This document shows positions 1-64,000 of a DNA stretch of 64,000 bases, piece by piece; positions within the stretch are counted from its first letter, which is position 1; each line of letters starts with the position of its first letter. A program made the position numbers and the translations under genes. This stretch comes from Flavobacteriales bacterium (GTDB lineage Bacteria; Bacteroidota; Bacteroidia; Flavobacteriales_D; Sanyastnellaceae), in the NCBI GenBank assembly GCA_018402085.1, contig JAGYJM010000002.1, positions 2,495,501-2,559,500 on the forward strand. The letters are read 5' to 3'. The notes beneath the pieces were generated by a model. The model was given only the letters and a program-made list of their open reading frames with translations. It made no database searches and was not told the origin of the DNA.

Positions 1-26
1 CGGGTTGAGGGAGGGGTGTGTTGGTT

Positions 27-1003
27 TTTCACCGGTGCATCATTGCGCCCGTCCAACCTCGGTGATCGCAGATAGGGACGCCTCCCAGGCGTCCGTGCAC
101 ACGCAACGATACCCGATATTATGTGTAAACAATCCTTCTTCCAAAGTAGGAGCCCCTATCCGTACAAACCAATATTCCCGTCAACCGATCATTCACGGAC
201 GCCTGAGATGGCGTCCCTATCCGTAAGAACCAATATTCCCGCCAACCGAACATTCACGGACGCCTGGGATGGCGTCCCTATCCGTACAAACCAAAATTCG
301 TGTCAACCGAACATTCACGGACGCCTGGGAGGCGTCCCTATCCGTACAAACCAAAATTCCCGTCAACCGAACATTCACGGACGCCTGGGAGGCGTCCCTA
401 TCCGTACAAACCAAAATTCCCGTCAACCGATCATTCACGGACGCCTGGGAGGCGTCCCTATCCGTGAAAACCAATATTCCCGTCAACCGATCATTCACGG
501 ACGCCTGGGAGGCGTCCCTATCCGTACAAACCGAAATTCGCGTTGACCGATCATTCACGGACGCCTGGGAGGCGTCCCTATCCGTGAAAACCAATATTCC
601 CGTCAACCGAACATTCACGGACGCCTGGGAGGCGTCCCTATCCGTACAAACCAATATTCCCGTCAACCGATCATTCACGGACGCCTGGGAGGCGTCCCTA
701 TCCGTACAAACCAAAATTCGTGTCAACCGAACATTCACGGACGCCTGGGAGGCGTCCCTATCCGTACAAACCAATATTCCCGTCAACCGAACATTCACGG
801 ACGCCTGGGAGGCGTCCCTATCCGTACAAACCAAAATTCCCGTCAACCGAACATTCACGGACGCCTGGGAGGCGTCCCTATCCGTACAAAACCAAAATTC
901 CCGTCAACCGAACATTCACGGACGCCTGGGAGGCGTCCCTATCCGTGAAAACCAATATTCCCGTCAACCGATCATTCACGGACGCCTGGGAGGCGTCCCT
1001 ATC
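27..1003 (+). repeat. Class I-A palindromic array 1 (60-bp period)
   Basis: Tandem array with an almost exact 60-bp period. A head of about 145 bp carries one hairpin in inverted orientation (76-94). It is followed by 14 direct copies of the palindrome GGACGCCTGGGAGGCGTCC (8-bp arms, GGG loop), from about 198 to 995. The interval between palindromes is a nearly constant linker of about 40 bp (tccgtacaaaccaaaattc...), with a few linked variant positions. The first two direct copies are degenerate (an extra T or A in the loop), and one linker near 891 has a 1-nt insertion. Long open frames run through it on both strands only because 60 is divisible by 3. It lies 3' of the RAYT gene at 999-1499. 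This is a non-coding REP-like array. Confidence 0.93.
35..50 (+). repeat. Class II hairpin in the array 1 head
   Basis: GGTGCA-TCAT-TGCGCC, one mismatch in a 6-bp stem. It is the counterpart of the perfect copy at 1573-1588, inside the duplicated head shared by the two arrays. Confidence 0.7.
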
Positions 1004-1499
1004 TATTGACACGATTGGTCGGGGTGGCGCGCAAGGATGCGCGCCGAGGGTTGTTTCGCACATATTCGGATGCCGCATCAATGGCAGCCTGTGTGAATAG
1101 GATTTGATCGTGGTAACGGGCTTGCCATTTAAATGTGGGATGATCCTCTTTCAGTCGAGATGTTACGGCGGATTTGAAGCTTCGAATCACAGAGCCCAGG
1201 TTGTTGCGTTGCGGGCCAAAGCGACCACTCCCCGATGATACCATTGACTTCGACTTTCGGAAATGGACAATACCGTGGATGTGATCAGGCATGACGATAA
1301 AAGCACCTAATTCCACATCAGGAAAAAAAGTTGGGGTGGCGAACCATCGGTCTTTAACCGTTTCTCCTATTGGATTGAGGTACATTCTGCCTCCTTCGAG
1401 AACACCGAAACGTAAGTCTCGTGAGCTCAATCGAATTGTAACCAGATATGATGCTGTTTGTCCATAATCCCACTCCGGTTTTCGAATGCTCCTTTTCAT
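999..1499 (-). CDS. REP-associated tyrosine transposase (RAYT, Y1/HUH family)
   Basis: Single-strand DNA transposase of the IS200/IS605-like Y1 superfamily, RAYT branch. Characterised members bind and cleave REP hairpins. The 166-residue protein starts at MKRSIRKP, matching the start of the paralogue at 23402; the open frame extends 32 codons further but without homology. The HUH motif is PDHIH (His73, His75). The RAYT hallmark WQARYHD is at 125-131 and the probable nucleophile Tyr146 is in EYVRNNP. By ungapped hand alignment it is about 55% identical to the second RAYT. The gene sits between two class I-A arrays. Its last codons read through a class II hairpin (1026-1045), and its TAG stop lies in the CCCTATC edge of the last array palindrome. 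All key residues are present, so activity is plausible. Confidence 0.9.
   Translation of the reverse strand: MKRSIRKPEWDYGQTASYLVTIRLSSRDLRFGVLEGGRMYLNPIGETVKDRWFATPTFFPDVELGAFIVMPDHIHGIVHFRKSKSMVSSGSGRFGPQRNNLGSVIRSFKSAVTSRLKEDHPTFKWQARYHDQILFTQAAIDAASEYVRNNPRRASLRATPTNRVNR
1026..1045 (+). repeat. Class II hairpin, left border of RAYT 1
   Basis: GGCGCGCA-AGGA-TGCGCGCC, perfect 8-bp arms. It lies inside the 3' end of the RAYT coding region and encodes part of the basic tail RRASLRA. It is in inverted orientation to the hairpin at 1573-1588. Confidence 0.85.
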
Positions 1500-1564
1500 T
1501 TTTACCCACCAAATAGGGCATTTTTCAGAGCGATTTGACATCCATTTTACGAATGACGGGTTCT

Positions 1565-2120
1565 TTTTCACCGGCGCATCATTGCGCCCGTCCAACCTCG
1601 GTGATCGCAGATAGGGACGCCTCCCAGGCGTCCGTGCACACGCAACGATACCCGATATTATGTGTAAACAATCCTTCTTCCAAAGTAGGAGCCCCTATCC
1701 GTACAAACCAAAATTCGTGTCAACCGAACATTCACGGACGCCTGGGAGGCGTCCCTATCCGTACAAACCAAAATTCGTGTCAACCGAACATTCTCGGACG
1801 CCTGGGAGGCGCCCCTATCCGTACAAACCAAAATTCCCGTCAACCGATCATTCACGGACGCCTGGGAGGCGTCCCTATCCGTACAAACCAAAATTCGTGT
1901 CAACCGAACATTCACGGACGCCTGGGAGGCGTCCCTATCCGTGAAAACCAATATTCCCGTCAACCGAACATTCACGGACGCCTGGGAGGCGTCCCTTACC
2001 GTACAAACCAATATTCCCGTCAACCGATCATTCACGGACGCCAAGATGGCGTCCCTATCCGTGAAAACCAATATTCCCGCCAACCGAACATTCACGGACG
2101 CCTGGGAGGCGTACCTATCC
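1565..2120 (+). repeat. Class I-A palindromic array 2
   Basis: Second copy of the array module, 5' of the RAYT gene. The head (1565 to about 1710) matches the head of array 1 (27 to about 173) with one visible substitution, and includes the inverted palindrome at 1615-1633. Seven direct copies with 60-bp period follow, up to about 2118. The last copies are degenerate (CCAAGATGGCG; GGCGTACC). The duplicated head shows that the array arose as a module and was copied to the other side of the transposase gene, or the gene inserted into it. Confidence 0.93.
1573..1588 (+). repeat. Class II hairpin, right border of RAYT 1
   Basis: GGCGCA-TCAT-TGCGCC, perfect 6-bp arms; it is the inverted partner of 1026-1045. 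It lies about 75 nt upstream of the RAYT start codon. Confidence 0.85.
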
Positions 2121-2142
2121 AATGCCGCCATAAAACCACAGC

Positions 2143-2191
2143 GTCGCAAATATGCGACACCACCCATTTCCATGTGCGCACTGCAGTGCGC
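2143..2191. repeat. Two hairpins between array 2 and obg
   Basis: The first is a class II hairpin GTCGCA-AATA-TGCGAC (2143-2158). The second is a perfect 16-nt palindrome GCGCACTGCAGTGCGC (2176-2191). The second ends 10 nt past the obg stop and could serve as its 3' mRNA structure, although no T tract follows. Confidence 0.7.
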
Positions 2192-2200
2192 GCTTACCAT

Positions 2201-3205
2201 TCAATCCGGATTCTCCTGGTTAAGGAGTTTCCAGATCAGGTCTTTCAACTCCTGGATGCCTTTGCCGCTGACCGATGAGATGAAGACATGCGGGGGCTGT
2301 TCGGGTAAGGTTTCGCGGATGGCCGCCGTCAGTTCTTCGTCAAGCATGTCGCTCTTTGTAATGGCGAGAATGCGCTGTTTCAAGAGCATTTCGGGATTGT
2401 ACTGCTCGAGCTCATTCAAGAGAATGCCATACTCTTTCTCAATGTCATCTGCATCCGCGGGAACCATAAACAAGAGCAGTGCGTTGCGTTCGATGTGGCG
2501 CAGAAAGCGATGTCCGAGCCCTTTACCTTCGTGCGCCCCTTCGATGATACCGGGAATGTCGGCCATCACAAACGAGCGATCGTCGCGGTAACTGACCATG
2601 CCGAGGTTCGGACGAAGGGTGGTGAAGGGGTAATTCGCGATCTCGGGCTTTGCGGCCGAAACAACGGAGAGCAGGGTCGATTTACCCGCATTGGGGAAGC
2701 CCACAAGACCGACATCCGCGAGTAGTTTCAGCTCGAGGATCTTCCATTCTTCGAGTCCGGATTCACCGGGTTGTGCGTAGCGGGGGGTTTGATTCGTTGA
2801 TGACTTGAAGTGGTCATTGCCCAGACCTCCCCTTCCGCCGGGCACGAGGATGTACTCTTCTCCGTCTTCGGTAATCTCGTGTTCCACCTCACCGGTCTCG
2901 GCATTTTTGGCAATGGTACCGAGTGGCACTTCGAGAACCTCATCTTTACCTTGTGCACCGGTCTTCAGGCTGGCTCCTCCGGGGTTACCGGGCTCGGCAA
3001 TGACGTGTTTACGGTACTTCAGGTGGAGTAGCGTCCACACATGCCGGCTACCACGAATGATGACATGTCCGCCACGCCCTCCGTCACCGCCATCCGGACC
3101 ACCTTTAGCGGTGCGTTTATCGCGGTGGAGGTGTGTTGAGCCAGCACCTCCTTTTCCGGAGCGGCAGCAAATCTTGACGTAGTCAACAAAGTTCTCGCTA
3201 GCCAT
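2201..3205 (-). CDS. obg: GTPase Obg/CgtA
   Basis: Essential GTPase that associates with the 50S ribosomal subunit and is linked to ribosome assembly and the stringent response. The 334 residues hold a glycine-rich Obg fold at about 1-160 ([13 protein letters not shown] near 34-46), then a G domain: P-loop GFPNAGKST near 168, switch I TTLRPN, G3 motif DIPG, and TKSD in place of NKxD as G4. The length fits the short form without the C-terminal OCT domain. It lies 5 nt downstream of adk on the same strand, so the two are probably one transcript. The ATG start agrees with the conserved FVDYVKI N-terminus. Confidence 0.97.
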
Positions 3206-3210
3206 GTGCG

Positions 3211-3786
3211 TCAGTCGGTTGCGTCAACCGCTTCAAACAGGCGTTTAGAAATAGCTTCAATGCTCCCAACTCCGTTGATCGCTACCAACTTTTCCTGAGC
3301 ACGGTAATAATCGGCAACCGGTGCGGTCTCCCGCTTGTAGGTATCGATTCGCTTCTGAATGACCTGAGGATCTGCATCGTCTGATCGTCCGCTGGTTTCA
3401 GCGCGTGACTTCAGGCGCTGGCGCAGTTCCTCTTCGGGAACTTCCAGCGCGAGCATGCAGGTGATGCTGTCATTGCGTGAATCCATGAAGCGATCGAGGG
3501 CTTCTGCCTGAGCGGTGGTGCGAGGGAAGCCATCAAAGATGAATCCTTTGGCTTCGGGATGCTTGTTCACTTCAGATTCGAGCATTTGAATAGTGACCTC
3601 ATCCGGAACGAGGGCACCTTTGTCGATATAGCTTTTAGCGAGGTTACCAAGGTCGGTACCGCCTTTAATGTTTGCGCGGAAAATATCACCGGTGCTGAGG
3701 TGCACGAGGTCATATCGTTTGATCAGGTTCTCCGACTGGGTGCCTTTACCGGCTCCCGGCGGACCAAAGAGTACAATGTTGAGCAT
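3211..3786 (-). CDS. adk: Adenylate kinase
   Basis: Catalyses ATP + AMP to 2 ADP in the cytoplasm. The start is placed at [16 protein letters not shown], with the P-loop beginning at residue 7; the open frame extends seven codons further without homology. Other motifs are the AMP-binding STGDIFR, FDGFPRT and the LID-region arginines. At 191 residues it has the short LID without zinc-binding cysteines, usual for Bacteroidota. It is the first gene of the adk-obg pair. Confidence 0.96.
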
Positions 3787-3853
3787 GGTACTGGTTTTAA
3801 CGTACAAGAGGGCGAAGATACGAAAGCCACCGTCAACAGGTAGTTGATATCGG

Positions 3854-4453
3854 TCAGGGACGCATAGATTTGAGCCATCCGGTCACACTCATGCGCGGTT
3901 TGTGCGCGGGCAAGACGGCGTGCTCAATCTCGTCACTTTTGAAAAACACAGCTCGCCCATTCAGCGGGGCCACTTCCTTTTCACCGCCCGGCAGCCAGAG
4001 TTTTAGGTGTCCGCCATCAGCGTCAGACCATGCTTCGTTGAGGTACACAATCAACGAATACTGACGTCCACTATCAAGGGCAAACTGATCGAAATGACGT
4101 TTGTAGAATGCCCCTTCATCGTAGCAGGCGTAGTGAAATTCAAAATCGTTGATGGCGGTAAAGCAGGTTGCGTTCAGATAGCCGCAAAAGCGGCGGATGA
4201 TTTCAAAGTAGGCAAGCTCCGCCGGATGGTCAGTGGAATATTCAAGCCAATGAATACGGTCGCGGCGCACCTCTCCGTCTTTACGAAAGGTGGTCGCTTG
4301 TCCGATACCTGCTTTTTTCAGTTCGGAGGCGGCTTCAAGCTCGCTGATACGATCGCGCAGATCGTTGGCGAGCGTTTCGCTGATGAAGCCATCAGCGGAT
4401 CCAAACGATTCATCCAGAACCCCTTGAATCAATTGCTCAAAAAGCTGTTCCAC
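3854..4453 (-). CDS. 2OG-Fe(II) oxygenase, prolyl 4-hydroxylase-like
   Basis: Dioxygenase-fold protein expected to use Fe(II) and 2-oxoglutarate; the substrate is unknown. The jelly-roll core shows KRHFDQF (the His and Asp metal ligands), then VYLNEAW, GGHLKLW, the distal His in EIEHAV, and an Arg/Ser pair in PRMSVTGW for 2-oxoglutarate. The frame is open to 4528, but a TACCTTTG promoter box on the minus strand at 4475-4482 falls inside that extension. I therefore prefer the GTG start at 4453 (HCVEQLFEQ), giving 199 residues; an in-frame TTG inside the box is less likely. Class III hairpins lie within the gene (4181-4199) and just upstream of the promoter box (4485-4503). Function is confident, the start is uncertain. 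Confidence 0.82.
   Translation of the reverse strand: MEQLFEQLIQGVLDESFGSADGFISETLANDLRDRISELEAASELKKAGIGQATTFRKDGEVRRDRIHWLEYSTDHPAELAYFEIIRRFCGYLNATCFTAINDFEFHYACYDEGAFYKRHFDQFALDSGRQYSLIVYLNEAWSDADGGHLKLWLPGGEKEVAPLNGRAVFFKSDEIEHAVLPAHKPRMSVTGWLKSMRP
4181..4199 (-). repeat. Class III CATCC-hairpin, copy 1 (in oxygenase gene)
   Basis: On the minus strand CATCC-GCCGC-TTTT-GCGGC, a perfect 5-bp stem. In sense it encodes I-R-R-F-C-G, with codon phase C|ATC|C. Confidence 0.8.
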
Positions 4454-4474
4454 GCAGTGACGCGGTAGGTGGGG

Positions 4475-4482
4475 CAAAGGTA
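4475..4482 (-). promoter_or_regulatory. Bacteroidota -7 box for the oxygenase gene
   Basis: TACCTTTG on the minus strand, 21 nt before the GTG at 4453. This placement is the main argument for the shortened start. Confidence 0.6.
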
Positions 4483-4484
4483 GG

Positions 4485-4503
4485 CATCCGCCGCTTTTGC
4501 GGC
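4485..4503 (+). repeat. Class III CATCC-hairpin, copy 2 (upstream of oxygenase)
   Basis: CATCC-GCCGC-TTTT-GCGGC, identical core to copy 1. It sits 2 nt upstream of the TACCTTTG box, in the promoter spacer. Confidence 0.8.
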
Positions 4504-4610
4504 GTACACTGACCTGATAATGACGCAAACTGTAGTGTGCGTCTACAGTTGCGTTTCCTTTTCGCTAATGTTTTGTCATCTTGCGCTAAAGCTTGACCGT
4601 GCCCGATTCA

Positions 4611-6038
4611 ATGCGAAACCGTATGCGTGTTCTTCTGCCTGTGCTTCTTACACTGGTCCTCACCGGCTTCATCAGCTTCAGCAACCACCTCGCCTTTCGC
4701 ACCTATGCCCTTGATCTCGGTCTTTATACGCAACACGCCTGGAACTATTTCAATGGTAACAGCCCAGACCTGAGCATGGTTGGGCGCACCGTACACGCCC
4801 TGGCGGATCATTTCGACCTTTACCTGATTTTCCTTTCGCCTTTTGCGGCCCTGGGCGGTGCGTGGGCACTTCTTGTGGCTCAATGGCTTTCATTCGGCGT
4901 GGGCTGTTCACTCGCCTGCAGGTTGGGGCGGAGAGAACGGACGGGAATGTTTCTGGGGCTCTATTTTGTTTGCCTCTGGCCGGTCATACAGGCCGCCGGC
5001 TTCGATTACCACAGCAATGTCATCGCCGCCATGGGCTGGCTGCTGTGGTGGCAGCTCATGCGCAACAGGAGGCATGCATGGTCGTGGATCCTGCTGATCT
5101 TACTTTGGGTTGGCAAAGAAGATATGCCGTTGTGGATGACTTTCTCTGCCCTTGGCGGCGCACTGCACTTCCGAACACACCGGCGTACCTTTCTCTTGCA
5201 GTCAGGCGCATCATTCATCTTTTTCTTAGTGGTTATCGGCGTACTGATGCCGGCTTTTCCGTCAGACGGAGCCGTTTCAAATCTTGGCAAGTACGGTATG
5301 ATCGAACAGTTGTTTTCATCTGTCACCCCTTTAGTTGATTCGCTTCAACAACTCCTTATTTCGCTACTTCACTCACCGGAGGGCGGCATCATTGACAGCC
5401 GCGACGTTCGGCACGAATTCTGGGCGTTCTTTCTCCTAAGTGGAGGCTGGCTGTTGATCCGCAGGCCTGCTTTTCTCATCATGCTACTGCCTTTGATCTT
5501 CAGCAAAATGTGGCATGACAATCCGCTTTTTGGAGGCACGTTGGCGCACCATAACATTGCCCTCGTTCCGGTATTGATCGCTGCAGCCCATGATTTCCTT
5601 AAAAACGCCTCGCATAAAACAGCGTGGGCGCTTCTGCTCATCCTTCCTGCGCTGTCTGTAACCGTGCGCTCGCTAGATCGTCCGGTCAACCGATCGGCTA
5701 TTGCGAATACGCGTTTTTATCAATTTGAAAAGTTTATTCCGAAAGACCTCTCAGAGAGTCATGCGCTCTTGCAGGAGATTCCTCATTCTGCTACAGTGAG
5801 TGCCATGTCGCAGTATGTACCGCACCTTGCCGGGAGGCGGTACATTTATGAATTCCCGGTGATGTGTGAAAAAGCTGATTACGTGATCATCACACATCGT
5901 GAAGAGACCTACCCACTGAGTATCGAAGAGAGAAACCGCTTTCTTGAAGCATTCACAAACGAAGCTGAATGGGAAAACAGTGTTAGCACAAAGGCGTTTA
6001 GCATATTCAAACGGCGCATGGGTCAGCACCATAATTGA
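4611..6038 (+). CDS. DUF2079 polytopic membrane protein
   Basis: Integral membrane protein of the DUF2079 family, whose members resemble GT-C glycosyltransferases but lack an assigned reaction. The N-terminal signature is visible: a first hydrophobic helix, FRTYALDLGLYTQHAWNY, HALADHFDLYLIFLSP and LLVAQWLSFGVG. Seven to nine hydrophobic segments run to about residue 360, followed by a soluble C-terminal part containing YIYEFPVM. The frame is open from a TTG at 4593, but ATG at 4611 (MRNRMRVLLPVLL) starts directly before the first transmembrane helix. It stands upstream of the ATP-grasp gene on the same strand, which has its own promoter box. The substrate is unknown. Confidence 0.85.
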   Translation: MRNRMRVLLPVLLTLVLTGFISFSNHLAFRTYALDLGLYTQHAWNYFNGNSPDLSMVGRTVHALADHFDLYLIFLSPFAALGGAWALLVAQWLSFGVGCSLACRLGRRERTGMFLGLYFVCLWPVIQAAGFDYHSNVIAAMGWLLWWQLMRNRRHAWSWILLILLWVGKEDMPLWMTFSALGGALHFRTHRRTFLLQSGASFIFFLVVIGVLMPAFPSDGAVSNLGKYGMIEQLFSSVTPLVDSLQQLLISLLHSPEGGIIDSRDVRHEFWAFFLLSGGWLLIRRPAFLIMLLPLIFSKMWHDNPLFGGTLAHHNIALVPVLIAAAHDFLKNASHKTAWALLLILPALSVTVRSLDRPVNRSAIANTRFYQFEKFIPKDLSESHALLQEIPHSATVSAMSQYVPHLAGRRYIYEFPVMCEKADYVIITHREETYPLSIEERNRFLEAFTNEAEWENSVSTKAFSIFKRRMGQHHN

Positions 6039-6050
6039 GCTGTAGATCAT

Positions 6051-6058
6051 TACCTTTG
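6051..6058 (+). promoter_or_regulatory. -7 box TACCTTTG before the ATP-grasp gene
   Basis: TACCTTTG followed by only four bases (AATC) and then ATG. If transcription starts about 7 nt after the box, the mRNA is leaderless. Confidence 0.7.
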
Positions 6059-6062
6059 AATC

Positions 6063-6974
6063 ATGCGAAGAATCACCTTGCTCACAGAATCACGTTACCA
6101 CCAGCCGGTGGAGATCGACTGGTACATACAGCAGGTTCTTGACGAAGACCGCCTGATCCAGGATGCACTGCAGCGTCGAGGCTTTCATGTTGACCGGCGT
6201 GCCTGGACCGACCCTGAAGTCAACTGGGCCGAGCAAGACGTGTTGATTTTTCGCTCAACATGGGATTACTTTCACCGCTTCGATGCCTTTCGTGACTGGT
6301 TGACAAGCATCCCGTCATCAGTGACCTGCGTCAATCCTTTAGAACTCATATGGTGGAACCTTGATAAGCACTACCTCCTCGATCTCGATGCGGCTGGTGT
6401 GTCCATTGTTCCTTCCTTTTTTAAATGCCCCGATAAAACGGGGGATGCGAACAACCTCCCCCATCTCGAAGACTGGTGCCGCGAGACCGGCGGCGAGGAG
6501 TGGGTCTTGAAACCGGCTATTTCCGGTGCTGGCAGGCATACCTATCGGTTTCGAAAAGAGGATATTCCTGATTTAGAGGCCGCTTTCCACGATTTGATAA
6601 GCAAGGAATGTATGCTCTTGCAACCCTTCCAGAACCGGGTGCTGACAGAAGGTGAGGTGAGCGTCATGGTCGTGAATGGTGAAATCACCCATGCGGTAAG
6701 AAAAATTGCCAAGTCCGGAGACTTTCGTGTACAAGATGATTTTGGCGGTATGGTTGCAGATCACATCGCATCAGAAGAAGAACGCGATTTGGCCAAACGT
6801 GCTATGGCTGTTTGCCGGCCTCCGGCACTTTACGGCAGGGTTGATATCATGACCACTAACTCGGGGAAGAAGGCCGTATCTGAGTTGGAACTCATAGAAC
6901 CCGAAATGTGGTATCGCAAGCAGCCTCTCGCCGCCACCCGCTTTGCCGATGCGGTAGAGGCCTTTCTGCAATAG
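6063..6974 (+). CDS. ATP-grasp family ligase
   Basis: A 303-residue ATP-grasp enzyme, the fold that joins a carboxylate to an amine through an acyl-phosphate. It resembles RimK/glutathione-synthetase-like proteins of the DcsG group. The N-terminal pre-ATP domain includes FRSTWDYFHR (about 58-67) and NPLELIWWNLDKHYLLDL. The ATP-binding Lys lies in EWVLKPAISGAGRHTYR (about 147-163), and metal-binding acidic residues in GRVDIMTTN and ELELIEPEMWY near 260-285. The reaction partner cannot be told from sequence. No biosynthetic neighbours are obvious. Confidence 0.8.
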   Translation: MRRITLLTESRYHQPVEIDWYIQQVLDEDRLIQDALQRRGFHVDRRAWTDPEVNWAEQDVLIFRSTWDYFHRFDAFRDWLTSIPSSVTCVNPLELIWWNLDKHYLLDLDAAGVSIVPSFFKCPDKTGDANNLPHLEDWCRETGGEEWVLKPAISGAGRHTYRFRKEDIPDLEAAFHDLISKECMLLQPFQNRVLTEGEVSVMVVNGEITHAVRKIAKSGDFRVQDDFGGMVADHIASEEERDLAKRAMAVCRPPALYGRVDIMTTNSGKKAVSELELIEPEMWYRKQPLAATRFADAVEAFLQ

Positions 6975-7008
6975 AATTCACGTTCATCTTGCTCTCCGAT
7001 CAATGTGG

Positions 7009-7027
7009 CATCCCGCAGTTTTCTGCG
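7009..7027 (+). repeat. Class III CATCC-hairpin, copy 3 (intergenic)
   Basis: CATCC-CGCAG-TTTT-CTGCG, perfect 5-bp stem. It ends 25 nt upstream of the -7 box of lpd. Confidence 0.8.
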
Positions 7028-7052
7028 GTAATGAATCTGGCTACAGATTAGC

Positions 7053-7060
7053 TACCTTTG
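7053..7060 (+). promoter_or_regulatory. -7 box TACCTTTG of lpd
   Basis: TACCTTTG with a 27-nt gap to the ATG at 7088. It indicates independent transcription of lpd. Confidence 0.65.
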
Positions 7061-7087
7061 CCCTCGATAATCTCGAAATCCACAGCT

Positions 7088-8476
7088 ATGAAATATGACG
7101 TTCTTATTGTCGGCAGCGGTCCCGGAGGATATGTCACGGCCATTCGTGCCTCTCAACTCGGATTAAAAACCGCTGTGATCGAACGGGAAGCACTCGGTGG
7201 CATTTGCCTTAACTGGGGATGCATTCCTACCAAGGCACTGCTCAAGAGTGCCAATGTTTTTGAATACATCAATCACGCCCAAGACTACGGCATCAAGGTG
7301 AGCGGACATGAAGTGGACTTCACCGGAATGGTGAAGCGCAGCCGTGATGTGGCTGACGGCATGAGCAAAGGCGTGCAATTCCTGATGAAGAAGAACAAAA
7401 TCGACGTCATCATGGGAACCGGTAAAATCAAGCCGGGTAAGAAAGTAGACGTCACCGATGAAGGCGGTAACACCACCGAGTACAGCGCTGACAACATTGT
7501 TATCGCTACAGGCGCTCGTTCACGTGAGCTGCCGAACCTCACTCAAGACGGTAAAAAGATCATCGGTTACCGCAAGGCGATGACCCTCGAGAAGCAACCA
7601 AAGAAACTCGTCGTTGTAGGTTCAGGTGCCATAGGTGTTGAATTCGCCTACATGTACAACGCCATCGGTACTGAAGTGACTGTTGTGGAGTACATGCCGA
7701 ACATCGTTCCGGTGGAAGACGAAGAAGTCAGCAAGCAGCTAGCCCGCACCTTCAAGAAGAACGGTATGAACATCATGACCAATGCGGAGGTGACCTCCGT
7801 AGACACTTCAGGAAGCGGCTGCAAGGTGCACGTAAAGACCAAGAAGGGTGAAGAAACCCTCGAGTGCGATATGGTGCTCTCTGCAGTTGGTGTAGTCGCT
7901 AATATTGAGAACCTCGGACTCGAAGAAGTTGGTATTGCTACCGACAAAGGCAAGATCATGGTAAATGACTTTTACCAGACCAACATCCCCGGCTACTATG
8001 CCATCGGTGACTGCGTGCCTGGCCCTGCTCTCGCTCACGTAGCTTCAGCAGAGGGTATCATCTGTGTTGAAAAGATCGCGGGCCAAAACCCTGAACCACT
8101 TGACTATAACAACATCCCAGGATGCACCTACTGCTCTCCTGAGGTAGCCTCGGTCGGAATGACTGAAAAAGCAGCCAAAGAAGCAGGCTATGATCTTAAA
8201 GTAGGCAAATTCCCCTTCTCTGCTTCCGGTAAAGCTAGCGCTGCCGGACATAAAGACGGTTTCGTCAAACTCATCTTTGATGCAAAGTACGGCGAGCTTC
8301 TTGGCGCACATATGATCGGTGCAAACGTGACCGAGATGATTGCTGAAATTGTAGCCATTCGCAAGCTGGAGACCACAGGCCATGAACTGATTAAAACGGT
8401 GCACCCTCACCCGACCATGAGTGAGGCTGTGATGGAGGCAGCAGCAGCGGCATATGACGAAGTGATTCATATTTGA
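7088..8476 (+). CDS. lpd: Dihydrolipoyl dehydrogenase (E3)
   Basis: Flavoprotein that re-oxidises dihydrolipoamide with NAD+ in 2-oxoacid dehydrogenase and glycine-cleavage complexes. It has 462 residues. The FAD-binding GSGPGGY follows the first strand, the redox disulfide is in GGICLNWGCIPTKALL (about 36-51), and the NAD-binding GSGAIGVEFA comes near residue 180. The second FAD motif YAIGDCVPGPALAHVASAEG and the C-terminal acid-base pair in HPHPTMSEAVMEAA complete it. The start is the ATG ten codons inside the longest frame, right before MKYDVLIVG and downstream of a TACCTTTG box. No E1/E2 genes adjoin it. Confidence 0.97.
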   Translation: MKYDVLIVGSGPGGYVTAIRASQLGLKTAVIEREALGGICLNWGCIPTKALLKSANVFEYINHAQDYGIKVSGHEVDFTGMVKRSRDVADGMSKGVQFLMKKNKIDVIMGTGKIKPGKKVDVTDEGGNTTEYSADNIVIATGARSRELPNLTQDGKKIIGYRKAMTLEKQPKKLVVVGSGAIGVEFAYMYNAIGTEVTVVEYMPNIVPVEDEEVSKQLARTFKKNGMNIMTNAEVTSVDTSGSGCKVHVKTKKGEETLECDMVLSAVGVVANIENLGLEEVGIATDKGKIMVNDFYQTNIPGYYAIGDCVPGPALAHVASAEGIICVEKIAGQNPEPLDYNNIPGCTYCSPEVASVGMTEKAAKEAGYDLKVGKFPFSASGKASAAGHKDGFVKLIFDAKYGELLGAHMIGANVTEMIAEIVAIRKLETTGHELIKTVHPHPTMSEAVMEAAAAAYDEVIHI

Positions 8477-8505
8477 TCCTGACCCTTGTTTACATAGTTC
8501 GAAAG

Positions 8506-8529
8506 CGGCCTCAATTTGAGGTCGTTTTT
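8506..8529 (+). terminator. Rho-independent terminator of lpd
   Basis: CGGCCTCA stem pairing with TGAGGTCG (one G-T pair) followed by TTTTT. Confidence 0.75.
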
Positions 8530-8575
8530 GTTTCCGGTCGCTTCTTTCCCGATTTTGCACTGCAAATTGAATACC

Positions 8576-9310
8576 ATGCGACGCATTTACACCTTATTCT
8601 TTCTGCTGATTGCCCTCAATAGCACTGCTCAGTTTGATCGTCAAAGTGTAACGACCCGATGGAGTATAACTGCCGGTACAGGGCTACTCACCGCCGGTGC
8701 CTTCTGGCTTGAACAACGCGTTGAACCGCTTCAGGAGGCTCAAATACTCGATTACCGCAAAGAAACTTTCTCTGGTATTGCAGCTTTTCCTGTTCGGTTT
8801 TTTGATAAAGGCGCCGCAAAAGCGTCGGATGTGTTGGTGATTGCTGCGGCAATGCTCCCGGCTACTGCATTTCTCTTCGAGAACGGGCGAGAAGATTGGC
8901 TCAACGCCGGACACCTCTACCTGCAAACCGGTTTTTTGAACTACACTCTGACAACCACGGTAAAATCCCTCGTTCAACGACCCAGACCCTTTGTCTACAA
9001 CCCCGATGTGCCGATCGAGCGCGCAATGGAACGTGACGCTCGTCTCAGTTTTTTCAGCGGTCACACGAGCACCGCAGCAAGCTTCTGCTTTTTATCTGCC
9101 TCCTTGATTCAGGAATACAGCAATAACCGAGCAATCAAAACAGCGGGATGGATCACTGCGGGTATCATCCCAGCCGTTGTCGGCTACCTCCGCATGAAAG
9201 CCGGCAAGCACTTCTTCTCGGATGTGCTCGTCGGCTACATCACTGGTGCCGGGATCGGCTTGACCGTGCCGCTGATTCATCGCCGCAATGATCAGCCCGT
9301 TGTGCACTAA
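8576..9310 (+). CDS. PAP2-family phosphatase, secreted or membrane-linked
   Basis: Acid phosphatase/phospholipid phosphatase of the PAP2 superfamily, with a signal-type N-terminus (MRRIYTLFFLLIALNSTAQF). The three catalytic motifs are present: KSLVQRPRP (KxxxxxxRP), FFSGHTST (PSGH variant with Phe-Ser) and RMKAGKHFFSDVLVG (RxxxxxHxxxD). It has 244 residues. The start at 8576 gives the clean signal peptide, while the frame is open 20 codons further up. Likely substrates are lipid phosphates such as phosphatidate or undecaprenyl diphosphate, but sequence alone does not decide. Confidence 0.88.
   Translation: MRRIYTLFFLLIALNSTAQFDRQSVTTRWSITAGTGLLTAGAFWLEQRVEPLQEAQILDYRKETFSGIAAFPVRFFDKGAAKASDVLVIAAAMLPATAFLFENGREDWLNAGHLYLQTGFLNYTLTTTVKSLVQRPRPFVYNPDVPIERAMERDARLSFFSGHTSTAASFCFLSASLIQEYSNNRAIKTAGWITAGIIPAVVGYLRMKAGKHFFSDVLVGYITGAGIGLTVPLIHRRNDQPVVH
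8813..8831 (-). repeat. Class III CATCC-hairpin, copy 4 (in PAP2 gene)
   Basis: Plus strand GCCGC-AAAA-GCGTC-GGATG, one mismatch in the stem. Encodes A-A-K-A-S-D, codon phase G|GAT|G. Confidence 0.65.
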
Positions 9311-9318
9311 ATAAGAAA

Positions 9319-9337
9319 GCCGAACAAACTGTTCGGC
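9319..9337. terminator. Convergent hairpin between the PAP2 and PKD genes
   Basis: GCCGAACA-AAC-TGTTCGGC, perfect 8-bp stem located between two convergent genes. The T tract is poor on both sides, so the terminator role is inferred from position. Confidence 0.6.
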
Positions 9338-9354
9338 TCTCTGAAAATCATTCG

Positions 9355-9373
9355 CATCCGCGCTTTTTAGCGC
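9355..9373 (+). repeat. Class III CATCC-hairpin, copy 5 (at PKD protein stop)
   Basis: CATCC-GCGCT-TTTT-AGCGC. The TAA stop of the large minus-strand gene (9367-9369) lies in its loop and right arm. Confidence 0.75.
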
Positions 9374-12300
9374 GTAATCATTATTCTTCTCACTACGGTA
9401 TCTTCACCATCAGAAATCTGAAGGAAATAAATGCCTTCAGCCATCGCACTTAAGTCAATCGGAATCATCATTGATCGCGACCGTGTGGCAACATTCAGCA
9501 TTTCAACCGGACGTTGAAGTGCATCGAAGATGGTAAGGTCTACCCTATCGCTCTTCAACTCTTCAAAGACCACTCGAACAAGACCGTTAGTAGGGTTCGG
9601 AAAGACCACAATACTGCCCGCGATGCCCTGAAGTACTTCCACATCTTTACAGAAGAGTTCAACACAGGTGTCTCCGTTTTCATCCACCCGATAAACTTTA
9701 ATGCAAAGTTGATACGTGCCAGGGGCCGGATAAACATTGCTTACCACTTCAAAAGGCGATACCGGGCCTGCGGAGTTACCGTCTCCAAAGCTCCACCTCA
9801 CCTGATCACAATCGCTGAATGCTGACTGTTCCGAAAGACTGAATTCGAATGCACCACCGCCTGCGTCAACGCAATCTACTCCAGCGGCTACTGCTTCAGC
9901 AAAGGTGTCATCACATATGCAAGGATTCACAAAATTACAGTCAGGGATTTCAACGCAAACTTCAAAGGTGCAGCAGCTCAGGTAAAAACCATCTGCATTC
10001 ACTTCATGTATGGTGACATTGAAACAAACGATGTCTCCCGGAGCGGCAGGTGAGCCAATCGCAAAGTCAAATGGCCCCGCTACTCCACCCGGAGGCGTTG
10101 CTCCCATCACAATGGTGGTGTTGTATGCAGTAAGTCCGCTACCTGAAGGGAACGTAATCACCGCTTCACTCACCGTGTAATCAGTGTTATTGTGAATCAG
10201 CCCACTCACCAGATAAGCGGCATTGGCTTCATCACATTCAACATTTACAGACGACATGTAACCGCAATCGGGCTCGCAGAACACTTCAATATCGCTTTCA
10301 CAAACCACTACCCCGTTCTGAATCCATTCAATCACCACAATATGAGGAGGCGCAATTGTGGTGGCAAAGCAAATTTCAGGAAGCGTAAAGAGCCCAGCAG
10401 GAACATTACCACCAAGCAGGGCGTCTGGTGTGAAATTCACGCTTGTAGAAGTGATACCGCTTGTGAACCAGCCGCTTCCTGCGGGGTTATTGACAGTCAG
10501 CTCCGTACCCGGAGAACTTACGTAAACGGCAATCTCATCAAAGTAGTCAGGTGCGTGATTGTTCAACAGACTGATGGTGTAGCAACACCCCTCGCCTTCC
10601 GTTGGCAACACACTGTCAACAAATACATCTCCACATGGGTCGCACTGTGGCAAGTCAATGCAGTTGGGCTGCTCCAACGAACAACACAACGTTGTGGGGT
10701 CGAGCACCGGGTCAGCTTCGTGCCCGACCAACGTGTAGCAGAACTGCTGACCGCCTATACCGCTACCTGTCAATTCAAGGGTAAATGAACGGCACTCCCC
10801 GGGCTGAAGCGGATTCGACGTAATATCAATTCCGTTTGGAACCGCACCTGCTCCTACCGGTGTGATCCCTGTCAACTCCAGGTAACCGATGCTGTAATCG
10901 GCATCTGCAGGATTACAAACTGTGAAATCGTAGAAGGTACTTCCCGCTTCGCAGTAAGCGCTGTCTTCAAGAACGTACACACAATCAGGCTCAACAGCAC
11001 ACTCAAAGAAAATACTGTCCTGGCAGATGATCTCCCCTTGCTGATTGAGCCAATCGAACACTACGAGCTGCGGCAGGTTGACCGGATCGGTCAGGCAGAA
11101 ATCGAAGATAGCTGACTCAGCTCCCTGAGGAAGTGGGTCAACAGGTGACAAATTGGCAACGCGGATTTCTGTTGATGTATTCGACTGCACTGCAAAATCC
11201 GGATCTACGCTGCCTGTGTTCAGGTTAAGCGAGGCATCCGGGCTGGTCAACTGTAAACTGAATACATCGGTGTTATTGATCAAGTAACCCACAGACGCAC
11301 AACACGCATCCTGATTACCGTCTGCATCGGTAAGCGGAGTGACCGTAGCTTCTACATCTTCACAGGGATCCTGACCACAAGGCACAATGGTCATCTGAAT
11401 AGGATCAGACATGATGGAACAACCCTCAAAAGACGTCACTTCAACAGTATACGATCCGCTCTGTGTCATCGTAAGGCAATTTGAGGCGGCTCCCGAAATG
11501 AGGCTCCCATCCTGAAACCATTGGTAAGTGCCAAGACCCGGAGCGATGCAGACCTCCGAAGAATCACAGTCTTCATAACAGCCTACTGGCACGCTGCAGA
11601 GATCGGGTAAAGGATTTATAATTTGTGAAACAGTTGAAGCGCATCCAGATACCGGGTCCGTGGCTGTGAGCAGATAATCTCCCGCAGCACTCACTTGTAT
11701 ACTGTTACTGCTTTCGCCCGTGCTCCAGGTGTAAGAGATCGCTGGGTCAGGTGCTACCACGCTAAGTGTATTGATACTACCTGCGCAGCCATCACCCGAC
11801 AAGCTGATGGCTGCTGCGGGGCTTGCTCCCAAACCTACCGTGAACGGACCATCCGAAGCTACACAACCTGTGGTAAGATCAGTCACCTGTATCACTACGT
11901 CTACCGGTAAAGGACTAGCTGAGCACACACTGTAGATGTTACCGACCCCTGTATTGCCATTACTGTCTCCCCATTCGTAATCGTAATCGGCGTTGAAAGG
12001 TGTTGAGAGGGTCACACATCCATTGTCACAAATGAAGGCATCTCCCGAAATGGAAGCGGCAGGTGCAGGAGTCTCAATCACGGTAACTTCATCAAACTCC
12101 CTGCTGCAACCGTTAGCATTTGTGACAGTCACACCATAAGTACCAGCTCCTACTGTAATGCTAGGGTCTGTCAAACCGTTTGTCCACAAATACTGATCAC
12201 CCGGGGGTGCCATAAGCGTCGCTTGCTCACCCTGACAAATCGCCAGCGGACCAGAGATAACGCCCGGCGGCACTCCGGGCAGTACCTGCAGTGTGACACC

Positions 12301-15300
12301 GGTTGAATCTACACAGCCAAAAGGCCCGTAGGTCAGCAGTGTCACCGGGAATGCCCCGTCAGCAGCGTACACGTGCTCTGCTGGATTGCCAACAAAAGCA
12401 GCTCCATCGCCAAATATCCATTCAAAATCTACCGCTCCGGGGGAGGTCGCGGTGAAAGTGACCGTTTCACCTTCACACGGAGTCAGGTTACTCGCATTGA
12501 TCGATGCCGGACCAACTCCGCCAACGTCGACTTGTTTGATCACAGAGGTTGCCTGACAGCCAGTGCTGTTAGTGACGGTTAGGGTAACATCATAGGTACC
12601 CGGACCGGGGAAACTGTAGAGCGGATTTTGCATATTCACAACATTGCCGTCAATCAGCCAGGAGTAGCTGTTGACAGGAGATCCGTACGGGCTTCCCAAC
12701 ACGGTGGCTTCTTCATTGAATTGCACTTCATTGCAGCCAAGAAACTCATAGGTAAAATCAGAAGCAATCGGCACGCAGACGCTGGTAGTGTCCCAAATTA
12801 CGCAAACGTCTCCCGGCAACGCATCCTGACTCAAGTCAGGTGTGGTTCCCTCAACATATACGTTGTAACAACCAGCTGTTGAATAAGTATGTGTGGTCGT
12901 TTGTCCTGAACCCACTGGCGAATCGTCGCCAAAGTCCCACAAAGTTACTGTCGCGCTTATGGCCCCTGAATCAAAATCAACTTGGTTACAGAACGTTGAT
13001 GAAACACTGGCCGATGGGTTGAATTCACCTTCAGGATCACAAGGCTCGGTATCGGGGCAAGCAATTTCGAATACAGAAAGCGTATCGCTGTCTGTACAGC
13101 CCGTGCCAGTATCTGTAACCGTTACGATATACTCGAATGTACCGCCCCCCTGGAATATATGTGTGTAGTTACTATTTGGCCCAGGCCCCTGCACAGGAGT
13201 TCCATTTCTTGTCCAGGTGAATTCGTAGTCTGTACCGGTTTCAGCGACCAGGTTCACTGTGTGAGGCTGTTCAATGCAAATGGTTCGGAAATTCGGTGAG
13301 GTGAGCGATGCGATTGGCGATGGCAACTCGATCGCCTCGTAAAAGTCTTGTGCTTCACATCCATTGGCGTCGGTAGTGATCACGCTATAGACGCCACCGT
13401 TGCTAACATTGATTGAAGCCGTTAACTCGGCGGTGCTCCACTCATATGAAGCAAAGGGTTGCGTGGTTTCAAGAGAGCCGCTTCCTCCGGGGCATAAGTT
13501 GCCATTCTGAACGATTTCAGGTTCTTGTGCAGCAACGAGCGTAAAGTTGACGCTATCGGTCAGTGTTTGTGCGCATAGCGTTGCCGAGACCGATAAAAAT
13601 ACAGGACCGGTATAGTTGTTCCACTGCACCGTGACGGCATCTGTGCCCTGACCAGTGGTAATACTCCCTGCTTGAGGAGGACTCACCTCCCAGAGCCATA
13701 CGGTTTCTGCAGGTTGCGACTGGTCAGCAGTATAGCTCGCTGTAGAGTTGTTGCACAGCGCATCTCCCAGAATTTCAATGGGTCCGTTCAGTTCGATCAC
13801 GGTTACTTCAAGCTGCACCGGATCGCTGATACAACCTGAACCGGGCACTTGCTGTTGGGCGCTGACAGTATACGAACCTGAACTCGGCCATGAAGTGTTG
13901 AATACTGTGCCCGTGAACGATGGTGTTGAACTGCCCGGAGCTGACCAAATCACGGTCGCACCCGGCACTGTGCCACTGAGCGTGTAACTTCCAAATTCGT
14001 TCGAACACAGCTCTAGCGGCCCTGCAATAGGGCCGGGAAGCGGTGCTTCGTCAACCTGAATGACGATAGAAGATTCTTGATTGCAAAAGTCTGTTGGGTC
14101 AACAGGCATTGCCGTTACGGTGTAGTTCCCCGGGCCTGTGGTCCAGTCAACTTGTATGCTGTTTCCAAAATCCGTGAAAGGTGCTGCTGGGTCTATGGTC
14201 CAGTTATACGAACCAGCTGGCTGTGCTATGATGCTCGAATTGTCATTGACACAGACCGCGAGCGCATTGGCTGACAGATTGAATGCAGGTCGTATGGCTA
14301 CATCAAGCAACGCCAACCCCTGGCAATCTGAAGCTGTATTTCCTTCAAGACCCTGAAGAAAGGCGCTGTTGTAATTGACTTCAATGCTGCCGGCGGGGCC
14401 ATTGCCCCACTGTATAGTGGCCATGTGGGTGCCGTTGCCATGGAGCACAGATCCGCCTGTCACCGACCATTGGTAATTCACGCCCAACCACTTGGGGAGC
14501 ACGTAGGTGGCGGTTTCTCCTTGGCAAACGATATCCGGTCCGACGACCTGCTCCAGGGCCGAGATAATCGGGATAACGACTTCTGTAGGTTCTGTGCAGA
14601 GATTCGGTGTGCAACCGCTAACTTCGAGGCTTACAATTCCAAAAGGTCCTGAACCCCAGTTGACAGTGAAAAAGGCATCCGGACCGCTCGCAGAAGCGAT
14701 TACATTGCCGTCAGCATCAGTTGCCTGCCAGGTGTAAGCCGAACAAACAGCATCGGTTGTATAGGTTGCCTGATCTCCTTCGCACAAGGTAGAAATGCAC
14801 TCGATCACCGGCCCTTCCAGTGCATCCACTTCTACATCCATTTGCATTTCATTGAAGCAGCAACAAAGCGCATCGCCATCATCGCCATAAATGATGTTCG
14901 TTGCCGTGAGGGTTACCGTGTAGCTGCCAGGAGCGGCATAAGTATGCTGCACAAATTGTCCGTCATTCGTAACTACGGCACCGTCACCAAAATCCCACTC
15001 ATATGCTGCAGCATTGGGAAAAAGATTCTCAAAAGTCATGGGGGTATTCAAACAGGCGTACCCATCAGTAACAAATTGTGCTTCAGGCGCTTCTAGCACG
15101 TTAAAGCAATAGACGGCAACTGAAATATTACCTGCAGAATCTTCAATGGTAAGGGTGACTTCGGTTGTACCCTCATCTTCGAATTCTACCTGAACCACAT
15201 TCGGACTGCCCGGATCCTGCGTGTAGTTCTCGTCCATCGTCCAGGTGTATCCTGTGCCGGGCGTGTTCGCTACGAAGAGTTGTGTGCTGCTGTTTGCACA

Positions 15301-15765
15301 GACATTGGCACATTCAGCCTGCTGCAGGTCTCCATCATCTACAGGCGCCGTCAATTCATCGAGGTTCACCACGGCGCAGTCAGGCTTACCGCACTGCACG
15401 TCAATGAAGATGTTTGCCGTGCTGGGCTCAAAGTCAGAAAAGAAAAGGGTATATGTGAGCTCATGAGGCCCGCAGCAAAAGTCTTCAGAAGCATCAGCAG
15501 AAAAGATCAAAAACCCTTCATCGTTTAGTTCGAAACACGGGTCGCTGAACTCAATCTGCATTTCAGGTAGAATACCGGAATCTAGCAGCGGAATACCATC
15601 AAATTCGTCATTGGTAAATATACTGGACGGAAAAGCATCACCGAAATTAACGGTGTAAGCATCATCTTCAGCCTGCAGAAGTGCTTTTGCTTGAAATGTG
15701 CCACACAGCAAGATTAATAAAATGACGGCCTCCAGCCGCTTGAGGGGTGATCGGAAAGGGAACAT
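9367..15765 (-). CDS. Giant PKD-repeat surface protein with T9SS sorting domain
   Basis: A 2132-residue secreted or cell-surface protein with a signal peptide (VILLILLCGTFQAKA). Many PKD/Ig-like modules follow, recognisable by WDFGDG/WIFGDG/HTY...G.Y.VT (for example near residues 230-290, 960-1010 and 1090-1140). The C-terminal 80 residues (VVFPNPTNGLVRV to VVRRIMITR) form a type IX secretion sorting domain, so export by T9SS and anchoring to the surface are expected. At least two modules contain a paired-cysteine motif (DACCASVGYLINN, GEGCCYTISLLNN), and another region has FCCGPHELTY; these may be related folds. Such proteins are generally adhesins or matrix components, and no enzymatic domain is visible. 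The base composition matches its neighbours. The last codon overlaps a class III hairpin. Confidence 0.93.
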   Translation of the reverse strand: MFPFRSPLKRLEAVILLILLCGTFQAKALLQAEDDAYTVNFGDAFPSSIFTNDEFDGIPLLDSGILPEMQIEFSDPCFELNDEGFLIFSADASEDFCCGPHELTYTLFFSDFEPSTANIFIDVQCGKPDCAVVNLDELTAPVDDGDLQQAECANVCANSSTQLFVANTPGTGYTWTMDENYTQDPGSPNVVQVEFEDEGTTEVTLTIEDSAGNISVAVYCFNVLEAPEAQFVTDGYACLNTPMTFENLFPNAAAYEWDFGDGAVVTNDGQFVQHTYAAPGSYTVTLTATNIIYGDDGDALCCCFNEMQMDVEVDALEGPVIECISTLCEGDQATYTTDAVCSAYTWQATDADGNVIASASGPDAFFTVNWGSGPFGIVSLEVSGCTPNLCTEPTEVVIPIISALEQVVGPDIVCQGETATYVLPKWLGVNYQWSVTGGSVLHGNGTHMATIQWGNGPAGSIEVNYNSAFLQGLEGNTASDCQGLALLDVAIRPAFNLSANALAVCVNDNSSIIAQPAGSYNWTIDPAAPFTDFGNSIQVDWTTGPGNYTVTAMPVDPTDFCNQESSIVIQVDEAPLPGPIAGPLELCSNEFGSYTLSGTVPGATVIWSAPGSSTPSFTGTVFNTSWPSSGSYTVSAQQQVPGSGCISDPVQLEVTVIELNGPIEILGDALCNNSTASYTADQSQPAETVWLWEVSPPQAGSITTGQGTDAVTVQWNNYTGPVFLSVSATLCAQTLTDSVNFTLVAAQEPEIVQNGNLCPGGSGSLETTQPFASYEWSTAELTASINVSNGGVYSVITTDANGCEAQDFYEAIELPSPIASLTSPNFRTICIEQPHTVNLVAETGTDYEFTWTRNGTPVQGPGPNSNYTHIFQGGGTFEYIVTVTDTGTGCTDSDTLSVFEIACPDTEPCDPEGEFNPSASVSSTFCNQVDFDSGAISATVTLWDFGDDSPVGSGQTTTHTYSTAGCYNVYVEGTTPDLSQDALPGDVCVIWDTTSVCVPIASDFTYEFLGCNEVQFNEEATVLGSPYGSPVNSYSWLIDGNVVNMQNPLYSFPGPGTYDVTLTVTNSTGCQATSVIKQVDVGGVGPASINASNLTPCEGETVTFTATSPGAVDFEWIFGDGAAFVGNPAEHVYAADGAFPVTLLTYGPFGCVDSTGVTLQVLPGVPPGVISGPLAICQGEQATLMAPPGDQYLWTNGLTDPSITVGAGTYGVTVTNANGCSREFDEVTVIETPAPAASISGDAFICDNGCVTLSTPFNADYDYEWGDSNGNTGVGNIYSVCSASPLPVDVVIQVTDLTTGCVASDGPFTVGLGASPAAAISLSGDGCAGSINTLSVVAPDPAISYTWSTGESSNSIQVSAAGDYLLTATDPVSGCASTVSQIINPLPDLCSVPVGCYEDCDSSEVCIAPGLGTYQWFQDGSLISGAASNCLTMTQSGSYTVEVTSFEGCSIMSDPIQMTIVPCGQDPCEDVEATVTPLTDADGNQDACCASVGYLINNTDVFSLQLTSPDASLNLNTGSVDPDFAVQSNTSTEIRVANLSPVDPLPQGAESAIFDFCLTDPVNLPQLVVFDWLNQQGEIICQDSIFFECAVEPDCVYVLEDSAYCEAGSTFYDFTVCNPADADYSIGYLELTGITPVGAGAVPNGIDITSNPLQPGECRSFTLELTGSGIGGQQFCYTLVGHEADPVLDPTTLCCSLEQPNCIDLPQCDPCGDVFVDSVLPTEGEGCCYTISLLNNHAPDYFDEIAVYVSSPGTELTVNNPAGSGWFTSGITSTSVNFTPDALLGGNVPAGLFTLPEICFATTIAPPHIVVIEWIQNGVVVCESDIEVFCEPDCGYMSSVNVECDEANAAYLVSGLIHNNTDYTVSEAVITFPSGSGLTAYNTTIVMGATPPGGVAGPFDFAIGSPAAPGDIVCFNVTIHEVNADGFYLSCCTFEVCVEIPDCNFVNPCICDDTFAEAVAAGVDCVDAGGGAFEFSLSEQSAFSDCDQVRWSFGDGNSAGPVSPFEVVSNVYPAPGTYQLCIKVYRVDENGDTCVELFCKDVEVLQGIAGSIVVFPNPTNGLVRVVFEELKSDRVDLTIFDALQRPVEMLNVATRSRSMMIPIDLSAMAEGIYFLQISDGEDTVVRRIMITR

Positions 15766-15945
15766 AGTACATTAGTTTTGGTTTAGATAGACCATGAAGC
15801 TAATGAAGTTCACGCTATCCGCAAAACTGAATTGCCAAACGTTCCCGGTTGATTGTTCTACAAAGCCCCCATTCCGCGCTTCCCGATGAATCGGGACATT
15901 TCTCGCGCAGAAAAAAGGAACCTTCTTAAAGGAGTAGGATTGAAT

Positions 15946-17118
15946 CTACACCTCTGCCTTCTTCTCGGCTTTCTCCGCCACACACAACTTTACGATGGCG
16001 TCTACCGCGTAGTCTACGTCTTCTTTCGATGTGAAACGGCTGAACGAGAAACGCAGACTGGCGCGGCCAGGCTCCATGGCCTTAATGCCTTCGAGCACAT
16101 GCGATCCTTTTGCCGCACCTGAAGAGCATGCGCTGCCTCCTGAACACGCCACTCCTTCAAGATCAAGCAAGAATAAAAGCATACCTGCATTATCATTCGG
16201 CGGGAAGTTGACATTGAGCACGGTGTACAGGCTCTCCGGCTCGGCACTTCGGCCATTAAAGCGAACACCGGGAACCTCCGCTTTGAGCCGCTGCACCATG
16301 CGCTGCTTGATCGCCCCCACGTGTTTTGCATGATCAGCTACCGATGAGTAAGCGAGCTCGAGTGCTTTACCCAGCCCAACGATACCGTATAGATTCTCGG
16401 TGCCTCCGCGCAGCATGCGCTCTTGTCCGCCACCCGTAATCATCGCATTGATTTTCAGGTCACGGTTCACGTAAAGGAAGCCAACTCCCTTCGGGCCATG
16501 AAATTTATGCGCCGCACAAGTGATGAAGTCTACAGGGACTTCACCGAGATGAATCGGATAGTGCCCCATGGTCTGTACGGTGTCACTGTGGAACAACGCA
16601 CCGGCAGCCCGACACATCTCCCCGACAGTCTTCAGCGGTAGCATATTGCCAATCTCGTTATTGGCGTGCATCAAGCTCACGATAGTCTTGTCACTGGTAT
16701 TCAGCAACTCGCCGAGATGGTCGAGGTCAACGTCCCCTTCAGAGGTGAGGCGCACAAGACTGAGGCGAACCTTGCCTTGTGCCGCGAGCAGCTCAGCCGT
16801 CTTAATCACGGCACTGTGCTCAATAGCACTGGTGATGATATGGGTGCACCCGAGATCATTGATGGCGGCGCGTAAAGCAATGTTATCGGCTTCGGTACCT
16901 CCGGATGTGAAGCAAATCTCAGCCGGGGTGCAATGCAGTTGCCTGGCGATACTTCGGCGGGTATTTTCAATCGCCGTCTTGGCCTTTCGTCCGAAACTGT
17001 GCGAAGAAGAGGGGTTACCAAAGTGATCGTTCAGGTAAGGGAGCATCGCCTCCACAACTTGCGGGTCTACCGGTGTAGTGGCGGCATTGTCGAGGTATAT
17101 ATGTTTTAACGCTTTCAT
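15946..17118 (-). CDS. Cysteine desulfurase, IscS/NifS type
   Basis: PLP enzyme that converts cysteine to alanine and delivers persulfide sulfur for Fe-S clusters and tRNA thiolation. It has 390 residues. The N-terminus is IYLDNAATTPVDP, the PLP lysine is in CAAHKFHGPKGVGF, and the active-site loop cysteine is in SGGSACSSGA near residue 325; the SGG.ACS..A loop is typical of group I enzymes. The C-terminal tail is rich in Lys/Glu/Ala. Its ATG overlaps the glmM stop by one base (TGATG), so the two genes are translationally coupled. No iscU or suf genes adjoin. Confidence 0.93.
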   Translation of the reverse strand: MKALKHIYLDNAATTPVDPQVVEAMLPYLNDHFGNPSSSHSFGRKAKTAIENTRRSIARQLHCTPAEICFTSGGTEADNIALRAAINDLGCTHIITSAIEHSAVIKTAELLAAQGKVRLSLVRLTSEGDVDLDHLGELLNTSDKTIVSLMHANNEIGNMLPLKTVGEMCRAAGALFHSDTVQTMGHYPIHLGEVPVDFITCAAHKFHGPKGVGFLYVNRDLKINAMITGGGQERMLRGGTENLYGIVGLGKALELAYSSVADHAKHVGAIKQRMVQRLKAEVPGVRFNGRSAEPESLYTVLNVNFPPNDNAGMLLFLLDLEGVACSGGSACSSGAAKGSHVLEGIKAMEPGRASLRFSFSRFTSKEDVDYAVDAIVKLCVAEKAEKKAEV

Positions 17119-18506
17119 CAGTGCGCGATTTCCTTCAATTCGTTCATCATTCTTCTGGCGAGCGCTTCAACGCGCTGCTCAGAGGTGCTTTCTGCATAGA
17201 TGCGTATAATAGGCTCGGTATTTGACTTGCGAAGGTGCACCCATTCGCTCTCAAAGTCAATTTTCACACCATCTGTGCGATCTACCGATTCATCTGCATA
17301 GCGCTCTGCCACGTCTTCAAGGATGCGATCCACATCCATGCCGGGCTCAAGTTGAACCTTGTTTTTAGACATAAAATACTGCGGGAAAGACGCCTTCAGT
17401 TCAGAGGCTTTCATTCCGCTCTGCGCAAGGCGCGTCAGAAACAAAGCAACCCCCACCAGCGCATCGCGTCCGTAGTGTGAATCCGGATAAATCACCCCCC
17501 CATTGCCTTCGCCGCCAATCACGGCGTTCATAGCTTTCATTTCTTCTACCACATTGACTTCACCTACAGCTGAGGCAGAGTGCGTTCCACCATGTTGTAA
17601 AGTCACATCACGCAGGGCACGGGTTGACGACAGATTGCTGACGGTGTGTCCTGTCTTATGACGCAATACATGATCAGCCACGGCTACGAGTGTGTATTCT
17701 TCACCAAACATACTTCCGTCTTCACAAACCATGGCGAGGCGGTCGACATCAGGATCAACTGTAATACCGAGGTCAGCTTTTTTCTCAAGAATGAGTGCAC
17801 TTAAGTCGGCAAGGTGTTCGGGCAGCGGTTCCGGGTTATGCGGAAACTCACCGGTAGGGTCGCAATATAATTCGTGCACCTCTTGCACACCGAGGGCCCG
17901 CAGAAGTGCGGGTACGAAAATACCACCAGAGGAGTTCACTGCGTCAACCGCGATAGTGAATCCGGCTTTCTTGATGGCATCGATGTCTACCAGTTCGAGC
18001 CCGCAAACGGCGTCAATGTGACGCTGCAGCCAGGATGTTTCTTCACGATAGGTGCCGAGCTTATCGATTTCTGCAAAATTGAAGTTCTCTTGCGCTGCAA
18101 TCTCCAACACTTCGCTTCCTTCGGCGGCAGAAATAAACTCACCGCGAGCGTTTAGCAATTTGAGCGCGTTCCATTCGCGCGGGTTGTGGCTCGCCGTCAG
18201 GATAATCCCGGCGTGGGCGTGTTCACCGGGCACGGCCAGCTCCACTGTTGGTGTAGTGCTTAATCCGAGATCAATGACATCTGCGCCCATGCCCTGTAGT
18301 GTGGCGCACACCAACTGACGCACCATTTCACCGCTGATTCGTGCGTCGCGGCCCACCACTACTTTAAGGCGTTCGCTACCTGCGCGTGCTTTCATCATCG
18401 CTGCAAAAGCGGAGGTAAATCGCACCACATCCAGCGGTGTGAGTCCTTCATCCGGCCTTCCTCCTATGGTACCGCGAATACCGGAAATTGACTTAATCAA
18501 TGGCAT
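17118..18506 (-). CDS. glmM: Phosphoglucosamine/phosphohexose mutase (GlmM-like)
   Basis: Alpha-D-phosphohexomutase, expected to interconvert glucosamine-6-P and glucosamine-1-P for UDP-GlcNAc synthesis. The start is MPLIKSISGIRGTIGG. The open frame extends 86 codons upstream, but a TACATTTG box at 18522-18529 and the conserved N-terminus support 18506. Motifs are the phosphoserine loop TASHNPREWNALK, the metal-binding DPDVDRLA, the sugar-recognition GGEGNGGVIYP and the phosphate-binding RKSNTEPIIRIYAES near the C-terminus. It has 462 residues. Phosphomannomutase activity cannot be excluded, as archaeal-type GlmM and PMM look alike. Confidence 0.9.
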   Translation of the reverse strand: MPLIKSISGIRGTIGGRPDEGLTPLDVVRFTSAFAAMMKARAGSERLKVVVGRDARISGEMVRQLVCATLQGMGADVIDLGLSTTPTVELAVPGEHAHAGIILTASHNPREWNALKLLNARGEFISAAEGSEVLEIAAQENFNFAEIDKLGTYREETSWLQRHIDAVCGLELVDIDAIKKAGFTIAVDAVNSSGGIFVPALLRALGVQEVHELYCDPTGEFPHNPEPLPEHLADLSALILEKKADLGITVDPDVDRLAMVCEDGSMFGEEYTLVAVADHVLRHKTGHTVSNLSSTRALRDVTLQHGGTHSASAVGEVNVVEEMKAMNAVIGGEGNGGVIYPDSHYGRDALVGVALFLTRLAQSGMKASELKASFPQYFMSKNKVQLEPGMDVDRILEDVAERYADESVDRTDGVKIDFESEWVHLRKSNTEPIIRIYAESTSEQRVEALARRMMNELKEIAH

Positions 18507-18521
18507 GATTCTGCATTTTGG

Positions 18522-18529
18522 CAAATGTA
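18522..18529 (-). promoter_or_regulatory. -7 box TACATTTG of glmM
   Basis: Minus-strand TACATTTG, 15 nt before the ATG at 18506. Confidence 0.6.
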
Positions 18530-18665
18530 CTAAATCGTTCAGGGAGCAAGAGATCAAAGCTCGCGAAGGCTTGGAGGGCAGTTCACTGAAAACGTTAAAT
18601 TGAGTATTCCGCATGTCATTATGGCGTATCTTTACCTTTCGCCGTTTTCGTTGCGCGTTTTTTTC

Positions 18666-18684
18666 CGCCAGAAATGGCGGGATG
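18666..18684 (-). repeat. Class III CATCC-hairpin, copy 6 (intergenic)
   Basis: Plus strand CGCCA-GAAA-TGGCG-GGATG. It lies in the 360-bp divergent gap between glmM and the TPR gene, which otherwise holds the inverted repeat at 18755 and the two promoters. Confidence 0.7.
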
Positions 18685-18754
18685 CGACAATTTGCGCGAT
18701 TAGAACCGCGTTTGGCAATAGAATTGCGGAGTGTTCTTTGCAAGAGGCTCTCGG

Positions 18755-18788
18755 TTATGCACAACCTTTATGGAAAGGATGTGCATAA
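18755..18788. repeat. Long inverted repeat in the divergent promoter region
   Basis: Arms TTATGCACAACCTTT and AAAGGATGTGCATAA, one mismatch in 15, loop ATGG. It lies 39 nt upstream of the -7 box of the TPR gene. It could be an operator for a dimeric regulator or an RNA hairpin. Confidence 0.8.
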
Positions 18789-18827
18789 CAATTGAGAGAG
18801 GCAGGAAGAATGCGGTAGTCTAACCTT

Positions 18828-18835
18828 TAGATTTG
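18828..18835 (+). promoter_or_regulatory. -7 box TAGATTTG of the TPR gene
   Basis: Fits TAnnTTTG; 31 nt before the ATG at 18867, with a GGAAG-like ribosome site before the start. Confidence 0.5.
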
Positions 18836-18866
18836 TTAGAGTACCCTTATTTGAAGGAAGAACCAT

Positions 18867-20279
18867 ATGAGTGACGAAGAATGGAACTACCAGGAAGAAG
18901 GGGAGCGCATTGCCTTGGTGAAGCGCTTCGAAGAAATGCTCGCCCGCAATGCTTCTTACTTCTTCGATGTTGACCAATTCGAATCGATCATTGAGTATTA
19001 TCTCGAGACGAGTCGCGTGCGCCAGGCACTCGCGGTTTTGCGCTACGCGAATGAACTCTACCCAGACAATCTCCAGTTGATGTTGCGTGAAGCTCAGCTT
19101 CTCGCAAGCAGCGGTAAGTTGAGCCGCGCTATACCCCGTCTCAAAAACCTTCTCCACTTCGAGCCGCACAACGAAGAAATCCTGATGTCACTGGCATCGG
19201 TTTACAGCCAGTTGCGCGATCACAAGCAGGCTATCGAACTGCTGAAAGAAGCCCGCAAGTATGCAGATGCTGACTTACAGGATGAGATTTGGATTGAAAT
19301 GGCGCTCGAGTACGAGAACCTCAACCGCTTTGACCTGGCTATTGAAACATTGAAAGAGGCCATCAAGGCCAATCCTGAAAACGAAACAGCCCTTTACGAA
19401 ATCAGCTATTGCTTTGAGATGACCTCAAAGTTCGAAGAGGGCAATGCATATTTTGAGGCATTTCTGGAAGAAAACCCGTACAGTTTTGCTGCGTGGTACA
19501 ACCTCGGAAATAACCTCCAGAAAACAGAGCAGCACGACGAAGCTCTGCAGGCGTATGAATTCTGTATTGCCATAGAAGATGATTTCGGTCCGGCCTATGC
19601 CAACAAAGCGAATGTGCTGGTGAAACTCGAGAAGTACAAAGAAGCCATTGAAGCTTACCATGAACTGCTCGAATATGATATCCCCCAGGCCAATACCTTC
19701 TGTTACATCGGTGAGTGCCACGAGCGAATTGGTCAGTATGACGAAGCAGAATATTACTACAAAGAGGCGCTCAAAATAGACGAAGAGTTCGCCGATGCCT
19801 GGGTCGGTCTCGGTGTGGTGGCTGACCTTCGCGACATGACAGAAACTGCACTGCGCTACTTCCGTCGCGCTGTGCAAATAGAACCCGAAAACACTGACTA
19901 CCTGCTGCTGGTGGGAGCTTCATTGCGCAAAGGTGGACTTTACAGCGAGGCAGCGGAGGTCTATGACAGCATTCTTAAAATCGAGCCTGACAATACCGAC
20001 GCGTGGCTAGACGCCTCTGACAACGCATTTCAGCGCGGTGATGTCATTCGCGCATTCAACACCCTCGCCGAAGCACGCGCTTTGGTCGCGGAGACTTCTG
20101 AGCTTGCATACCGTGAGGTCGCCTATCTTTATAAGACCGGAAAACGCGATGAAGCGCTTCGCCGATTGGAGCATCTGCTCGCAACAGATTTCGAAAATTC
20201 CCAATCTTTGCTGGAATATTTGCCGGAGATTGGTGAAGATACTGTTGCTTTGCAGCTGATCGACCTCCATAAGCAGTAG
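18867..20279 (+). CDS. Tetratricopeptide repeat protein
   Basis: A 470-residue acidic protein with no signal peptide, made almost wholly of TPR helices. Repeats are visible from about residue 95 to 420, for example HKQAIELLKEA, FDLAIETLKEAIKANPENETA, HDEALQAYEFCIAIEDDFGPA and YDEAEYYYKEALKIDEEFADA. The family acts as a protein-interaction scaffold, and no partner can be named. It lies 7 nt upstream of the phosphosulfolactate synthase-like gene, suggesting an operon of TPR, comA-like, rhodanese, DUF368 and aroE genes. It is of the kind widely conserved in Bacteroidota as a cytosolic TPR protein. Confidence 0.88.
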   Translation: MSDEEWNYQEEGERIALVKRFEEMLARNASYFFDVDQFESIIEYYLETSRVRQALAVLRYANELYPDNLQLMLREAQLLASSGKLSRAIPRLKNLLHFEPHNEEILMSLASVYSQLRDHKQAIELLKEARKYADADLQDEIWIEMALEYENLNRFDLAIETLKEAIKANPENETALYEISYCFEMTSKFEEGNAYFEAFLEENPYSFAAWYNLGNNLQKTEQHDEALQAYEFCIAIEDDFGPAYANKANVLVKLEKYKEAIEAYHELLEYDIPQANTFCYIGECHERIGQYDEAEYYYKEALKIDEEFADAWVGLGVVADLRDMTETALRYFRRAVQIEPENTDYLLLVGASLRKGGLYSEAAEVYDSILKIEPDNTDAWLDASDNAFQRGDVIRAFNTLAEARALVAETSELAYREVAYLYKTGKRDEALRRLEHLLATDFENSQSLLEYLPEIGEDTVALQLIDLHKQ

Positions 20280-20286
20280 ACGCCAC

Positions 20287-21078
20287 ATGAACACTGAACT
20301 TCCTTTCCTGCCGGAACGATCCTCCAAGCCGCGCAGCTCGGGGGTCACCATGGTTATGGACAAAGGCCTGAGTCTTCGAGAAGCTGAAGACCTTATTAAA
20401 AGCGCCGGTTCATACATTGACCTTCTTAAGCTGGGCTTTGGCACGGCTGTCGTTACGGCTCATCTTAAAGAAAAAATAAAACTCTACCAGGATGCCGGAA
20501 TCCGCGTGTACTGCGGTGGCACTTTGTTCGAGGCATTTTTCGTGCGCGATATGCTTGACGAGTATGTCAGGTTCATTGATGCGCACGGTATCGATTGCCT
20601 CGAGGTATCTGACGGATCTATGGTCATTCCGCATGACCGCAAGTGTGAAGTCATTCAGCAACTGTCAAAGAATTACCGTGTGCTTTCTGAGGTGGGTTCC
20701 AAAGAAGAGGGCATTCTCATCAGTCCGAAAAAATGGATACAGATGATGCGCGATGAACTTGATGCAGGAAGCTGGAAAGTGATTGCTGAAGCCCGCGAGA
20801 GCGGCACCGTAGGTATTTACCGACCCAATGGCACGGCACACACCATCCTGATCAACAAGATCCTGAGCAAAGTAAAAGGAGATGACATTCTCTGGGAGGC
20901 GCCGAAGAAAGCCCAGCAGGTTTGGTTCATTAAGCACATGAGTGCGCACGTCAACCTGGGCAACATTGCTCCTGCCGATGTAATACCGCTCGAGTGCCTT
21001 CGTATGGGGCTTCGCGGTGATACCTTTTTCGAACATCTGCCGCCCGATATCGTGGAAACGGCAAAACAAAAAAGCTGA
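20287..21078 (+). CDS. Phosphosulfolactate synthase (ComA)-like protein
   Basis: TIM-barrel protein of the ComA family, whose characterised members add sulfite to phosphoenolpyruvate to give phosphosulfolactate. It has 263 residues. Family signatures seen are SGVTMVMDKGLSLREAEDL, YIDLLKLGFGTAVV, YCGGTLFEAFF, CLEVSDGSMVIP, SEVGSKEEG, VIAEARESGTVGIY and LWEAPKKAQQVWFI. The residues around the Mg/PEP site (KGL, EVSDGS, EARE) are retained. In archaea the pathway leads to coenzyme M. In a bacterium without methanogenesis it could supply sulfolactate or cysteate for sulfonolipids, which is inference. It lies in a plus-strand run with 5-nt spacing to the rhodanese gene. Confidence 0.85.
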   Translation: MNTELPFLPERSSKPRSSGVTMVMDKGLSLREAEDLIKSAGSYIDLLKLGFGTAVVTAHLKEKIKLYQDAGIRVYCGGTLFEAFFVRDMLDEYVRFIDAHGIDCLEVSDGSMVIPHDRKCEVIQQLSKNYRVLSEVGSKEEGILISPKKWIQMMRDELDAGSWKVIAEARESGTVGIYRPNGTAHTILINKILSKVKGDDILWEAPKKAQQVWFIKHMSAHVNLGNIAPADVIPLECLRMGLRGDTFFEHLPPDIVETAKQKS

Positions 21079-21083
21079 CCGAC

Positions 21084-21401
21084 ATGAAATCCATGACCGT
21101 TCAGGAGCTGAAAGCCAAAAAAGACGAAGGCGCCACCTTGCAACTGATTGACGTGCGCGAAAGCCACGAACGCGAAATCTGCTCCATCCATGGCGACCAT
21201 ATTCCGATGGGTGAGATCATGACCCGCACCGATGAAATCCGCAAAGATTGTCCGGTGGTCATTCACTGCCGTTCAGGGCAGCGCTCAGCCGCAGTGGTCA
21301 ATGCGCTCGAGACGAACTTCGGCTTTGACAACCTATGGAACCTTGACGGGGGTATCCTCGCATGGGCCGAAAAGATTGACCAGAGTCTCGAAACTTACTG
21401 A
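21084..21401 (+). CDS. Single-domain rhodanese-like protein
   Basis: A 105-residue cytoplasmic rhodanese with the active-site loop CRSGQRS (Cys near residue 61), preceded by LIDVRESHE and HIPMGEI and followed by GGILAWAEKID. Single-domain rhodaneses carry sulfane sulfur from thiosulfate or persulfides to acceptors such as cyanide or thiols. The six-residue loop after Cys fits sulfurtransferase rather than Cdc25-phosphatase members. Its position between the ComA-like gene and DUF368 suggests co-transcription. A link to sulfur metabolism of the ComA-like product is possible but unproven. Confidence 0.92.
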   Translation: MKSMTVQELKAKKDEGATLQLIDVRESHEREICSIHGDHIPMGEIMTRTDEIRKDCPVVIHCRSGQRSAAVVNALETNFGFDNLWNLDGGILAWAEKIDQSLETY

Positions 21402-21404
21402 TCC

Positions 21405-22319
21405 TTGACACGCACCATCAAAGACTACATGCTCATTGGCCTTCGCGGACTTGCTATGGGCGCAGCCGATGTAGTTCCGGGAGTATCCGGAGGTACCATT
21501 GCATTCATTACGGGTATCTATGAAGAGCTGCTCGCCACCATCTCTGGTATCAAGCCATCATTGCTGAAGACCTGGAAAAATGAAGGCATCCGCGCCTTTT
21601 GGCGCGAAGGAAACTTCAACTTCCTGCTCGCTCTGCTCACCGGCATTGCCATCAGTATTCTTGCCCTGTCTCACCTGATCGCCTGGCTGCTCGCCAACCA
21701 TCCGGTGCTGCTGTGGTCGTTTTTTTTCGGACTCGTACTTGCGTCGGTGTTTTTTGTGGGCAAGCAGGTAAAAAGCTGGGGATTTCGCACGATCCTGGCC
21801 TTTATTGCCGGTGCAACAGTCGCCTGGTACATTACCTCCCTCCCGCCCATGGCGCAAGACGACTCGCTTTTGTTCCTTTTCGTCTGTGGTATGATCGCGA
21901 TCTGTGCGATGATCTTACCGGGTATTTCAGGTAGTTTCATTCTGCTCATTCTCGGAGCTTATGAGACCGTAATTGCCTCCATCAAGGCGTTCGACGTGAA
22001 GAATCTCGCCGTATTTGGCGCCGGCTGTATCGTCGGTGTGCTTGCTTTCTCGCACCTGCTGAACTGGATGTACAAAAAACACCACGACCTTACGGTTGCG
22101 CTGCTGACCGGTTTTCTGCTCGGATCGCTACAGAAACTTTGGCCGTGGCAGATCGAGACGGAGCTGCTGTACACACACAGTGATGGACGCGAAGACTGGC
22201 TGATGGAGAATGTGCTGCCGGCGCAGTTCAATGGCGACCCGCAAACGCTGCCGGTGATCCTGATTTTCATCGTCGGATTCTCCTTCATTTTCATCATTGA
22301 ACGCCTGGCAAAACGATGA
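21405..22319 (+). CDS. DUF368 membrane protein, probable polyprenyl-phosphate transporter
   Basis: Polytopic membrane protein of the DUF368 family. Members (PopT-type) have been shown to recycle undecaprenyl phosphate across the membrane. The N-terminal family signature GLRGLAMGAADVVPGVSGGTIAFITGIYEEL is intact, as is the second half-repeat MILPGISGSFILLILGAYETVI, fitting the inverted-repeat architecture. About eight hydrophobic segments are visible in 304 residues. The start is TTG at 21405, chosen because homologues have the xxIKDYxxxGLxG N-terminus; ATG at 21429 is the alternative. Its end overlaps aroE by 4 nt. A class III hairpin lies in the first loop (21587-21605). Confidence 0.9.
   Translation: MTRTIKDYMLIGLRGLAMGAADVVPGVSGGTIAFITGIYEELLATISGIKPSLLKTWKNEGIRAFWREGNFNFLLALLTGIAISILALSHLIAWLLANHPVLLWSFFFGLVLASVFFVGKQVKSWGFRTILAFIAGATVAWYITSLPPMAQDDSLLFLFVCGMIAICAMILPGISGSFILLILGAYETVIASIKAFDVKNLAVFGAGCIVGVLAFSHLLNWMYKKHHDLTVALLTGFLLGSLQKLWPWQIETELLYTHSDGREDWLMENVLPAQFNGDPQTLPVILIFIVGFSFIFIIERLAKR
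21587..21605 (+). repeat. Class III CATCC-hairpin, copy 7 (in DUF368 gene)
   Basis: CATCC-GCGCC-TTTT-GGCGC, perfect. Encodes I-R-A-F-W-R, codon phase C|ATC|C. Confidence 0.8.
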
Positions 22320-23056
22320 AGCTTTTTGGTCTTATCGGTTACCCGCTCGGGCATTCCTCCTCCAAGGAGTTCTGGAATCGTCGATTCGCAGAGAAAGGGC
22401 TTGACGATCACCGCTACGAGAATTTCCCCCTTGAACGCATCGAAGGTTTTCCGGATCTGCTCAAAGTCCACCCGGAGCTGTGCGGACTGAATGTGACGAT
22501 CCCGCATAAGGAGCGCATCATTCCCTTTCTCGACGAACTCTCACCGGGGGCGGCCATTATCGGTGCCGTGAATACCATCGCCATCACTGAAGGACGCACC
22601 AAGGGGTACAACACAGATGCCCCCGGCTTCAAGAAGAGTATCCGTCCCTTACTCAAGTCGCACCACGAGCGGGCCCTCATTCTCGGCACGGGTGGTGCCT
22701 CGAAAGCTGTTGATTATGCGCTAAAGCAGATCGGGCTTGAGAACTACTTCGTCTCGCGAAAGCACAGTGACGATCGCACCTTCAAATACGATGATCTCAC
22801 TGACGCCCACATGGAGGCCTTCAAGCTCATTGTGAATTGTACCCCGGTAGGTATGGCTCCGCGAGAAGATGAAATGCCTCCGATCCCCCTTGAACCTATC
22901 GGTCAAGATCACCTCATTGTAGACCTGATCTATAACCCTTCCACCACCAAACTCCTGTCTGCCGCCGCCGCACGTGGCGCACAGACGCTGAATGGCGAAG
23001 ATATGCTCAGGTTTCAGGCGGAGGAGAGTTGGGAGGTGCTGGTTAAGGATGGCTGA
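22316..23056 (+). CDS. aroE: Shikimate dehydrogenase
   Basis: NADPH-dependent reduction of 3-dehydroshikimate in aromatic amino acid synthesis. It has 246 residues. The shikimate-binding LIGYPLGHSSSKEFWNRRF is at the N-terminus, and the catalytic Lys is in NVTIPHKERIIPFLDE near residue 65. GAVNTI and YNTDAPGF follow, then the nucleotide-binding ILGTGGASKAV and the C-terminal LIYNPSTTKLL and GEDMLRFQAEESW. The ATG overlaps the DUF368 stop by 4 nt (ATGA). The gene ends directly before the class I-B repeats of the second RAYT locus. Confidence 0.96.
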   Translation: MKLFGLIGYPLGHSSSKEFWNRRFAEKGLDDHRYENFPLERIEGFPDLLKVHPELCGLNVTIPHKERIIPFLDELSPGAAIIGAVNTIAITEGRTKGYNTDAPGFKKSIRPLLKSHHERALILGTGGASKAVDYALKQIGLENYFVSRKHSDDRTFKYDDLTDAHMEAFKLIVNCTPVGMAPREDEMPPIPLEPIGQDHLIVDLIYNPSTTKLLSAAAARGAQTLNGEDMLRFQAEESWEVLVKDG

Positions 23057-23074
23057 TCGCTGGTCGCGGATGGC

Positions 23075-23290
23075 TTTGAGGCCGTTGAAGTTATTCAGAC
23101 AGTAATCCTGTCTTCGTGTATTTCCCAGGCACAACAATCCCCGGACGGCTGGGAGCCGTCCCTCTCGGGTTGCCGCAAAAACAAAGGGCGCCGCAATCCC
23201 CGGACGGCTGGGAGCCGTCCCTCTCGGGTTGCCCCGGAAATAAAGGGCGCCGCAATCCCCGGACGGCTGGGAGCCGTCCCTCTCGGGGTG
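23075..23290 (+). repeat. Class I-B palindromes upstream of RAYT 2
   Basis: An element gttgaagttattcagacag... with an AGACAG-TAATC-CTGTCT hairpin leads into three direct copies of GGACGGCTGGGAGCCGTCC (first at 23143-23161) spaced about 60 bp. They are separated by a linker containing ctctcgggttgccgcaaaaa-type sequence. The palindrome differs from class I-A at one stem position pair (C-G swapped to G-C), with the GGG loop kept. Confidence 0.9.
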
Positions 23291-23307
23291 TTTTCGAATG
23301 ATATCGG

Positions 23308-23323
23308 GGCGCAAGGATGCGCC
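23308..23323 (+). repeat. Class II hairpin, left border of RAYT 2
   Basis: GGCGCA-AGGA-TGCGCC, extended outward by TATC/GATA. It is in inverted orientation to 23874-23889. Confidence 0.88.
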
Positions 23324-23401
23324 GATAAAGTTTTGCATTGCATCCGTAAAGTCGTTGTCGAACATGACTCCAATCCCGCCACCTTCAATGAAAAATTGAA
23401 G

Positions 23402-23866
23402 ATGAAACGAAGTTTGAGAAAACCCGGTTGGGACTATGCCCAAACGTGCCATTATCTCATTACTATTTGCCTCGCTCGCAGGAGCGAACCCTTCGGAATC
23501 ATTCGGGACGGGCAGATGATACTCAATGATCTCGGTGAAGTGGCACTTGATCGATGGTTAGCCACGCCGCAATTCTTTCCGCATGTCTCCCTGCTTGAAC
23601 ATGTAATTATGCCCGACCACATGCACGCGGTGATCAAGTTTCACCGCGTCGATAATTACGTCAACTCCGGTTCAGGAACCTTCTCTGCTCAGCGTAACAC
23701 GCTCGGTGCGGTAATTCGCAGTTACAAAGGTACAGTGACCTCACGCTTGCAGCCGAGCTTTCCCACCTTCAAATGGCAAGACCGATACGACGACCAGATT
23801 TTATTGACGTCTTATGCTGTCGACCGGGCCTGCGCCTATGTGAAAGCAAACCCAAAAACACCTTAA
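23402..23866 (+). CDS. REP-associated tyrosine transposase (RAYT), second copy
   Basis: Y1/HUH transposase of the RAYT branch with 154 residues. It has HUH PDHMH (His73, His75), WQDRYDD at 125-131 and probable catalytic Tyr146 in AYVKANP. Residue numbers are identical to the first RAYT and the alignment is gap-free to residue 154. The start is ATG at 23402 (MKRSLRKPGWDY), although the frame is open from 23288 through the left class II hairpin. The stop comes 7 nt before the right class II hairpin, so unlike the first copy the protein has no hairpin-encoded tail. It is surrounded by class I-B palindromes. An active enzyme is plausible. Confidence 0.9.
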   Translation: MKRSLRKPGWDYAQTCHYLITICLARRSEPFGIIRDGQMILNDLGEVALDRWLATPQFFPHVSLLEHVIMPDHMHAVIKFHRVDNYVNSGSGTFSAQRNTLGAVIRSYKGTVTSRLQPSFPTFKWQDRYDDQILLTSYAVDRACAYVKANPKTP

Positions 23867-26290
23867 CCTGACCGGCGCATCCTTGCGCCGCAAAGGTGTT
23901 AACACGGCAAATTGAGAGGGACGGCTCCCAGCCGTCCGAGAAACGTTGAATCACGGATGATTTTTCGTGTTAAAGACCTGATAGGATTGCCGCAAAAACA
24001 AAGGGCGCCGCCATTCCGGTAGGCCGAACATCAATGCATTTGCGACCCACATTTAACCCAATATGGGTCACAACGACAGAATAGAGACATGGATGGGACG
24101 CAAAACACCTTAACCTGACCGGCGCATCCTTGCGCCGCAAAGGTGTTAACACGGCAAATTGAGAGGGACGGCTCCCAGCCGTCCGAGAAACGTTGAATCA
24201 CGAATGAATTTTCGTGTTAAAGACCTGATAGGATTGCCGCGAAAACAAAGGGCGCCGCCATTCACGTATGCCTGTGAGGCCGTTGAAGTTATTCAGACAG
24301 TAATCCTGTCTTCGTGTATTTCCCAGACACAACAATCCCCGGACGGCTGGGAGCCGTCTCTCTCGGGGTGCCCCGGAAATAAAGGGCGCCGCCATTCACG
24401 GATGCCTGTGAGGCCGTTGAAGTTATTCAGACAGTAATCCTGTCTTCGTGTATTTTCCAGCCGTCCGAGAAACGTTGAATCACGGATGATTTTTCGTGTC
24501 AAGGACCTGATAGGATTGCCGCAAAAACATATGGCGCCGCCATTCACGGATGCCAGGTAGGCCGAACATCAATGCATTTGCGACCCACATTTAACCCAAT
24601 ATGGGTCACAACGACAGAATAGAGACATGGATGGGACGCAAAACACCTTAACCTGACCGGCGCATCCTTGCGCCGAAAAGGCGTTACCACGGCAAATTGA
24701 GAGGGACGGCTCCCAGCCGTCCGAGAAACGTTGAATCACGGATGATTTTTCGTGTTAAAGACCTGATAGGATTGCCGCAAAAACAAAGGGCGCCGCCATT
24801 CCGGTAGGCCGAACATCAATGCATTTGCGACCCACATTTAACCCAATATGGGTCACAACGACAGAATAGAGACATGGATGGGACGCAAAACACCTTAACC
24901 TGACCGGCGCATCCTTGCGCCGCAAAGGTGTTAACACGGCAAATTGAGAGGGACGGCTCCCAGCCGTCCGAGAAACGTTGAATCACGGATGATTTTTCGT
25001 GTTAAAGACCTGATAGGATTGCCGCAAAAACAAAGGGCGCCGCCATTCCGGTAGGCCGAACATCAATGCATTTGCGACCCACATTTAACCCAATATGGGT
25101 CACAACGACAGAATAGAGACATAGATGGGACGCAAAACACCTTAACCTGACCGGCGCATCCTTGCGCCGCAAAGGCGTTACCACGGCAAATTGAGAGGGA
25201 CGGCTCCCAGCCGTCCGAGAAACGTTGAATCACGGATGATTTTTCGTGTTAAAGACCTGATAGGATTGCCGCAAAAACAAAGGGCGCCGCCATTCCGGTA
25301 GGCCGAACATCAATGCATTTGCGACCCACATTTAACCCAATATGGGTCACAACGACAGAATAGAGACATAGATGGGACGCAAAACACCTTAACCTGACCG
25401 GCGCATCCTTGCGCCGCAAAGGCGTTACCACGGCAAATTGAGAGGGACGGCTCCCAGCCGTCCGAGAAACGTTGAATCACGGATGATTTTTCGTGTTAAA
25501 GACCTGATAGGATTGCCGCAAAAACAAAGGGCGCCGCCATTCCGGTAGGCCGAACATCAATGCATTTGCGACCCACATTTAACCCAATATGGGTCACAAC
25601 GACAGAATAGAGACATAGATGGGACGCAAAACACCTTAACCTGACCGGCGCATCCTTGCGCCGCAAAGGCGTTACCACGGCAAATTGAGAGGGACGGCTC
25701 CCAGCCGTCCGAGAAACGATGAATCACGGATGATTTTTCGTGTCAAGGACCTGATAGGATTGCCGCAAAAACAAATGGCGCCGCCATTCACGGATGCCTA
25801 TGAGGGCGTTGAAGTTATTCAGACAGTAATCCTGTCTTCGTGTATTTCCCAGACACAACAATCCCCGGACGGCTGGGAGCCGTCCCTCTCGGGGTGCCGC
25901 GAAAAAAAAGGGCGCCGTAATCCCCGGACGGCTGGGAGGCCGTTGAAGTTATTCAGACAGTAATCCTGTCTTCGTGTATTTCCCAGACACAACAATCCCC
26001 GGACGGCTGGGAGCCGTCCCTCTCGGGGTGCCGCGAAAAAAAAGGGCGCCGTAATCCCCGGACGGCTGGGAGCCGTCCCTCTCGGGTTGCCGCGAAAACA
26101 AATGGCGCCGCAATCCCCGGACGGCTGGGAGCCGTCCCTCTCGGGTTGATGCAAAAACAAAGGGCGCCGCAATCCCCGGACGGCTGGGAGGCCGTTGAAG
26201 TTATTCAGACAGTAATCCTGTCTTCGTGTATTTCCCAGACACAACAATCCCCGGACGGCTGGGAGCCGTCCCTCTCGGGTTGATGCAGTA
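23857..26290 (+). repeat. Class I-B satellite-like array downstream of RAYT 2
   Basis: This 2.4-kb gene-free block contains 247-bp tandem units. The inverted palindrome gggacggctcccagccgtcc starts at 23918, 24165, 24703, 24950, 25197, 25444 and 25691. Each full unit holds a class II hairpin (GGCGCATCCTTGCGCC), the class I-B palindrome, and acccaatatgggt. The unit begins with the last bases of the RAYT gene (aacaccttaacctgaccgg). From about 25790 the array changes to short units with direct GGACGGCTGGGAGCCGTCC palindromes and the ttattcagacagtaatcctg element. Sixty-codon open frames recur in every unit and are not genes. Confidence 0.93.
23874..23889 (+). repeat. Class II hairpin, right border of RAYT 2
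   Basis: GGCGCA-TCCT-TGCGCC, the exact reverse complement of the left border hairpin. It is enclosed by AACACCTT/AAGGTGTT arms. The same hairpin recurs in the 247-bp units. Confidence 0.88.
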
Positions 26291-26298
26291 ACAAAAAA

Positions 26299-26318
26299 CG
26301 GCCGCAAGTATGCGGCCG
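26299..26318. repeat. Class II hairpin with GC-rich stem
   Basis: CGGCCGCA-AGTA-TGCGGCCG, perfect 8-bp arms. It marks the end of the array, about 80 bp from the stop of the next minus-strand gene. Confidence 0.85.
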
Positions 26319-26400
26319 CTCTCAGATGCTGTTATCTTCAGGATGCTTAGTGTAGGTTATTCCCTTAGATGATCAGCTAGCTTTTTAAAATGACTAGTAG

Positions 26401-28491
26401 TTAGTCTTTGAGGCAACGAACAGAGACCCCATGTTTCTTAGCGCCACTGGACCTTTCCACACCGCCCCAGTGGTTATACAGGAGGCGCCACCAGGCAAGG
26501 CCCATAATGTGCTCCGAAGAACTCCACCAGTGGCCTCTGCTGCCAATTTGGTCGAATAAGCCATTGTTGACGACACGGCCACCGGCTGGAAGACCTGAAA
26601 AACCGCTTTCATTTGTTGCAGGTGCATTCGGAGCATCCCAGTAAGTTGTACCCGTACTCTTCATTTTACCACCTGCAACCGCCTCGCCACCGAGGTAATC
26701 GGTTAAGATGGTCCATTCAGCGTCGGTGGGCACGTGCCAGCCTGTTGGACATACATTTCGATCATCTACAGTCACGTACCAGTTGTAAAGTTTGCCATAA
26801 GGACACTCATACGCCGGGTCATTGTCATAATAGCACCATGCCCCTGTTGTGAGGTCTACCCATTGGCCGTTTGCAGTCACCTCCGGGATCGGATCCCCAT
26901 TCGCGTAGTGTTCAACGGTGAGGTTTTCTGCCATCCATTCTTGTTGGCCAATGACAATCGTGCGGTAGGTGTTGCCGTCGATGTCTGTCACTGAGCCGTA
27001 CACCAATTCAGGATTGTGCACGTTTTCAGCACCGCAGGTATGCGCATCACCAACAATTCCAAAGATGCAACTGCCGTCATCATCGGTAGCAGATTCATCG
27101 TAGTTGGTGGCTGCAGGGTCTGTGCAACCGGCAACCTCTAACTCATCAGGTATGCCGTCGCCATCCGCATCGTTGATGGGGTTGCCGTCGCAGTTGAAGA
27201 ATTCTTCAGGGTAGGTGCATGACCCGTCTGAGTAAAGCGCCTCAGGGTCGTAGTTGCACGCTGCTTCATCGTCGCAGCCGGCATCGCTGCAACTGTAGCC
27301 AAAGGCAGCGAGAAAAGACAGCAAATCATTGGTGTCAACGAGTCCGTTATTATCAAAATCGCCTTTGCAGGTGTACAGGCAAGAGCCGTCATCATCGGTA
27401 GCGGTTTCATCATAGTTAATGGCATCAGGATACGTACAACCATATATTTCTTCTGAATCGCACACCCCGTTTTGGTTGTCATCGTTCAAGCAGTTGCCAT
27501 CACAGTCAAAGCCATTTTCCGGGAAGGTGCATGAGCCATCATCATCCGTCGCTTCTGCGACGTAGTTGCAGGCATCTGTGTAAGTACACCCAAACACCTC
27601 GTCTTCATTGCACACCCCGTTGTTGTTGCAATCGTTCAGGCAGTTGCCGTCGCAATCAAGATTGGGTTCAGCATACACACACTCCCCTTCTTGCTCAAAG
27701 TTGCAGGCGGTCGGGTCGGCGCAGGGGGCCACGTAGGGTTCACCGGTGTAAAGGGCGGTGATTTCTTCGGGGGTCAGGGCGCGGTTGTAGATGGCGATGT
27801 CGTCTATCAAAGCATCAGTAACTTCATAATACACGTCAAGGTCAGAATTGGATGCTCGGCCTACGAATAGAGGCTCAGTTGAATGATTTATTGAACTAAA
27901 GCCGTCGACTGTAACTGCATCTGCTAAAACTCCATTTATGTATATCCATCCAGCTGAAACATTAGCGTCAACTACAACTACAATGTGGTTCCACACATTG
28001 TATTCCATTTGCGCTTCTAAATTGAGGTTAGGCGAAGCACTAAGTGGAGAGGAATTTATTACGGTCCAGCACCTTACAATACCATTCTGGTTATCTATGA
28101 ATATTGAAAAGTCGTCATCGGGATCTGACTGCCACCCCCATTTGTTTACCAAACCGGCGCCGTCCTCGTTGATTAAACGAACAAAGGCCCATGTAGAAAT
28201 GGTCAACTCATTAGTGGCTTCCCAATTAAAAACTTCTGAGTCTTGGATCGCTAAATAAGTATTTGGAGTAACATCCGAAGAGGCTAATGAAACACCATTT
28301 CGATCAACCCCAAAATCCGCCCCATTCACTAGCCCGTTATTCCCATTCCCACTCTCGTCATTGGCATTGCCATTGAAGGGCCACCAGCCCACGAGGCCTT
28401 CGGTGGGCAGGTAATCAGGCAGCTGGGCCTGGGCGGTAAGCGCAGCGAGCAGCAGAAGTGTGCTCAAAACTGCAATTGAGAGTTTTTTCAT
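26401..28491 (-). CDS. LamG / Asp-rich repeat / FISUMP surface protein
   Basis: A 696-residue exported protein with signal peptide (STLLLLAALTAQAQ). Residues about 30-250 form a LamG/concanavalin-like domain (GLVGWWPFNGNANDESGNGNNG, then FVGRASN and IDDIAIYNRALTPEEI). Residues about 255-480 carry repeats of the type C-T-x-P-x-A-x-N-Y-D-x-x-A-T-D-D-D-G-S-C, alternating with D-C-D-G-N-C-L-N-D, and a dockerin-like KGDFDNNGLVDTNDLLSFL. The last 200 residues are a FISUMP domain (VYGSVTDIDGNTYRTI, EWMAENL, YGKLYNWY, CPTGWHVPTDAEWT, GFSGLPAGGR, WWSSSE, VRCLKD). No T9SS sorting domain is visible. The role is probably surface binding; the ligand is unknown. Confidence 0.9.
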   Translation of the reverse strand: MKKLSIAVLSTLLLLAALTAQAQLPDYLPTEGLVGWWPFNGNANDESGNGNNGLVNGADFGVDRNGVSLASSDVTPNTYLAIQDSEVFNWEATNELTISTWAFVRLINEDGAGLVNKWGWQSDPDDDFSIFIDNQNGIVRCWTVINSSPLSASPNLNLEAQMEYNVWNHIVVVVDANVSAGWIYINGVLADAVTVDGFSSINHSTEPLFVGRASNSDLDVYYEVTDALIDDIAIYNRALTPEEITALYTGEPYVAPCADPTACNFEQEGECVYAEPNLDCDGNCLNDCNNNGVCNEDEVFGCTYTDACNYVAEATDDDGSCTFPENGFDCDGNCLNDDNQNGVCDSEEIYGCTYPDAINYDETATDDDGSCLYTCKGDFDNNGLVDTNDLLSFLAAFGYSCSDAGCDDEAACNYDPEALYSDGSCTYPEEFFNCDGNPINDADGDGIPDELEVAGCTDPAATNYDESATDDDGSCIFGIVGDAHTCGAENVHNPELVYGSVTDIDGNTYRTIVIGQQEWMAENLTVEHYANGDPIPEVTANGQWVDLTTGAWCYYDNDPAYECPYGKLYNWYVTVDDRNVCPTGWHVPTDAEWTILTDYLGGEAVAGGKMKSTGTTYWDAPNAPATNESGFSGLPAGGRVVNNGLFDQIGSRGHWWSSSEHIMGLAWWRLLYNHWGGVERSSGAKKHGVSVRCLKD

Positions 28492-28643
28492 CAGTTGTTT
28501 ACTTAAGACCTCTAAATATACAACAGATAAATATCAACAGCTCTCTTTCTTCGATGAATGGGAAAATGGGTTCGCTGAAGTGGGTTGGGGGTGGGCAAAC
28601 GGCCATAAGCCGTACCCTTTTGATTCTAAGCCAACTAGCTTAC

Positions 28644-28717
28644 TTGTGCCACTACCACTCTCAATCCATTTACACATTTACCCGCCCAAGGCATTATTGT
28701 GTAACCAAGTGGCACAA
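28644..28717. repeat. 10-bp inverted repeat, 54-nt spacer
   Basis: TTGTGCCACT (28644-28653) and AGTGGCACAA (28708-28717), located in the 447-bp gap upstream of the FISUMP gene. An ACGGC-CATAA-GCCGT hairpin lies near 28598. Confidence 0.55.
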
Positions 28718-28739
28718 TAACAGCTAATATAGGGTGTAT

Positions 28740-28925
28740 TGTGTCAAGGCACAATGCATAATTCACGATTCACAACGTATAATTCAGAATGCACGATTTA
28801 TAATGTACGATGCAGGATTCAGAATGCACGATTCATGATGTATGATTCATGATTCATGATGCGAAATTCAGCTTGCACGATGCCTGGTGAGTGCTCACGC
28901 CACCCTAATTATGAATTATGCTGTG
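28740..28925. repeat. Degenerate ATTCA/ATGCA low-complexity repeat
   Basis: An irregular series of 8-12-bp units such as ataattcacgatt, cagaatgcacgatt and catgattcatgatg. It fills the rest of the gap before 28939, and no gene is seen here. Confidence 0.7.
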
Positions 28926-28938
28926 CATTATGAATCCC

Positions 28939-29181
28939 CTAAAGCTCCGGGAGGTCGAGGTTATCGAGGTAGTCGTCGCGGACTTTCGACTCGTCAACCG
29001 GTTCGATGTAATCAATGATGTTGAGTCCGAAGCGTTTCCAGACTTCAATGTAGAGGCCTTCGATATGGAATAGGCCTATTTGAAACCCGCCATGTAAGCG
29101 ATTGGCCAGAAAGACTCCTTTCGTTTTGAGCAGCTGGTAGCGCTCGGCTTTCGACTTCTTGCGGAAGGCTTCAGGCGTCAT
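28939..29181 (-). CDS. Small conserved-type hypothetical protein
   Basis: An 80-residue soluble protein starting MTPEAFRKKSKAERYQLLKTKG, with no signal peptide or known motif. The pattern (charged helix, GVFLANRLHGGFQIGLFHIEGLYIEVWKRFG, acidic tail) resembles short hypothetical proteins that I associate with Bacteroidota; I cannot name a family. It starts 14 nt downstream of the TPR/PD40 gene on the same strand, so the two are probably co-transcribed. Codon use looks normal for the window. Function unknown. Confidence 0.65.
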   Translation of the reverse strand: MTPEAFRKKSKAERYQLLKTKGVFLANRLHGGFQIGLFHIEGLYIEVWKRFGLNIIDYIEPVDESKVRDDYLDNLDLPEL

Positions 29182-29195
29182 GCCATCAAAACAAG

Positions 29196-30821
29196 CTACT
29201 GAATGGTAAGTTCTTCGTTGAGCAGGGCCTCCCCTTTTCCGGAGAGGTCGATGGTGAAGACTTTTGCTCCTTTCATTTTCCGATCCGTGGCTTCAGCGCG
29301 GTAGGTTACCCCGCCCGGCAGATTGATCTTTACGCGTCCTGCGCGGGAGGTGTTGTCTTCAGCTACCATGCGTTCGCCGCTCTCTCCTACGAAAATCCGC
29401 ACTTCTGCACCCTTTACAACGTCACCTGTCTGGTCTTTCACTGTGAGCAAAAGGGTGCCGTAGTTACTCTCATCGTACCCGTCACTGACCAGCTCGTAGT
29501 CACTCACGTCAACTTTATAGATGTCGCGCTCACCGAGTGCATCGTCGTACTCAGCAGCGATGTACATGGTTTGGTTGTCATTGGTCAGTGAAAAGGTAGA
29601 CTCCTCGTTCACGGTATTGATCGGATAGCCGAGGTTCACCGGTATGCTCCATTGACCATTCACAAATTCGGTGCGGAAGATGTCATAACTCCCCAGTGTC
29701 TGGTGGCCGTTACTCGCAAAGTAAAGGGTCTTGCCATCGGGGTGAATGAAGACAAACTTTTCATCAAGCGAAGTATTGATGACCTGTCCGAGATTTTGCG
29801 GTTTTGACCAGCCGGCACCGCTCTTCTTCGCGACATAAATATCGCCTTGCCCCATGCCCTGCGGTCGTTCGCTGATAAAGTAGAGCGTCTCACCGTCAGC
29901 TGTAATAGATACTGAGCTTTCGAAATAAGAGGTATTGATCGGCTTATCGAGCTTCTCCGGTGCCTTCCACTCTTCGTCATAAGCATTGAACTGGCTCATG
30001 AAAATATCACCTGCACTGTTCTTATTATTGCGGTACACGAACATTTGTTGTCCGTCAGGTGACACTGAAAGCACTGCGTCATAGGTGGGGGTATTGACGG
30101 CACCTTCAACCCCGCGTGCGTTGCTCCACTCCTGTTTTTCTTCGCTCCACCGGCTGTAATAAACATCTTCAAAGAATTTGAAATCACCACCTTGATCAAT
30201 TTCACCGCCTACGGAATTGGAGCGTCGAGATGTAAATAGGAGGAGATCACCTTTGGCGGTGATTGAAGGGGCGTATTCATCAAATCGCGTATTCACATCC
30301 GGCCCCATGTTTTCGATTTTGACCGGAACCGGGACATCCATCATCTCTTTGGCGTAACGGCACTGAGCAATGAATCGACGGGCCTCCATCACGTCGAACG
30401 ACCCCTTATTGCCGTTCTCTTCGAGAAACTTACTAAAGCGTTCAATGGCTTCATCAAGCTCAGCCAGTCGATGGTGGATTTTGCCGTAGAAAAAATCAAT
30501 ATTGTCTTGCACTTTTGGGTCAACTTCTACCGCTTGATCGAGGTATTTGGCAGCCAGTCCGTAACGCTTCAGCTCATAGTGACAGCGGGCAGTCCAGTAC
30601 AATGCATTCGCATTATCAGGCTCGGCCTTCAATACTTCGCGGTATATCGTCAGTGCCCCGCGCATATTTTGCTCGTTGAACTCGTGCTTCGCCGCAATCA
30701 TTTTCGCGGGCATGGCTGCCCCCTCCAAGAAGCCGGTATCATTGGTATCTGCCGGCACAGTTTCCCATGCCATTAATTGAACAGAAGTGATCAAAGTGAA
30801 AGTCAGGATCAGGTATTTCAT
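29196..30821 (-). CDS. Exported TPR and PD40 (WD40-like propeller) protein
   Basis: A 541-residue exported protein. The signal peptide MKYLILTFTLITSVQLMAWE fixes the start at 30821; the frame is open 13 codons further. Residues about 35-140 contain TPR repeats (ALTIYREVLKAEPDNANALYWTARCHYELKRYGLAAKYLDQA). Residues about 170-440 hold PD40 propeller blades (APSITAKGDLLLFTSRR, VLSVSPDGQQMFVYRN, SVSITADGETLYFISERP, FIHPDGKTLYFASNG). The C-terminus is a small Ig/carboxypeptidase-regulatory-like domain (LLTVKDQTGDVVKGAEVRIF). This is the arrangement seen in Bacteroidota envelope proteins that usually end in OmpA, but here the OmpA peptidoglycan-binding domain is missing. Confidence 0.87.
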   Translation of the reverse strand: MKYLILTFTLITSVQLMAWETVPADTNDTGFLEGAAMPAKMIAAKHEFNEQNMRGALTIYREVLKAEPDNANALYWTARCHYELKRYGLAAKYLDQAVEVDPKVQDNIDFFYGKIHHRLAELDEAIERFSKFLEENGNKGSFDVMEARRFIAQCRYAKEMMDVPVPVKIENMGPDVNTRFDEYAPSITAKGDLLLFTSRRSNSVGGEIDQGGDFKFFEDVYYSRWSEEKQEWSNARGVEGAVNTPTYDAVLSVSPDGQQMFVYRNNKNSAGDIFMSQFNAYDEEWKAPEKLDKPINTSYFESSVSITADGETLYFISERPQGMGQGDIYVAKKSGAGWSKPQNLGQVINTSLDEKFVFIHPDGKTLYFASNGHQTLGSYDIFRTEFVNGQWSIPVNLGYPINTVNEESTFSLTNDNQTMYIAAEYDDALGERDIYKVDVSDYELVSDGYDESNYGTLLLTVKDQTGDVVKGAEVRIFVGESGERMVAEDNTSRAGRVKINLPGGVTYRAEATDRKMKGAKVFTIDLSGKGEALLNEELTIQ

Positions 30822-30866
30822 GCAGTGCCTATAATTTGACGTGAAATTTACGTATTTCATTCAGTT

Positions 30867-31052
30867 AACCGTCTGCGGTCTGCGGTCTGCGGTCTGCGGT
30901 CTGCCGTCTGCGGTCTGCGGTCTGCGGTCAGCGGTCGGCGGTCGGCGGTCGGCGGTCGGCGGTATGCGGCATGCGGTATGCCTTCTGCCGTCTGCGGTCA
31001 GCCGTCGGCGGTCTGCGGTCGGCGGTATGCGGTATGCGGTATGCCTTCTGCG
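30867..31052 (+). repeat. Heptanucleotide microsatellite 1 (CTGCGGT)
   Basis: About 25 tandem 7-mers of CTGCGGT and single-base variants (CGGCGGT, ATGCGGT, CTGCCGT). It holds open frames in several phases because few stop codons can form. No gene is proposed. Confidence 0.9.
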
Positions 31053-31066
31053 CTGCACTCCGGACC

Positions 31067-31318
31067 TCCGAATTCTGTCAGGCGGACGCGATAAATCGCG
31101 TCCCTACGAAGCCGCACAAATTGAAGCAAGCACTGCACCCCAGCCCCTCGAAATTCTGTCAGGCGGACGCGATAAATCGCGTCCCTACGAAGCCGCACAA
31201 ATTGAAGCGAGCACTGCACCCCAGACCCTCGAAATTCTGTCAGGCGGACGCGATAAATCGCGTCCCTACGAAGCCGCACAAATTGAAGCGAGCACTGCAC
31301 CCCAGACCCCAGCCCCCT
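31067..31318 (+). repeat. Class I-C palindromes in 81-bp tandem units
   Basis: Three direct 81-bp units, each with GGACGCGAT-AA-ATCGCGTCC (31084-31103, 31165-31184, 31246-31265) followed by CCCTACGAAG and a linker. The end CGTCCCTA matches the end of class I-A. Confidence 0.92.
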
Positions 31319-31346
31319 GACACCTGACACCTGACTCTAGACTCCT

Positions 31347-31354
31347 TACCTTTG
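31347..31354 (+). promoter_or_regulatory. -7 box TACCTTTG of murQ
   Basis: Five bases (CAACC) separate the box from the ATG, predicting a leaderless mRNA. Confidence 0.7.
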
Positions 31355-31359
31355 CAACC

Positions 31360-32184
31360 ATGAATGACCACCTGCCCCATACTGAACGCTCAGGCAAGCA
31401 TGACAACCTCGAGCAACTCCCGGCTGACGAGCTGTTGCTTCGCATGAACGAAGAAGACCAGAGCGTGGCCTTGACGGTTCGTTCGGTGATTCCGGAGGTG
31501 GCCAGAGTGGTGGAGAAAGCCGCTGCGCAAATGGCTGTTGGCGGACGGCTCTTCTACCTCGGCGCAGGTACGAGCGGACGTCTCGGTATTGTTGACGCCA
31601 GTGAATGTCCGCCAACCTTCGGTATCGAACACGGACGGGTAATCGGGTTGATTGCGGGTGGCGACCAGGCCATCCGGAAGGCGGTAGAATTTGCCGAAGA
31701 TGACCCGGAGGGCGGCTGGAATGACCTGAAAGCACATCAGGTGAGCGAAAAAGACTTCGTGGTCGGCATTGCGGCAAGCGGACGCACGCCTTATGTGGTA
31801 GGCGCCATCCAGCGCTGTCGCGCTGAAAACATACCTACCGCCTGCATTACCTGCAATGAAAATACGGCTTTGGAAGAAGCTGCTGAATTTCCGATTGTCG
31901 CGGTCACCGGAGCAGAATTCGTCACCGGAAGCACGCGACTGAAAGCCGGAACTGCCCAGAAGCTGATCCTGAATATGCTTTCTACGGGTGTAATGATCAA
32001 ATTGGGGAGGGTAAAAGGCAATAAGATGGTAGATATGCAACTTGCCAACGCAAAACTTGTTGAACGAGGCACACGTATGATTGTGCAAGAACTCGGCGTT
32101 AGTGCTGAAGAAGCGCAGGCTATGCTGGAGGAGCATGGCAGTGTGCGCAAAGCGATGAATAACTCAAAAAAGAAGGATCACTAA
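31360..32184 (+). CDS. murQ: N-acetylmuramic acid 6-phosphate etherase
   Basis: Cleaves the lactyl ether of MurNAc-6-P during cell-wall recycling. It is a 274-residue SIS-domain protein with the signature GGRLFYLGAGTSGRLGIVDASECPPTFG (about 60-87). GLIAGGDQAIRKAVEFAEDD contains the catalytic Glu region, followed by DFVVGIAASGRTPYVVGAI and GSTRLKAGTAQKLILNMLSTGVM. The start fits family length. The TAA stop is directly followed by the GTG of the next gene. It is flanked on the outer sides by heptanucleotide microsatellites. A class III hairpin lies at 31806-31824. Confidence 0.95.
   Translation: MNDHLPHTERSGKHDNLEQLPADELLLRMNEEDQSVALTVRSVIPEVARVVEKAAAQMAVGGRLFYLGAGTSGRLGIVDASECPPTFGIEHGRVIGLIAGGDQAIRKAVEFAEDDPEGGWNDLKAHQVSEKDFVVGIAASGRTPYVVGAIQRCRAENIPTACITCNENTALEEAAEFPIVAVTGAEFVTGSTRLKAGTAQKLILNMLSTGVMIKLGRVKGNKMVDMQLANAKLVERGTRMIVQELGVSAEEAQAMLEEHGSVRKAMNNSKKKDH
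31806..31824 (+). repeat. Class III CATCC-hairpin, copy 8 (in murQ)
   Basis: CATCC-AGCGC-TGTC-GCGCT, perfect stem but atypical loop. Encodes I-Q-R-C-R-A. Confidence 0.6.
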
Positions 32185-32766
32185 GTGCACCACCTCGAAC
32201 CGTTCTACAACTGGCGGAGCTACTACATTTCAAGTGAAGACCCGCAATCGCCATTTTTCGATCGTGAATACAGTGAATTTACGTTCTCGGAGAAGATTTA
32301 TGACCATTTTATTCATCCCCAATGGGATAATTTCGGTTCATCAACGCTCTTTCTGAAGATCCTTTACGTTGAATACAATGAGGGCTTCGCTGTGCTCGAA
32401 TTCATCGGCGAATGGAACGATTGCCTCTACAACGACATCATGCTACTCAAACGCAATCTCATTGAACATATGATGTACGCAGGTATACGTAAGTTCATTC
32501 TGATCGGTGAGAATGTGCTTAATTTTCACAGCTCTGATGACTGTTACTACGAGGAGTGGTTTGATGAGGTCGAAGATGCCGAAGGCTGGATCGCCCTCCT
32601 CAATTTCCGCGAGCATGTGCTGGATGACCTGAAGGATGCCGATATCGACAGCTATTTTGTGCTGGGCGGACAACTCAACGACCTGAGCTGGAGAACCTAT
32701 AGCCCTATGCAGCTCTATCGCAAGGTAGACGATCAGGTGATGAAGCGGTTGGGGATGGCTTTTTAG
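32185..32766 (+). CDS. Hypothetical acidic protein downstream of murQ
   Basis: A 193-residue soluble protein, rich in Asp, Glu and aromatic residues, beginning GTG at 32185 with no gap after the murQ stop (TAAGTG). Start MHHLEPFYNWRSYYISSEDPQSPFF. No signal peptide and no motif that I recognise. The tight junction with murQ implies co-translation and possibly a shared cell-wall or stress context. A conserved Bacteroidota family of unknown function is likely but unproven. Its stop is followed at once by the second heptanucleotide microsatellite. Confidence 0.8.
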   Translation: MHHLEPFYNWRSYYISSEDPQSPFFDREYSEFTFSEKIYDHFIHPQWDNFGSSTLFLKILYVEYNEGFAVLEFIGEWNDCLYNDIMLLKRNLIEHMMYAGIRKFILIGENVLNFHSSDDCYYEEWFDEVEDAEGWIALLNFREHVLDDLKDADIDSYFVLGGQLNDLSWRTYSPMQLYRKVDDQVMKRLGMAF

Positions 32767-32946
32767 CCGTCAGCTGTCTGCCGTCTGCCGTCTGCTGTCT
32801 GCCGTCTGCTGTCTGCTGTCTGCCGTCTGCCGTCAGCGGTCTGCGGTCTGCGGTCTGCCGTCTGCGGTCTGCGGTCTGCTGTCTGCTGTCTGCCGTCTGC
32901 CGTCTGCGGTCTGCCGTCTGCTGTCTGCTGTCTGCCGTCTGCCGTC
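32767..32946 (+). repeat. Heptanucleotide microsatellite 2 (CTGCCGT/CTGCTGT)
   Basis: About 25 tandem 7-mers (CTGCCGT, CTGCTGT, CTGCGGT) starting at the last codon of the preceding gene. It has the same strand orientation and period as the array at 30867. Confidence 0.9.
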
Positions 32947-33082
32947 AGAGGCAATTCAGAATTCAGAATTCATAGTGGGCGGTTTATGCTGGATGCTGAT
33001 TTTTTTAGCGACCAACGCTCTCCTGAGAGCAGGAGAGCTGCGGGGCTGAGAGGTTGAAGAAGTAGCTGTGTCAGCACATATT

Positions 33083-33272
33083 AAGGACGCATTAAATGCA
33101 TCCCTAAAACTTGCTTAGAATAAAATGTGTAGCGCAAGAATGCGCTGATCAAAGCCCCTGATAATTCCCAGATCGTCCATAGGTCGATCAGTCGATAGGT
33201 CGATCAGTCTACCAGTTTCCCGGTTTGCCAGCGGACCTGACTGCGGCAGACAGGACGCGATAAATCGCGTCC
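33083..33272. repeat. Mixed palindromic remnants
   Basis: Four elements: ggacgcattaaatgcatcc (33084-33102, imperfect class I-like); a class II hairpin AGCGCA-AGAA-TGCGCT (33131-33146); a taggtcgat/ccagtttcccggttt fragment (about 33180-33225) shared with the 55-kb array; and a solo class I-C palindrome (33253-33272). The 512-bp gap 32767-33278 holds no gene. Confidence 0.8.
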
Positions 33273-33278
33273 CTACAA

Positions 33279-33761
33279 TCACCTATTTTCAATACTTCTC
33301 CTACCTCGCTCCCTCCCTACCTCCCTAAAAACCTCCAGCGCTTTGCGGTCAGCGGGGAATGTCAGCTCACGGAGCTCAATTTCGGAGAGCTTCTTCCATC
33401 GAAACGATTCTTCGCCTTCTTCAAACGACTGAAAATCAAAGGGCTTTTTCGCCTCTCGAAATTGAGGAGCTCCTTTCAGCTCTGCCCGATAGTAAATCGA
33501 AAGCACCTGATCCATCTTGCGGAAACTGCTTTGCAAATAGAAATCAGTGGTGTAGACATGCTCCATCACCTCAACTGATTGTCCGAGCTCTTCCAGTGCC
33601 TCGCGCTTCGCGCAATCAATGGTGCCCTCTCCGAACTCGAGTCCGCCGCCCGGAAACTTCGTGCAATGCCTGCCCGCCAGGATTTCGTCTGACAATAACA
33701 GTTCGCTGTTCTGATTAAGAATCAGCATGTACACCCGGATATTGAAACGATCCGGCATCAT
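33279..33761 (-). CDS. NUDIX hydrolase
   Basis: A 160-residue pyrophosphohydrolase. The Nudix box GGGLEFGEGTIDCAKREALEELGQ (about 43-66) fits GX5EX7REUXEEXGU. The N-terminus is FNIRVYMLILNQNSELLLSDEI. Substrates of such proteins are nucleoside diphosphate derivatives linked to another group, and the exact one is not predictable. The ATG overlaps the mnmD stop by 4 nt, so it is the downstream member of a two-gene operon. Confidence 0.92.
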   Translation of the reverse strand: MMPDRFNIRVYMLILNQNSELLLSDEILAGRHCTKFPGGGLEFGEGTIDCAKREALEELGQSVEVMEHVYTTDFYLQSSFRKMDQVLSIYYRAELKGAPQFREAKKPFDFQSFEEGEESFRWKKLSEIELRELTFPADRKALEVFREVGRERGRRSIENR

Positions 33762-34423
33762 GGCTTGGTGGCTCTTAGCATTTCGCGCTTCCCCGGAGGT
33801 CCGGGCAGTCTTTCCACCTCGAAGCCCACAGACTGCAAGTCACGGCGCACCTGTCCTTTCGCGCAGTAAGTGACCAGCACCCCTCCAGGCGACAGCAGCC
33901 GAAACATCTTTTCAAAATGTTCAGGCTGCCACATATCAGCCTGTGCCCTTGGACCAAAGGCATCGTAGTAAACGAGGTCTGCACTGTAATCTACCCCCTC
34001 AAAATCCTGGAGTTTAGCTTTTCTTTTAATCAGGTTGAACTGTGGATGCAATCGCACCGTAACATCCCACGCTTTCGCGTGGAGCGCATGAAAAAACTCT
34101 TGCTGAGAGAGGTCGTCGCCGGCATAATTCAACTCTGCGGCCTCCTCTTCGGTGACCGGATAAGCCTCAAGTCCGGTGTATTCAATAATCACCTTTGTAT
34201 TGCGCAGCGCCTGAAATGTAAGCAGCGCATTGAGTCCGGTACCGAAGCCCACCTCGAAGATGCGAATCACCGCCAGCCGCTCCATCAGCGGATGCAGCCC
34301 TTCACCAATAAAAATGTGCATAGATTCCTGAACAGCGCCGTGCCGCGAGTGATAGGTCTCATCAAGGCCTTCCACTTCTATGCTCGACGAGCCATCTTTG
34401 GTCTGAATTATGCGTCGCTTCAC
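33758..34423 (-). CDS. mnmD: tRNA U34 methyltransferase, MnmD type
   Basis: SAM-dependent methyltransferase corresponding to the N-terminal domain of MnmC. It completes mnm5(s2)U at the wobble position of tRNA. It has 221 residues: QTKDGSSSIEV and ETYHSRHGAVQESMHIFI at the N-terminus, the SAM motif IFEVGFGTGLNALLTF (about 54-69), and DLVYYDAFGPRAQADMWQPEHFEKM, the characteristic D-AF-P...W. The FAD oxidase half of MnmC is absent. It starts with GTG at 34423, only four bases after a TACCTTTG box, so a leaderless message is likely. Confidence 0.92.
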   Translation of the reverse strand: MKRRIIQTKDGSSSIEVEGLDETYHSRHGAVQESMHIFIGEGLHPLMERLAVIRIFEVGFGTGLNALLTFQALRNTKVIIEYTGLEAYPVTEEEAAELNYAGDDLSQQEFFHALHAKAWDVTVRLHPQFNLIKRKAKLQDFEGVDYSADLVYYDAFGPRAQADMWQPEHFEKMFRLLSPGGVLVTYCAKGQVRRDLQSVGFEVERLPGPPGKREMLRATKP

Positions 34424-34427
34424 GACA

Positions 34428-34435
34428 CAAAGGTA
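34428..34435 (-). promoter_or_regulatory. -7 box TACCTTTG of mnmD
   Basis: Minus strand; four bases to the GTG start codon. Confidence 0.7.
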
Positions 34436-34440
34436 GCGGT

Positions 34441-35208
34441 TCAGCGACTTTCGTACATCCCGAGGCCGAAAAGCGCGAAATCGTACCTCACGGGGTCATC
34501 CGGGTCAAAACTGCGCAGCACCTTCATGAGCTCCTCAACTGATTTCCAGTCGTTTTGCTTTCTTTTGAGCAACCCAAGCTGCCTCGCGACATTACCGGTG
34601 TGCGTATCAAGCGGAATAGCCAGCATTGACGGTTGTATATCCCTCCAGAGGCCGAAATCAACGCCGGCGTCACTAGAGCGCACCATCCACCTCAGGTACA
34701 TATTGATACGTTTTGCTGTTGAGCCGCGCAGTGGATCAGCGACATGTTTTGTAGTACGTACCGGGTGTTCAATGCTAAAGAAGACATCGCGAAAGCGATG
34801 GATGGCGTGCGCAGGGCCACCGCCCAGGTTGAAAGCGTCAGTAAACACATTTTCGAGTCCGCCCTTCTCGGTGTAAACCATTCGAAGCGCTTCCGTAAAG
34901 TAGAGAAAATCGGTACCATTAAAGGTGCGGTGAACAAAGCTATCGAGCTTTCGGAGTTCGTCGGGACCGGCGTTCATCAGAAAATCGAAGGGTGCCTGGT
35001 CCATCAGGTTCATCATGCGGTGTGCATTGCGAATGATAGTAGGGCGCTGCCCCCAGGCAATGGTGGCGCTGAGAAAACCGCTGATCTCGATATCTTCTTT
35101 TCTGCTGAAGCCATGCGGAATGGCCAGGGGGTCTTCGCTGATAAAACCCGGGCGTTCATACAACGCCGCTCGCTCGTCGAGCAAAGCCTTGACTTCAGCC
35201 CTTTTCAT
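34441..35208 (-). CDS. TIGR02757 (DUF2400) family protein
   Basis: Protein of the TIGR02757 family, common in Bacteroidota and without a firmly assigned reaction. Signatures are LLDERAALYERPGFISEDPLAIPHGFSRKEDIEISGFLSATIAWGQRPTII, then FVHRTFNGTDFLYF, RWMVRSSDAGVDFGLW and PLDTHTGNVARQLGLL. It has 255 residues from ATG 35208 (MKRAEVKALL), which matches the expected family start; an ATG at 35226 and an upstream TTG are alternatives. It is divergent from the BatA-like gene at 35287. Family members resemble DNA-glycosylase-like helical folds in parts, but function is unknown. Confidence 0.85.
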   Translation of the reverse strand: MKRAEVKALLDERAALYERPGFISEDPLAIPHGFSRKEDIEISGFLSATIAWGQRPTIIRNAHRMMNLMDQAPFDFLMNAGPDELRKLDSFVHRTFNGTDFLYFTEALRMVYTEKGGLENVFTDAFNLGGGPAHAIHRFRDVFFSIEHPVRTTKHVADPLRGSTAKRINMYLRWMVRSSDAGVDFGLWRDIQPSMLAIPLDTHTGNVARQLGLLKRKQNDWKSVEELMKVLRSFDPDDPVRYDFALFGLGMYESR

Positions 35209-35271
35209 TCTGCCTGTTCCAAACATTCTTCTCACGTGCATTCTGATCGGTTTGCTGAGGCGCAAAAATGC

Positions 35272-35279
35272 TAACTTTG
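35272..35279 (+). promoter_or_regulatory. -7 box TAACTTTG of the BatA-like gene
   Basis: Seven bases before the ATG at 35287. Confidence 0.6.
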
Positions 35280-35286
35280 ACGCTTA

Positions 35287-37332
35287 ATGAAATTTGCGCA
35301 TCCCGAAATACTCTGGGCCCTGATCGCGCTGGCCATCCCGGTGATCGTTCACCTTTTCAATTTCCGGCGCTTTAAGCGGGTTGCGTTCTCGAATGTATCC
35401 TTTTTGCGTGAAGTACAGCAGGAAACGAAGTCGCGTTCACGGCTCAAGCACCTGTTGATCCTGCTCTCAAGGCTCCTGGCAATCTTTTTCCTCGTGATGG
35501 CTTTCGCCCAGCCCTACCAGCCGCTTGACGACAGTGAGGTGAGTGCAGGCAAGCGGAACGTTTCGGTATACATCGATAACAGTTTCAGCATGGATGCCCG
35601 TAACGAAGAGGGTCGCCTGCTCGACCTTTCTAAAGCTAAAGCAGCTGAAGTGGTGGCAGCCTACCAGGCCACTGACGTGTTTCAACTGCTGACGAACGAT
35701 CTGGAGGGGCGTCATCAGCGTTTTCACAGCCAGGAAGATGTATTCGAAATGATTGACGAAGTTGAGGTTTCGTCAGCGACGCGTCGGCTCGATGAAATAT
35801 TACAGCGCCAGCAAGACCAATTGCTCAGTGAGCCCGAAGGCAGCAGCGAAGCTTTCATCTTCAGTGACCTCCAGCAGAGCACCCATCGTTTGGCTGGATT
35901 TGCACCTGACAGCAGTATCAGCCTCCGTTTCATACCCGACCGGGCCGCCCGTGCCGCGAATGTATGGATTGATTCACTTTGGTTTGAGACGCCGGTGCGC
36001 TTACCGAATCAATCCGAAAAACTTCATTTGCGCATACGTCACAGCGCCACAGAGCAACGTGAGAATATACCGATGAAGCTCGAAGTCAACGGGGAGCAGA
36101 AAGCCATTGGCAGTTTCAACCTGACACCCGGTACTTATACCGATACCACCCTGTACTTTACCCTTACCGAACCCGGCTTCAAGAATTGCGAGGTTTCTAT
36201 TCAAGACCATCCGATCACCTATGATGACCGTTGGTATTTTGGCTTTGATGTGGCACGCATGATCAATGTTATGCTGGTGCGGGATGGAGAAGAACCCAAA
36301 GCCCTTCGCAATGTATTTGGAAACGACCCATTTTACCGTCTCCAGGAGGTTGACATCCGCAACCTGAATTATGGCGAATTTCCGCGTTACGACCTCATCG
36401 TTCTGGATCGTCCGCAGTCATTGTCATCCGGGTTGTTACGTGAATTGTCAGGCTTCATGAGCGACGGTGGCACGGTATTGTTCTTTCCTTCGTCAGACGG
36501 CGACCTGACCGCTTACAACGAATTGTTACCATCCGGCGGTTTACCGCCGATAGAAAGCCTTCAGACACTTGAAGTCAAGGTGAATGATCTCAACCTCGAG
36601 CACCCGCTTTACGAAGGCGTTTTCGACCGTATCCCCGAGAACATCGACCTGCCAAAGGTTCAGCGTTATTTCCGTTTCTCCCGCACGGCACTCAGCAGCA
36701 GCGACGCATTGATGCGCATGCAAAACGGCGATCCTTTCATTCTTGCCGGCAAACAGGGCGACGGGCAACTTTATGCCTCTGCCGTTTCATTGGCTCGAGA
36801 AGACGCGAACTTTGCCCAGCATGCCATCTTCGTGCCCACTGTGCTCCGTATCGCCGAGTTCTCTCGTCCGTCAGGAAAAACCAGCTACACCATCGGTAGT
36901 GATGCGGTGATCAGACTTCGCAAAACGGTGCTAGGAGGAGATGCGGTCTTCCGTTTCAGGAAAAGAGGCAGCGAGGAAGGGTTTATTCCACGCCATCGAT
37001 CGGTCAAAGGCGGCACCGAGATTTTCACGGAGCAAAGTGCAATCGGAGCGGGTAATTACGAGCTTTATGCCGGAGATTCACTGGTAATGGCGACCGGAAT
37101 GAACTATTCACGCGACGAGTCGGAACTGGCTTCATGGAGCATTGCCGAGTGGGAAGAACAATTGGTGATGGCCGGCTGGAGCAATAGCGCGGTGCTTAAA
37201 AGTGATATTGATACGGTAAGTAAATTGGTTCAGGAGCTCGACAGCGGTGAAGTCTTCTGGGACGTGATGCTTTTGCTGGCTTTGACTATGCTGATCATCG
37301 AACTCTTGCTCATCAAATTCTGGAAGTCCTGA
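35287..37332 (+). CDS. BatA-domain membrane protein
   Basis: A 681-residue inner-membrane protein with the N-terminal double-transmembrane BatA domain (TIGR02226 type): FAHPEILWALIALAIPVIVHLFNFRRFKRVAFSNVSFLREV, then LLSRLLAIFFLVMAFAQP. A VWA-like region follows (VSVYIDNSFSMD, FIFSDLQQST) with a partial MIDAS DxSxS. A ThuA/GATase-like segment (YDLIVLDRPQSL, FMSDGGTVLFFPSS) and a last transmembrane helix at 655-675 complete it. Such proteins are associated with aerotolerance operons or envelope maintenance, and the exact role is unknown. It overlaps the next gene by 1 nt (TGATG). Confidence 0.88.
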   Translation: MKFAHPEILWALIALAIPVIVHLFNFRRFKRVAFSNVSFLREVQQETKSRSRLKHLLILLSRLLAIFFLVMAFAQPYQPLDDSEVSAGKRNVSVYIDNSFSMDARNEEGRLLDLSKAKAAEVVAAYQATDVFQLLTNDLEGRHQRFHSQEDVFEMIDEVEVSSATRRLDEILQRQQDQLLSEPEGSSEAFIFSDLQQSTHRLAGFAPDSSISLRFIPDRAARAANVWIDSLWFETPVRLPNQSEKLHLRIRHSATEQRENIPMKLEVNGEQKAIGSFNLTPGTYTDTTLYFTLTEPGFKNCEVSIQDHPITYDDRWYFGFDVARMINVMLVRDGEEPKALRNVFGNDPFYRLQEVDIRNLNYGEFPRYDLIVLDRPQSLSSGLLRELSGFMSDGGTVLFFPSSDGDLTAYNELLPSGGLPPIESLQTLEVKVNDLNLEHPLYEGVFDRIPENIDLPKVQRYFRFSRTALSSSDALMRMQNGDPFILAGKQGDGQLYASAVSLAREDANFAQHAIFVPTVLRIAEFSRPSGKTSYTIGSDAVIRLRKTVLGGDAVFRFRKRGSEEGFIPRHRSVKGGTEIFTEQSAIGAGNYELYAGDSLVMATGMNYSRDESELASWSIAEWEEQLVMAGWSNSAVLKSDIDTVSKLVQELDSGEVFWDVMLLLALTMLIIELLLIKFWKS

Positions 37333-38585
37333 TGCGCTGGTTAATAAAGTCTGCCCGAATCGTTCAACCGGGCCATCCTTTGCACGAAAAGCACCGTGAC
37401 ATCCTGATTGAGGATGGCGTCATCACGTCAATTCGTGCTAAAATCACAGAAGACCATGCGCAGGAAGTGCGCTACTCTGAATTGAGTGTTTCTCCGGGTT
37501 GGATTGATATTCAGGCTGATTTCCGCGACCCCGGGGATGAGTATAAGGAGGGACTGAATAACGGTCTTGACGCAGCTGCGGCAGCCGGGTTCACACAAGT
37601 GGTACTGATGCCGCATACCCGGCCTGTGGTTGACTCGGTGGGGCAGTTGAATTACCTGCTTCGCGAGCGCGGACGGCATCCTGTGACGATTCTTCCTGCC
37701 GGTGCGCTGTCAGAAGGTTGCAAAGGAGAGCAGTTAGCCGAACTGTACGACCTCCATCGAGGCGGTGCAGTGGCTTTCACAGACGACCGTCACGACTTGC
37801 GGGGAGAGCTACTGCGGCGAGCGCTTGATTACACGCGCAGTTTTGATGGGTTGGTCATGACACGGCCCTATGATACAGATCTTGCGGGAGAAGGGCTGAT
37901 GCACGAGGGGCTCACGAGCACACGCAACGGATTGAAAGGTATTCCGGTCATGGTGGAAACCACTCGAATTCAGCGCGACCTTGAAATTCTTCGCTACACC
38001 GGTGGGCGTCTTCACTTTCAGTCGATCAGCGCCGCCGAAAGTGTAAAGTTGATCCGCGCGGCCAAGCGAGAGGGGCTCAGCGTCACTTGCGCAGTGGCGG
38101 CTCACCACCTTTTCTTCACCGACAAAGACCTCGCCCGGTATGACCGCAATTTGAAGGTTCTTCCTCCTTTCCGCACCGAAAAAGACCGCAAGGCACTGCT
38201 CAAAGGGGTAAAAGATGGCACCATTGATGCCATCTGCTCAGATCACCGCCCGGAAGACATTGAACATAAAAAACGCGAGTTCGCTCAGGCTTCTTATGGA
38301 ATCGGTGCTATTGAGCACACCTTTTCGGCAGCGTTGTCAGCGGGTGTGGATGAGGGTACGCTCATAACGAAACTTACAACTGGAGCCGCGGGCATCCTGG
38401 GCGTTGCTCCTCCGGTGCTGGAAGAAGGTCTGGAGGCTAATCTGACGCTTTACAGCCCCGAAGGGCTGGATGAGACAGATACCTCCCAGCTTGTGAGTAA
38501 AGCCTGGAACAATCCTTATATCGGGCGACAGCTTCCGGGGAGGATATATGGTGTAATGCGCGGCGACTTGAGCGCACTTCGCTGA
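37332..38585 (+). CDS. Dihydroorotase homologue lacking most metal ligands
   Basis: Amidohydrolase-fold protein with 417 residues, clearly of the dihydroorotase family (SPGWIDIQADFRDPG, VVLMPHTRPVVD, HEGLTSTRNGLKGIP, LKVLPPFRTEKDR, DGTIDAICSDHRPED). The metal-binding HxH of the canonical DLHVHFRDPG is replaced by Q-A-D, and the His of the HCED region is Arg (MTRPYD). The His of HxSTAES is replaced (LHFQSISAAES). Only the Asp of SDHRP remains. It is therefore probably not a catalytic dihydroorotase but a pseudo-enzyme, comparable in principle to the non-catalytic PyrX partners of aspartate transcarbamoylase. It is translationally coupled to the BatA-like gene, and no pyr genes adjoin. Confidence 0.88.
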   Translation: MRWLIKSARIVQPGHPLHEKHRDILIEDGVITSIRAKITEDHAQEVRYSELSVSPGWIDIQADFRDPGDEYKEGLNNGLDAAAAAGFTQVVLMPHTRPVVDSVGQLNYLLRERGRHPVTILPAGALSEGCKGEQLAELYDLHRGGAVAFTDDRHDLRGELLRRALDYTRSFDGLVMTRPYDTDLAGEGLMHEGLTSTRNGLKGIPVMVETTRIQRDLEILRYTGGRLHFQSISAAESVKLIRAAKREGLSVTCAVAAHHLFFTDKDLARYDRNLKVLPPFRTEKDRKALLKGVKDGTIDAICSDHRPEDIEHKKREFAQASYGIGAIEHTFSAALSAGVDEGTLITKLTTGAAGILGVAPPVLEEGLEANLTLYSPEGLDETDTSQLVSKAWNNPYIGRQLPGRIYGVMRGDLSALR

Positions 38586-38906
38586 TCAGGCTTCTCCCTG
38601 TGGCCCACCGAAATTCATCGGGAAATTCTCATAGCCACGTGCGTCATGCACTTCACCGTGCTGTGCCTCGAACTTTCTGACATTTTCTTCGAGTGCCCTG
38701 ATAAGGCGTTTCGCATGTTGTGGTGTCAGGATGATGCGAGATTTCACGCGCGCCTTCGGCAGGCCGGGCATCACTCGTACAAAGTCAAGAATAAACTCTG
38801 AAGGTGAATGTGAAATCACGGCAAAATTCGAATAGATGCCTTCTGCAGCTTCTTCCGGAAGTTCGATGTTCAGTTTACCTTTCTTCTGTTGCTGTTGTCC
38901 GTCCAT
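38586..38906 (-). CDS. DUF3467 family protein
   Basis: A 106-residue soluble protein matching the DUF3467 pattern: LNIELPEEAAEGIYSNFAVISHSPSEFILDFVRVMPG, then ARVKSRIILTPQHAKRLIRALEENVRKFEAQHG. The fold is small and strand-rich, and function is unknown. Homologues are common in Bacteroidota and often stand near RNA polymerase genes, but not here. Its stop codon directly abuts the stop of the convergent dihydroorotase-like gene, so no room is left for a terminator. Confidence 0.9.
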   Translation of the reverse strand: MDGQQQQKKGKLNIELPEEAAEGIYSNFAVISHSPSEFILDFVRVMPGLPKARVKSRIILTPQHAKRLIRALEENVRKFEAQHGEVHDARGYENFPMNFGGPQGEA

Positions 38907-39004
38907 AAATCTACTGTTAACACCCTACCGGATGCGATGAATATTCAAAGATGACAAAAAGCGACGAGCCTTTGGCAAGAAGTTTACGGAGGTACTGATT
39001 TGTT

Positions 39005-40258
39005 TTACTGAATCAACACCCTTCGGCTTCTAACCCCTCGGTCAGTCTGAAAGGAAAAGATGTACGTTCCTGCGGGCCACTGATTGACAGCGATGCGCAG
39101 CACCGGAGATTGCTGCGTTTGCATTTGCATCACCGTACGTCCGTCAATCGAAGTGACGCGCAGCTCACCCTTCTCTGCGCCGGGCGTTTCAACGATAACC
39201 TCAGTGGTTGCCGGGTTAGGGAATACACGCAGATTGAATAAGGAAGACTGCTCTGCTACGTCGAGTTCTATCTCCCGGTAAGAGCAATCGAGGTCATATT
39301 GAGGGCAAGCGAGGTGTCCGATGAAATTGGCCATAATAGAGCGTGTAGTGTCGTAGTACGCTTCGTTACCCACGTGCGGAACATGACCTTGCATTTCATA
39401 AATTTCAAAGCAGTTCAGGATTCCGACCTCATCCGCTTTCGCGGTGATGGCAGCGCTGCCGTCTACTTCGGTGACGTTTACTGCTCCAAAGAACTGCAGC
39501 ATATCGCTGTCAAACGGAACCACGGTGTCTCCGGTACCGTGGAAGTTCAGCACCGGTACATCTCCGGCTTCCATGTAGGTGGTATCTTTGATAGCACCGG
39601 CGATATTGACGATTCCGGCTACTTCAGAAGAGTATCCGGGATTACCGCTCTCGCCTTCAACGCCTCCACCCATTCCGGGGAGGTCGAGATCGACTTCTGC
39701 AGGAATTTCGCTCTCCTCGTCGAGGTATGCATTGTGCAAAGCGACAAAGCCTCCCGCAGAAACGCCGGCCATGTAGATGCGATCCTGATCAATGCCATAG
39801 GTATTTCCGTTTTCAGCAACATCTTTGCGGAACCAACGTACGGCGGCTTTAGCGTCATGGTAACCGCGAACAACTGCGTTCTGCGCGAGCTGCTCAAGAT
39901 TGAATGGATCAATCGGAATGCCGAGACGATAATTCATGCTGGCAACGACGTAGCCCATTTTGACAAAGTCTTCAGCTAGCGGCACCACATCCTCCTGATC
40001 TTTGCTGCCTCCGATGAAAGATCCGCCGTGTACCATTATGATCAGTGGTCGCTCAGCTTCTGTGTCGCCAATAGGCGTATATACATCGAGGAGCAGTTCC
40101 TCGTTATCACCGTCAACGTTGACATTCTCACCATAAACAAGGTTTTCTACCTCTGTAAATTCCGGGAAGACCTGATTAAAATAGCGGGTACCGTCACATT
40201 GTGCCACAGCCTGGATCGCCGGCGCCAGGATGGCCAGCAGAATTAAAGTTGTTCTCAT
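39005..40258 (-). CDS. Secreted alpha/beta-hydrolase (esterase) with T9SS sorting domain
   Basis: A 417-residue secreted carboxylesterase/lipase-like enzyme. Signal peptide MRTTLILLAILAPAIQAVAQ fixes the start at 40258. The oxyanion HGGSFIGG (HGG type, hormone-sensitive-lipase/esterase clan) follows. The nucleophile elbow GVSAGGFVAL contains the catalytic Ser, and GDTVVPFDS and GHVPH hold the probable Asp and His. The last 80 residues (LRVFPNPATTEVIVE to RVLIQ) are a type IX secretion sorting domain. The substrate is not predictable; cinnamoyl or polysaccharide acetyl esters are options for this clan. Confidence 0.9.
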   Translation of the reverse strand: MRTTLILLAILAPAIQAVAQCDGTRYFNQVFPEFTEVENLVYGENVNVDGDNEELLLDVYTPIGDTEAERPLIIMVHGGSFIGGSKDQEDVVPLAEDFVKMGYVVASMNYRLGIPIDPFNLEQLAQNAVVRGYHDAKAAVRWFRKDVAENGNTYGIDQDRIYMAGVSAGGFVALHNAYLDEESEIPAEVDLDLPGMGGGVEGESGNPGYSSEVAGIVNIAGAIKDTTYMEAGDVPVLNFHGTGDTVVPFDSDMLQFFGAVNVTEVDGSAAITAKADEVGILNCFEIYEMQGHVPHVGNEAYYDTTRSIMANFIGHLACPQYDLDCSYREIELDVAEQSSLFNLRVFPNPATTEVIVETPGAEKGELRVTSIDGRTVMQMQTQQSPVLRIAVNQWPAGTYIFSFQTDRGVRSRRVLIQ

Positions 40259-40395
40259 TGGTTTTTGGTTCTCAGCCGGGAAGATACGCATTCTCTTCTT
40301 TACTGCCTGCCCGGCACTTGTACAGGAGTTGAGAACTTTCACGAGAGGTGCTTGTTGCTCTGACGCAAGTCAATTTAACGGCACATGTTTTTAAG

Positions 40396-40403
40396 TACTT
40401 TTG
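40396..40403 (+). promoter_or_regulatory. -7 box TACTTTTG of the ferredoxin reductase operon
   Basis: Sixteen bases before the ATG at 40420. Confidence 0.55.
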
Positions 40404-40419
40404 CCCAAATTTTCTTTGA

Positions 40420-41424
40420 ATGATTCAAACGGACATCATCATCATCGGCGCTGGCCCGGTAGGGCTGTTTACCGTATTCGAAGCAGGATTGTTGAAACTG
40501 CGTTGTCATTTGATTGATGCGCTTCCGCAAGCCGGAGGGCAATGCGCTGAGATTTATCCCAAGAAACCGATCTATGATATTCCGGCTTATCCGGAGATTC
40601 TCGCGGGTGACCTGGTGACCAACCTCCTGAAGCAGGCGGAGCCATTCAAACCCGGATTCACGCTGGGTGAGCGTGCAGAAAGCATCGAGAAGACCGAAGA
40701 TGATCAATTCATTGTAACCACCAATCGCGGCACTGTGCACCGAGCACCTGTGATTGCGATTGCCGGTGGGCTGGGGTGTTTTGAGCCTCGTAAACCACCT
40801 GTGAGCAACCTGTCAGACTATGAAGACAAAGGCGTTGAGTACATCATTAAAGAGCCTGATTTTTACAAAGACAAGCGCGTAGTGATCTCCGGCGGTGGCG
40901 ACTCAGCGTTAGACTGGACCATCTTTCTGGCTGATGGTGTAGCGAAAGAAGTGACCATGGTTCACCGCCGTAACTCCTTCCGCGGTCATCTTGACAGTGT
41001 TCAAAAGGTGCAAGACCTTGCTGCTCAAGGCAAATTAAACCTCATGACGGAGTCTGAAGTGGTTGGGATAGAGGGAGACGGCATAGTAGAGTCTGTCATC
41101 GTTAAAACGAAAGAAGGCGAGCAGAAAGTAGCCACGGATCATTGGGTTCCTTTGTTCGGATTATCTCCGAAACTCGGTCCTATAGGAGAATGGGGCCTGA
41201 ACATCTCCAAAAATGCTATTGAAGTAGACACCTTCGACTACAGTACAAATGTTCCTGGCATATATGCGATAGGCGACATCAATACGTATGAAGGAAAGTT
41301 GAAGCTTATATTGTGTGGTTTCCATGAGGCGACCTTGATGGTTCAATCTGCCTACAAACGTATTCACCCCGATAAAAACCTCGTTTTGAAATACACCACA
41401 GTGAATGGTGTGCAAGGATTCTGA
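40420..41424 (+). CDS. Ferredoxin-NADP+ reductase, thioredoxin-reductase-like
   Basis: A 334-residue FAD enzyme of the YumC/TrxR-like ferredoxin-NADP reductase type. FAD motif IIIGAGPVGLFTVFEAG, then ALPQAGGQCAEIYPKKPIYDIPAYP, where GGQCAEIYP marks this subgroup. The NADPH motif is VISGGGDSALDW and the C-terminal FAD motif YAIGDINTYEGKLKLILCGFHEA. There is no CxxC redox pair, which excludes thioredoxin reductase. It lies 2 nt upstream of a 2Fe-2S ferredoxin, its likely partner. Confidence 0.95.
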   Translation: MIQTDIIIIGAGPVGLFTVFEAGLLKLRCHLIDALPQAGGQCAEIYPKKPIYDIPAYPEILAGDLVTNLLKQAEPFKPGFTLGERAESIEKTEDDQFIVTTNRGTVHRAPVIAIAGGLGCFEPRKPPVSNLSDYEDKGVEYIIKEPDFYKDKRVVISGGGDSALDWTIFLADGVAKEVTMVHRRNSFRGHLDSVQKVQDLAAQGKLNLMTESEVVGIEGDGIVESVIVKTKEGEQKVATDHWVPLFGLSPKLGPIGEWGLNISKNAIEVDTFDYSTNVPGIYAIGDINTYEGKLKLILCGFHEATLMVQSAYKRIHPDKNLVLKYTTVNGVQGF

Positions 41425-41426
41425 CC

Positions 41427-41753
41427 ATGAGCGCTATCATTAAGGTAATAGTCATCGACCGGGAAGGCACCACTCACGAACTGGAGGCTCCAACAGACAT
41501 GAACATGAACATGATGGAGCTCTGTAAGAGCTATGAGCTCCCTGTTGAAGGCACCTGTGGGGGCATGGCCATGTGTGCTTCATGCCATATGTACGTGCAA
41601 TCAGAGCATGAGCTACCCGAGATGTCAGAAGATGAGGAGGCGATGCTTGATCAGGCTTTCTTTGTTGAAGATAACAGCCGGCTCGGGTGTCAGATACACC
41701 TGGCTGAGTCGCTTGACGGTCTTACCGTTAAGTTAGCCGAAGTGGGTGAGTAA
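41427..41753 (+). CDS. 2Fe-2S ferredoxin, adrenodoxin type
   Basis: A 108-residue ferredoxin with cluster ligands in GTCGGMAMCASCHMYV (C-x5-C-x2-C) and the distant Cys in LGCQIHL. This spacing is that of vertebrate/bacterial-type ferredoxins used in Fe-S assembly or P450 systems. The acidic partner surface DEEAMLDQAFFVEDNSR is typical. It is encoded immediately after its probable reductase, so the pair is likely an electron chain from NADPH. The stop abuts the stop of the convergent CpsB-like gene. Confidence 0.95.
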   Translation: MSAIIKVIVIDREGTTHELEAPTDMNMNMMELCKSYELPVEGTCGGMAMCASCHMYVQSEHELPEMSEDEEAMLDQAFFVEDNSRLGCQIHLAESLDGLTVKLAEVGE

Positions 41754-42503
41754 TCAATCAAGCGAAGCATTTCGAAGCTTTCCTGACCTGATGACCTTGT
41801 GCAGATAAGGTAATTTGCGCGCTTCCTGCATTAATTGTAAGTGTCCGAGGTGGTGACAATCGCTGCCGATGAAGTCAACAATCCCCTGGTCGATCATCCA
41901 TTCGGCGGTGCGCTGCACCTGAGGCGAGTAGGTGCCTGTAAGGGAATTGATATTGATCTGCAGTTTTACATCACGATCACTCAATTCGCGTAATTTCTCA
42001 AGATCCCGGTGCCAGAAAAGGTAGCGTTCGGGGTGAGCGAGGATCGGTCGGTACCCTCCCATTTGCAGCTTGAACAAAGTGCTTTTCAACATTTCAGGCT
42101 CAGCCATAAAGGGGAGTTCGAACAACACATACTTATCCCCAAAGGTGAGTACATCTCCCTTTTCAATGAGTTCATCAAAATGTTCATCGAGGTAGTACTC
42201 AGCAACCGCATCGATTTGAAGGCGCACCCCTTCATCCCGCGCTTTTGCGCGGAGGGCTTTCAACCCTTCATTGATAATTTCAGAGGTATTCTTGTAGTAA
42301 TCAATCATGATGTGAGGCGTTGTGATCACCTTTCGGTAGCCCATTGCCTCAAAGTGTCTGAGCAACATGATCGAAGTCTCCATATCAGGAGAACCATCAT
42401 CAATGCCTGGAATGAGGTGCGAATGCATATCGACCTTCAGTACCGACAGATCAGCCGGTTCAAGCAATTCTTGCTTTCGAAAAAGTCGTTGAAAAAATCC
42501 CAT
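41754..42503 (-). CDS. CpsB/YwqE-type tyrosine phosphatase (PHP fold)
   Basis: A 249-residue manganese-dependent PHP-fold phosphatase of the kind that dephosphorylates tyrosine kinases controlling polysaccharide export. Metal motifs are VDMHSHLIPGIDDGS, TTPHI, AVAEYYLDEHF, LAHPERY and GSDCHHLG. Its position at the 3' end of a sugar-nucleotide operon supports a role in exopolysaccharide control, although its own TATCTTTG box five bases before the ATG suggests independent transcription as well. A class III hairpin lies at 42233-42251. Confidence 0.92.
   Translation of the reverse strand: MGFFQRLFRKQELLEPADLSVLKVDMHSHLIPGIDDGSPDMETSIMLLRHFEAMGYRKVITTPHIMIDYYKNTSEIINEGLKALRAKARDEGVRLQIDAVAEYYLDEHFDELIEKGDVLTFGDKYVLFELPFMAEPEMLKSTLFKLQMGGYRPILAHPERYLFWHRDLEKLRELSDRDVKLQININSLTGTYSPQVQRTAEWMIDQGIVDFIGSDCHHLGHLQLMQEARKLPYLHKVIRSGKLRNASLD
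42233..42251 (+). repeat. Class III CATCC-hairpin, copy 9 (in cpsB-like gene)
   Basis: CATCC-CGCGC-TTTT-GCGCG. In sense it encodes R-A-K-A-R-D, codon phase G|GAT|G. Confidence 0.8.
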
Positions 42504-42508
42504 CTACA

Positions 42509-42516
42509 CAAAGATA
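42509..42516 (-). promoter_or_regulatory. -7 box TATCTTTG of the cpsB-like gene
   Basis: Minus strand; five bases to the ATG at 42503, predicting a leaderless mRNA. Confidence 0.6.
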
Positions 42517-42535
42517 GGGAGATTGTCGCGAGCGT

Positions 42536-43639
42536 TCAGCGGTTGGTGTAGTGTCGGTTATAATAATCAAGATAGCTACCGCTGGTAACCGCCTCCAGCC
42601 AATCGGTATTAGACAGGTACCAATCTACCGTCAGGCGCAAACCGCTCTCAAAATCTTGTGAAGGCATCCAGTTCAGTTCATCTTTGGCCTTTTGCGCATC
42701 AATCGCGTAGCGCAAATCATGTCCGGCGCGGTCTTTCACAAAGCGAATCTGCTGCGCCGAGGTGCCTCGTGCACGCCCCAGTTTATCGTCCATGATTTCA
42801 CACAGCTTCTTCACAAGGTCAATGTTTTTCCACTCGTTGTCACCACCAAAGCAATAGGTTTCACCCGGTTTTCCATTATGGAAAGCGGCAACGAGTCCAC
42901 TTACGTGGTCATCAACAAGCAGCCAATCGCGCACATTCAATCCTTGCCCGTACACCGGCAGTTGCTGATCGCCTTTGAGGATGTTACGGATCATGAGTGG
43001 AATGAGCTTCTCCGGGAATTGGTAACTGCCATAGTTATTAGAGCAATTGGTCACAATCACGGGCATTCCGTAGGTATGCTGCCATGCTCGAGCCAGGTGA
43101 TCTGAGGCTGCTTTTGAGGCTGAGTATGGACTACGGGGGTCATAGCGGGTCTCCTCGTCAAACAATCCTTGATCGCCGAGTGAGCCAAATACTTCATCGG
43201 TAGAAACGTGAATGAATCGTTTTTCATTCTCTACAGCACCTTTCTCCGCCTGGAGGGAGGCAGTGGATGCATCGGTTTGCCAGTGCTTTCGGCAGATATG
43301 GAGTAAGTTGGCGGTGCCCCGAATGTTGGTGTCAATAAAAGCCAGCGGAGCTTCAATGCTACGGTCAACGTGACTCTCTGCGGCGAGGTGGAAGACTGCA
43401 TCCGGCGCTTCTGCGCCGAACACAGCATCAAGCGCATCGGCGTCGTTAATATCGGCCTTTACAAAGCGATAATTCTCAGCCTCTTCAATGTCGCGAAGAT
43501 TTTCAAGGTTACCGGCATAGGTTAGTTTATCGAGGTTGATAATTTTATATTCAGGATACTGCTTCACCAGGTGGCGCACCAAGTGAGAACCGATGAAGCC
43601 TGCTCCTCCGGTAACGAGTATGTTTCTGCGATCATTCAT
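42536..43639 (-). CDS. rfbB: dTDP-glucose 4,6-dehydratase
   Basis: Extended SDR enzyme converting dTDP-glucose to dTDP-4-keto-6-deoxyglucose. It has 367 residues: NAD motif TGGAGFIGSHLVRHLV, then DKLTYAGNLENL, HLAAESHVDRSIEAP, dehydration residues in HVSTDEVFGSLG, and the catalytic YSASKAASDH. NCSNNYGSYQFPEKLIPL is the substrate-specific signature. No rmlA, rmlC or rmlD follows in the window, so the other steps must be encoded elsewhere or the keto sugar is used differently. A class III hairpin lies at 43399-43417. Confidence 0.95.
   Translation of the reverse strand: MNDRRNILVTGGAGFIGSHLVRHLVKQYPEYKIINLDKLTYAGNLENLRDIEEAENYRFVKADINDADALDAVFGAEAPDAVFHLAAESHVDRSIEAPLAFIDTNIRGTANLLHICRKHWQTDASTASLQAEKGAVENEKRFIHVSTDEVFGSLGDQGLFDEETRYDPRSPYSASKAASDHLARAWQHTYGMPVIVTNCSNNYGSYQFPEKLIPLMIRNILKGDQQLPVYGQGLNVRDWLLVDDHVSGLVAAFHNGKPGETYCFGGDNEWKNIDLVKKLCEIMDDKLGRARGTSAQQIRFVKDRAGHDLRYAIDAQKAKDELNWMPSQDFESGLRLTVDWYLSNTDWLEAVTSGSYLDYYNRHYTNR
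43399..43417 (+). repeat. Class III CATCC-hairpin, copy 10 (in rfbB)
   Basis: CATCC-GGCGC-TTCT-GCGCC. In sense it encodes G-A-E-A-P-D-A, codon phase G|GAT|G. Confidence 0.75.
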
Positions 43640-43660
43640 GGGGTCTCAATATCAAATGCA

Positions 43661-44959
43661 TCAGAGGCTCCAGTACACGAGGTTGTGGATAAGTTTACGG
43701 TAGGTACCTTTCACATCGATGAGCACGCCGTTCTCATCGTTCATGAGTTTTTGGAAGTCAGCCTCTGAATAATCAATGTAATCTTTATGGTTTACGGCTA
43801 CGACGACGGCATCATAGGCGTTCATCTTCGGTTCAGGAATGAGGTCAATCCCGTATTCAGCTTTGACCTCTTCAGGATCGGCGTGTGTATCAACAACATC
43901 CACATTCACTGAGAACGAGTGCAATTCATGAATTACGTCAATCACCTTTGAGTTGCGGATATCGCTCACGTTTTCTTTGAAGGTCATTCCCATGACGAGT
44001 ACGCGTGCGTCAAGCACATTTTTACCCTGATCAAGGATTCGTTTGACGGTTTGCTTACCGACATAGAAGCCCATACTGTCATTCACATATCGACCGCTGT
44101 TGATGACCCGTGCATGGTACCCCAGCTTTTTTGCTTTAAAAGTGAGGTAGTAAGGGTCAACACCGATGCAATGCCCTCCGACAAGCCCCGGGGTAAATGG
44201 GAGAAAGTTCCACTTCGTTCGGGCGCATTCGAGCACATCGTATGTATTGATGCCGACGCGATTGAGAATGATTGAGAGTTCATTGATCAGGGCGATATTG
44301 ACGTCTCGTTGAGTATTCTCAATCACTTTAGAGGCCTCCGCGGTTTTGATGTTGGCTGCTTTGTGGACACCGGCATCGATCACGATCTCATACACCTTGG
44401 CGATCTCATCAAGCGACTCCTGGTCACTGCCGGCGACGACCTTCGTGATAGTGCGAATGGTATGCTCACGATCGCCCGGGTTGATGCGTTCAGGAGAGTA
44501 CCCCACTTTGAAATCTTCTCCGAATTTAAGGCCTGACAATTCTTCCAGCACCGGTACGCAGTCGTCTTCGGTGCATCCGGGGTAAACGGTCGACTCATAA
44601 ATTACATAATCGCCCTTCTTGAGTACCTTCCCTACGGTGCGGGATGCGCTCAATACCGGCCCGAGATCAGGCTGGTTACTGGCGTTGATCGGGGTTGGCA
44701 CTGCCACCACGAAGAATTGTGCTTTTTGAAGGACCTCCGGATCAGCTGTGAACTCGATGTCACAGCCGTCGAATGATTCTTTCGAGAGTTCATTGGAGGG
44801 ATCCTGCCCCCGGCGCATCATTTCAACGCGCTTTTGGTTGATGTCAAAACCAATAACACTGATTTCACGTGCGAACTCGAGCGCAATCGGGAGTCCGACA
44901 TACCCTAGCCCTACCACGGCCAGTCTGGCTTCCTTATTGCGTAGATTATCGTAGATCAT
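43661..44959 (-). CDS. UDP-N-acetylhexosamine 6-dehydrogenase (WbpO/TviB-like)
   Basis: A 432-residue nucleotide-sugar dehydrogenase that oxidises C6 to a uronate. N-terminal NAD motif VVGLGYVGLPIALEFA, VVAVPTPI, STVYPGCTEDDCVP, YSPERINPGDREHT, and the catalytic Cys in GLVGGHCIGVDPYYLT. The -ERINPGD- and YPG signatures place it with UDP-GlcNAc/GalNAc dehydrogenases rather than UDP-Glc dehydrogenase, of which a separate copy is at 46532. The start is ATG 44959; a TTG two codons upstream is possible. It is in an operon with acetyltransferase and aminotransferase genes of the WbpD/WbpE type. Confidence 0.9.
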   Translation of the reverse strand: MIYDNLRNKEARLAVVGLGYVGLPIALEFAREISVIGFDINQKRVEMMRRGQDPSNELSKESFDGCDIEFTADPEVLQKAQFFVVAVPTPINASNQPDLGPVLSASRTVGKVLKKGDYVIYESTVYPGCTEDDCVPVLEELSGLKFGEDFKVGYSPERINPGDREHTIRTITKVVAGSDQESLDEIAKVYEIVIDAGVHKAANIKTAEASKVIENTQRDVNIALINELSIILNRVGINTYDVLECARTKWNFLPFTPGLVGGHCIGVDPYYLTFKAKKLGYHARVINSGRYVNDSMGFYVGKQTVKRILDQGKNVLDARVLVMGMTFKENVSDIRNSKVIDVIHELHSFSVNVDVVDTHADPEEVKAEYGIDLIPEPKMNAYDAVVVAVNHKDYIDYSEADFQKLMNDENGVLIDVKGTYRKLIHNLVYWSL

Positions 44960-44965
44960 AGTCAA

Positions 44966-45544
44966 TTACTTGGAACTCAATTTATAGACGCGCCCCATTT
45001 CGAGGCGGTAAGATTCTTTAGATTCAGGACAAGAAGCGTCACCACTTTCACCAAACACGAGGCGGTGACCGTACTCGCTCATCCAACCGATCTGCTTAGC
45101 GGGGTTACCAACGAGGAGTGCGTAGGGAGGTACCTCTTTGGTGACCACTGCACCCGCCCCGATAAATGCGAATTCACCAATATCATTACCACAGACGATG
45201 GTGGCATTGGCACCAATACTTGCACCTCTTCCGACCTTAGTTTTAGCGTACTCACCGCGTCGTACCACCGCACTTCTGGGATTCGTGATGTTCGTAAAGA
45301 CACAGCTTGGCCCCAGGAAAACGTCATCTTCGCAGGTCACACCGGTGTAAATTGACACATTGTTCTGCACCTTGACATTTCGGCCAAGTTTCACCCCCGG
45401 GGAGACGACCACATTCTGACCGATATTGCATGATTCACCTATTTCTGCCCCGGGCATGATATGGCTGAAGTGCCAGATTTTGGTACCCTCACCTATGGTA
45501 CACCCCTCGTCAATGACTGCTGTTTCGTGCGCAAAAAAGTTCAT
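44966..45544 (-). CDS. Left-handed beta-helix N-acetyltransferase (WbpD/WlbB-like)
   Basis: A 192-residue hexapeptide-repeat acyltransferase. It is expected to acetylate the 3-amino group of a UDP-2-acetamido-3-amino-uronic acid. The hexapeptide ladder runs from residue 5 (HETAVIDEGCTIGEGTKIWHFSHIMPGAEIGESCNIGQNVVV) through FLGPSCVFTNITNPRS to IGANATIVCGNDIGEFAFIGAGAVVTKEVPPYALLVGNPAK. The start MNFFAHETAVID (45544) lies 4 nt after the decarboxylase stop, whereas the open frame runs back into that gene. Partner of the aminotransferase at 47878. Confidence 0.9.
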   Translation of the reverse strand: MNFFAHETAVIDEGCTIGEGTKIWHFSHIMPGAEIGESCNIGQNVVVSPGVKLGRNVKVQNNVSIYTGVTCEDDVFLGPSCVFTNITNPRSAVVRRGEYAKTKVGRGASIGANATIVCGNDIGEFAFIGAGAVVTKEVPPYALLVGNPAKQIGWMSEYGHRLVFGESGDASCPESKESYRLEMGRVYKLSSK

Positions 45545-45548
45545 GAAG

Positions 45549-46535
45549 TCAGTTCCTGATGTAGTCATCAAATTTTTTGTGCTCTGTTCGGTAGAGGTCT
45601 TCTTCGGGCAGGGATTTGAAATACTCATAGGTGAGCTTCAATCCATCTGACCGGTGCACCCTTGGTTCCCAACCCAGAAGATCTCTCGCACGAGTAATGT
45701 CTGGTTGACGCTGTTTCGGATCATCCACCGGGAGGTCTTTGTAGATCACTTTCTGATCGGTGCCTGTAAGGTCAATGATCTCTTCGGCAAATTCACCGAT
45801 GCTGATTTCATCGGGGTTACCGATATTGACAGGATAGGCGTAATCAGACATCAAGAGCCTGTAAAGTCCTTCCACAAGGTCTTCAACAAAGCAAAACGAG
45901 CGTGTTTGTGAACCGTCACCAAACACGGTGAGGTCTTCGCCCCTCAAGGCCTGCCCGATAAACGCCGGTAAAACACGCCCATCGTTCAGGCGCATTCGCG
46001 GACCATAAGTATTAAAGATGCGCGCGATACGTGTTTCAACACCGTGAAACGTGTGGTATGCCATTGTCATTGCCTCTTGAAAGCGCTTCGCTTCGTCGTA
46101 TACACCACGCGGCCCCACGGGGTTTACATTTCCCCAATAGTCTTCCGTTTGAGGATGCACCAGCGGGTCACCGTAAATCTCGGAGGTGGAAGCAATCAGG
46201 ATCCGGGCTTGTTTAGCCTTGGCAAGACCGAGACAATTATGAATACCGAGCGAGCCTACTTTGAGGGTTTGAATGGGTATTTTGAGGTAATCGATCGGAC
46301 TTGCGGGGGAAGCAAAATGCAAGATATAATCGAGGTCACCGGCTACATGAACGTATTTCGTCACATCATGGTGGTGAAACTCGAACCGGGCGTCGGGCAT
46401 CAGATGCTCGATATTGCGCAGATCACCGGTAATGAGGTTATCCATCCCAATCACATGGCAACCTTCTTTCAGAAAACGGTCGCAGAGGTGCGACCCCAGA
46501 AAACCGGCCGCTCCGGTTATCAATACGCGTTTCAT
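45549..46535 (-). CDS. UDP-glucuronate decarboxylase (UDP-xylose synthase)
   Basis: A 328-residue extended SDR making UDP-xylose from UDP-glucuronate. NAD motif [58 protein letters not shown], the catalytic [10 protein letters not shown] and [19 protein letters not shown] are all UXS-type. It overlaps the UDP-glucose dehydrogenase gene by 4 nt, and that gene supplies its substrate. Together they indicate xylose-containing polysaccharide. Confidence 0.95.
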
Positions 46536-47875
46536 CGTCCGACCTTCGTTGTTTCTTCTTCCGGCTGAGTAACTGTTTCACGGCCGATGCTTTTGTAATA
46601 AAAGCCGAGATCACGCATTCTCTTGACTTCGTAAAGATTTCGCCCGTCGAAAATGGCCTTGTTGTTCAGTTTTTCAGCCACAATCTGAAAGTCTGGCGTG
46701 CGAAATACCGACCATTCGGTGCAGATCAGCAGCGCATCGCTTTCTTCGAGTGCCTCGTAGTGATCATCTGCGAACTCGATTCGGTTACCGAGACGGTGTC
46801 TGACATTATCTATGGCTTCAGGGTCATAGGCTTTCACCTTAGCTCCGGCCTCGAGCAGCTTCTCAATCATATAAAGCGCAGGAGCCTCGCGGATATCATC
46901 AGTTTCAGGTTTAAAAGAAAGCCCCCAAAGTGCGATGCGTACTCCGTGCAGATTGCCTTTGAAGTAATCGAGAATGGGTTCAAAAAGTGCCGTCTTCTGA
47001 TCGTTATTGATCCGCATGACAGCATCGAGGATACCAAACGGATAATCATGATCATTACCGGAGCGAGCAAGCGCCTGCACATCTTTCGGGAAGCAACTGC
47101 CTCCGTAGCCGATACCGGGGAACAGGAATCGTTTCCCGATACGGGTATCAGTGCCCATTCCCATGCGCACCATATCAACATCTGCCCCTACCTTTTCGCA
47201 AAAATTCGCGATTTCATTCATGAAGGTGATCTTGGTAGCCAGAAAGGCGTTTGCTGCATATTTCGTGAGCTCCGCCGATTTCTCATCCATGAAGATCAGG
47301 GGGTTTCCCTGACGTACAAAGGGCTTGTAGAGTTCTTCCATGACAAGGCGGGCACGTTCTGAACTGGTACCCACCACTACGCGGTCTGGTTTGAGAAAAT
47401 CATCTACCGCGAAACCTTCTCGCAGAAATTCAGGGTTGCTCACCACATCAAAGGCGCAGTTGCACTGCTCTGCAATCGCAGCTCGCACCTTATCAGCCGT
47501 GCCTACAGGCACCGTGCTCTTGTCAACAATCACTTTGTAATCTTTGATCAAGCGACCGAGATGTTCGGCCACACCGAGCACGTATGAGAGGTCGGCGCTG
47601 CCATCTTCGCCCGGGGGAGTAGGCAAAGCCAGGAAGATGATTTCTGCATCTTCTACCACTTCTTCAATATCCGTGGTAAAACTGAGACGTCCGGCTTTTA
47701 GGTTACGCTCAAAGAGAACGTCGAGGTGCGGCTCGTAAATGGGCACTTCACCTCCGCGCATCCGTTCCACCTTTTTGGCGTCAATATCAACGCAGACCAC
47801 GTTGTTCCCTGTTTCGGCAAAGCATGTTCCGGTAACAAGGCCAACGTAGCCAGTTCCAATTACAGCGATGTTCAT
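46532..47875 (-). CDS. ugd: UDP-glucose 6-dehydrogenase
   Basis: Two-step NAD-dependent oxidation of UDP-glucose to UDP-glucuronate. It has 447 residues: [88 protein letters not shown], and the catalytic Cys in [18 protein letters not shown]. It is 2 nt downstream of the aminotransferase and overlaps the UXS gene, clearly one operon. Confidence 0.97.
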
Positions 47876-47877
47876 TG

Positions 47878-49014
47878 TTAGCTGTGTTTCTTAATGTAGT
47901 CTATCAGTGTGGTGGCAACCTTCTCTTGTTGCTCAGTTGTCAATTCAGTGTGCATCGGAAGGCTGATCACCTCCTCACAGAGCGATTCTGTGACAGGGAA
48001 ATCACCCTTTTTATATCCGAGGTTTTCAAAAGCCTCTTGCAAGTGGAGCGGCACCGGGTAGTACACCATCGCCGGGATGTTGTGATCCATCATATGCTTT
48101 TGCAGCCCGAAGCGGTCTATACCGTTCACTTTAAGGGTGTATTGATGGAAGGTATGCGTCGTTTTCGGGTCGCGGTAGGGCGTCTCGAGCTGTTCGATAT
48201 CTTTAAACCAGGCATCGTACCGATCGGCTGCCGCCCTGCGCGCCTCGCAGTAATCGTTCAAGCGACGGAGTTTCACACGCAGAATAGCGGCCTGTATGCT
48301 ATCCAGGCGAGAGTTAATACCTACTTTCTCATGGTAATAACGCACTTTCATGCCATGATTCGCCACCTGGCGGGCCGTTTCAGCCAGCTCATCATCATTG
48401 GTATACAGCGCCCCTCCGTCACCGAAGCAACCAAGGTTCTTTGACGGAAAGAAGCTCGTCGCTCCAAAAGTACTCATGGTTCCCGCCATGGCTTTGCGTC
48501 CGTCATCAAAGGTATAGTCAGACGAAATAGCCTGTGCGGTGTCTTCAATAACATAAAGATCGTGCTCTTTGGCAATAGCGAGGATTTCCTCCATGTCAGC
48601 GCACTGTCCGAAAAGATGCACCGGCGCAATCACCTTAGTCTTTGGCGTAATCGCCTTGCGAACAGCTTCAGCGTCCATATTGAAGGTCTTCGGGTCAACC
48701 TCCACCAGAATTGGCTTGTAACCGAGAAGCGCAATGACCTCTACGGTTGAGATGAACGTAAAATTGGGTGTAATCACCTCGTCGCCCGGTTGAAGCCCGA
48801 GAGACATCATGGCAATTTGAAGCGCGTCAGTGCCATTGGCACAAGGTATCACGTGCTTTACGCCTAAAAAGGCTTCCAGTTCAGCCTGGAAAGCTTTTAC
48901 TTCGGGTCCGTTGATGTAAGCAGAAGACTGCACAACGTCAAGAATAGCAGCGTCTATTTCGTCTTTTATGTTGTGGTACTGACCAAGCAGGTCAACCATT
49001 TGGATATCGCCCAT
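47878..49014 (-). CDS. DegT/DnrJ/EryC1-type sugar aminotransferase (WbpE-like)
   Basis: A 378-residue PLP enzyme that transfers an amino group to a keto nucleotide sugar. MVDLLGQYHNIKDEIDAAI at the start, HVIPCANGTDALQIAMMSLG, PNFTFISTVEVIALLG, VIEDTAQAISSDY, PLP Lys in GATSFFPSKNLGCFGDGGAL, and NSRLDSIQAAILRVKL. The FPSKNLG context and overall pattern are those of WbpE/PseC-like enzymes acting with a WbpD-type acetyltransferase. A TATATTCG sequence 24 nt upstream is a weak candidate -7 box. First gene of the operon. Confidence 0.93.
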   Translation of the reverse strand: MGDIQMVDLLGQYHNIKDEIDAAILDVVQSSAYINGPEVKAFQAELEAFLGVKHVIPCANGTDALQIAMMSLGLQPGDEVITPNFTFISTVEVIALLGYKPILVEVDPKTFNMDAEAVRKAITPKTKVIAPVHLFGQCADMEEILAIAKEHDLYVIEDTAQAISSDYTFDDGRKAMAGTMSTFGATSFFPSKNLGCFGDGGALYTNDDELAETARQVANHGMKVRYYHEKVGINSRLDSIQAAILRVKLRRLNDYCEARRAAADRYDAWFKDIEQLETPYRDPKTTHTFHQYTLKVNGIDRFGLQKHMMDHNIPAMVYYPVPLHLQEAFENLGYKKGDFPVTESLCEEVISLPMHTELTTEQQEKVATTLIDYIKKHS

Positions 49015-49115
49015 AGTGCGTCTTGAAATTGCGGCGAATATACGCGATTTAATCCATAGCGGGTTTGGAAACGGGCATTATGCTCGCCGCTGCATTATAT
49101 TCGAAAAAGCCTCAA

Positions 49116-49123
49116 TACCTTTG
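49116..49123 (+). promoter_or_regulatory. -7 box TACCTTTG of the 49128 gene
   Basis: Four bases before the ATG at 49128. If the true start is the ATG at 49146, a leader of about 15-22 nt would exist. Confidence 0.65.
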
Positions 49124-49127
49124 AATT

Positions 49128-49901
49128 ATGCAATGGTATTTCAACATGTTTAAATTGGCACTTCTGGTGGTCTTCACCTCAGGTCTCGTGATCCATGCCG
49201 GAGCGCAACGAAATGTGCGTGACTCGCTTGTTTTTAGTCCGCATTTCTCATTTCACTACGGACTCCAGATACCCGGTGCTGATCTGGCTGAGCGCTTTGG
49301 CGTGAACAACGCGGTGGGCACCTCTTTTCACATTAAGACCAGAAAGAATGTATACTTCGGCGCAGAGGGTTCTTTCATGTTCGGGAACGACGTGACTGAA
49401 CCCGGATTGATGAGCAACTTACTGACCTCTGACAATGAAGTGATTTCGAATTTCGGACAGATTTCAGAGATTATCGTTATGCAACGCGGCTTCATGGTCA
49501 CCCTGATCGGTGGCAAAGTGATACCCGTAGGAAAGAGCAATCCAAATTCGGGCATCTTACTTAAGGGGGGCGTTGGTTTTTTTCAGCACAAAATCAGGCT
49601 GGAGAATCAAGTGCACGAGATCACGCAGCTTCAAGACGAATACCTCAAGGGCTATGACCGCCTGACCAACGGCATCGTCTTCTCACAGTTTGCGGGCTAC
49701 TTCTACATGGGTAACAATCGTTTTACGAACTTCTACATCGGTGCAGAGGCCTTTCAGGGCTTTACCCGAAGCCGGCGTGACTGGAATTTCGACACCCAAA
49801 CACGCGACGACGATCTGCGCACTGATCTTTTGCTCGGACTCCGCGTGGGCTGGGTCATTCACATTTACCGCCGCACCGGCCGTGACTTCTACTACAATTG
49901 A
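49128..49901 (+). CDS. Predicted outer-membrane beta-barrel protein
   Basis: A 257-residue exported protein with signal peptide (MFKLALLVVFTSGLVIHAGAQ; ATG at 49128 or 49146). The rest is a string of alternating amphipathic strands (FSFHYGLQIPGADL, NVYFGAEGSFMFG, FMVTLIGGKVIPV, GILLKGGVGFFQHKI, TNFYIGAEAFQGF, LLLGLRVGWVIHIYRR) typical of a small barrel. I recognise no named family. It overlaps waaA by 4 nt, a junction that suggests an envelope or lipopolysaccharide-related role. Confidence 0.8.
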   Translation: MQWYFNMFKLALLVVFTSGLVIHAGAQRNVRDSLVFSPHFSFHYGLQIPGADLAERFGVNNAVGTSFHIKTRKNVYFGAEGSFMFGNDVTEPGLMSNLLTSDNEVISNFGQISEIIVMQRGFMVTLIGGKVIPVGKSNPNSGILLKGGVGFFQHKIRLENQVHEITQLQDEYLKGYDRLTNGIVFSQFAGYFYMGNNRFTNFYIGAEAFQGFTRSRRDWNFDTQTRDDDLRTDLLLGLRVGWVIHIYRRTGRDFYYN

Positions 49902-51136
49902 GTTTCCTTTACGACACTGGTATTCAGCTCTACGGTGCAGCCCTGCAACTTGCCTCGCCTTTCCATTCGAAAGCTGCCAAATGGGTAGGCGGTCGTAAGA
50001 ACTGGTTTGAGCAGCACCGCGATTCACTGTCTCAGCTCAAGGGCTGCATCTGGATGCACTGCGCCAGTCTCGGCGAATTCGAGCAAGGACGTCCGGTGAT
50101 CGAAAAGTTGCGCGAAGTCTACCCGGAAACACCAGTGGTTGTAAGTTTCTTCTCTCCTTCCGGATTTGAAGTGCGCAAGAACTATGACGGCGCCAATGCG
50201 GTGATCTACCTGCCACTGGATACGCGCAGAAATGCGCGGATGCTATGCGAATTGCTCGCCCCAAAGCTTGTGCTTTGGGTCAAATATGAATTTTGGATCA
50301 ATGTGCTCAACGAGCTCAACGGTAAGGGTGTACCGGTTATCCTCTTCTCTGGTATCTTCAGATCCGGACAGCGCTTTTTCAAGCCATGGGGAGGAATCTT
50401 TCGCAGAGCCATCCGGCAGTTTTCTGCCGTATTCGTACAGGATGCAGAAAGCGCGAAACTCCTTGAAAAGATCAATATAACGGCGACGGTAGCAGGGGAT
50501 ACACGCTTTGACCGGGTGTACGATATCGCTCATAACGGGCGACGCGTAGAGACGGTGCATCACTTTGCAGCAGGCAAAAAATGCATCATCGCCGGAAGCA
50601 CATGGCCCCCTGATGAGAAATTGCTCGCCCGCTACCTACTGCAGAGCGACGAACTTCACCTTATCATCGCACCTCATGAGGTCAATGAAGCTCATCTCCG
50701 AGAGATTGAAGGGCACTTTGGTGACTGCACAATCCGCCTGTCGCAACTGTCAGCAGATGGCCAGACCGCCAGGCGCGTTTTGATCATTGACCAGATCGGA
50801 TTGCTGAGCCGGATTTACCGAAGCGGACAAATTGCCTACGTTGGAGGTGGATTTGGAGCAGGCATTCACAACACCCTTGAGGCGGCCGTGTATGGCATAC
50901 CCGTGCTTTTCGGACCGAATTACCACAAATTCAAAGAAGCACGTGATTTGATTGACGCCGGAGGTGCTTTCCCGATTGACGGATACGGCGTACTCGAAGC
51001 AAAGCTTGACCAGTTGCTTAGTGATGAGGCACGGCGCAAAAGCGCCGGATGCGCCAGTTCTGAATACGTAGACGCTTCTGTTGGAGCAACCCTGAAAATT
51101 GTAGAATCTGCCTTAGCCATCCTTCGCCAACAGTAA
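49898..51136 (+). CDS. waaA: 3-deoxy-D-manno-octulosonic acid (Kdo) transferase
   Basis: GT30 enzyme that adds Kdo to lipid A precursors at the inner membrane. It has 412 residues: N-terminal helix FLYDTGIQLYGAALQLAS, WMHCASLGEFEQGRPVIE (catalytic Glu), VVSFFSPSGFEVRKNY, YLPLDTRRNARM, LFSGIFRSGQRFFKPWG, ITATVAGDTRFDRV, IIAGSTWPPDEKLL, and YVGGGFGAGIHNTLEAAVYGIPVLFGPNY. It starts with TTG at 49898 inside the upstream stop (TTGA overlap); homologues share this N-terminus. It contains three class III hairpins (50224, 50410, 51033), the densest set in the window. Confidence 0.95.
   Translation: MSFLYDTGIQLYGAALQLASPFHSKAAKWVGGRKNWFEQHRDSLSQLKGCIWMHCASLGEFEQGRPVIEKLREVYPETPVVVSFFSPSGFEVRKNYDGANAVIYLPLDTRRNARMLCELLAPKLVLWVKYEFWINVLNELNGKGVPVILFSGIFRSGQRFFKPWGGIFRRAIRQFSAVFVQDAESAKLLEKINITATVAGDTRFDRVYDIAHNGRRVETVHHFAAGKKCIIAGSTWPPDEKLLARYLLQSDELHLIIAPHEVNEAHLREIEGHFGDCTIRLSQLSADGQTARRVLIIDQIGLLSRIYRSGQIAYVGGGFGAGIHNTLEAAVYGIPVLFGPNYHKFKEARDLIDAGGAFPIDGYGVLEAKLDQLLSDEARRKSAGCASSEYVDASVGATLKIVESALAILRQQ
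50224..50242 (-). repeat. Class III CATCC-hairpin, copy 11 (in waaA)
   Basis: Plus strand GCGCA-GAAA-TGCGC-GGATG. Encodes R-R-N-A-R-M, codon phase GG|ATG. Confidence 0.65.
50410..50428 (+). repeat. Class III CATCC-hairpin, copy 12 (in waaA)
   Basis: CATCC-GGCAG-TTTT-CTGCC. Encodes I-R-Q-F-S-A, codon phase C|ATC|C. Confidence 0.8.
51033..51051 (-). repeat. Class III CATCC-hairpin, copy 13 (in waaA)
   Basis: Plus strand GGCGC-AAAA-GCGCC-GGATG. Encodes R-R-K-S-A-G-C, a codon phase different from most copies. Confidence 0.8.
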
Positions 51137-51163
51137 TCGATTAAAAAAAATAAGTCGAAGGTA

Positions 51164-51193
51164 TTGACAGAACCGAAAATCCTAGTAAATTTG
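51164..51193 (+). promoter_or_regulatory. Promoter of tRNA-Gly
   Basis: TTGACA at 51164 and TAAATTTG at 51186-51193, with 19 bases between TTG and the -7 box: the classic Bacteroidota promoter. Confidence 0.8.
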
Positions 51194-51204
51194 GCGTCCC
51201 GTAT

Positions 51205-51277
51205 GCGAGAATAGCTCAGTTGGTAGAGCACAACCTTGCCAAGGTTGGGGTCGCGAGTTCGAGTCTCGTTTCTCGCT
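51205..51277 (+). tRNA. tRNA-Gly (GCC)
   Basis: 73-nt cloverleaf: acceptor GCGAGAA/TTCTCGC, D-loop AGCTCAGTTGGTAGAGC, anticodon stem-loop ACCTTGCCAAGGT with anticodon GCC, T-arm GCGAGTTCGAGTCTCGT. Discriminator T; CCA is not encoded. Confidence 0.96.
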
Positions 51278-51284
51278 CTAAGTT

Positions 51285-51309
51285 AGGGCTGCCAATGGCA
51301 GCCCTTTTT
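51285..51309 (+). terminator. Terminator after tRNA-Gly
   Basis: GGGCTGCCA paired with TGGCAGCCC, followed by TTTTT. Confidence 0.9.
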
Positions 51310-51323
51310 GTTTGAAGGGCTAA

Positions 51324-51352
51324 TTGACTCTTCACCGAGTTCTTTACATTTG
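51324..51352 (+). promoter_or_regulatory. Promoter of tRNA-Leu
   Basis: TTGACT at 51324 and TACATTTG at 51345-51352, 18 bases between TTG and the -7 box. Confidence 0.75.
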
Positions 51353-51365
51353 TAACATCATTCTT

Positions 51366-51451
51366 GCCCGGATGGTGGAATTGGTAGACACGAAGGACTT
51401 AAAATCCTTTGGCCAGCAATGGCCGTGTGGGTTCAAGTCCCACTCCGGGTA
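51366..51451 (+). tRNA. tRNA-Leu (TAA)
   Basis: 86-nt class II tRNA: acceptor GCCCGGA/TCCGGGT (G-T at the first pair), D-arm with TTGGTAGACACG, anticodon stem-loop AGGACTTAAAATCCT with anticodon TAA, long variable arm TGGCCAGCAATGGCCG, T-arm GTGGGTTCAAGTCCCAC. CCA is not encoded. Confidence 0.96.
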
Positions 51452-51469
51452 CTATTACCGAGTGAGTTT

Positions 51470-51645
51470 TGAGTGCGAGAGTGAGAGCTACTTCTCGCTC
51501 TCAAACTCAAACTATTCTCATTTTACTCTCGCTCTCAAACTCAAACGGCTCTCAAATACCACTCCTGCTGAAGAAAGCAGTTGGAGTTGGAGTCCGAGAT
51601 GGTGAGAGAGAGCTAGATTTCCTCGCTCTCAAACCCAAACTGCTC
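51470..51645 (+). repeat. Degenerate CTCGCTCTCAAACTCAAAC repeats
   Basis: Three copies of CTCGCTCTCAAA(C/T)C(C/A)AAAC-like sequence (about 51495, 51530 and 51622) with partial inverted copies (gagtgcgagagtgagagc). This fills the gap after tRNA-Leu. No gene. Confidence 0.65.
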
Positions 51646-52644
51646 CTACCCCCTCCCATACCCCAACCGCAACCTAAACACAAAAGCATGGCGGTTCAGG
51701 TCTATCGCATCCTGGTTGATGAGCGGTATGGCGTACTGGTACTGCGCCCCCAGGTCGATCAACAAGTTTCGGTTGGGGCGAACGACCAGGTTCAACGAGG
51801 CACAAGGCACCCCCTGAAAAAAATCGCTCCCATCAAAACGCGCGTAGCGCGCGCCTAATCCACTATTCAGCGAGAGTCCGATCCGCTTTAATACGGCCAG
51901 ACTGCGTTCGGTTTCAACACCTGCAGACCAGTCACCTCCCTGGTAATGATTGACCACTGCACCCATCGACCGCATGTAGTGTCCGCCCAGGCGCTCGCCA
52001 AACGGACGGTACTCTAAGAAGTGATAGCCCCAACCGAAGTTCGGGAGGTTTCCGTTGCGCACTTCGTTCGAAAATGCGACGGTGTGGTACTGTCTTTCCT
52101 GTAGCTCCCAGTCGTACGTGGGCTGTATCATCGCGATTTCATCGAGGGTAAAACCACTGGTGGCAATCCAATCAGCGAGTGCGGCAATATCCATGTCGCA
52201 GATGTAGTCGTACTGGTGATACGCATTGATCAGTGCTGCCAGCGATGCACCGGCTGTCTCTTTGACAAGGTGTCCAACCGCACAGTAAGTGCCATTCTCA
52301 TCGATGAAGCATGGACGTCGTCCCTCGTACTTTTCGTTCATCGGGAACTGTTCGGCCTCGATATAGTCTTCCAGCAACGCCAGAACTTCAAACCGCTTCT
52401 GCCGGACATCTTCAGGGTAGCCGGCAGAAGCATCTACGAGGAGTTGATGCACGTAGCTGAGGTGGGCTCTCACCTTGTCGACCTCTCCGAGCACAGAGCG
52501 TTCGCCTTCCGGTATCGCCTCCAGAGCAGCATTACCGAGGATAGGGTTCAGCTCGTAGCTGACGGTAGATTCAGTTATAGGAGCCGGCTTTTCGGTACAG
52601 CCAAGCACTGAAAAGACCAACAAGAGGTAGGATAGCGTTCTCAT
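51646..52644 (-). CDS. Predicted lipoprotein with C-terminal barrel-like region
   Basis: A 332-residue protein with a lipoprotein signal (SYLLLVFSVLGC; lipobox V-L-G-C, Cys near residue 16). The N-terminal half is helical and acidic, with a two-cysteine segment PCFIDENGTYCAVGHLVKETAGAS. The C-terminal half (from about residue 200) consists of strand-like segments (NFGWGYHFLEYRPFG, GDWSAGVETERSLAVLKRIGLSLNSGLGARYARF, ASLNLVVRPNRNLLIDLGAQYQYAIPL, HAFVFRLRLGYGRG) like an outer-membrane barrel. I cannot name the family. It is isolated, with convergent repeats beyond its stop. Confidence 0.78.
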   Translation of the reverse strand: MRTLSYLLLVFSVLGCTEKPAPITESTVSYELNPILGNAALEAIPEGERSVLGEVDKVRAHLSYVHQLLVDASAGYPEDVRQKRFEVLALLEDYIEAEQFPMNEKYEGRRPCFIDENGTYCAVGHLVKETAGASLAALINAYHQYDYICDMDIAALADWIATSGFTLDEIAMIQPTYDWELQERQYHTVAFSNEVRNGNLPNFGWGYHFLEYRPFGERLGGHYMRSMGAVVNHYQGGDWSAGVETERSLAVLKRIGLSLNSGLGARYARFDGSDFFQGVPCASLNLVVRPNRNLLIDLGAQYQYAIPLINQDAIDLNRHAFVFRLRLGYGRG

Positions 52645-52723
52645 AGGTGAAGTATCTGTGCAACTTAAGATAATGCTTCACAGCGTGCACAGCGCCGCAA
52701 GGATTCAGTGAATATCTACACAT

Positions 52724-52744
52724 CATCCGCACCCTTTTGGGTGC
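52724..52744 (+). repeat. Class III CATCC-hairpin, copy 14 (intergenic, long stem)
   Basis: CATCC-GCACCC-TTTT-GGGTGC, a 6-bp stem followed by an A tract. On the minus strand the A tract reads as T before the stem, so it is not a normal terminator for the gene at 52772. Confidence 0.8.
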
Positions 52745-52771
52745 GAAAAAAAAAACAGTTCAGACATCTCC

Positions 52772-53119
52772 TTAAAGGGCTAACTCAGTATTCGGATCCC
52801 AAAAGCGCGACTCGAAATCCTGCACCTGATCGTTCTTCACCACCACCCCTTCAGCTTCAAGTAGTTCTTGCATTGCATCAGGGTACTCAAAGTGCATCTT
52901 ACCGCTAAGAAGTCCGTTGCGGTTTACTACACGGTGCGCAGGCACTGCAGGTGTAACACCAAAACTGGCGTTCATGGCGAACCCCACCATGCGCGACGAA
53001 CGGGCAGCGCCCAGGTAACGGGCAATGGCCCCATAGCTGGTCACGCGACCTTCAGGAATTTCACGCACCACGGCATACACCAGGTCAAAGAACTCTCCTG
53101 TATTGCGTTTCGCGTCCAT
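52772..53119 (-). CDS. Alkyltransferase-like (ATL) protein
   Basis: A 115-residue member of the methylguanine-DNA methyltransferase fold in which the alkyl-acceptor Cys of PCHRV is Ala (VPAHRVVNRNG). Such ATL proteins bind O6-alkylguanine and hand the lesion to nucleotide excision repair. The DNA-binding part EGRVTSYGAIARYLGAARSSRMVGFAMN is intact, including the arginine finger. A short tail DFESRFWDP follows. Start ATG 53119 overlaps the trmB stop (TGATG); a GTG one codon earlier is possible. It is the second gene of the trmB operon. Confidence 0.92.
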   Translation of the reverse strand: MDAKRNTGEFFDLVYAVVREIPEGRVTSYGAIARYLGAARSSRMVGFAMNASFGVTPAVPAHRVVNRNGLLSGKMHFEYPDAMQELLEAEGVVVKNDQVQDFESRFWDPNTELAL

Positions 53120-53802
53120 CACACTTCGATCTCGAGGTAATGAATCTTACGGCCCTCTTCGAGCCACATGCGTTCGTAGTAGGTCTTGATTTCAAGCAGT
53201 TGTTTCAGCAGCGGGTCAACGGTCTCAATGAAACTTCCGTACACATCGTCGCTCTTCAGTAAGATGTTGTAGCCCTTCTCAATGTACTGTTCGAGTGTCC
53301 ATTCGTACACGAGCGGACTATCGGTCTTGATGCGCAGCTTGCTACCCGGCTTCAGAAACTTTTTATACCGCTCAACGAAGATCGGCGAGGTAATGCGTTT
53401 GGTGCCCTTCTCATCTTTGGGCTGCGGATCGCTGAAGGTCAGCCAGATCTCACTCACTTCATTTTCTCCGAAAAAACGATCGATGAACTCTATACGGGTG
53501 CGCAGAAAAGCTACATTTTCAAGCGCTTCCTCATCTGCGGTTTTGGCGCCTCTCCAAAAACGGTGCCCTTTGATGTCAACGCCCACAAAGTTCTTCTCGG
53601 GCATCAGCCTGGCCTGCCCCACGGTGTATTCACCTTTGCCGCACCCCAGCTCAAGTACAATGGGACCATCATTCCCAAACACCTCGCTGCTCCAGGTGCC
53701 TTTGTAAAACTCCTTCCCCTCAATGACCTCGTCAAGAGGTGGTTCGAATACGTTGTTGAGGTCGCTGTTTTCGCGCCACTTTTTCAGCTTTCCTTTACCC
53801 AT
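53119..53802 (-). CDS. trmB: tRNA (guanine-N7-)-methyltransferase
   Basis: SAM-dependent methyltransferase forming m7G46 in tRNA. It has 227 residues: SAM motif VLELGCGKGEYTVG near 51-64, NFVGVDIKGHRFWRGAKTA, RIEFIDRFFGENEVSEIWLTFSDPQPKDEKGTKRITSPIF (the FSDPxPK.....RI motif of TrmB), and LRIKTDSPLVYEWTLE. Translationally coupled to the ATL gene. Confidence 0.95.
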   Translation of the reverse strand: MGKGKLKKWRENSDLNNVFEPPLDEVIEGKEFYKGTWSSEVFGNDGPIVLELGCGKGEYTVGQARLMPEKNFVGVDIKGHRFWRGAKTADEEALENVAFLRTRIEFIDRFFGENEVSEIWLTFSDPQPKDEKGTKRITSPIFVERYKKFLKPGSKLRIKTDSPLVYEWTLEQYIEKGYNILLKSDDVYGSFIETVDPLLKQLLEIKTYYERMWLEEGRKIHYLEIEV

Positions 53803-53843
53803 AATGCTCGATCGAGGCGGTAAAATTACTCTATTTTAGAGCG

Positions 53844-54890
53844 ATGAACAGAAAACGCATCTTGTATGCAGTGCTCGACTGGGGGCTCGGACATGCCACG
53901 CGCAGTTACCCGCTCATCAGGCACCTTCTTGACCGTGATGTTGAAATTGTACTCGCTGGCAACGGCTCCTCGCTTCAATGGTTACTCAAACGATTGCCCG
54001 GCATACCCTACCATGAAAAACCGGGTAAGGCCATTCGATATGCAAAATCATTCAACACCTTAAAAATCGCAAGCCAGGGCCCGTCTTTTCTTGCCAGTGC
54101 ACAAGACGAAAAGGCCTGGACCCTCGCGTTGCTGAATAAAGAGCATTTTGACGGAATCATCAGCGACAACTGCTACGGTGTATGTTCAAAAGGTATCCCG
54201 TCTGTGCTGATCACCCACCAGTTAAACCTGCCTGTACCTTCCGTATTCTCCGCCGCGGGCAAGAAAATCATTCGCCGACTTACTTCGGTTTTTCAGGAAG
54301 TCTGGGTACCCGATCTTGAAGGGCGCGTCAACCTTGCAGGACGACTCTCGCATCCTGACATTACCGGTAAAGCGCGCTACATTGGTATTTTATCGCAGAG
54401 TACTTCCTTCAGTGATGCTGAGACGCCTCCTTTGGTGGGCATGGTTTCGGGTCCTGAGCCGCATCGCACGGTGATGGAAGAAGGCCTCATCCGGCTCTTT
54501 CGGGCTGATCAGCGCAAGGCCTACATTTTTGCCGGACGCCCGAAGCAAGAAGACCGCACCGTTGACAATGTAGAAGTGCGGTATGACGCGTCTTCTGCCT
54601 TTATCATGCACGCCCTGAAAAGGGCGGATGTTATTGTATGCCGCTCAGGCTATTCAAGCCTGATGGATCTTGCGGCCCTGCGCAAACCGGCAATTCTCAT
54701 TCCGACACCCGGACAGCCGGAGCAGGAATTTCTAGCCGATCACTGGGCAGAGGCTTTTGACTACACCATACTCGAACAAAGGATACTCGAAAAACTTGAA
54801 GAGCTACCTGAAATCACTGGCAACCCGCCGCACGTCATTCCAAATGAGGCCGCTTTCAAAGCAATCGATGAATGGCTTGGAAGGTTGTAA
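53844..54890 (+). CDS. MurG-like glycosyltransferase (GT-B, MJ1255 type)
   Basis: A 348-residue GT-B protein. The N-terminal acceptor motif is RILYAVLDWGLGHATRSYPLIRHLLDRDVEIVLAGNG. The middle SDNCYGVCSKGIPSVLITHQL is followed by a C-terminal donor site with ALKRADVIVCRSGYSSLMDLAALRKPAILIPTPGQPEQEFLADH. This pattern is that of the MJ1255-like family related to MurG/GT28; donor and acceptor are unknown. It is divergent from trmB with 41 nt between start codons. A class III hairpin overlaps the ALKRADV segment. Confidence 0.87.
   Translation: MNRKRILYAVLDWGLGHATRSYPLIRHLLDRDVEIVLAGNGSSLQWLLKRLPGIPYHEKPGKAIRYAKSFNTLKIASQGPSFLASAQDEKAWTLALLNKEHFDGIISDNCYGVCSKGIPSVLITHQLNLPVPSVFSAAGKKIIRRLTSVFQEVWVPDLEGRVNLAGRLSHPDITGKARYIGILSQSTSFSDAETPPLVGMVSGPEPHRTVMEEGLIRLFRADQRKAYIFAGRPKQEDRTVDNVEVRYDASSAFIMHALKRADVIVCRSGYSSLMDLAALRKPAILIPTPGQPEQEFLADHWAEAFDYTILEQRILEKLEELPEITGNPPHVIPNEAAFKAIDEWLGRL
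54612..54630 (-). repeat. Class III CATCC-hairpin, copy 15 (in glycosyltransferase gene)
   Basis: Plus strand GCCCT-GAAA-AGGGC-GGATG. Encodes A-L-K-R-A-D, codon phase G|GAT|G. The A-x-R-A-D segment is a natural family motif, so chance is more plausible here. Confidence 0.55.
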
Positions 54891-54941
54891 TTCACTGCCA
54901 TTGACGCCCTTTATGACGGCTTCCCATTCTCCCTCTTCCAC

Positions 54942-56285
54942 GGCCCGGCGGCAATAGCCGCCGCCACACTACTGACCAAACAAGATTCGTATGTAGCGCA
55001 AGTATGCGCTAGCGTATATTCCTTGATCTCCCAGGTTCCGCACCCCTCAGTCGACCTTTCCCTTCATGAAAGTCGACAGCTCCCCTCAGCGGAGGGGAGC
55101 AACCTCCCGAAGGACTTCCCAATTTCTCTGCTACCTACCAGTTTCCCGGTTTCCCGAATCGTCGATAGGTCCATAGGTCGATGCGCTTCGCTTCAAAAGC
55201 CCGGCGGCAATAGCCGCCGCCACACTACTGACCAAACAAGATTCGTATGTAGCGCAAGTATGCGCTAGCGTATATTCCTTGATCTCCCAGGTTCCGCACC
55301 CCTCAGTCGACCTTTCCCTTCATGAAAGTCGACAGCTCCCCTCAGCGGAGGGGAGCAACCTCCCGAAGGACCTCCCAATTTCCCTGCTACCTACCAGTTT
55401 CCCGGTTTCCCGAATCGTCGATAGGTCCATAGGTCGATTCGTCCATGAGGCCATAGGTCGATGCGCTTCGCTTCAAAAGCCCGTCGGCAATAGCCGCCGC
55501 CACACTACTGACCAAACAAGATTCGTATGCAGCGCAAATATGCGCTAGCGTATATTCCTTGATCTCCCAGGTTCCGCACCCCTCAGTCGACCTTTCCCTT
55601 CGTGAAAGTCGACAGCTCCCCTCAGCGGAGGGGAGCAACCTCCCGAAGGACTTCCCAATTTCCCTGCTACCTACCAGTTTCCCGGTTTCCCGAATCGTCG
55701 ATAGGTCCATAGGTCGATTCGTCCATGAGGCCATAGGTCGATGCGCTTCGCTTCAAAAGCCCGTCGGCAATAACCGCCGCCACACTACTGACCAAACAAG
55801 ATTCGTATGCAGCGCAAGTATGCGCTAGCGTATATTCCTTGATCTCCCAGGTTCCGCACCCCTCAGTCGACCTTTCCCTTCGTGAAAGTCGACAGCTCCC
55901 CTCAGCGGAGGGGAGCACCCTCCCGAAGGACTTCCCAATTTCTCTGCTACCTACCAGTTTCCCGGTTTCCCGAATCGTCGATAGGTCCATAGGTCGATTC
56001 GTCCATGAGTCCATGAGTCCATAGGTCGATGCGCTTCGCTTCAAAAGCCCAGCGGCAATAGCCGCCGCCACACTACTGACCAAACAAGATTCGTATGTAG
56101 CGCAAGTATGCGCTAGCGTATATTCCTTGATCTCCCAGGTTCCGCACCCCTCAGTCGACCTTTCCCTTCGTGAAAGTCGACAGCTCCCCTCAGCGGAGGG
56201 GAGCAACCTCCCGAAGGACTTCCCAATTTCCCTGCTACCTACCAGTTTCCCGGTTTCCCGAATCGTCGATAGGTCCATGAGTCTG
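54942..56285 (+). repeat. Five-copy 256-288-bp multi-hairpin array
   Basis: Units begin at about 55023, 55279, 55559, 55839 and 56127 (gatctcccaggttccgcacc). Each unit has four potential hairpins: GGCGGC-AATA-GCCGCC; class II TAGCGCA-AGTA-TGCGCTA (first at 54994-55011); a GTCGAC-bounded stem around CTTTC...GAAAG; and GCTCCCCTC-AGCG-GAGGGGAGC. Unit length varies through the gtcgataggtccataggtcgat tract. Copies are nearly identical. No gene; open frames repeat with the unit. Confidence 0.92.
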
Positions 56286-56316
56286 GGTTTCCCATCCCCG
56301 ATCCATCCTCAGATTG

Positions 56317-56324
56317 TACCTTTG
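56317..56324 (+). promoter_or_regulatory. -7 box TACCTTTG of tadA
   Basis: Sixteen bases before the ATG at 56341, directly after the repeat array. Confidence 0.65.
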
Positions 56325-56340
56325 CATCAAAACCTGACCC

Positions 56341-56814
56341 ATGTTGAAGCCCCCCGGAGACGAACACTTTATGAAAATGGCTCTACGCGAAGCTGAAGCC
56401 GCTTTTGACGCGGGTGAAGTGCCCGTGGGTGCCGTGATCGTTGCACAAGACCGCATCATTGCACGAGGGCATAATCTCACCGAGCGATTGAATGACTTTA
56501 CGGCGCATGCTGAAATGCAGGCTTTCACGGCCGCAACAGAGTTTCTCGGGGGTAAATACCTCGATCAATGTACCTTGTACGTTACACTTGAACCCTGCCC
56601 CATGTGCGCCGGGGCTGCTTTCTGGACGCGCATTGGTAAAGTGGTTTATGGAGCTTCCGACGAAAAACGAGGCTTCGCCAGGCTTCAGGAGCAACTGTCT
56701 GACGAGCGCCTGCTTCATCCTCGAACGACGGTCGTGAGTGGTGTACTGGAAGAAGAATGCAGCAGCCTCCTCAAAGCTTTCTTTGAACGCCGGCGCCAGC
56801 AACGCTTCAACTAA
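56341..56814 (+). CDS. tadA: tRNA-specific adenosine deaminase
   Basis: Zinc deaminase converting A34 to inosine in tRNA-Arg(ACG). It has 157 residues: HFMKMALREAEAAFDAGEVPVGAVIV, zinc and proton-shuttle motif TAHAEMQAF (HAE near 59-61), and zinc ligands in TLEPCPMCAGAAFWTRIGKVVYGA. The C-terminus is FFERRRQQRFN. Related cytosine/guanine deaminases share the motif, but length and EVPVGAV favour TadA. Its TAA abuts the stop of the convergent transporter gene. Confidence 0.93.
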   Translation: MLKPPGDEHFMKMALREAEAAFDAGEVPVGAVIVAQDRIIARGHNLTERLNDFTAHAEMQAFTAATEFLGGKYLDQCTLYVTLEPCPMCAGAAFWTRIGKVVYGASDEKRGFARLQEQLSDERLLHPRTTVVSGVLEEECSSLLKAFFERRRQQRFN

Positions 56815-58203
56815 TTAGTTCCACTGAAAAACAGCTACCGGGAGCGCCAGAAAGATCATTGAAAGAACGATCAGCACGAGGATCAGCTTCCAGACCCAGC
56901 GCAGCCACTTACCAAAAGGAATTCCGGCAATGCTCAGTATCCCCATGGTCACCCCACTGGTCGGAATGATCAGGTTGAAGAGTCCGTCTCCGAATTGATA
57001 AGCCAAGACCGCCGTCTGTCGGCCTATCCCGAGCAGATCGGCCAATGGAGCCATGATCGGAATAGTAATCGCCGCCTGTCCGGAGCCACTCGGAATAAAA
57101 AAGTTGATAGCTCCTTGCACCAGAAACATCATCTGCACAGCCACTACCTTCGGTAAGTTGCCGGCACCCCCTGAAAGGGCATGCAGAATGGTATCAATGA
57201 TCATTCCATCTTCAGCGACCACGAGAATGCTTTTTGACAGACCGATGATCAGTGCCGCCGGAAGCATGTCTTTAGCGCCGCTGTAGAAGGCTTTCACTGA
57301 CTCAGCGGTTGAGCACCTTGCAATCAAGACCGCAATGATGCCCAATGCGAGAAACAGTCCGCTGATTTCACCGATGTACCATCCTAGTTCTACGGCGCCG
57401 TACATCACCATAGCGAGAGAAAGAAAAAACAACCCCAGGATGATCTTCCTTGACAAAGTGAACGGCACTGCATCCAGCGCTTTTGCGCTGCCTTCACCCT
57501 CCGGTAGAAAACGCAACTCCGGATTGCGCAGCAACTTACGTGCATAATGCATCACCCAGAATGCGGCCACAGCCGTAAATGCCGCACAGATCATAGTGCG
57601 ATAGGCCGCTCCACTGAAGACCGGAAGCTCGGCAATACCATGCGCGATACCCACGGTGAACGGATTGAACGCTGCTCCCGCAAAGCCAACACCGGCACCA
57701 ACAAACGGAATGGCAACTCCTACAAAATTGTCAAAGCCCAACGAACGTGCGAGGGGCAGCGTAATCAGCACAAAAACGAGCGTCTCTTCGCTCATACCGA
57801 ATGAATAACCCGCGAAAGCAAAAACAAGCATCAGAATCGGAATCACCATCAGGCTGTTGCCCTTGCGCTTCTGCGCCCGTTCAAGCACTTTCTGCAAGGC
57901 CGCATCGATCGCACCGGTTCGCATGAGCATGGCAAAGGCTCCACCAACGATCAGTACAAACGCAATGATATTAGAAGCACTCACCATACCGGCCAGAGGT
58001 GCCGTAAATGCTGTAAGCAGCGACTGCGGCTGCGGATCTACTTCTTTATAAGTGCCCGGTGCTACTACCGTCACCGTTCGGTCGCCAAGATCTTTCTCAA
58101 TGCGCTCATAGGCGCCTGCCGGAATGATCCAGGTGCTCACAATCACCAAAACGAGGATCACCGCTACAATCAGCAGCGCATCAGGGGTCTTTTTCAACTT
58201 CAT
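56815..58203 (-). CDS. YfcC-type ion-transporter superfamily permease
   Basis: A 462-residue polytopic membrane protein of the YfcC/C4-dicarboxylate anaerobic carrier group. Start MKLKKTPDALLIVAVILVLVIVSTWIIPAGAYER (58203) is preceded in frame by an unlikely GTG. Hairpin-loop signatures are FVLIVGGAFAMLMRTGAIDAAL, AFAGYSFGMSEETLVFVLITLPLARSLGFDNFVGVAIPFVGAGVGFAGAAFNPFTVGIA, and IPSGSGQAAITIPIMAPLADLLGIGRQTAVLAYQFGDG. About 11-12 helices. The transported solute, perhaps an organic acid or amino acid, is unknown. A class III hairpin lies at 57471-57489. Confidence 0.9.
   Translation of the reverse strand: MKLKKTPDALLIVAVILVLVIVSTWIIPAGAYERIEKDLGDRTVTVVAPGTYKEVDPQPQSLLTAFTAPLAGMVSASNIIAFVLIVGGAFAMLMRTGAIDAALQKVLERAQKRKGNSLMVIPILMLVFAFAGYSFGMSEETLVFVLITLPLARSLGFDNFVGVAIPFVGAGVGFAGAAFNPFTVGIAHGIAELPVFSGAAYRTMICAAFTAVAAFWVMHYARKLLRNPELRFLPEGEGSAKALDAVPFTLSRKIILGLFFLSLAMVMYGAVELGWYIGEISGLFLALGIIAVLIARCSTAESVKAFYSGAKDMLPAALIIGLSKSILVVAEDGMIIDTILHALSGGAGNLPKVVAVQMMFLVQGAINFFIPSGSGQAAITIPIMAPLADLLGIGRQTAVLAYQFGDGLFNLIIPTSGVTMGILSIAGIPFGKWLRWVWKLILVLIVLSMIFLALPVAVFQWN
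57471..57489 (+). repeat. Class III CATCC-hairpin, copy 16 (in yfcC-like gene)
   Basis: CATCC-AGCGC-TTTT-GCGCT. In sense it encodes S-A-K-A-L-D-A, codon phase G|GAT|G, in a cytoplasmic loop. Confidence 0.8.
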
Positions 58204-58256
58204 GCAGACAAAATACACAAGCGCGATGAGTTTTGAAGGTCACGATGAAGATGTTG

Positions 58257-58264
58257 TACATTTG
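58257..58264 (+). promoter_or_regulatory. -7 box TACATTTG of mgtE
   Basis: Nineteen bases before the ATG at 58284. Confidence 0.6.
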
Positions 58265-58283
58265 AGCCGCTAAGGTGGAGGCA

Positions 58284-59642
58284 ATGCTGGAGCTCACTAA
58301 AGATTATCTCGAAAAACTTGAACGCGCCATTGAGGCCGGTAAAGACGATGAATTGCGCCGTGAACTCGTTGAGCTTCACCCGGCTGATATTGCTGAAATC
58401 TTTGATGAACTTGAGGGCGAGCAGAACAGCTACCTTTACCGTCTCCTCCCTAAAGACCTGGGAGCTGATGTGCTGGTTGAACTTGACGATGACCTTCGCG
58501 ACAAACTGCTGTCATCACTTACCAGCCGTGAAATAGCACGAGAAGTACTCGATCGCATTGACTCTGACGATGCAGCTGATATGATTTCTGAGCTCCCTGA
58601 GCAAAAGATCGAGGAGATTATCTCGCACATAGAAGATGAAGCACAGGCCAGCGACCTGATTGACCTCCTCAATTATGAAGAGGGTACTGCTGGTGCGCTG
58701 ATGGCTAAAGAACTGGTGAAGGTCAATCAGAACTGGACGGTCTCTCAGTGCATCCGTGAAATGCGCCGTCAAGCCGCAGATATTGAACATGTGTACACCA
58801 TCTACGTGGTAGATGACCAGGAGAAACTCCTCGGTAAACTCTCTTTGAAGAAGCTATTCTTTGGCTCTCCTACCACGCGCTCGTTGATTAAAGACATCTA
58901 CAACCAGAGAGAGCTGCAGGCCGTTTTACCGGAAGACGACGTAGAAACCGTGGTAAAAATCATGGAAAAGTATGACCTCGTGGCGCTTCCGGTCATCAAT
59001 GAAGCAGGTCAGTTACTCGGTCGCATCACCTTTGATGACGCCATGGATGTGCTCCGTGAAGAGTCTGATAAAGACTACCAGCTCGCATCGGGAATCTCTG
59101 AAGACGTCGAAAGTGATGACAGCGTCTGGATGCTTACACGTGCACGCCTTCCCTGGCTGCTGATCGGCATGGCCGGAGGCATCACCGGAGCTTATGTGAT
59201 CGGCGCATTTGACATTGAGAAAAACCCCGGTATGGCACTGTTCATACCGCTCATCGCCGCAATGGGCGGCAACGTTGGCGTGCAGTCTGCCGCTATTGTG
59301 GTGCAGGGTCTGGCCAACAAAAGCGTGAAAACTGATCAGATCGCCAAACGCCTCATGAAAGAACTGGGCGTTGGCCTGCTGAACGGTTTAATCTGCGCAG
59401 CCATCATTCTTCTGGCAAGCATGGTGCTCTCATTTGGCACCGCGCTCTCACTAACAGTCAGTATTGCCTTGCTGGCGGTGATCGTATTTGCGGCGTTGTT
59501 TGGCACCTTCATCCCTCTGGTACTCGATAAATACAACATTGACGCGGCCCTCGCCACCGGACCATTCATCACCACCGCTAATGACATCATCGGCCTGATT
59601 ATCTATTTCCTGGTGGGCGGTATGATCAGTACCATGTTTTAA
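58284..59642 (+). CDS. mgtE: Magnesium transporter MgtE
   Basis: A 452-residue Mg2+ channel/transporter. The N-terminal superhelical MgtE-N domain (about 10-130; LVELHPADIAEIFDELEGEQ, LPEQKIEEIISHI) is followed by two CBS domains (about 140-255; TIYVVDDQEKLLGKLSLKKLF, YDLVALPVINEAGQLLGRITFDDAMDVL). The plug helix and five transmembrane helices follow, with the pore signature MGGNVGVQSAAIVVQGLA. ATG 58284 is preferred to the GTG three codons upstream. It overlaps the next gene by 1 nt (TAATG). Confidence 0.95.
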   Translation: MLELTKDYLEKLERAIEAGKDDELRRELVELHPADIAEIFDELEGEQNSYLYRLLPKDLGADVLVELDDDLRDKLLSSLTSREIAREVLDRIDSDDAADMISELPEQKIEEIISHIEDEAQASDLIDLLNYEEGTAGALMAKELVKVNQNWTVSQCIREMRRQAADIEHVYTIYVVDDQEKLLGKLSLKKLFFGSPTTRSLIKDIYNQRELQAVLPEDDVETVVKIMEKYDLVALPVINEAGQLLGRITFDDAMDVLREESDKDYQLASGISEDVESDDSVWMLTRARLPWLLIGMAGGITGAYVIGAFDIEKNPGMALFIPLIAAMGGNVGVQSAAIVVQGLANKSVKTDQIAKRLMKELGVGLLNGLICAAIILLASMVLSFGTALSLTVSIALLAVIVFAALFGTFIPLVLDKYNIDAALATGPFITTANDIIGLIIYFLVGGMISTMF

Positions 59643-60577
59643 TGCGCATTCTCTTTCTTGACACAGTGCATGAAATCCTTGAGCAGCGGCTGACCGCGGC
59701 CGGCTTCACGTGTGACCATGATTACGCGTCAGATTATGCTGCGGTCAAGTCTGAAATTGCGGCTTATGACGGGCTGGTAATTCGCAGCCGTATCCCGGTT
59801 GATGCCAGACTTATCGAGGCGGCATTACGGCTTCAGTTTATTGCACGAAGTGGCGCCGGTCTTGAGAATATCGACCTTGACGCCGCAAAAGCGGCGGATG
59901 TTAAGGTCTTCCATTCGCCGGAAGGCAACCGTGACGCTGTTGGCGAGCAGGCCGTAGGAATGCTGCTGATGCTGCTCAATAACCTGCGTCGGGCAGATGA
60001 CGAAGTGCGAAAAGGCATTTGGAAGCGCGAAGAAAATCGCGGATTTGAGCTCGGCGCAATGACGGTTGGGCTCATCGGCTATGGCAATACCGGGCGTGCC
60101 CTTGCTCAAAAACTATCCGGTTTCGGATGTAAGGTGCTTGCTTATGACAAATACCGCGCGGTAGATGGTCCATACGCTGAGTCCGTTTCGCTCGAGCAAC
60201 TGAAGCATGATGCAGACGTGGTAAGCCTGCACCTACCGCTGTCTGCCGAAACCAACCGCTATGTGGATGGTGCTTTTCTGGCATCCTGCAAGCGCGGAGT
60301 CATCCTCATCAATACGGCGCGTGGCAAGCACCTTGTTCTTGACGATCTGGTGGCTGCCATGCGCGAGGGACAGGTCGGGGGTGTTTGCCTTGACGTGCTG
60401 GAATATGAGAAGCGATCATTCGAGTCATTGCGCACCGAAGACCTTCCGGAGGCCTTCAGGTACCTCACCGCTTCTGACCGAACCATATTGACGCCTCATA
60501 TAGCCGGGTGGACGCACGAGAGTTACTACAAGCTCAGTAATGTATTGGCAGACAAAATCATTCGTCATTTCTTCTAG
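59642..60577 (+). CDS. D-isomer-specific 2-hydroxyacid dehydrogenase
   Basis: A 311-residue NAD-dependent dehydrogenase. Substrate-domain RSRIPVDARLIEAALRLQFIARSGAGLENIDLDAA, NAD motif GLIGYGNTGRALAQKL, catalytic Arg in INTARGKHLVLDDL, Glu near CLDVLEYEKR, and catalytic His in TPHIAGWTHESYYKLS. It is short, with no ACT domain, so it may be a type of 3-phosphoglycerate dehydrogenase or another 2-hydroxyacid dehydrogenase. It is coupled to mgtE by a 1-nt overlap and has a strong terminator behind it. A class III hairpin lies at 59882-59900. Confidence 0.9.
   Translation: MRILFLDTVHEILEQRLTAAGFTCDHDYASDYAAVKSEIAAYDGLVIRSRIPVDARLIEAALRLQFIARSGAGLENIDLDAAKAADVKVFHSPEGNRDAVGEQAVGMLLMLLNNLRRADDEVRKGIWKREENRGFELGAMTVGLIGYGNTGRALAQKLSGFGCKVLAYDKYRAVDGPYAESVSLEQLKHDADVVSLHLPLSAETNRYVDGAFLASCKRGVILINTARGKHLVLDDLVAAMREGQVGGVCLDVLEYEKRSFESLRTEDLPEAFRYLTASDRTILTPHIAGWTHESYYKLSNVLADKIIRHFF
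59882..59900 (-). repeat. Class III CATCC-hairpin, copy 17 (in dehydrogenase gene)
   Basis: Plus strand GCCGC-AAAA-GCGGC-GGATG, same core as copies 1 and 2. Encodes A-A-K-A-A-D, codon phase G|GAT|G. Confidence 0.8.
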
Positions 60578-60583
60578 GGCGAT

Positions 60584-60610
60584 AAAAAAAGCCCCTTGGC
60601 GGGGCTTTTT
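60584..60610. terminator. Bidirectional terminator
   Basis: A tract, GCCCC-TTGGC-GGGGC stem and TTTTT. It serves the dehydrogenase gene and the convergent exbD operon. Confidence 0.92.
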
Positions 60611-60628
60611 AAGATCATTTGATTCAGG

Positions 60629-61102
60629 TCAGTCAGAAGATGCCGTGCGGTCACGTCGTCCGGCTGAATAAAGCACTTTCAAGGCTGAAGCCTTTCTTAA
60701 TTCTTGCTTTACATCCGTGACGATGCCCATCTTGGTGTCTTTGTCGACCTTCAGCGAAACCCACATTTTACTTTGTTCGGCCTCATTGATGGTGAGTCGC
60801 TCATTCTCTACCCATGCCTGTACCTCCGCAGGACTCGAGAAGTCATCGTTCAACTGCAGAACGGGCTCAGTACCTCGTCGTGCGTCTTGGGGCGGACCAA
60901 TGTTGATGTAGCGAATGAGGTGCTTCTTCTCAATTTTGTAGAGCTCCGAAGCTTCCGGGCGCACTACACGAACCATTTCTTCTTCTGTACGGAGCACAGT
61001 AGCTACCATGAAGAAGAACAGGAGCATGAATACGATATCCGGCAGCGAGGCTGTCGATATTGCTCCCGATTCCCGTTTCTTATTCTTTTTGAATTGAGCC
61101 AT
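60629..61102 (-). CDS. ExbD/TolR-type biopolymer transport protein (short)
   Basis: A 157-residue single-span protein of the proton-driven ExbB-ExbD type. The N-terminal SGAISTASLPDIVFMLLFFFMVATVLRTEE contains the membrane Asp in SLPDIVF that takes part in proton flow. A periplasmic domain follows (NIGPPQDARRG, KMWVSLKVDKDTKMGIVTDVKQELRKASALKVLYSA). Last gene of the exbB operon, 9 nt after the longer exbD. Confidence 0.9.
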   Translation of the reverse strand: MAQFKKNKKRESGAISTASLPDIVFMLLFFFMVATVLRTEEEMVRVVRPEASELYKIEKKHLIRYINIGPPQDARRGTEPVLQLNDDFSSPAEVQAWVENERLTINEAEQSKMWVSLKVDKDTKMGIVTDVKQELRKASALKVLYSAGRRDRTASSD

Positions 61103-61111
61103 ATCTGTCGC

Positions 61112-61882
61112 TTACTTGTAAACTGCCCCTGCATCCTGAGGTTCTGCCTCAGAGATACGCTGCGGATATACTTCACGGACTGCGAAAATGCGCTGTCTTG
61201 TTAGTTCATCCGGGCTTCGTTCATAATTGTCTTCGAGTTCTGCGTAGGGCACACCGAATTTCGAGATAGAAAGTTCATCACGCAATTCGTTGATAGCAGC
61301 TTCTAGCTCATTCTGGACCTGCAGATAGGTATCGTAGGTGGTATTTCGGTCATTTCGCATTGAAATGAGCGCAGAACCGGGAAGCTGCTTAAATTCTCCA
61401 CCAAACAGTTCGATGGCGGCCAGTTTATCTTTCCAGTCATCGAGCACCTTTTGATACTGCTTTTTATCGTCATCGCTCTCGGCAGACTGCACATATGCGG
61501 AATATTCCTGAACTTTCTGCTGTACGGCAGATTTCCGCACCCATTCACGCACCGGAAGGTCTGGATCTTCTGGTTCGTCTCCGTAGAGAATACCGTCTCC
61601 ATTGGCAATCAGAAACTCTTTCGCCTTGTCTTTAAGGCTATTGATCTTGAGTTCTTCGCCTTCAACAAGCAGGTCATCATTGGCGTTCACAAGCACTACA
61701 AATACGTTGCGTTCGCGCACGGGTGGCGGGTTTTCCATATCCGGTGGTACCGGAGGCGGCAACTGACGTTTCACCCCTTCATCTGAGTCAATGGTGGTGG
61801 TTACCAGCCAGAAAATCAGAAGCAGGAAGGCGATATCTGCCATTGAGCCCGCATTGATTTCTTGTAATTCTCTTCTAGCCAT
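61112..61882 (-). CDS. ExbD/TolR-type protein (long form)
   Basis: A 256-residue ExbD-like protein. Start MARRELQEINAGSMADIAFLLLIFWLVTTTIDSDEG at 61882; the open frame extends 36 codons into the upstream gene. The membrane Asp is in SMADIAFLLL. The periplasmic part starts normally (VFVVLVNANDDLLVEGEEL). It then has a long charged, coiled-coil-like insertion (about 105-200; KSAVQQKVQEYSAYVQSAESDDDKK-type) before the C-terminal SKFGVPYAELEDNY, making it nearly twice the usual ExbD length. It probably pairs with the ExbB at 62382. Confidence 0.9.
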   Translation of the reverse strand: MARRELQEINAGSMADIAFLLLIFWLVTTTIDSDEGVKRQLPPPVPPDMENPPPVRERNVFVVLVNANDDLLVEGEELKINSLKDKAKEFLIANGDGILYGDEPEDPDLPVREWVRKSAVQQKVQEYSAYVQSAESDDDKKQYQKVLDDWKDKLAAIELFGGEFKQLPGSALISMRNDRNTTYDTYLQVQNELEAAINELRDELSISKFGVPYAELEDNYERSPDELTRQRIFAVREVYPQRISEAEPQDAGAVYK

Positions 61883-61898
61883 TGGCTCGTCAGATTGA

Positions 61899-62366
61899 TT
61901 ATTTGAAGATTCGGCTGATCTCTGACCAGATAATGGCCAGCACGGTGAGCCCTCCAAACAGGTAAACCATAAAGATTCCTCCGCCGGCAAAAAGTGATTC
62001 GCCTTCAGTCACGTCAATACCTGAGCTTTCGTAAGCACGCAGCACAGTGTCATCAGCGAGCACGTAGAAACTCAGCGCGCCAATTACAAGAAACAGCAGA
62101 ATACCAATCAGCGTACCAATACGCTGCTTGAAATTCATCAGAAAGTAAACAATTCCGAACAGCAGAGCTGCGATGGCACAAACTACCAATACACCTACCG
62201 TAATGTTGTACACGAGATCGAGTTGTGCTCCATAAGCTGCGACTCCGTCTTGGTACGACTCTTCGCCTTCACTGTTGCTCGCTATCAGTGCCAGAAGGAT
62301 TGCTCCTGCGGCAATGATCAAGGTGCGAACTACGCCAAGGCCTAATCTTAGTGTTTTATCCTTCAT
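61899..62366 (-). CDS. Three- to four-helix membrane protein of the exb operon
   Basis: A 155-residue membrane protein with segments at about 12-28, 52-78, 83-103 and 128-148 (VVRTLIIAAGAILLALIA, VGVLVVCAIAALLFGIVYFLM, GTLIGILLFLVIGALSFYVLA, GIFMVYLFGGLTVLAIIWSEI). No named family is recognised. Proteins of this type regularly stand between exbB and exbD in Bacteroidota. Spacing is 15 nt to exbB and 16 nt to exbD. Its place suggests a role in the same energising complex. Confidence 0.8.
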   Translation of the reverse strand: MKDKTLRLGLGVVRTLIIAAGAILLALIASNSEGEESYQDGVAAYGAQLDLVYNITVGVLVVCAIAALLFGIVYFLMNFKQRIGTLIGILLFLVIGALSFYVLADDTVLRAYESSGIDVTEGESLFAGGGIFMVYLFGGLTVLAIIWSEISRIFK

Positions 62367-62381
62367 CGTGATCCTCCCGGT

Positions 62382-63266
62382 TTATTTTGACGGTTGGGTG
62401 CGCTTGTAGAGGATGTCTACAAGGTCCATTGAAGATTCTTCCATATCAAGCACAAGGCTATCGATTTTCGACAGGATGTAGTTGTAGAAAATCTGAAGAA
62501 TAATAGCCACAATCAGACCGGATACAGTGGTGATCAGTGCCACCTTAATACCTCCTGCCACGATCGATGCGTTAATGGTGTTCGCTTCGGCAATTTTATC
62601 GAAGGCCGAGATCATACCGATTACCGTACCCATGAACCCGAGCATCGGTGCGAGTGCGATGAAGAGCGAAATCCAGCTCAATCCGCGCTCCAGCTTGCTC
62701 ATTTCTACGCTTCCATAGTCTTCAATGGCTTTCACCATTTCATTGAAGTTACCGCTCGAGCGATCAAGCCCCTGGTAGAAGATAGAAGCTACAGGTCCGC
62801 GGGTCTCACGGCACACTTTTTTAGCTTCTTCAACACCTCCTGTATTGAGCGCTTCTTCGATTCGCTGCAGCAGTTTATCAGAGTTCGCTGTGGCCATATT
62901 GAGGTAAATGATACGCTCAAAAGCAAGAGCAAGGCCAAAGATCAGACAGACCAGTACGAAGGCCATGAATGTGGCACCACCTTCAATGAAGTAACGCTTT
63001 ACAGTTTGATGAAAGCTCAGCACTTCGCGCTCAGGAGCGGCATCTTCCTGGTTCAGAGCGGTAGCAGCATCTTCTGCCCCCTCTTCAACAGCTTCAACCA
63101 TTTCTTCAGTTTGTTCTGCGACAGAATCAGCGGCGGCTTCTACGGTCTCCTGAACTTCTTCAACAGCATCTTCGACAGCTGTCGGTTCGTCTTGAGCCAA
63201 AATTGGGTTTGTCAGACCGAAGGTGAACATTCCGGCGACAGCAAGGAACGCAAGCAATTTTTTCAT
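62382..63266 (-). CDS. ExbB/TolQ/MotA-type proton channel with acidic N-terminal region
   Basis: A 294-residue protein, first gene of the operon. It has signal peptide-like MKKLLAFLAVAGMFTFGLTNPILAQ, then about 55 residues very rich in Glu and Ala (EEVQETVEAAADSVAEQTEEMVEAVEEGAED) that would be periplasmic. TM1 is TFMAFVLVCLIFGLALAF, followed by the cytoplasmic loop EEAKKVCRETRGPVASIFYQGLDR. The MotA/ExbB core is LSWISLFIALAPMLGFMGTVIGMISAFDKI and GGIKVALITTVSGLIVAIILQIFYNYI. It energises outer-membrane transport, or gliding/secretion in this phylum; which one is not decided by sequence. Confidence 0.92.
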   Translation of the reverse strand: MKKLLAFLAVAGMFTFGLTNPILAQDEPTAVEDAVEEVQETVEAAADSVAEQTEEMVEAVEEGAEDAATALNQEDAAPEREVLSFHQTVKRYFIEGGATFMAFVLVCLIFGLALAFERIIYLNMATANSDKLLQRIEEALNTGGVEEAKKVCRETRGPVASIFYQGLDRSSGNFNEMVKAIEDYGSVEMSKLERGLSWISLFIALAPMLGFMGTVIGMISAFDKIAEANTINASIVAGGIKVALITTVSGLIVAIILQIFYNYILSKIDSLVLDMEESSMDLVDILYKRTQPSK

Positions 63267-63345
63267 AGCGTTGTGAGATTGATTTAACTTCTCGTTGGTT
63301 TCTATTTGGTTTATGTCAAGTTCATTTCATGCGCTTTGCGCCGTG

Positions 63346-63430
63346 CGGAGAGACAGGGATTCGAACCCTGGATCCCTTGCGGGAAACACGCTTTCCAGGC
63401 GTGCGCCTTAAGCCACTCGGCCACCTCTCC
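63346..63430 (-). tRNA. tRNA-Ser (GGA)
   Basis: 85-nt class II tRNA on the minus strand: acceptor GGAGAGG/TCTCTCC, D-arm GGCCGAGTGGCTTAAGGC, anticodon stem-loop CACGCCTGGAAAGCGTG with anticodon GGA, variable arm around TTCCCGCAAGGGAT, T-arm CAGGGTTCGAATCCCTG. Discriminator G; CCA is not encoded. Confidence 0.95.
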
Positions 63431-63564
63431 GGTTTCCCATCTCGCTGGCCTTATGCCCGCACCGTCTCCGGTATAACGTGCATTGCTCTCGTCACGATGG
63501 GCGGCAAATTACGAAAAAAACAAAGAGATGAACAATCCTAAGCACCCCACACTCCCCCTCATTT

Positions 63565-64000
63565 CTATACAATTGAAGAGTATGTGGTCAATTCTCCGCA
63601 CAGTGGCAGCATCATCAGGTCGCGGAAGTCTTCCATATCTTCATAATTCGCAAGCAGGTGCATCATTTTAGTGACCGCCGCTTCTGTGGTCATGTCACCG
63701 GCAGGAATCACGCCCAGCTCCTGAAAATGCTCGCTTACCGCATACCTTCCCTGTTCAACAAAGCCTTCGCTGCACTGGGTTACGTTCACGATCGCCACGC
63801 CACGTTTCGCCGCAGATTGCAGCGCATCAATGAACCAGGGTACCGTAGGAGCGTTTCCTGATCCATAGGTCTCAATGATCAGTCCGCGAAGGCCTTGTAT
63901 CGAGCAAATGCTTGATACCGTAGCTTCATTGATACCGGGAAAAAGTTTTAGAATAGCCACACGATCATCGAGTTCAGGCTGTAGTTCAAACGCCACATTT
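63565..64000 (-). CDS. L-asparaginase, C-terminal part (runs off the window)
   Basis: The C-terminal 145 codons of a type I (cytoplasmic) asparaginase; the catalytic N-terminal domain with its TxGGTI threonine lies beyond the window. Visible signatures are VAILKLFPGINEATVSSI, GLRGLIIETYGSGNAPT (the allosteric-site region of type I enzymes), VNVTQCSEGFVEQGRYAVSEHF, GDMTTEAAVTKMMHLLA and LPLCGELTTY. The family hydrolyses asparagine to aspartate and ammonia. The 5' end cannot be judged here. Confidence 0.9.
   Translation of the reverse strand, partial: NVAFELQPELDDRVAILKLFPGINEATVSSICSIQGLRGLIIETYGSGNAPTVPWFIDALQSAAKRGVAIVNVTQCSEGFVEQGRYAVSEHFQELGVIPAGDMTTEAAVTKMMHLLANYEDMEDFRDLMMLPLCGELTTYSSIV

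Follow-up and report, generated by a model that had tools for sequence, protein, structure and literature searches.

The window (the whole 64,000-nucleotide stretch of DNA analysed, in which positions carry the prefix w) opens with a gene for a REP-associated transposase, rayt 1, enclosed by two copies of one palindromic repeat module (Table 1). The earlier note had proposed this arrangement, and it holds: the module heads (w27-173 and w1565-1710) are ~99% identical over 146 bp, and the gene lies between them. The 14 and 7 tandem direct hairpins with a 60-bp period that it counted are recovered by TRF as 14.1 copies at 93% match (score 1456) on the left and 7.1 copies at 90% match (score 681) on the right, and the two arrays differ in the number and order of their units. 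The inverted hairpin of each head reads GATAGGGACGCCTCCCAGGCGTCC. The direct array units read CGGACGCC..GGCGTCCCTATC, in the opposite orientation, and an orientation scan of the left and right arrays finds one '+' REP followed by '-' REPs only. What had been described as an inverted class I hairpin is thus present, on the plus strand, with the correction that it belongs to the REP class of the array itself, read from the opposite strand.

Table 1. Features of rayt 1 and its two flanking modules (window positions)
Feature	Position	Strand	Basis or remarks
Left module head	27..153	+	hairpin w34-49, 21 nt, inverted REP w71-94, ~60 nt spacer
Second-class hairpin, left head	34..49	+	from sequence
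Inverted REP, left head	71..94	+	foot GATAG + GGACGCC TCCCA GGCGTCC
Left array, 14.1 x 60 bp, REPs on minus strand	154..1003	-	TRF, unit comparison, orientation scan
rayt 1, predicted REP-associated HUH/Y1 transposase, 166 aa from ATG 1499	999..1499	-	profile match, motifs
Second-class hairpin GGCGCGCATCCTTGCGCGCC, within 3' end of rayt 1 ORF	1026..1045	-	
Right module head	1565..1692	+	hairpin w1573-1588 + inverted REP w1610-1633
Second-class hairpin GGCGCATCATTGCGCC, upstream of rayt 1	1573..1588	+	
Inverted REP, right head	1610..1633	+	
Right array, 7.1 x 60 bp	1693..2120	-	TRF, unit comparison, orientation scan
Second-class hairpin closing right module, GTCGCATATTTGCGAC on minus strand	2143..2158	-	from sequence

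The gene is flanked by REPs whose feet point inward, namely the REP that closes the left array (w980-1003, minus) and the REP of the right head (plus), and the rayt 1 stop codon TAG (w999-1001) is itself part of the foot GATAG of that last left-array REP. The heads also contain a second class of hairpin, with the core GCATnnTTGC, of which the earlier note made no mention; the left-head copy has a G.T pair and for that reason escapes the core scan, whereas its right-head counterpart has the core. The hairpin within the 3' end of the rayt 1 frame ends 24 nt from the REP motif and folds as DNA at -12.6 kcal/mol (z -4.4). The left-head REP forms an 8-bp stem with a 3-nt loop at -9.5 kcal/mol as DNA, and REPs cut in full fold at -9.1 to -9.5 kcal/mol; a single 60-nt unit cut through the hairpin shows no excess fold stability (z about -0.8). 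A CRISPR identity was rejected, since the would-be spacers are conserved portions of the unit. At the gathering score, Rfam finds only three tRNAs in the whole window, and the arrays match no curated RNA family.

Rayt 1 and its modules form a precise insertion (w1..2200) between a 177-codon gene, which ends just before the window start, and obgE (w2201-3205, minus). The two convergent stop codons are 2,201 bp apart here, compared with -4, -4, -33 and +11 bp in the four syntenic relatives. Gene order is kept in all four (G001, G002, G003 and G007), running from two genes that we take to be E1 dehydrogenase-like and psuG-like, through the 177-codon gene and obgE to adk. Synteny is incomplete, as the 548-codon gene that separates the E1 from the psuG-like gene here has no match in the four relatives. 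The search for an empty site that had been recommended therefore ends with a closed gap in all four: the two modules and rayt are absent from it, and loss in every relative, though possible, needs more steps. Of IS200/IS605-like mobility, insertion relative to these genomes is seen and no excision product is known.

The rayt 1 frame is intact (w999-1595, opening at TTG 1595), and sequence comparison with its paralogues favours ATG w1499 as the start. The protein has the combination by which RAYTs are recognised, an HUH motif (DHIH) and a single catalytic tyrosine in a Y..NP context (YVRNNP), together with WQ and an HUH-Tyr distance of 74. It scores 45 bits (E 9.6e-12) against NCBIfam REP_Tyr_transpos (NF047646), below the 80-bit cut-off, and 20.9 bits against Pfam Y1_Tnp, just under the cut-off of 23. 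A sequence search of the PDB gives no relative, the single match being a chance one (E 0.87), and the best relatives come from Bacteroidetes records. This, and proteins bearing a type IX sorting tail beside other arrays of the genome, indicate a member of the Bacteroidota. The other RAYTs of the genome are at most 55% identical to RAYT 1 and so are no recent copies of it; the closest RAYT matches in five relatives reach at most 49% over the core, with a 61-residue piece at 52% in G003.

From its motifs, the locus can be placed tentatively among the RAYT/REPtrons of group 4/subclass 2.4. The motif set appears to fit subclass 2.4 or 2.7 about equally well (DHIH, compared with NH[IFV]H or [ND]HVH), and the GT[AG]G foot that is canonical for group 4/subclass 2.4 is absent both at RAYT 1, which has GATAG, and at RAYT 2 (w23402-23866), which has GAGAG. 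RAYT is therefore the class that we assign, with group 4/2.4 a tentative placing within it. A GTAG foot does occur in this genome, at C1:84866 and C2:2965260, and at two congener loci.

The left and right arrays draw on one shared pool of units. Mean unit identity is 0.923 between left and right, 0.930 within the left array and 0.900 within the right, and unit types recur in differing order between the two. Compared by sequence, the units fall into three subfamilies, with identities of 0.71-0.78 between them and 0.84-0.95 within arrays. A nine-unit run is repeated, with one unit altered, in the array at 2363k, and a three-unit run is repeated in the array at 99.7k; runs that recur in this way are the mark of blocks gained time and again, whether through recombination, through slippage or through an enzyme.

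When up to two mismatches are allowed, the pattern ATAGGGACGCCN5GGCGTCC has 222 matches in this genome and none in each of G001, G002, G003, G007 and G008, and its reversed control has none in any genome searched. An orientation census took in 194 of the 222 matches, from stretches picked largely for holding arrays; 186 of the 194 have another match within 260 bp and so form clusters, a lower bound for the genome, and eight are single. Arrays with a 60-bp unit and no fewer than six REPs make up twelve of the clusters, and hold 6 to 35 REPs each. In 11 of these twelve a single REP is inverted, and it stands at the head every time; the array at C2:1056k is the only one without it. The one-inverted-then-direct layout that the earlier note had described is therefore a real signature, although it is absent from a 211-bp array of six REPs.

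Two inverted REPs with their feet outward define a REPIN, and the head REP (+) followed by REPs (-) in these 11 arrays has just this form. The module is REPIN-like with its second arm multiplied, and is not a plain REPIN. Of the suggestion that a REPIN-like seed had been amplified, the outward feet and the multiplied arm are observed, and a RAYT as the amplifier is a matter for the discussion below.

The same module is dispersed in the genome without a RAYT, a point that had been missed, as had the fixed pairing of REP and second hairpin. At a distance from RAYT 1 there are nine modules of head plus array, in groups of three around C2:100-110k, three around 2212-2223k and two around 2357-2363k, with the ninth at 2283k. 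The left head of RAYT 1 is 75-80% identical to eight other heads over 83-109 bases. In five of the eight related-head modules (99.7k, 104.6k, 2218k, 2223k and 2363k) the tail is closely followed by a type IX-sorted gene, the same one each time and copied in full or in part, which implies that the modules are in part segmental copies. These eight look like copies of one another, and the number of independent origins is thus likely to be about three. The best match in G002 (48%) to the larger gene beside several of these modules is surrounded only by 7-, 14- and 27-bp arrays.

Many foot-REPs are preceded, on their own strand and at a near-constant distance, by the second hairpin. In the stretches examined, 89 of 120 cores are followed by a foot-REP motif, in every case at 24-30 nt, counted from where the scanned 14-base core ends, with a peak at 26-27, and 31 have no REP in the scanned span; at the mirrored position on the other strand the count is 0 of 120. 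When cores are counted by distinct context the proportion is 56 of 84, and the random control stretches by themselves give 9 of 16, compared with ~0.1% expected from motif density. Several stem classes are represented among the REPs that have this hairpin before them. A stricter form of the hairpin, GCCGCATNNTTGCGGC, occurs 89 times here and not at all in eight relatives, with 15 occurrences here of its reversed control.

This pair also marks the ends of RAYT genes. At five of the six RAYT loci of the genome the gene stands between two hairpin-REP pairs, with feet inward and the hairpin gene-proximal; the hairpin lies at -88 to -104 from the start and the REP at -134 to -146. Both hairpins have the core at four of these five, those at C2:2965260 being without it. 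Among congener loci, three of five have two hairpins 46-51 nt apart downstream, of another hairpin class, two of these loci being orthologous to each other; such a pair is missing at all four loci taken from other genera. For RAYTs elsewhere, 57 of 58 loci entered the hairpin scan (one was dropped at a short contig end). At least one hairpin lies in the 130 nt downstream at 19 of these 57, compared with 2.2 expected, and two hairpins 40-55 nt apart lie downstream at four (mononucleotide shuffles, 0.00). As distinct double-hairpin ends these four were rejected, because their hairpins are copies of one or mutually alike, and in this set no distinct second hairpin is seen outside the genus.

Several RAYTs are each accompanied by arrays of their own REP type: RAYT 1, RAYT 2, a broken RAYT on contig C1 and one RAYT of G002. 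RAYT 2 is the sister of RAYT 1 (support 0.998, 55% identity), and has on both sides of its gene the REP GAGAG-GGACGGC-TCCCA-GCCGTCC, 15 of whose 17 exact copies lie at RAYT 2's own locus. Between the two sister REPs a single stem pair has changed, in a compensatory way, and a single base of the foot; the loop TCCCA is common to both. The broken C1 RAYT has GTAG-GGACGCAC-CTC-GTGCGTCC. In G002 the RAYT at 259927 adjoins an array of GATAG-GGGCACGCATGCGTGCCC, for which there are 51 strand hits in G002 and 16 in G001, the search pattern being nearly self-complementary and many hairpins being counted on both strands; the same search finds none in this genome, G003, G007 or G008. Because G001 has 16 REP hits with no close match to the G002 RAYT listed there, a RAYT and its REP are not always found together. 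The RAYT 1 REP, repeated here and lacking in five relatives, occurs together with RAYT 1 in one genome only.

An association between RAYT genes and tandem arrays is seen more widely. The genome has six RAYT places, one of them broken, and with arrays defined by a period of at least 12, 2.5 copies and a score of 100, a tandem array lies within 1 kb of all six, compared with 12% of random placements (600 bp, in 200 kb). By a stem rule, palindromic arrays are found at four of the six (5.3% of random placements), a count that includes C2:3455583 through a stem other than its REP and that is strictly three of six. As RAYT 1 was the starting point, the counts without it are five of five for tandem and three of five, by rule, for palindromic arrays. 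Unit lengths differ from one RAYT locus to the next (60, 59 and 247, 45, 44 and 56, 21, and 20 bp), and the 21-bp array at C2:1643151 is not palindromic. In G002 one of three RAYT loci has an array, and control placements there give 18.3% tandem and 2.1% palindromic.

Among 58 RAYT loci from public records of many phyla, all of them used and short partial matches taken in, 11 palindromic arrays fall in 132 kb near the gene and two in 413 kb far from it (p 8e-6), a density ~17 times higher near the gene; near is at or within 1 kb of the match, in-gene arrays included, and the far zone begins 1.5 kb off. Eight of the 58 loci have such arrays, with L083 and L097 having them on both sides of the RAYT and L107 having one upstream and one inside the gene. 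The 16 RAYT loci of the same order show the same trend more weakly, with arrays at six (p 0.003) and palindromic arrays at two (p 0.058), and in six same-genus loci one has an array nearby (p 0.24, not significant). The earlier note had called long satellites of this kind unusual. This stands for their length and orientation and not for the palindromic arrays as such, which are not rare in the RAYT clade and have counterparts in print in REPIN clusters and BIME-2. What is unusual here is the number of copies (14, 7 and up to ~34), the single orientation, and the fact that most known copies are in arrays.

What has multiplied the REPs at this locus? The fixed points for any answer are the anatomy, the intact frame, the expansion here compared with five relatives, the association of arrays with RAYTs, the shared pool of units, and the block duplication seen in another array. 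Most likely we have a known kind of system in unusual, amplified form. The reading that we favour, and hold to be rather probable, is that of a REPtron with multiplied REP ends, in which RAYT 1 turns over units of its cognate REP and recombination homogenises them. RAYT 1 would be a single-strand HUH/Y1 nuclease with GATAG-GGACGCC-TCCCA-GGCGTCC as its cognate REP. Its gene lies between inverted double-hairpin ends, each with the second hairpin and then, ~25 nt further out, the REP foot, with feet toward the gene, and each end would have grown into a module of one REP one way and n REPs the other way, 60 bp apart. In IS200/IS605 elements both end hairpins are read on one strand, and on that account the direct REPs offer same-strand pairs every 60 nt, as inverted REPs do not. 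Neighbouring same-strand REPs may act as such a left-end/right-end pair. RAYT 1 may nick the REP on single-stranded DNA, for example on the lagging-strand template, and whole-unit segments could then be excised or rejoined at another REP, so that units are added, removed or moved; unequal recombination between units would spread and homogenise them. Transposition of IS200/IS605 is described as strand-specific and as taking place on single-stranded DNA (PMC8266576).

Some observations do not sit easily with turnover by RAYT 1. The conserved CT dinucleotide that is the cleavage site in E. coli is absent beside the REP, the sole CT being in the hairpin loop. The foot is GATAG and not the canonical GTAG, and RAYT 1 scores under both curated cut-offs. 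There are also the array-only modules away from RAYT 1, and the 2363k block repeats, which fit slippage or unequal crossing-over.

The origin of the second module copy is a separate matter, and here it is a real possibility, falling a little short of likely, that a tandem duplication took in module and rayt together and one rayt was then lost, or that rayt was inserted into an array already there, the module itself being immobile. The near-identity of the two heads, set beside the 75-80% identity to other heads, suggests this, as do the common orientation of both modules and their shared unit types. Yet inverted hairpin-REP ends flank four other RAYTs that have no second whole module, and the gene-flanking ends thus look ancestral. 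Duplication bears on where the second copy came from and is compatible with turnover of units by RAYT 1.

That replication slippage and unequal recombination alone have made the arrays, the hairpins stalling the fork and a RAYT only seeding the first REPs, seems to us rather unlikely. Slippage or recombination may suffice, and activity of RAYT 1 beyond slippage is what we infer as the maker of the arrays. The genome is full of other tandem arrays with no RAYT nearby, many of them without REPs and some with units as short as 7- and 8-mers or of 21 and 51 bp, and the block duplications inside the 2363k and 99.7k arrays and the nine outlying modules would all follow from slippage. It does not account for the excess of palindromic arrays at RAYT genes over the 58 loci, and leaves unexplained the four RAYTs with arrays of their own REP type, unless seed REPs are denser near the gene, which would explain them.

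A bolder and somewhat less likely idea is that the direct REP arrays are the working form, from which the RAYT peels off multiples of 60 nt as single-stranded circles by way of the double-hairpin end and re-inserts them, the array being a reservoir for dispersed REPs. Were this so, it would answer how RAYTs spread REPs, a question stated in PMC8266576 to be unsolved. It is improbable, we think, that the arrays are kept for a function of their own, as gyrase or nucleoid sites, terminators or RNA stabilisers, with the RAYT a side issue; such roles are described for REP/BIME of E. coli (PMC2817692 and PMC8266576) and the RAYT 1 insert does lie between two convergent genes, but the empty site in four of four relatives implies that the neighbouring genes there do not need the array, and REP number varies over the twelve arrays from 6 to 35. 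Collapse or duplication of repeats in assembly is very improbable, for although repeats of this kind are hard to assemble, the 3.78 Mb genome is in two contigs and 99.96% complete, the arrays are unlike in the count and succession of their units, rayt 1 lies between them as part of an insertion missing from relatives, and comparable arrays occur at independent loci and in other genomes.

Whether or not RAYT 1 turns over its units as we favour, the locus is a good place to study the spread of target repeats by RAYT enzymes. One genome offers several RAYT-REP pairs, countable units, a site that is empty in relatives and a defined two-hairpin end, which makes the gain and loss of units directly measurable. 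As this case also shows, a REP family in a bacterium can be satellite-like for the most part, and singlet and doublet counts would describe such a family poorly.

The nearest known systems are the REPtrons of group 4/subclass 2.4, which PMC6006769 describes as abundant in Bacteroidetes, with REPs on both sides of and inside the genes. RAYT 1 resembles them in its HUH, WQ and Y..NP core, its Bacteroidetes host and its REPs on both sides, and its relative at L107 has REPs in the gene between HUH and Tyr, the hallmark of 2.4. It differs from the account given there in the GATAG and GAGAG feet of RAYT 1 and RAYT 2, in its HUH motif (DHIH in place of NH[IFV]H, the published 2.4 set being NH[IFV]H, WQ and YIxNNP and that of RAYT 1 DHIH, WQ and YVRNNP), in an HUH-Tyr distance of 74 compared with a median of 88, in its long direct arrays, and in the second hairpin at near-constant spacing.

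In P. fluorescens SBW25, three RAYTs are described as each having one cluster of a distinct repeat next to them (PMC3116915). As there, where REP clusters reach twelve, the tandem repeats here include flanking sequence. In that text, however, the ordered units are REPINs, the largest cluster having four of them plus one REP over 700 bp, whereas here REPs of one orientation reach ~34 copies and 2 kb with one inverted head REP. REP clusters on both sides of the rayt and inverted REPs around the gene recall BIME-2 at yafM of E. coli, but the BIMEs of E. coli alternate in orientation, according to PMC2817692, and the arrays here do not.

The double-hairpin ends are most like the TIRs of P. putida 607 and P. 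fluorescens 4255, in which, according to PMC3733652, a GTAG unit paired with an unrelated stem-loop is found at RAYT ends and in hundreds of genome copies. The GTAG units of those TIRs are degenerate, in contrast with the intact REPs of several stem classes found here behind one hairpin class, in one direction and at a near-constant distance. As far as the open-access literature shows, three features are new: long one-orientation REP arrays with a single inverted head REP, a REP family that resides largely in arrays, and one hairpin class set at near-constant spacing before REPs of several classes.

RAYT 2, the sister of RAYT 1, is a second case of the same phenomenon within the window, and the REPs that surround its gene stand inverted to each other. 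At L054:4916-5879, a RAYT that carries three in-frame stops is adjoined by an array of 9.5 copies of a 45-bp unit (96% match); here the array has outlasted its RAYT gene. At C2:3455583 (L053:2918-3466), on one of the two contigs of the source genome, the 44-bp array unit comprises only half of the palindrome, and the whole hairpin sits at the gene-proximal end of the array. In a rayt from a Bacteroidales MAG (L107:6270-6470), four palindromes lie inside the reading frame itself, between HUH and Tyr, with the frame unbroken and a HUH-Tyr distance of 147.

Coordinates of the repeat-bearing loci and gene pairs (w, window position; L, fetched stretch)
Feature	Location	Description
RAYT 2 locus	w23135-26279	59-bp and 247-bp arrays of RAYT 2's own REP, both sides
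Arrays with units of ~159-194 bp	L220:1400-2602, L221:1692-3304, L222:2307-2897, L223:2426-3457	
Type IX-sorted gene pair, tandem and dispersed copies	L038:9322-15625, L045:6534-14281, L048:6119-9019	close to 60-bp REP arrays
7- and 8-mer runs; 250-280-bp tandem repeats	w30871-31052, w32766-32946, w54943-56278; L037, L039, L055	intergenic

Each unit of the ~159-194-bp arrays combines a second-class hairpin with at least one REP, and in some of these arrays a 7- or 8-mer run is present too. The source genome abounds in tandem repeats with a wide variety of periods, including in the contig-end regions.

Four of the type IX-sorted gene pairs were scanned, and in three of them the larger gene encodes an S74 chaperone domain; one copy, at C2:101605-102243, contains in-frame stops. 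Copying of these genes may be helped by the arrays.
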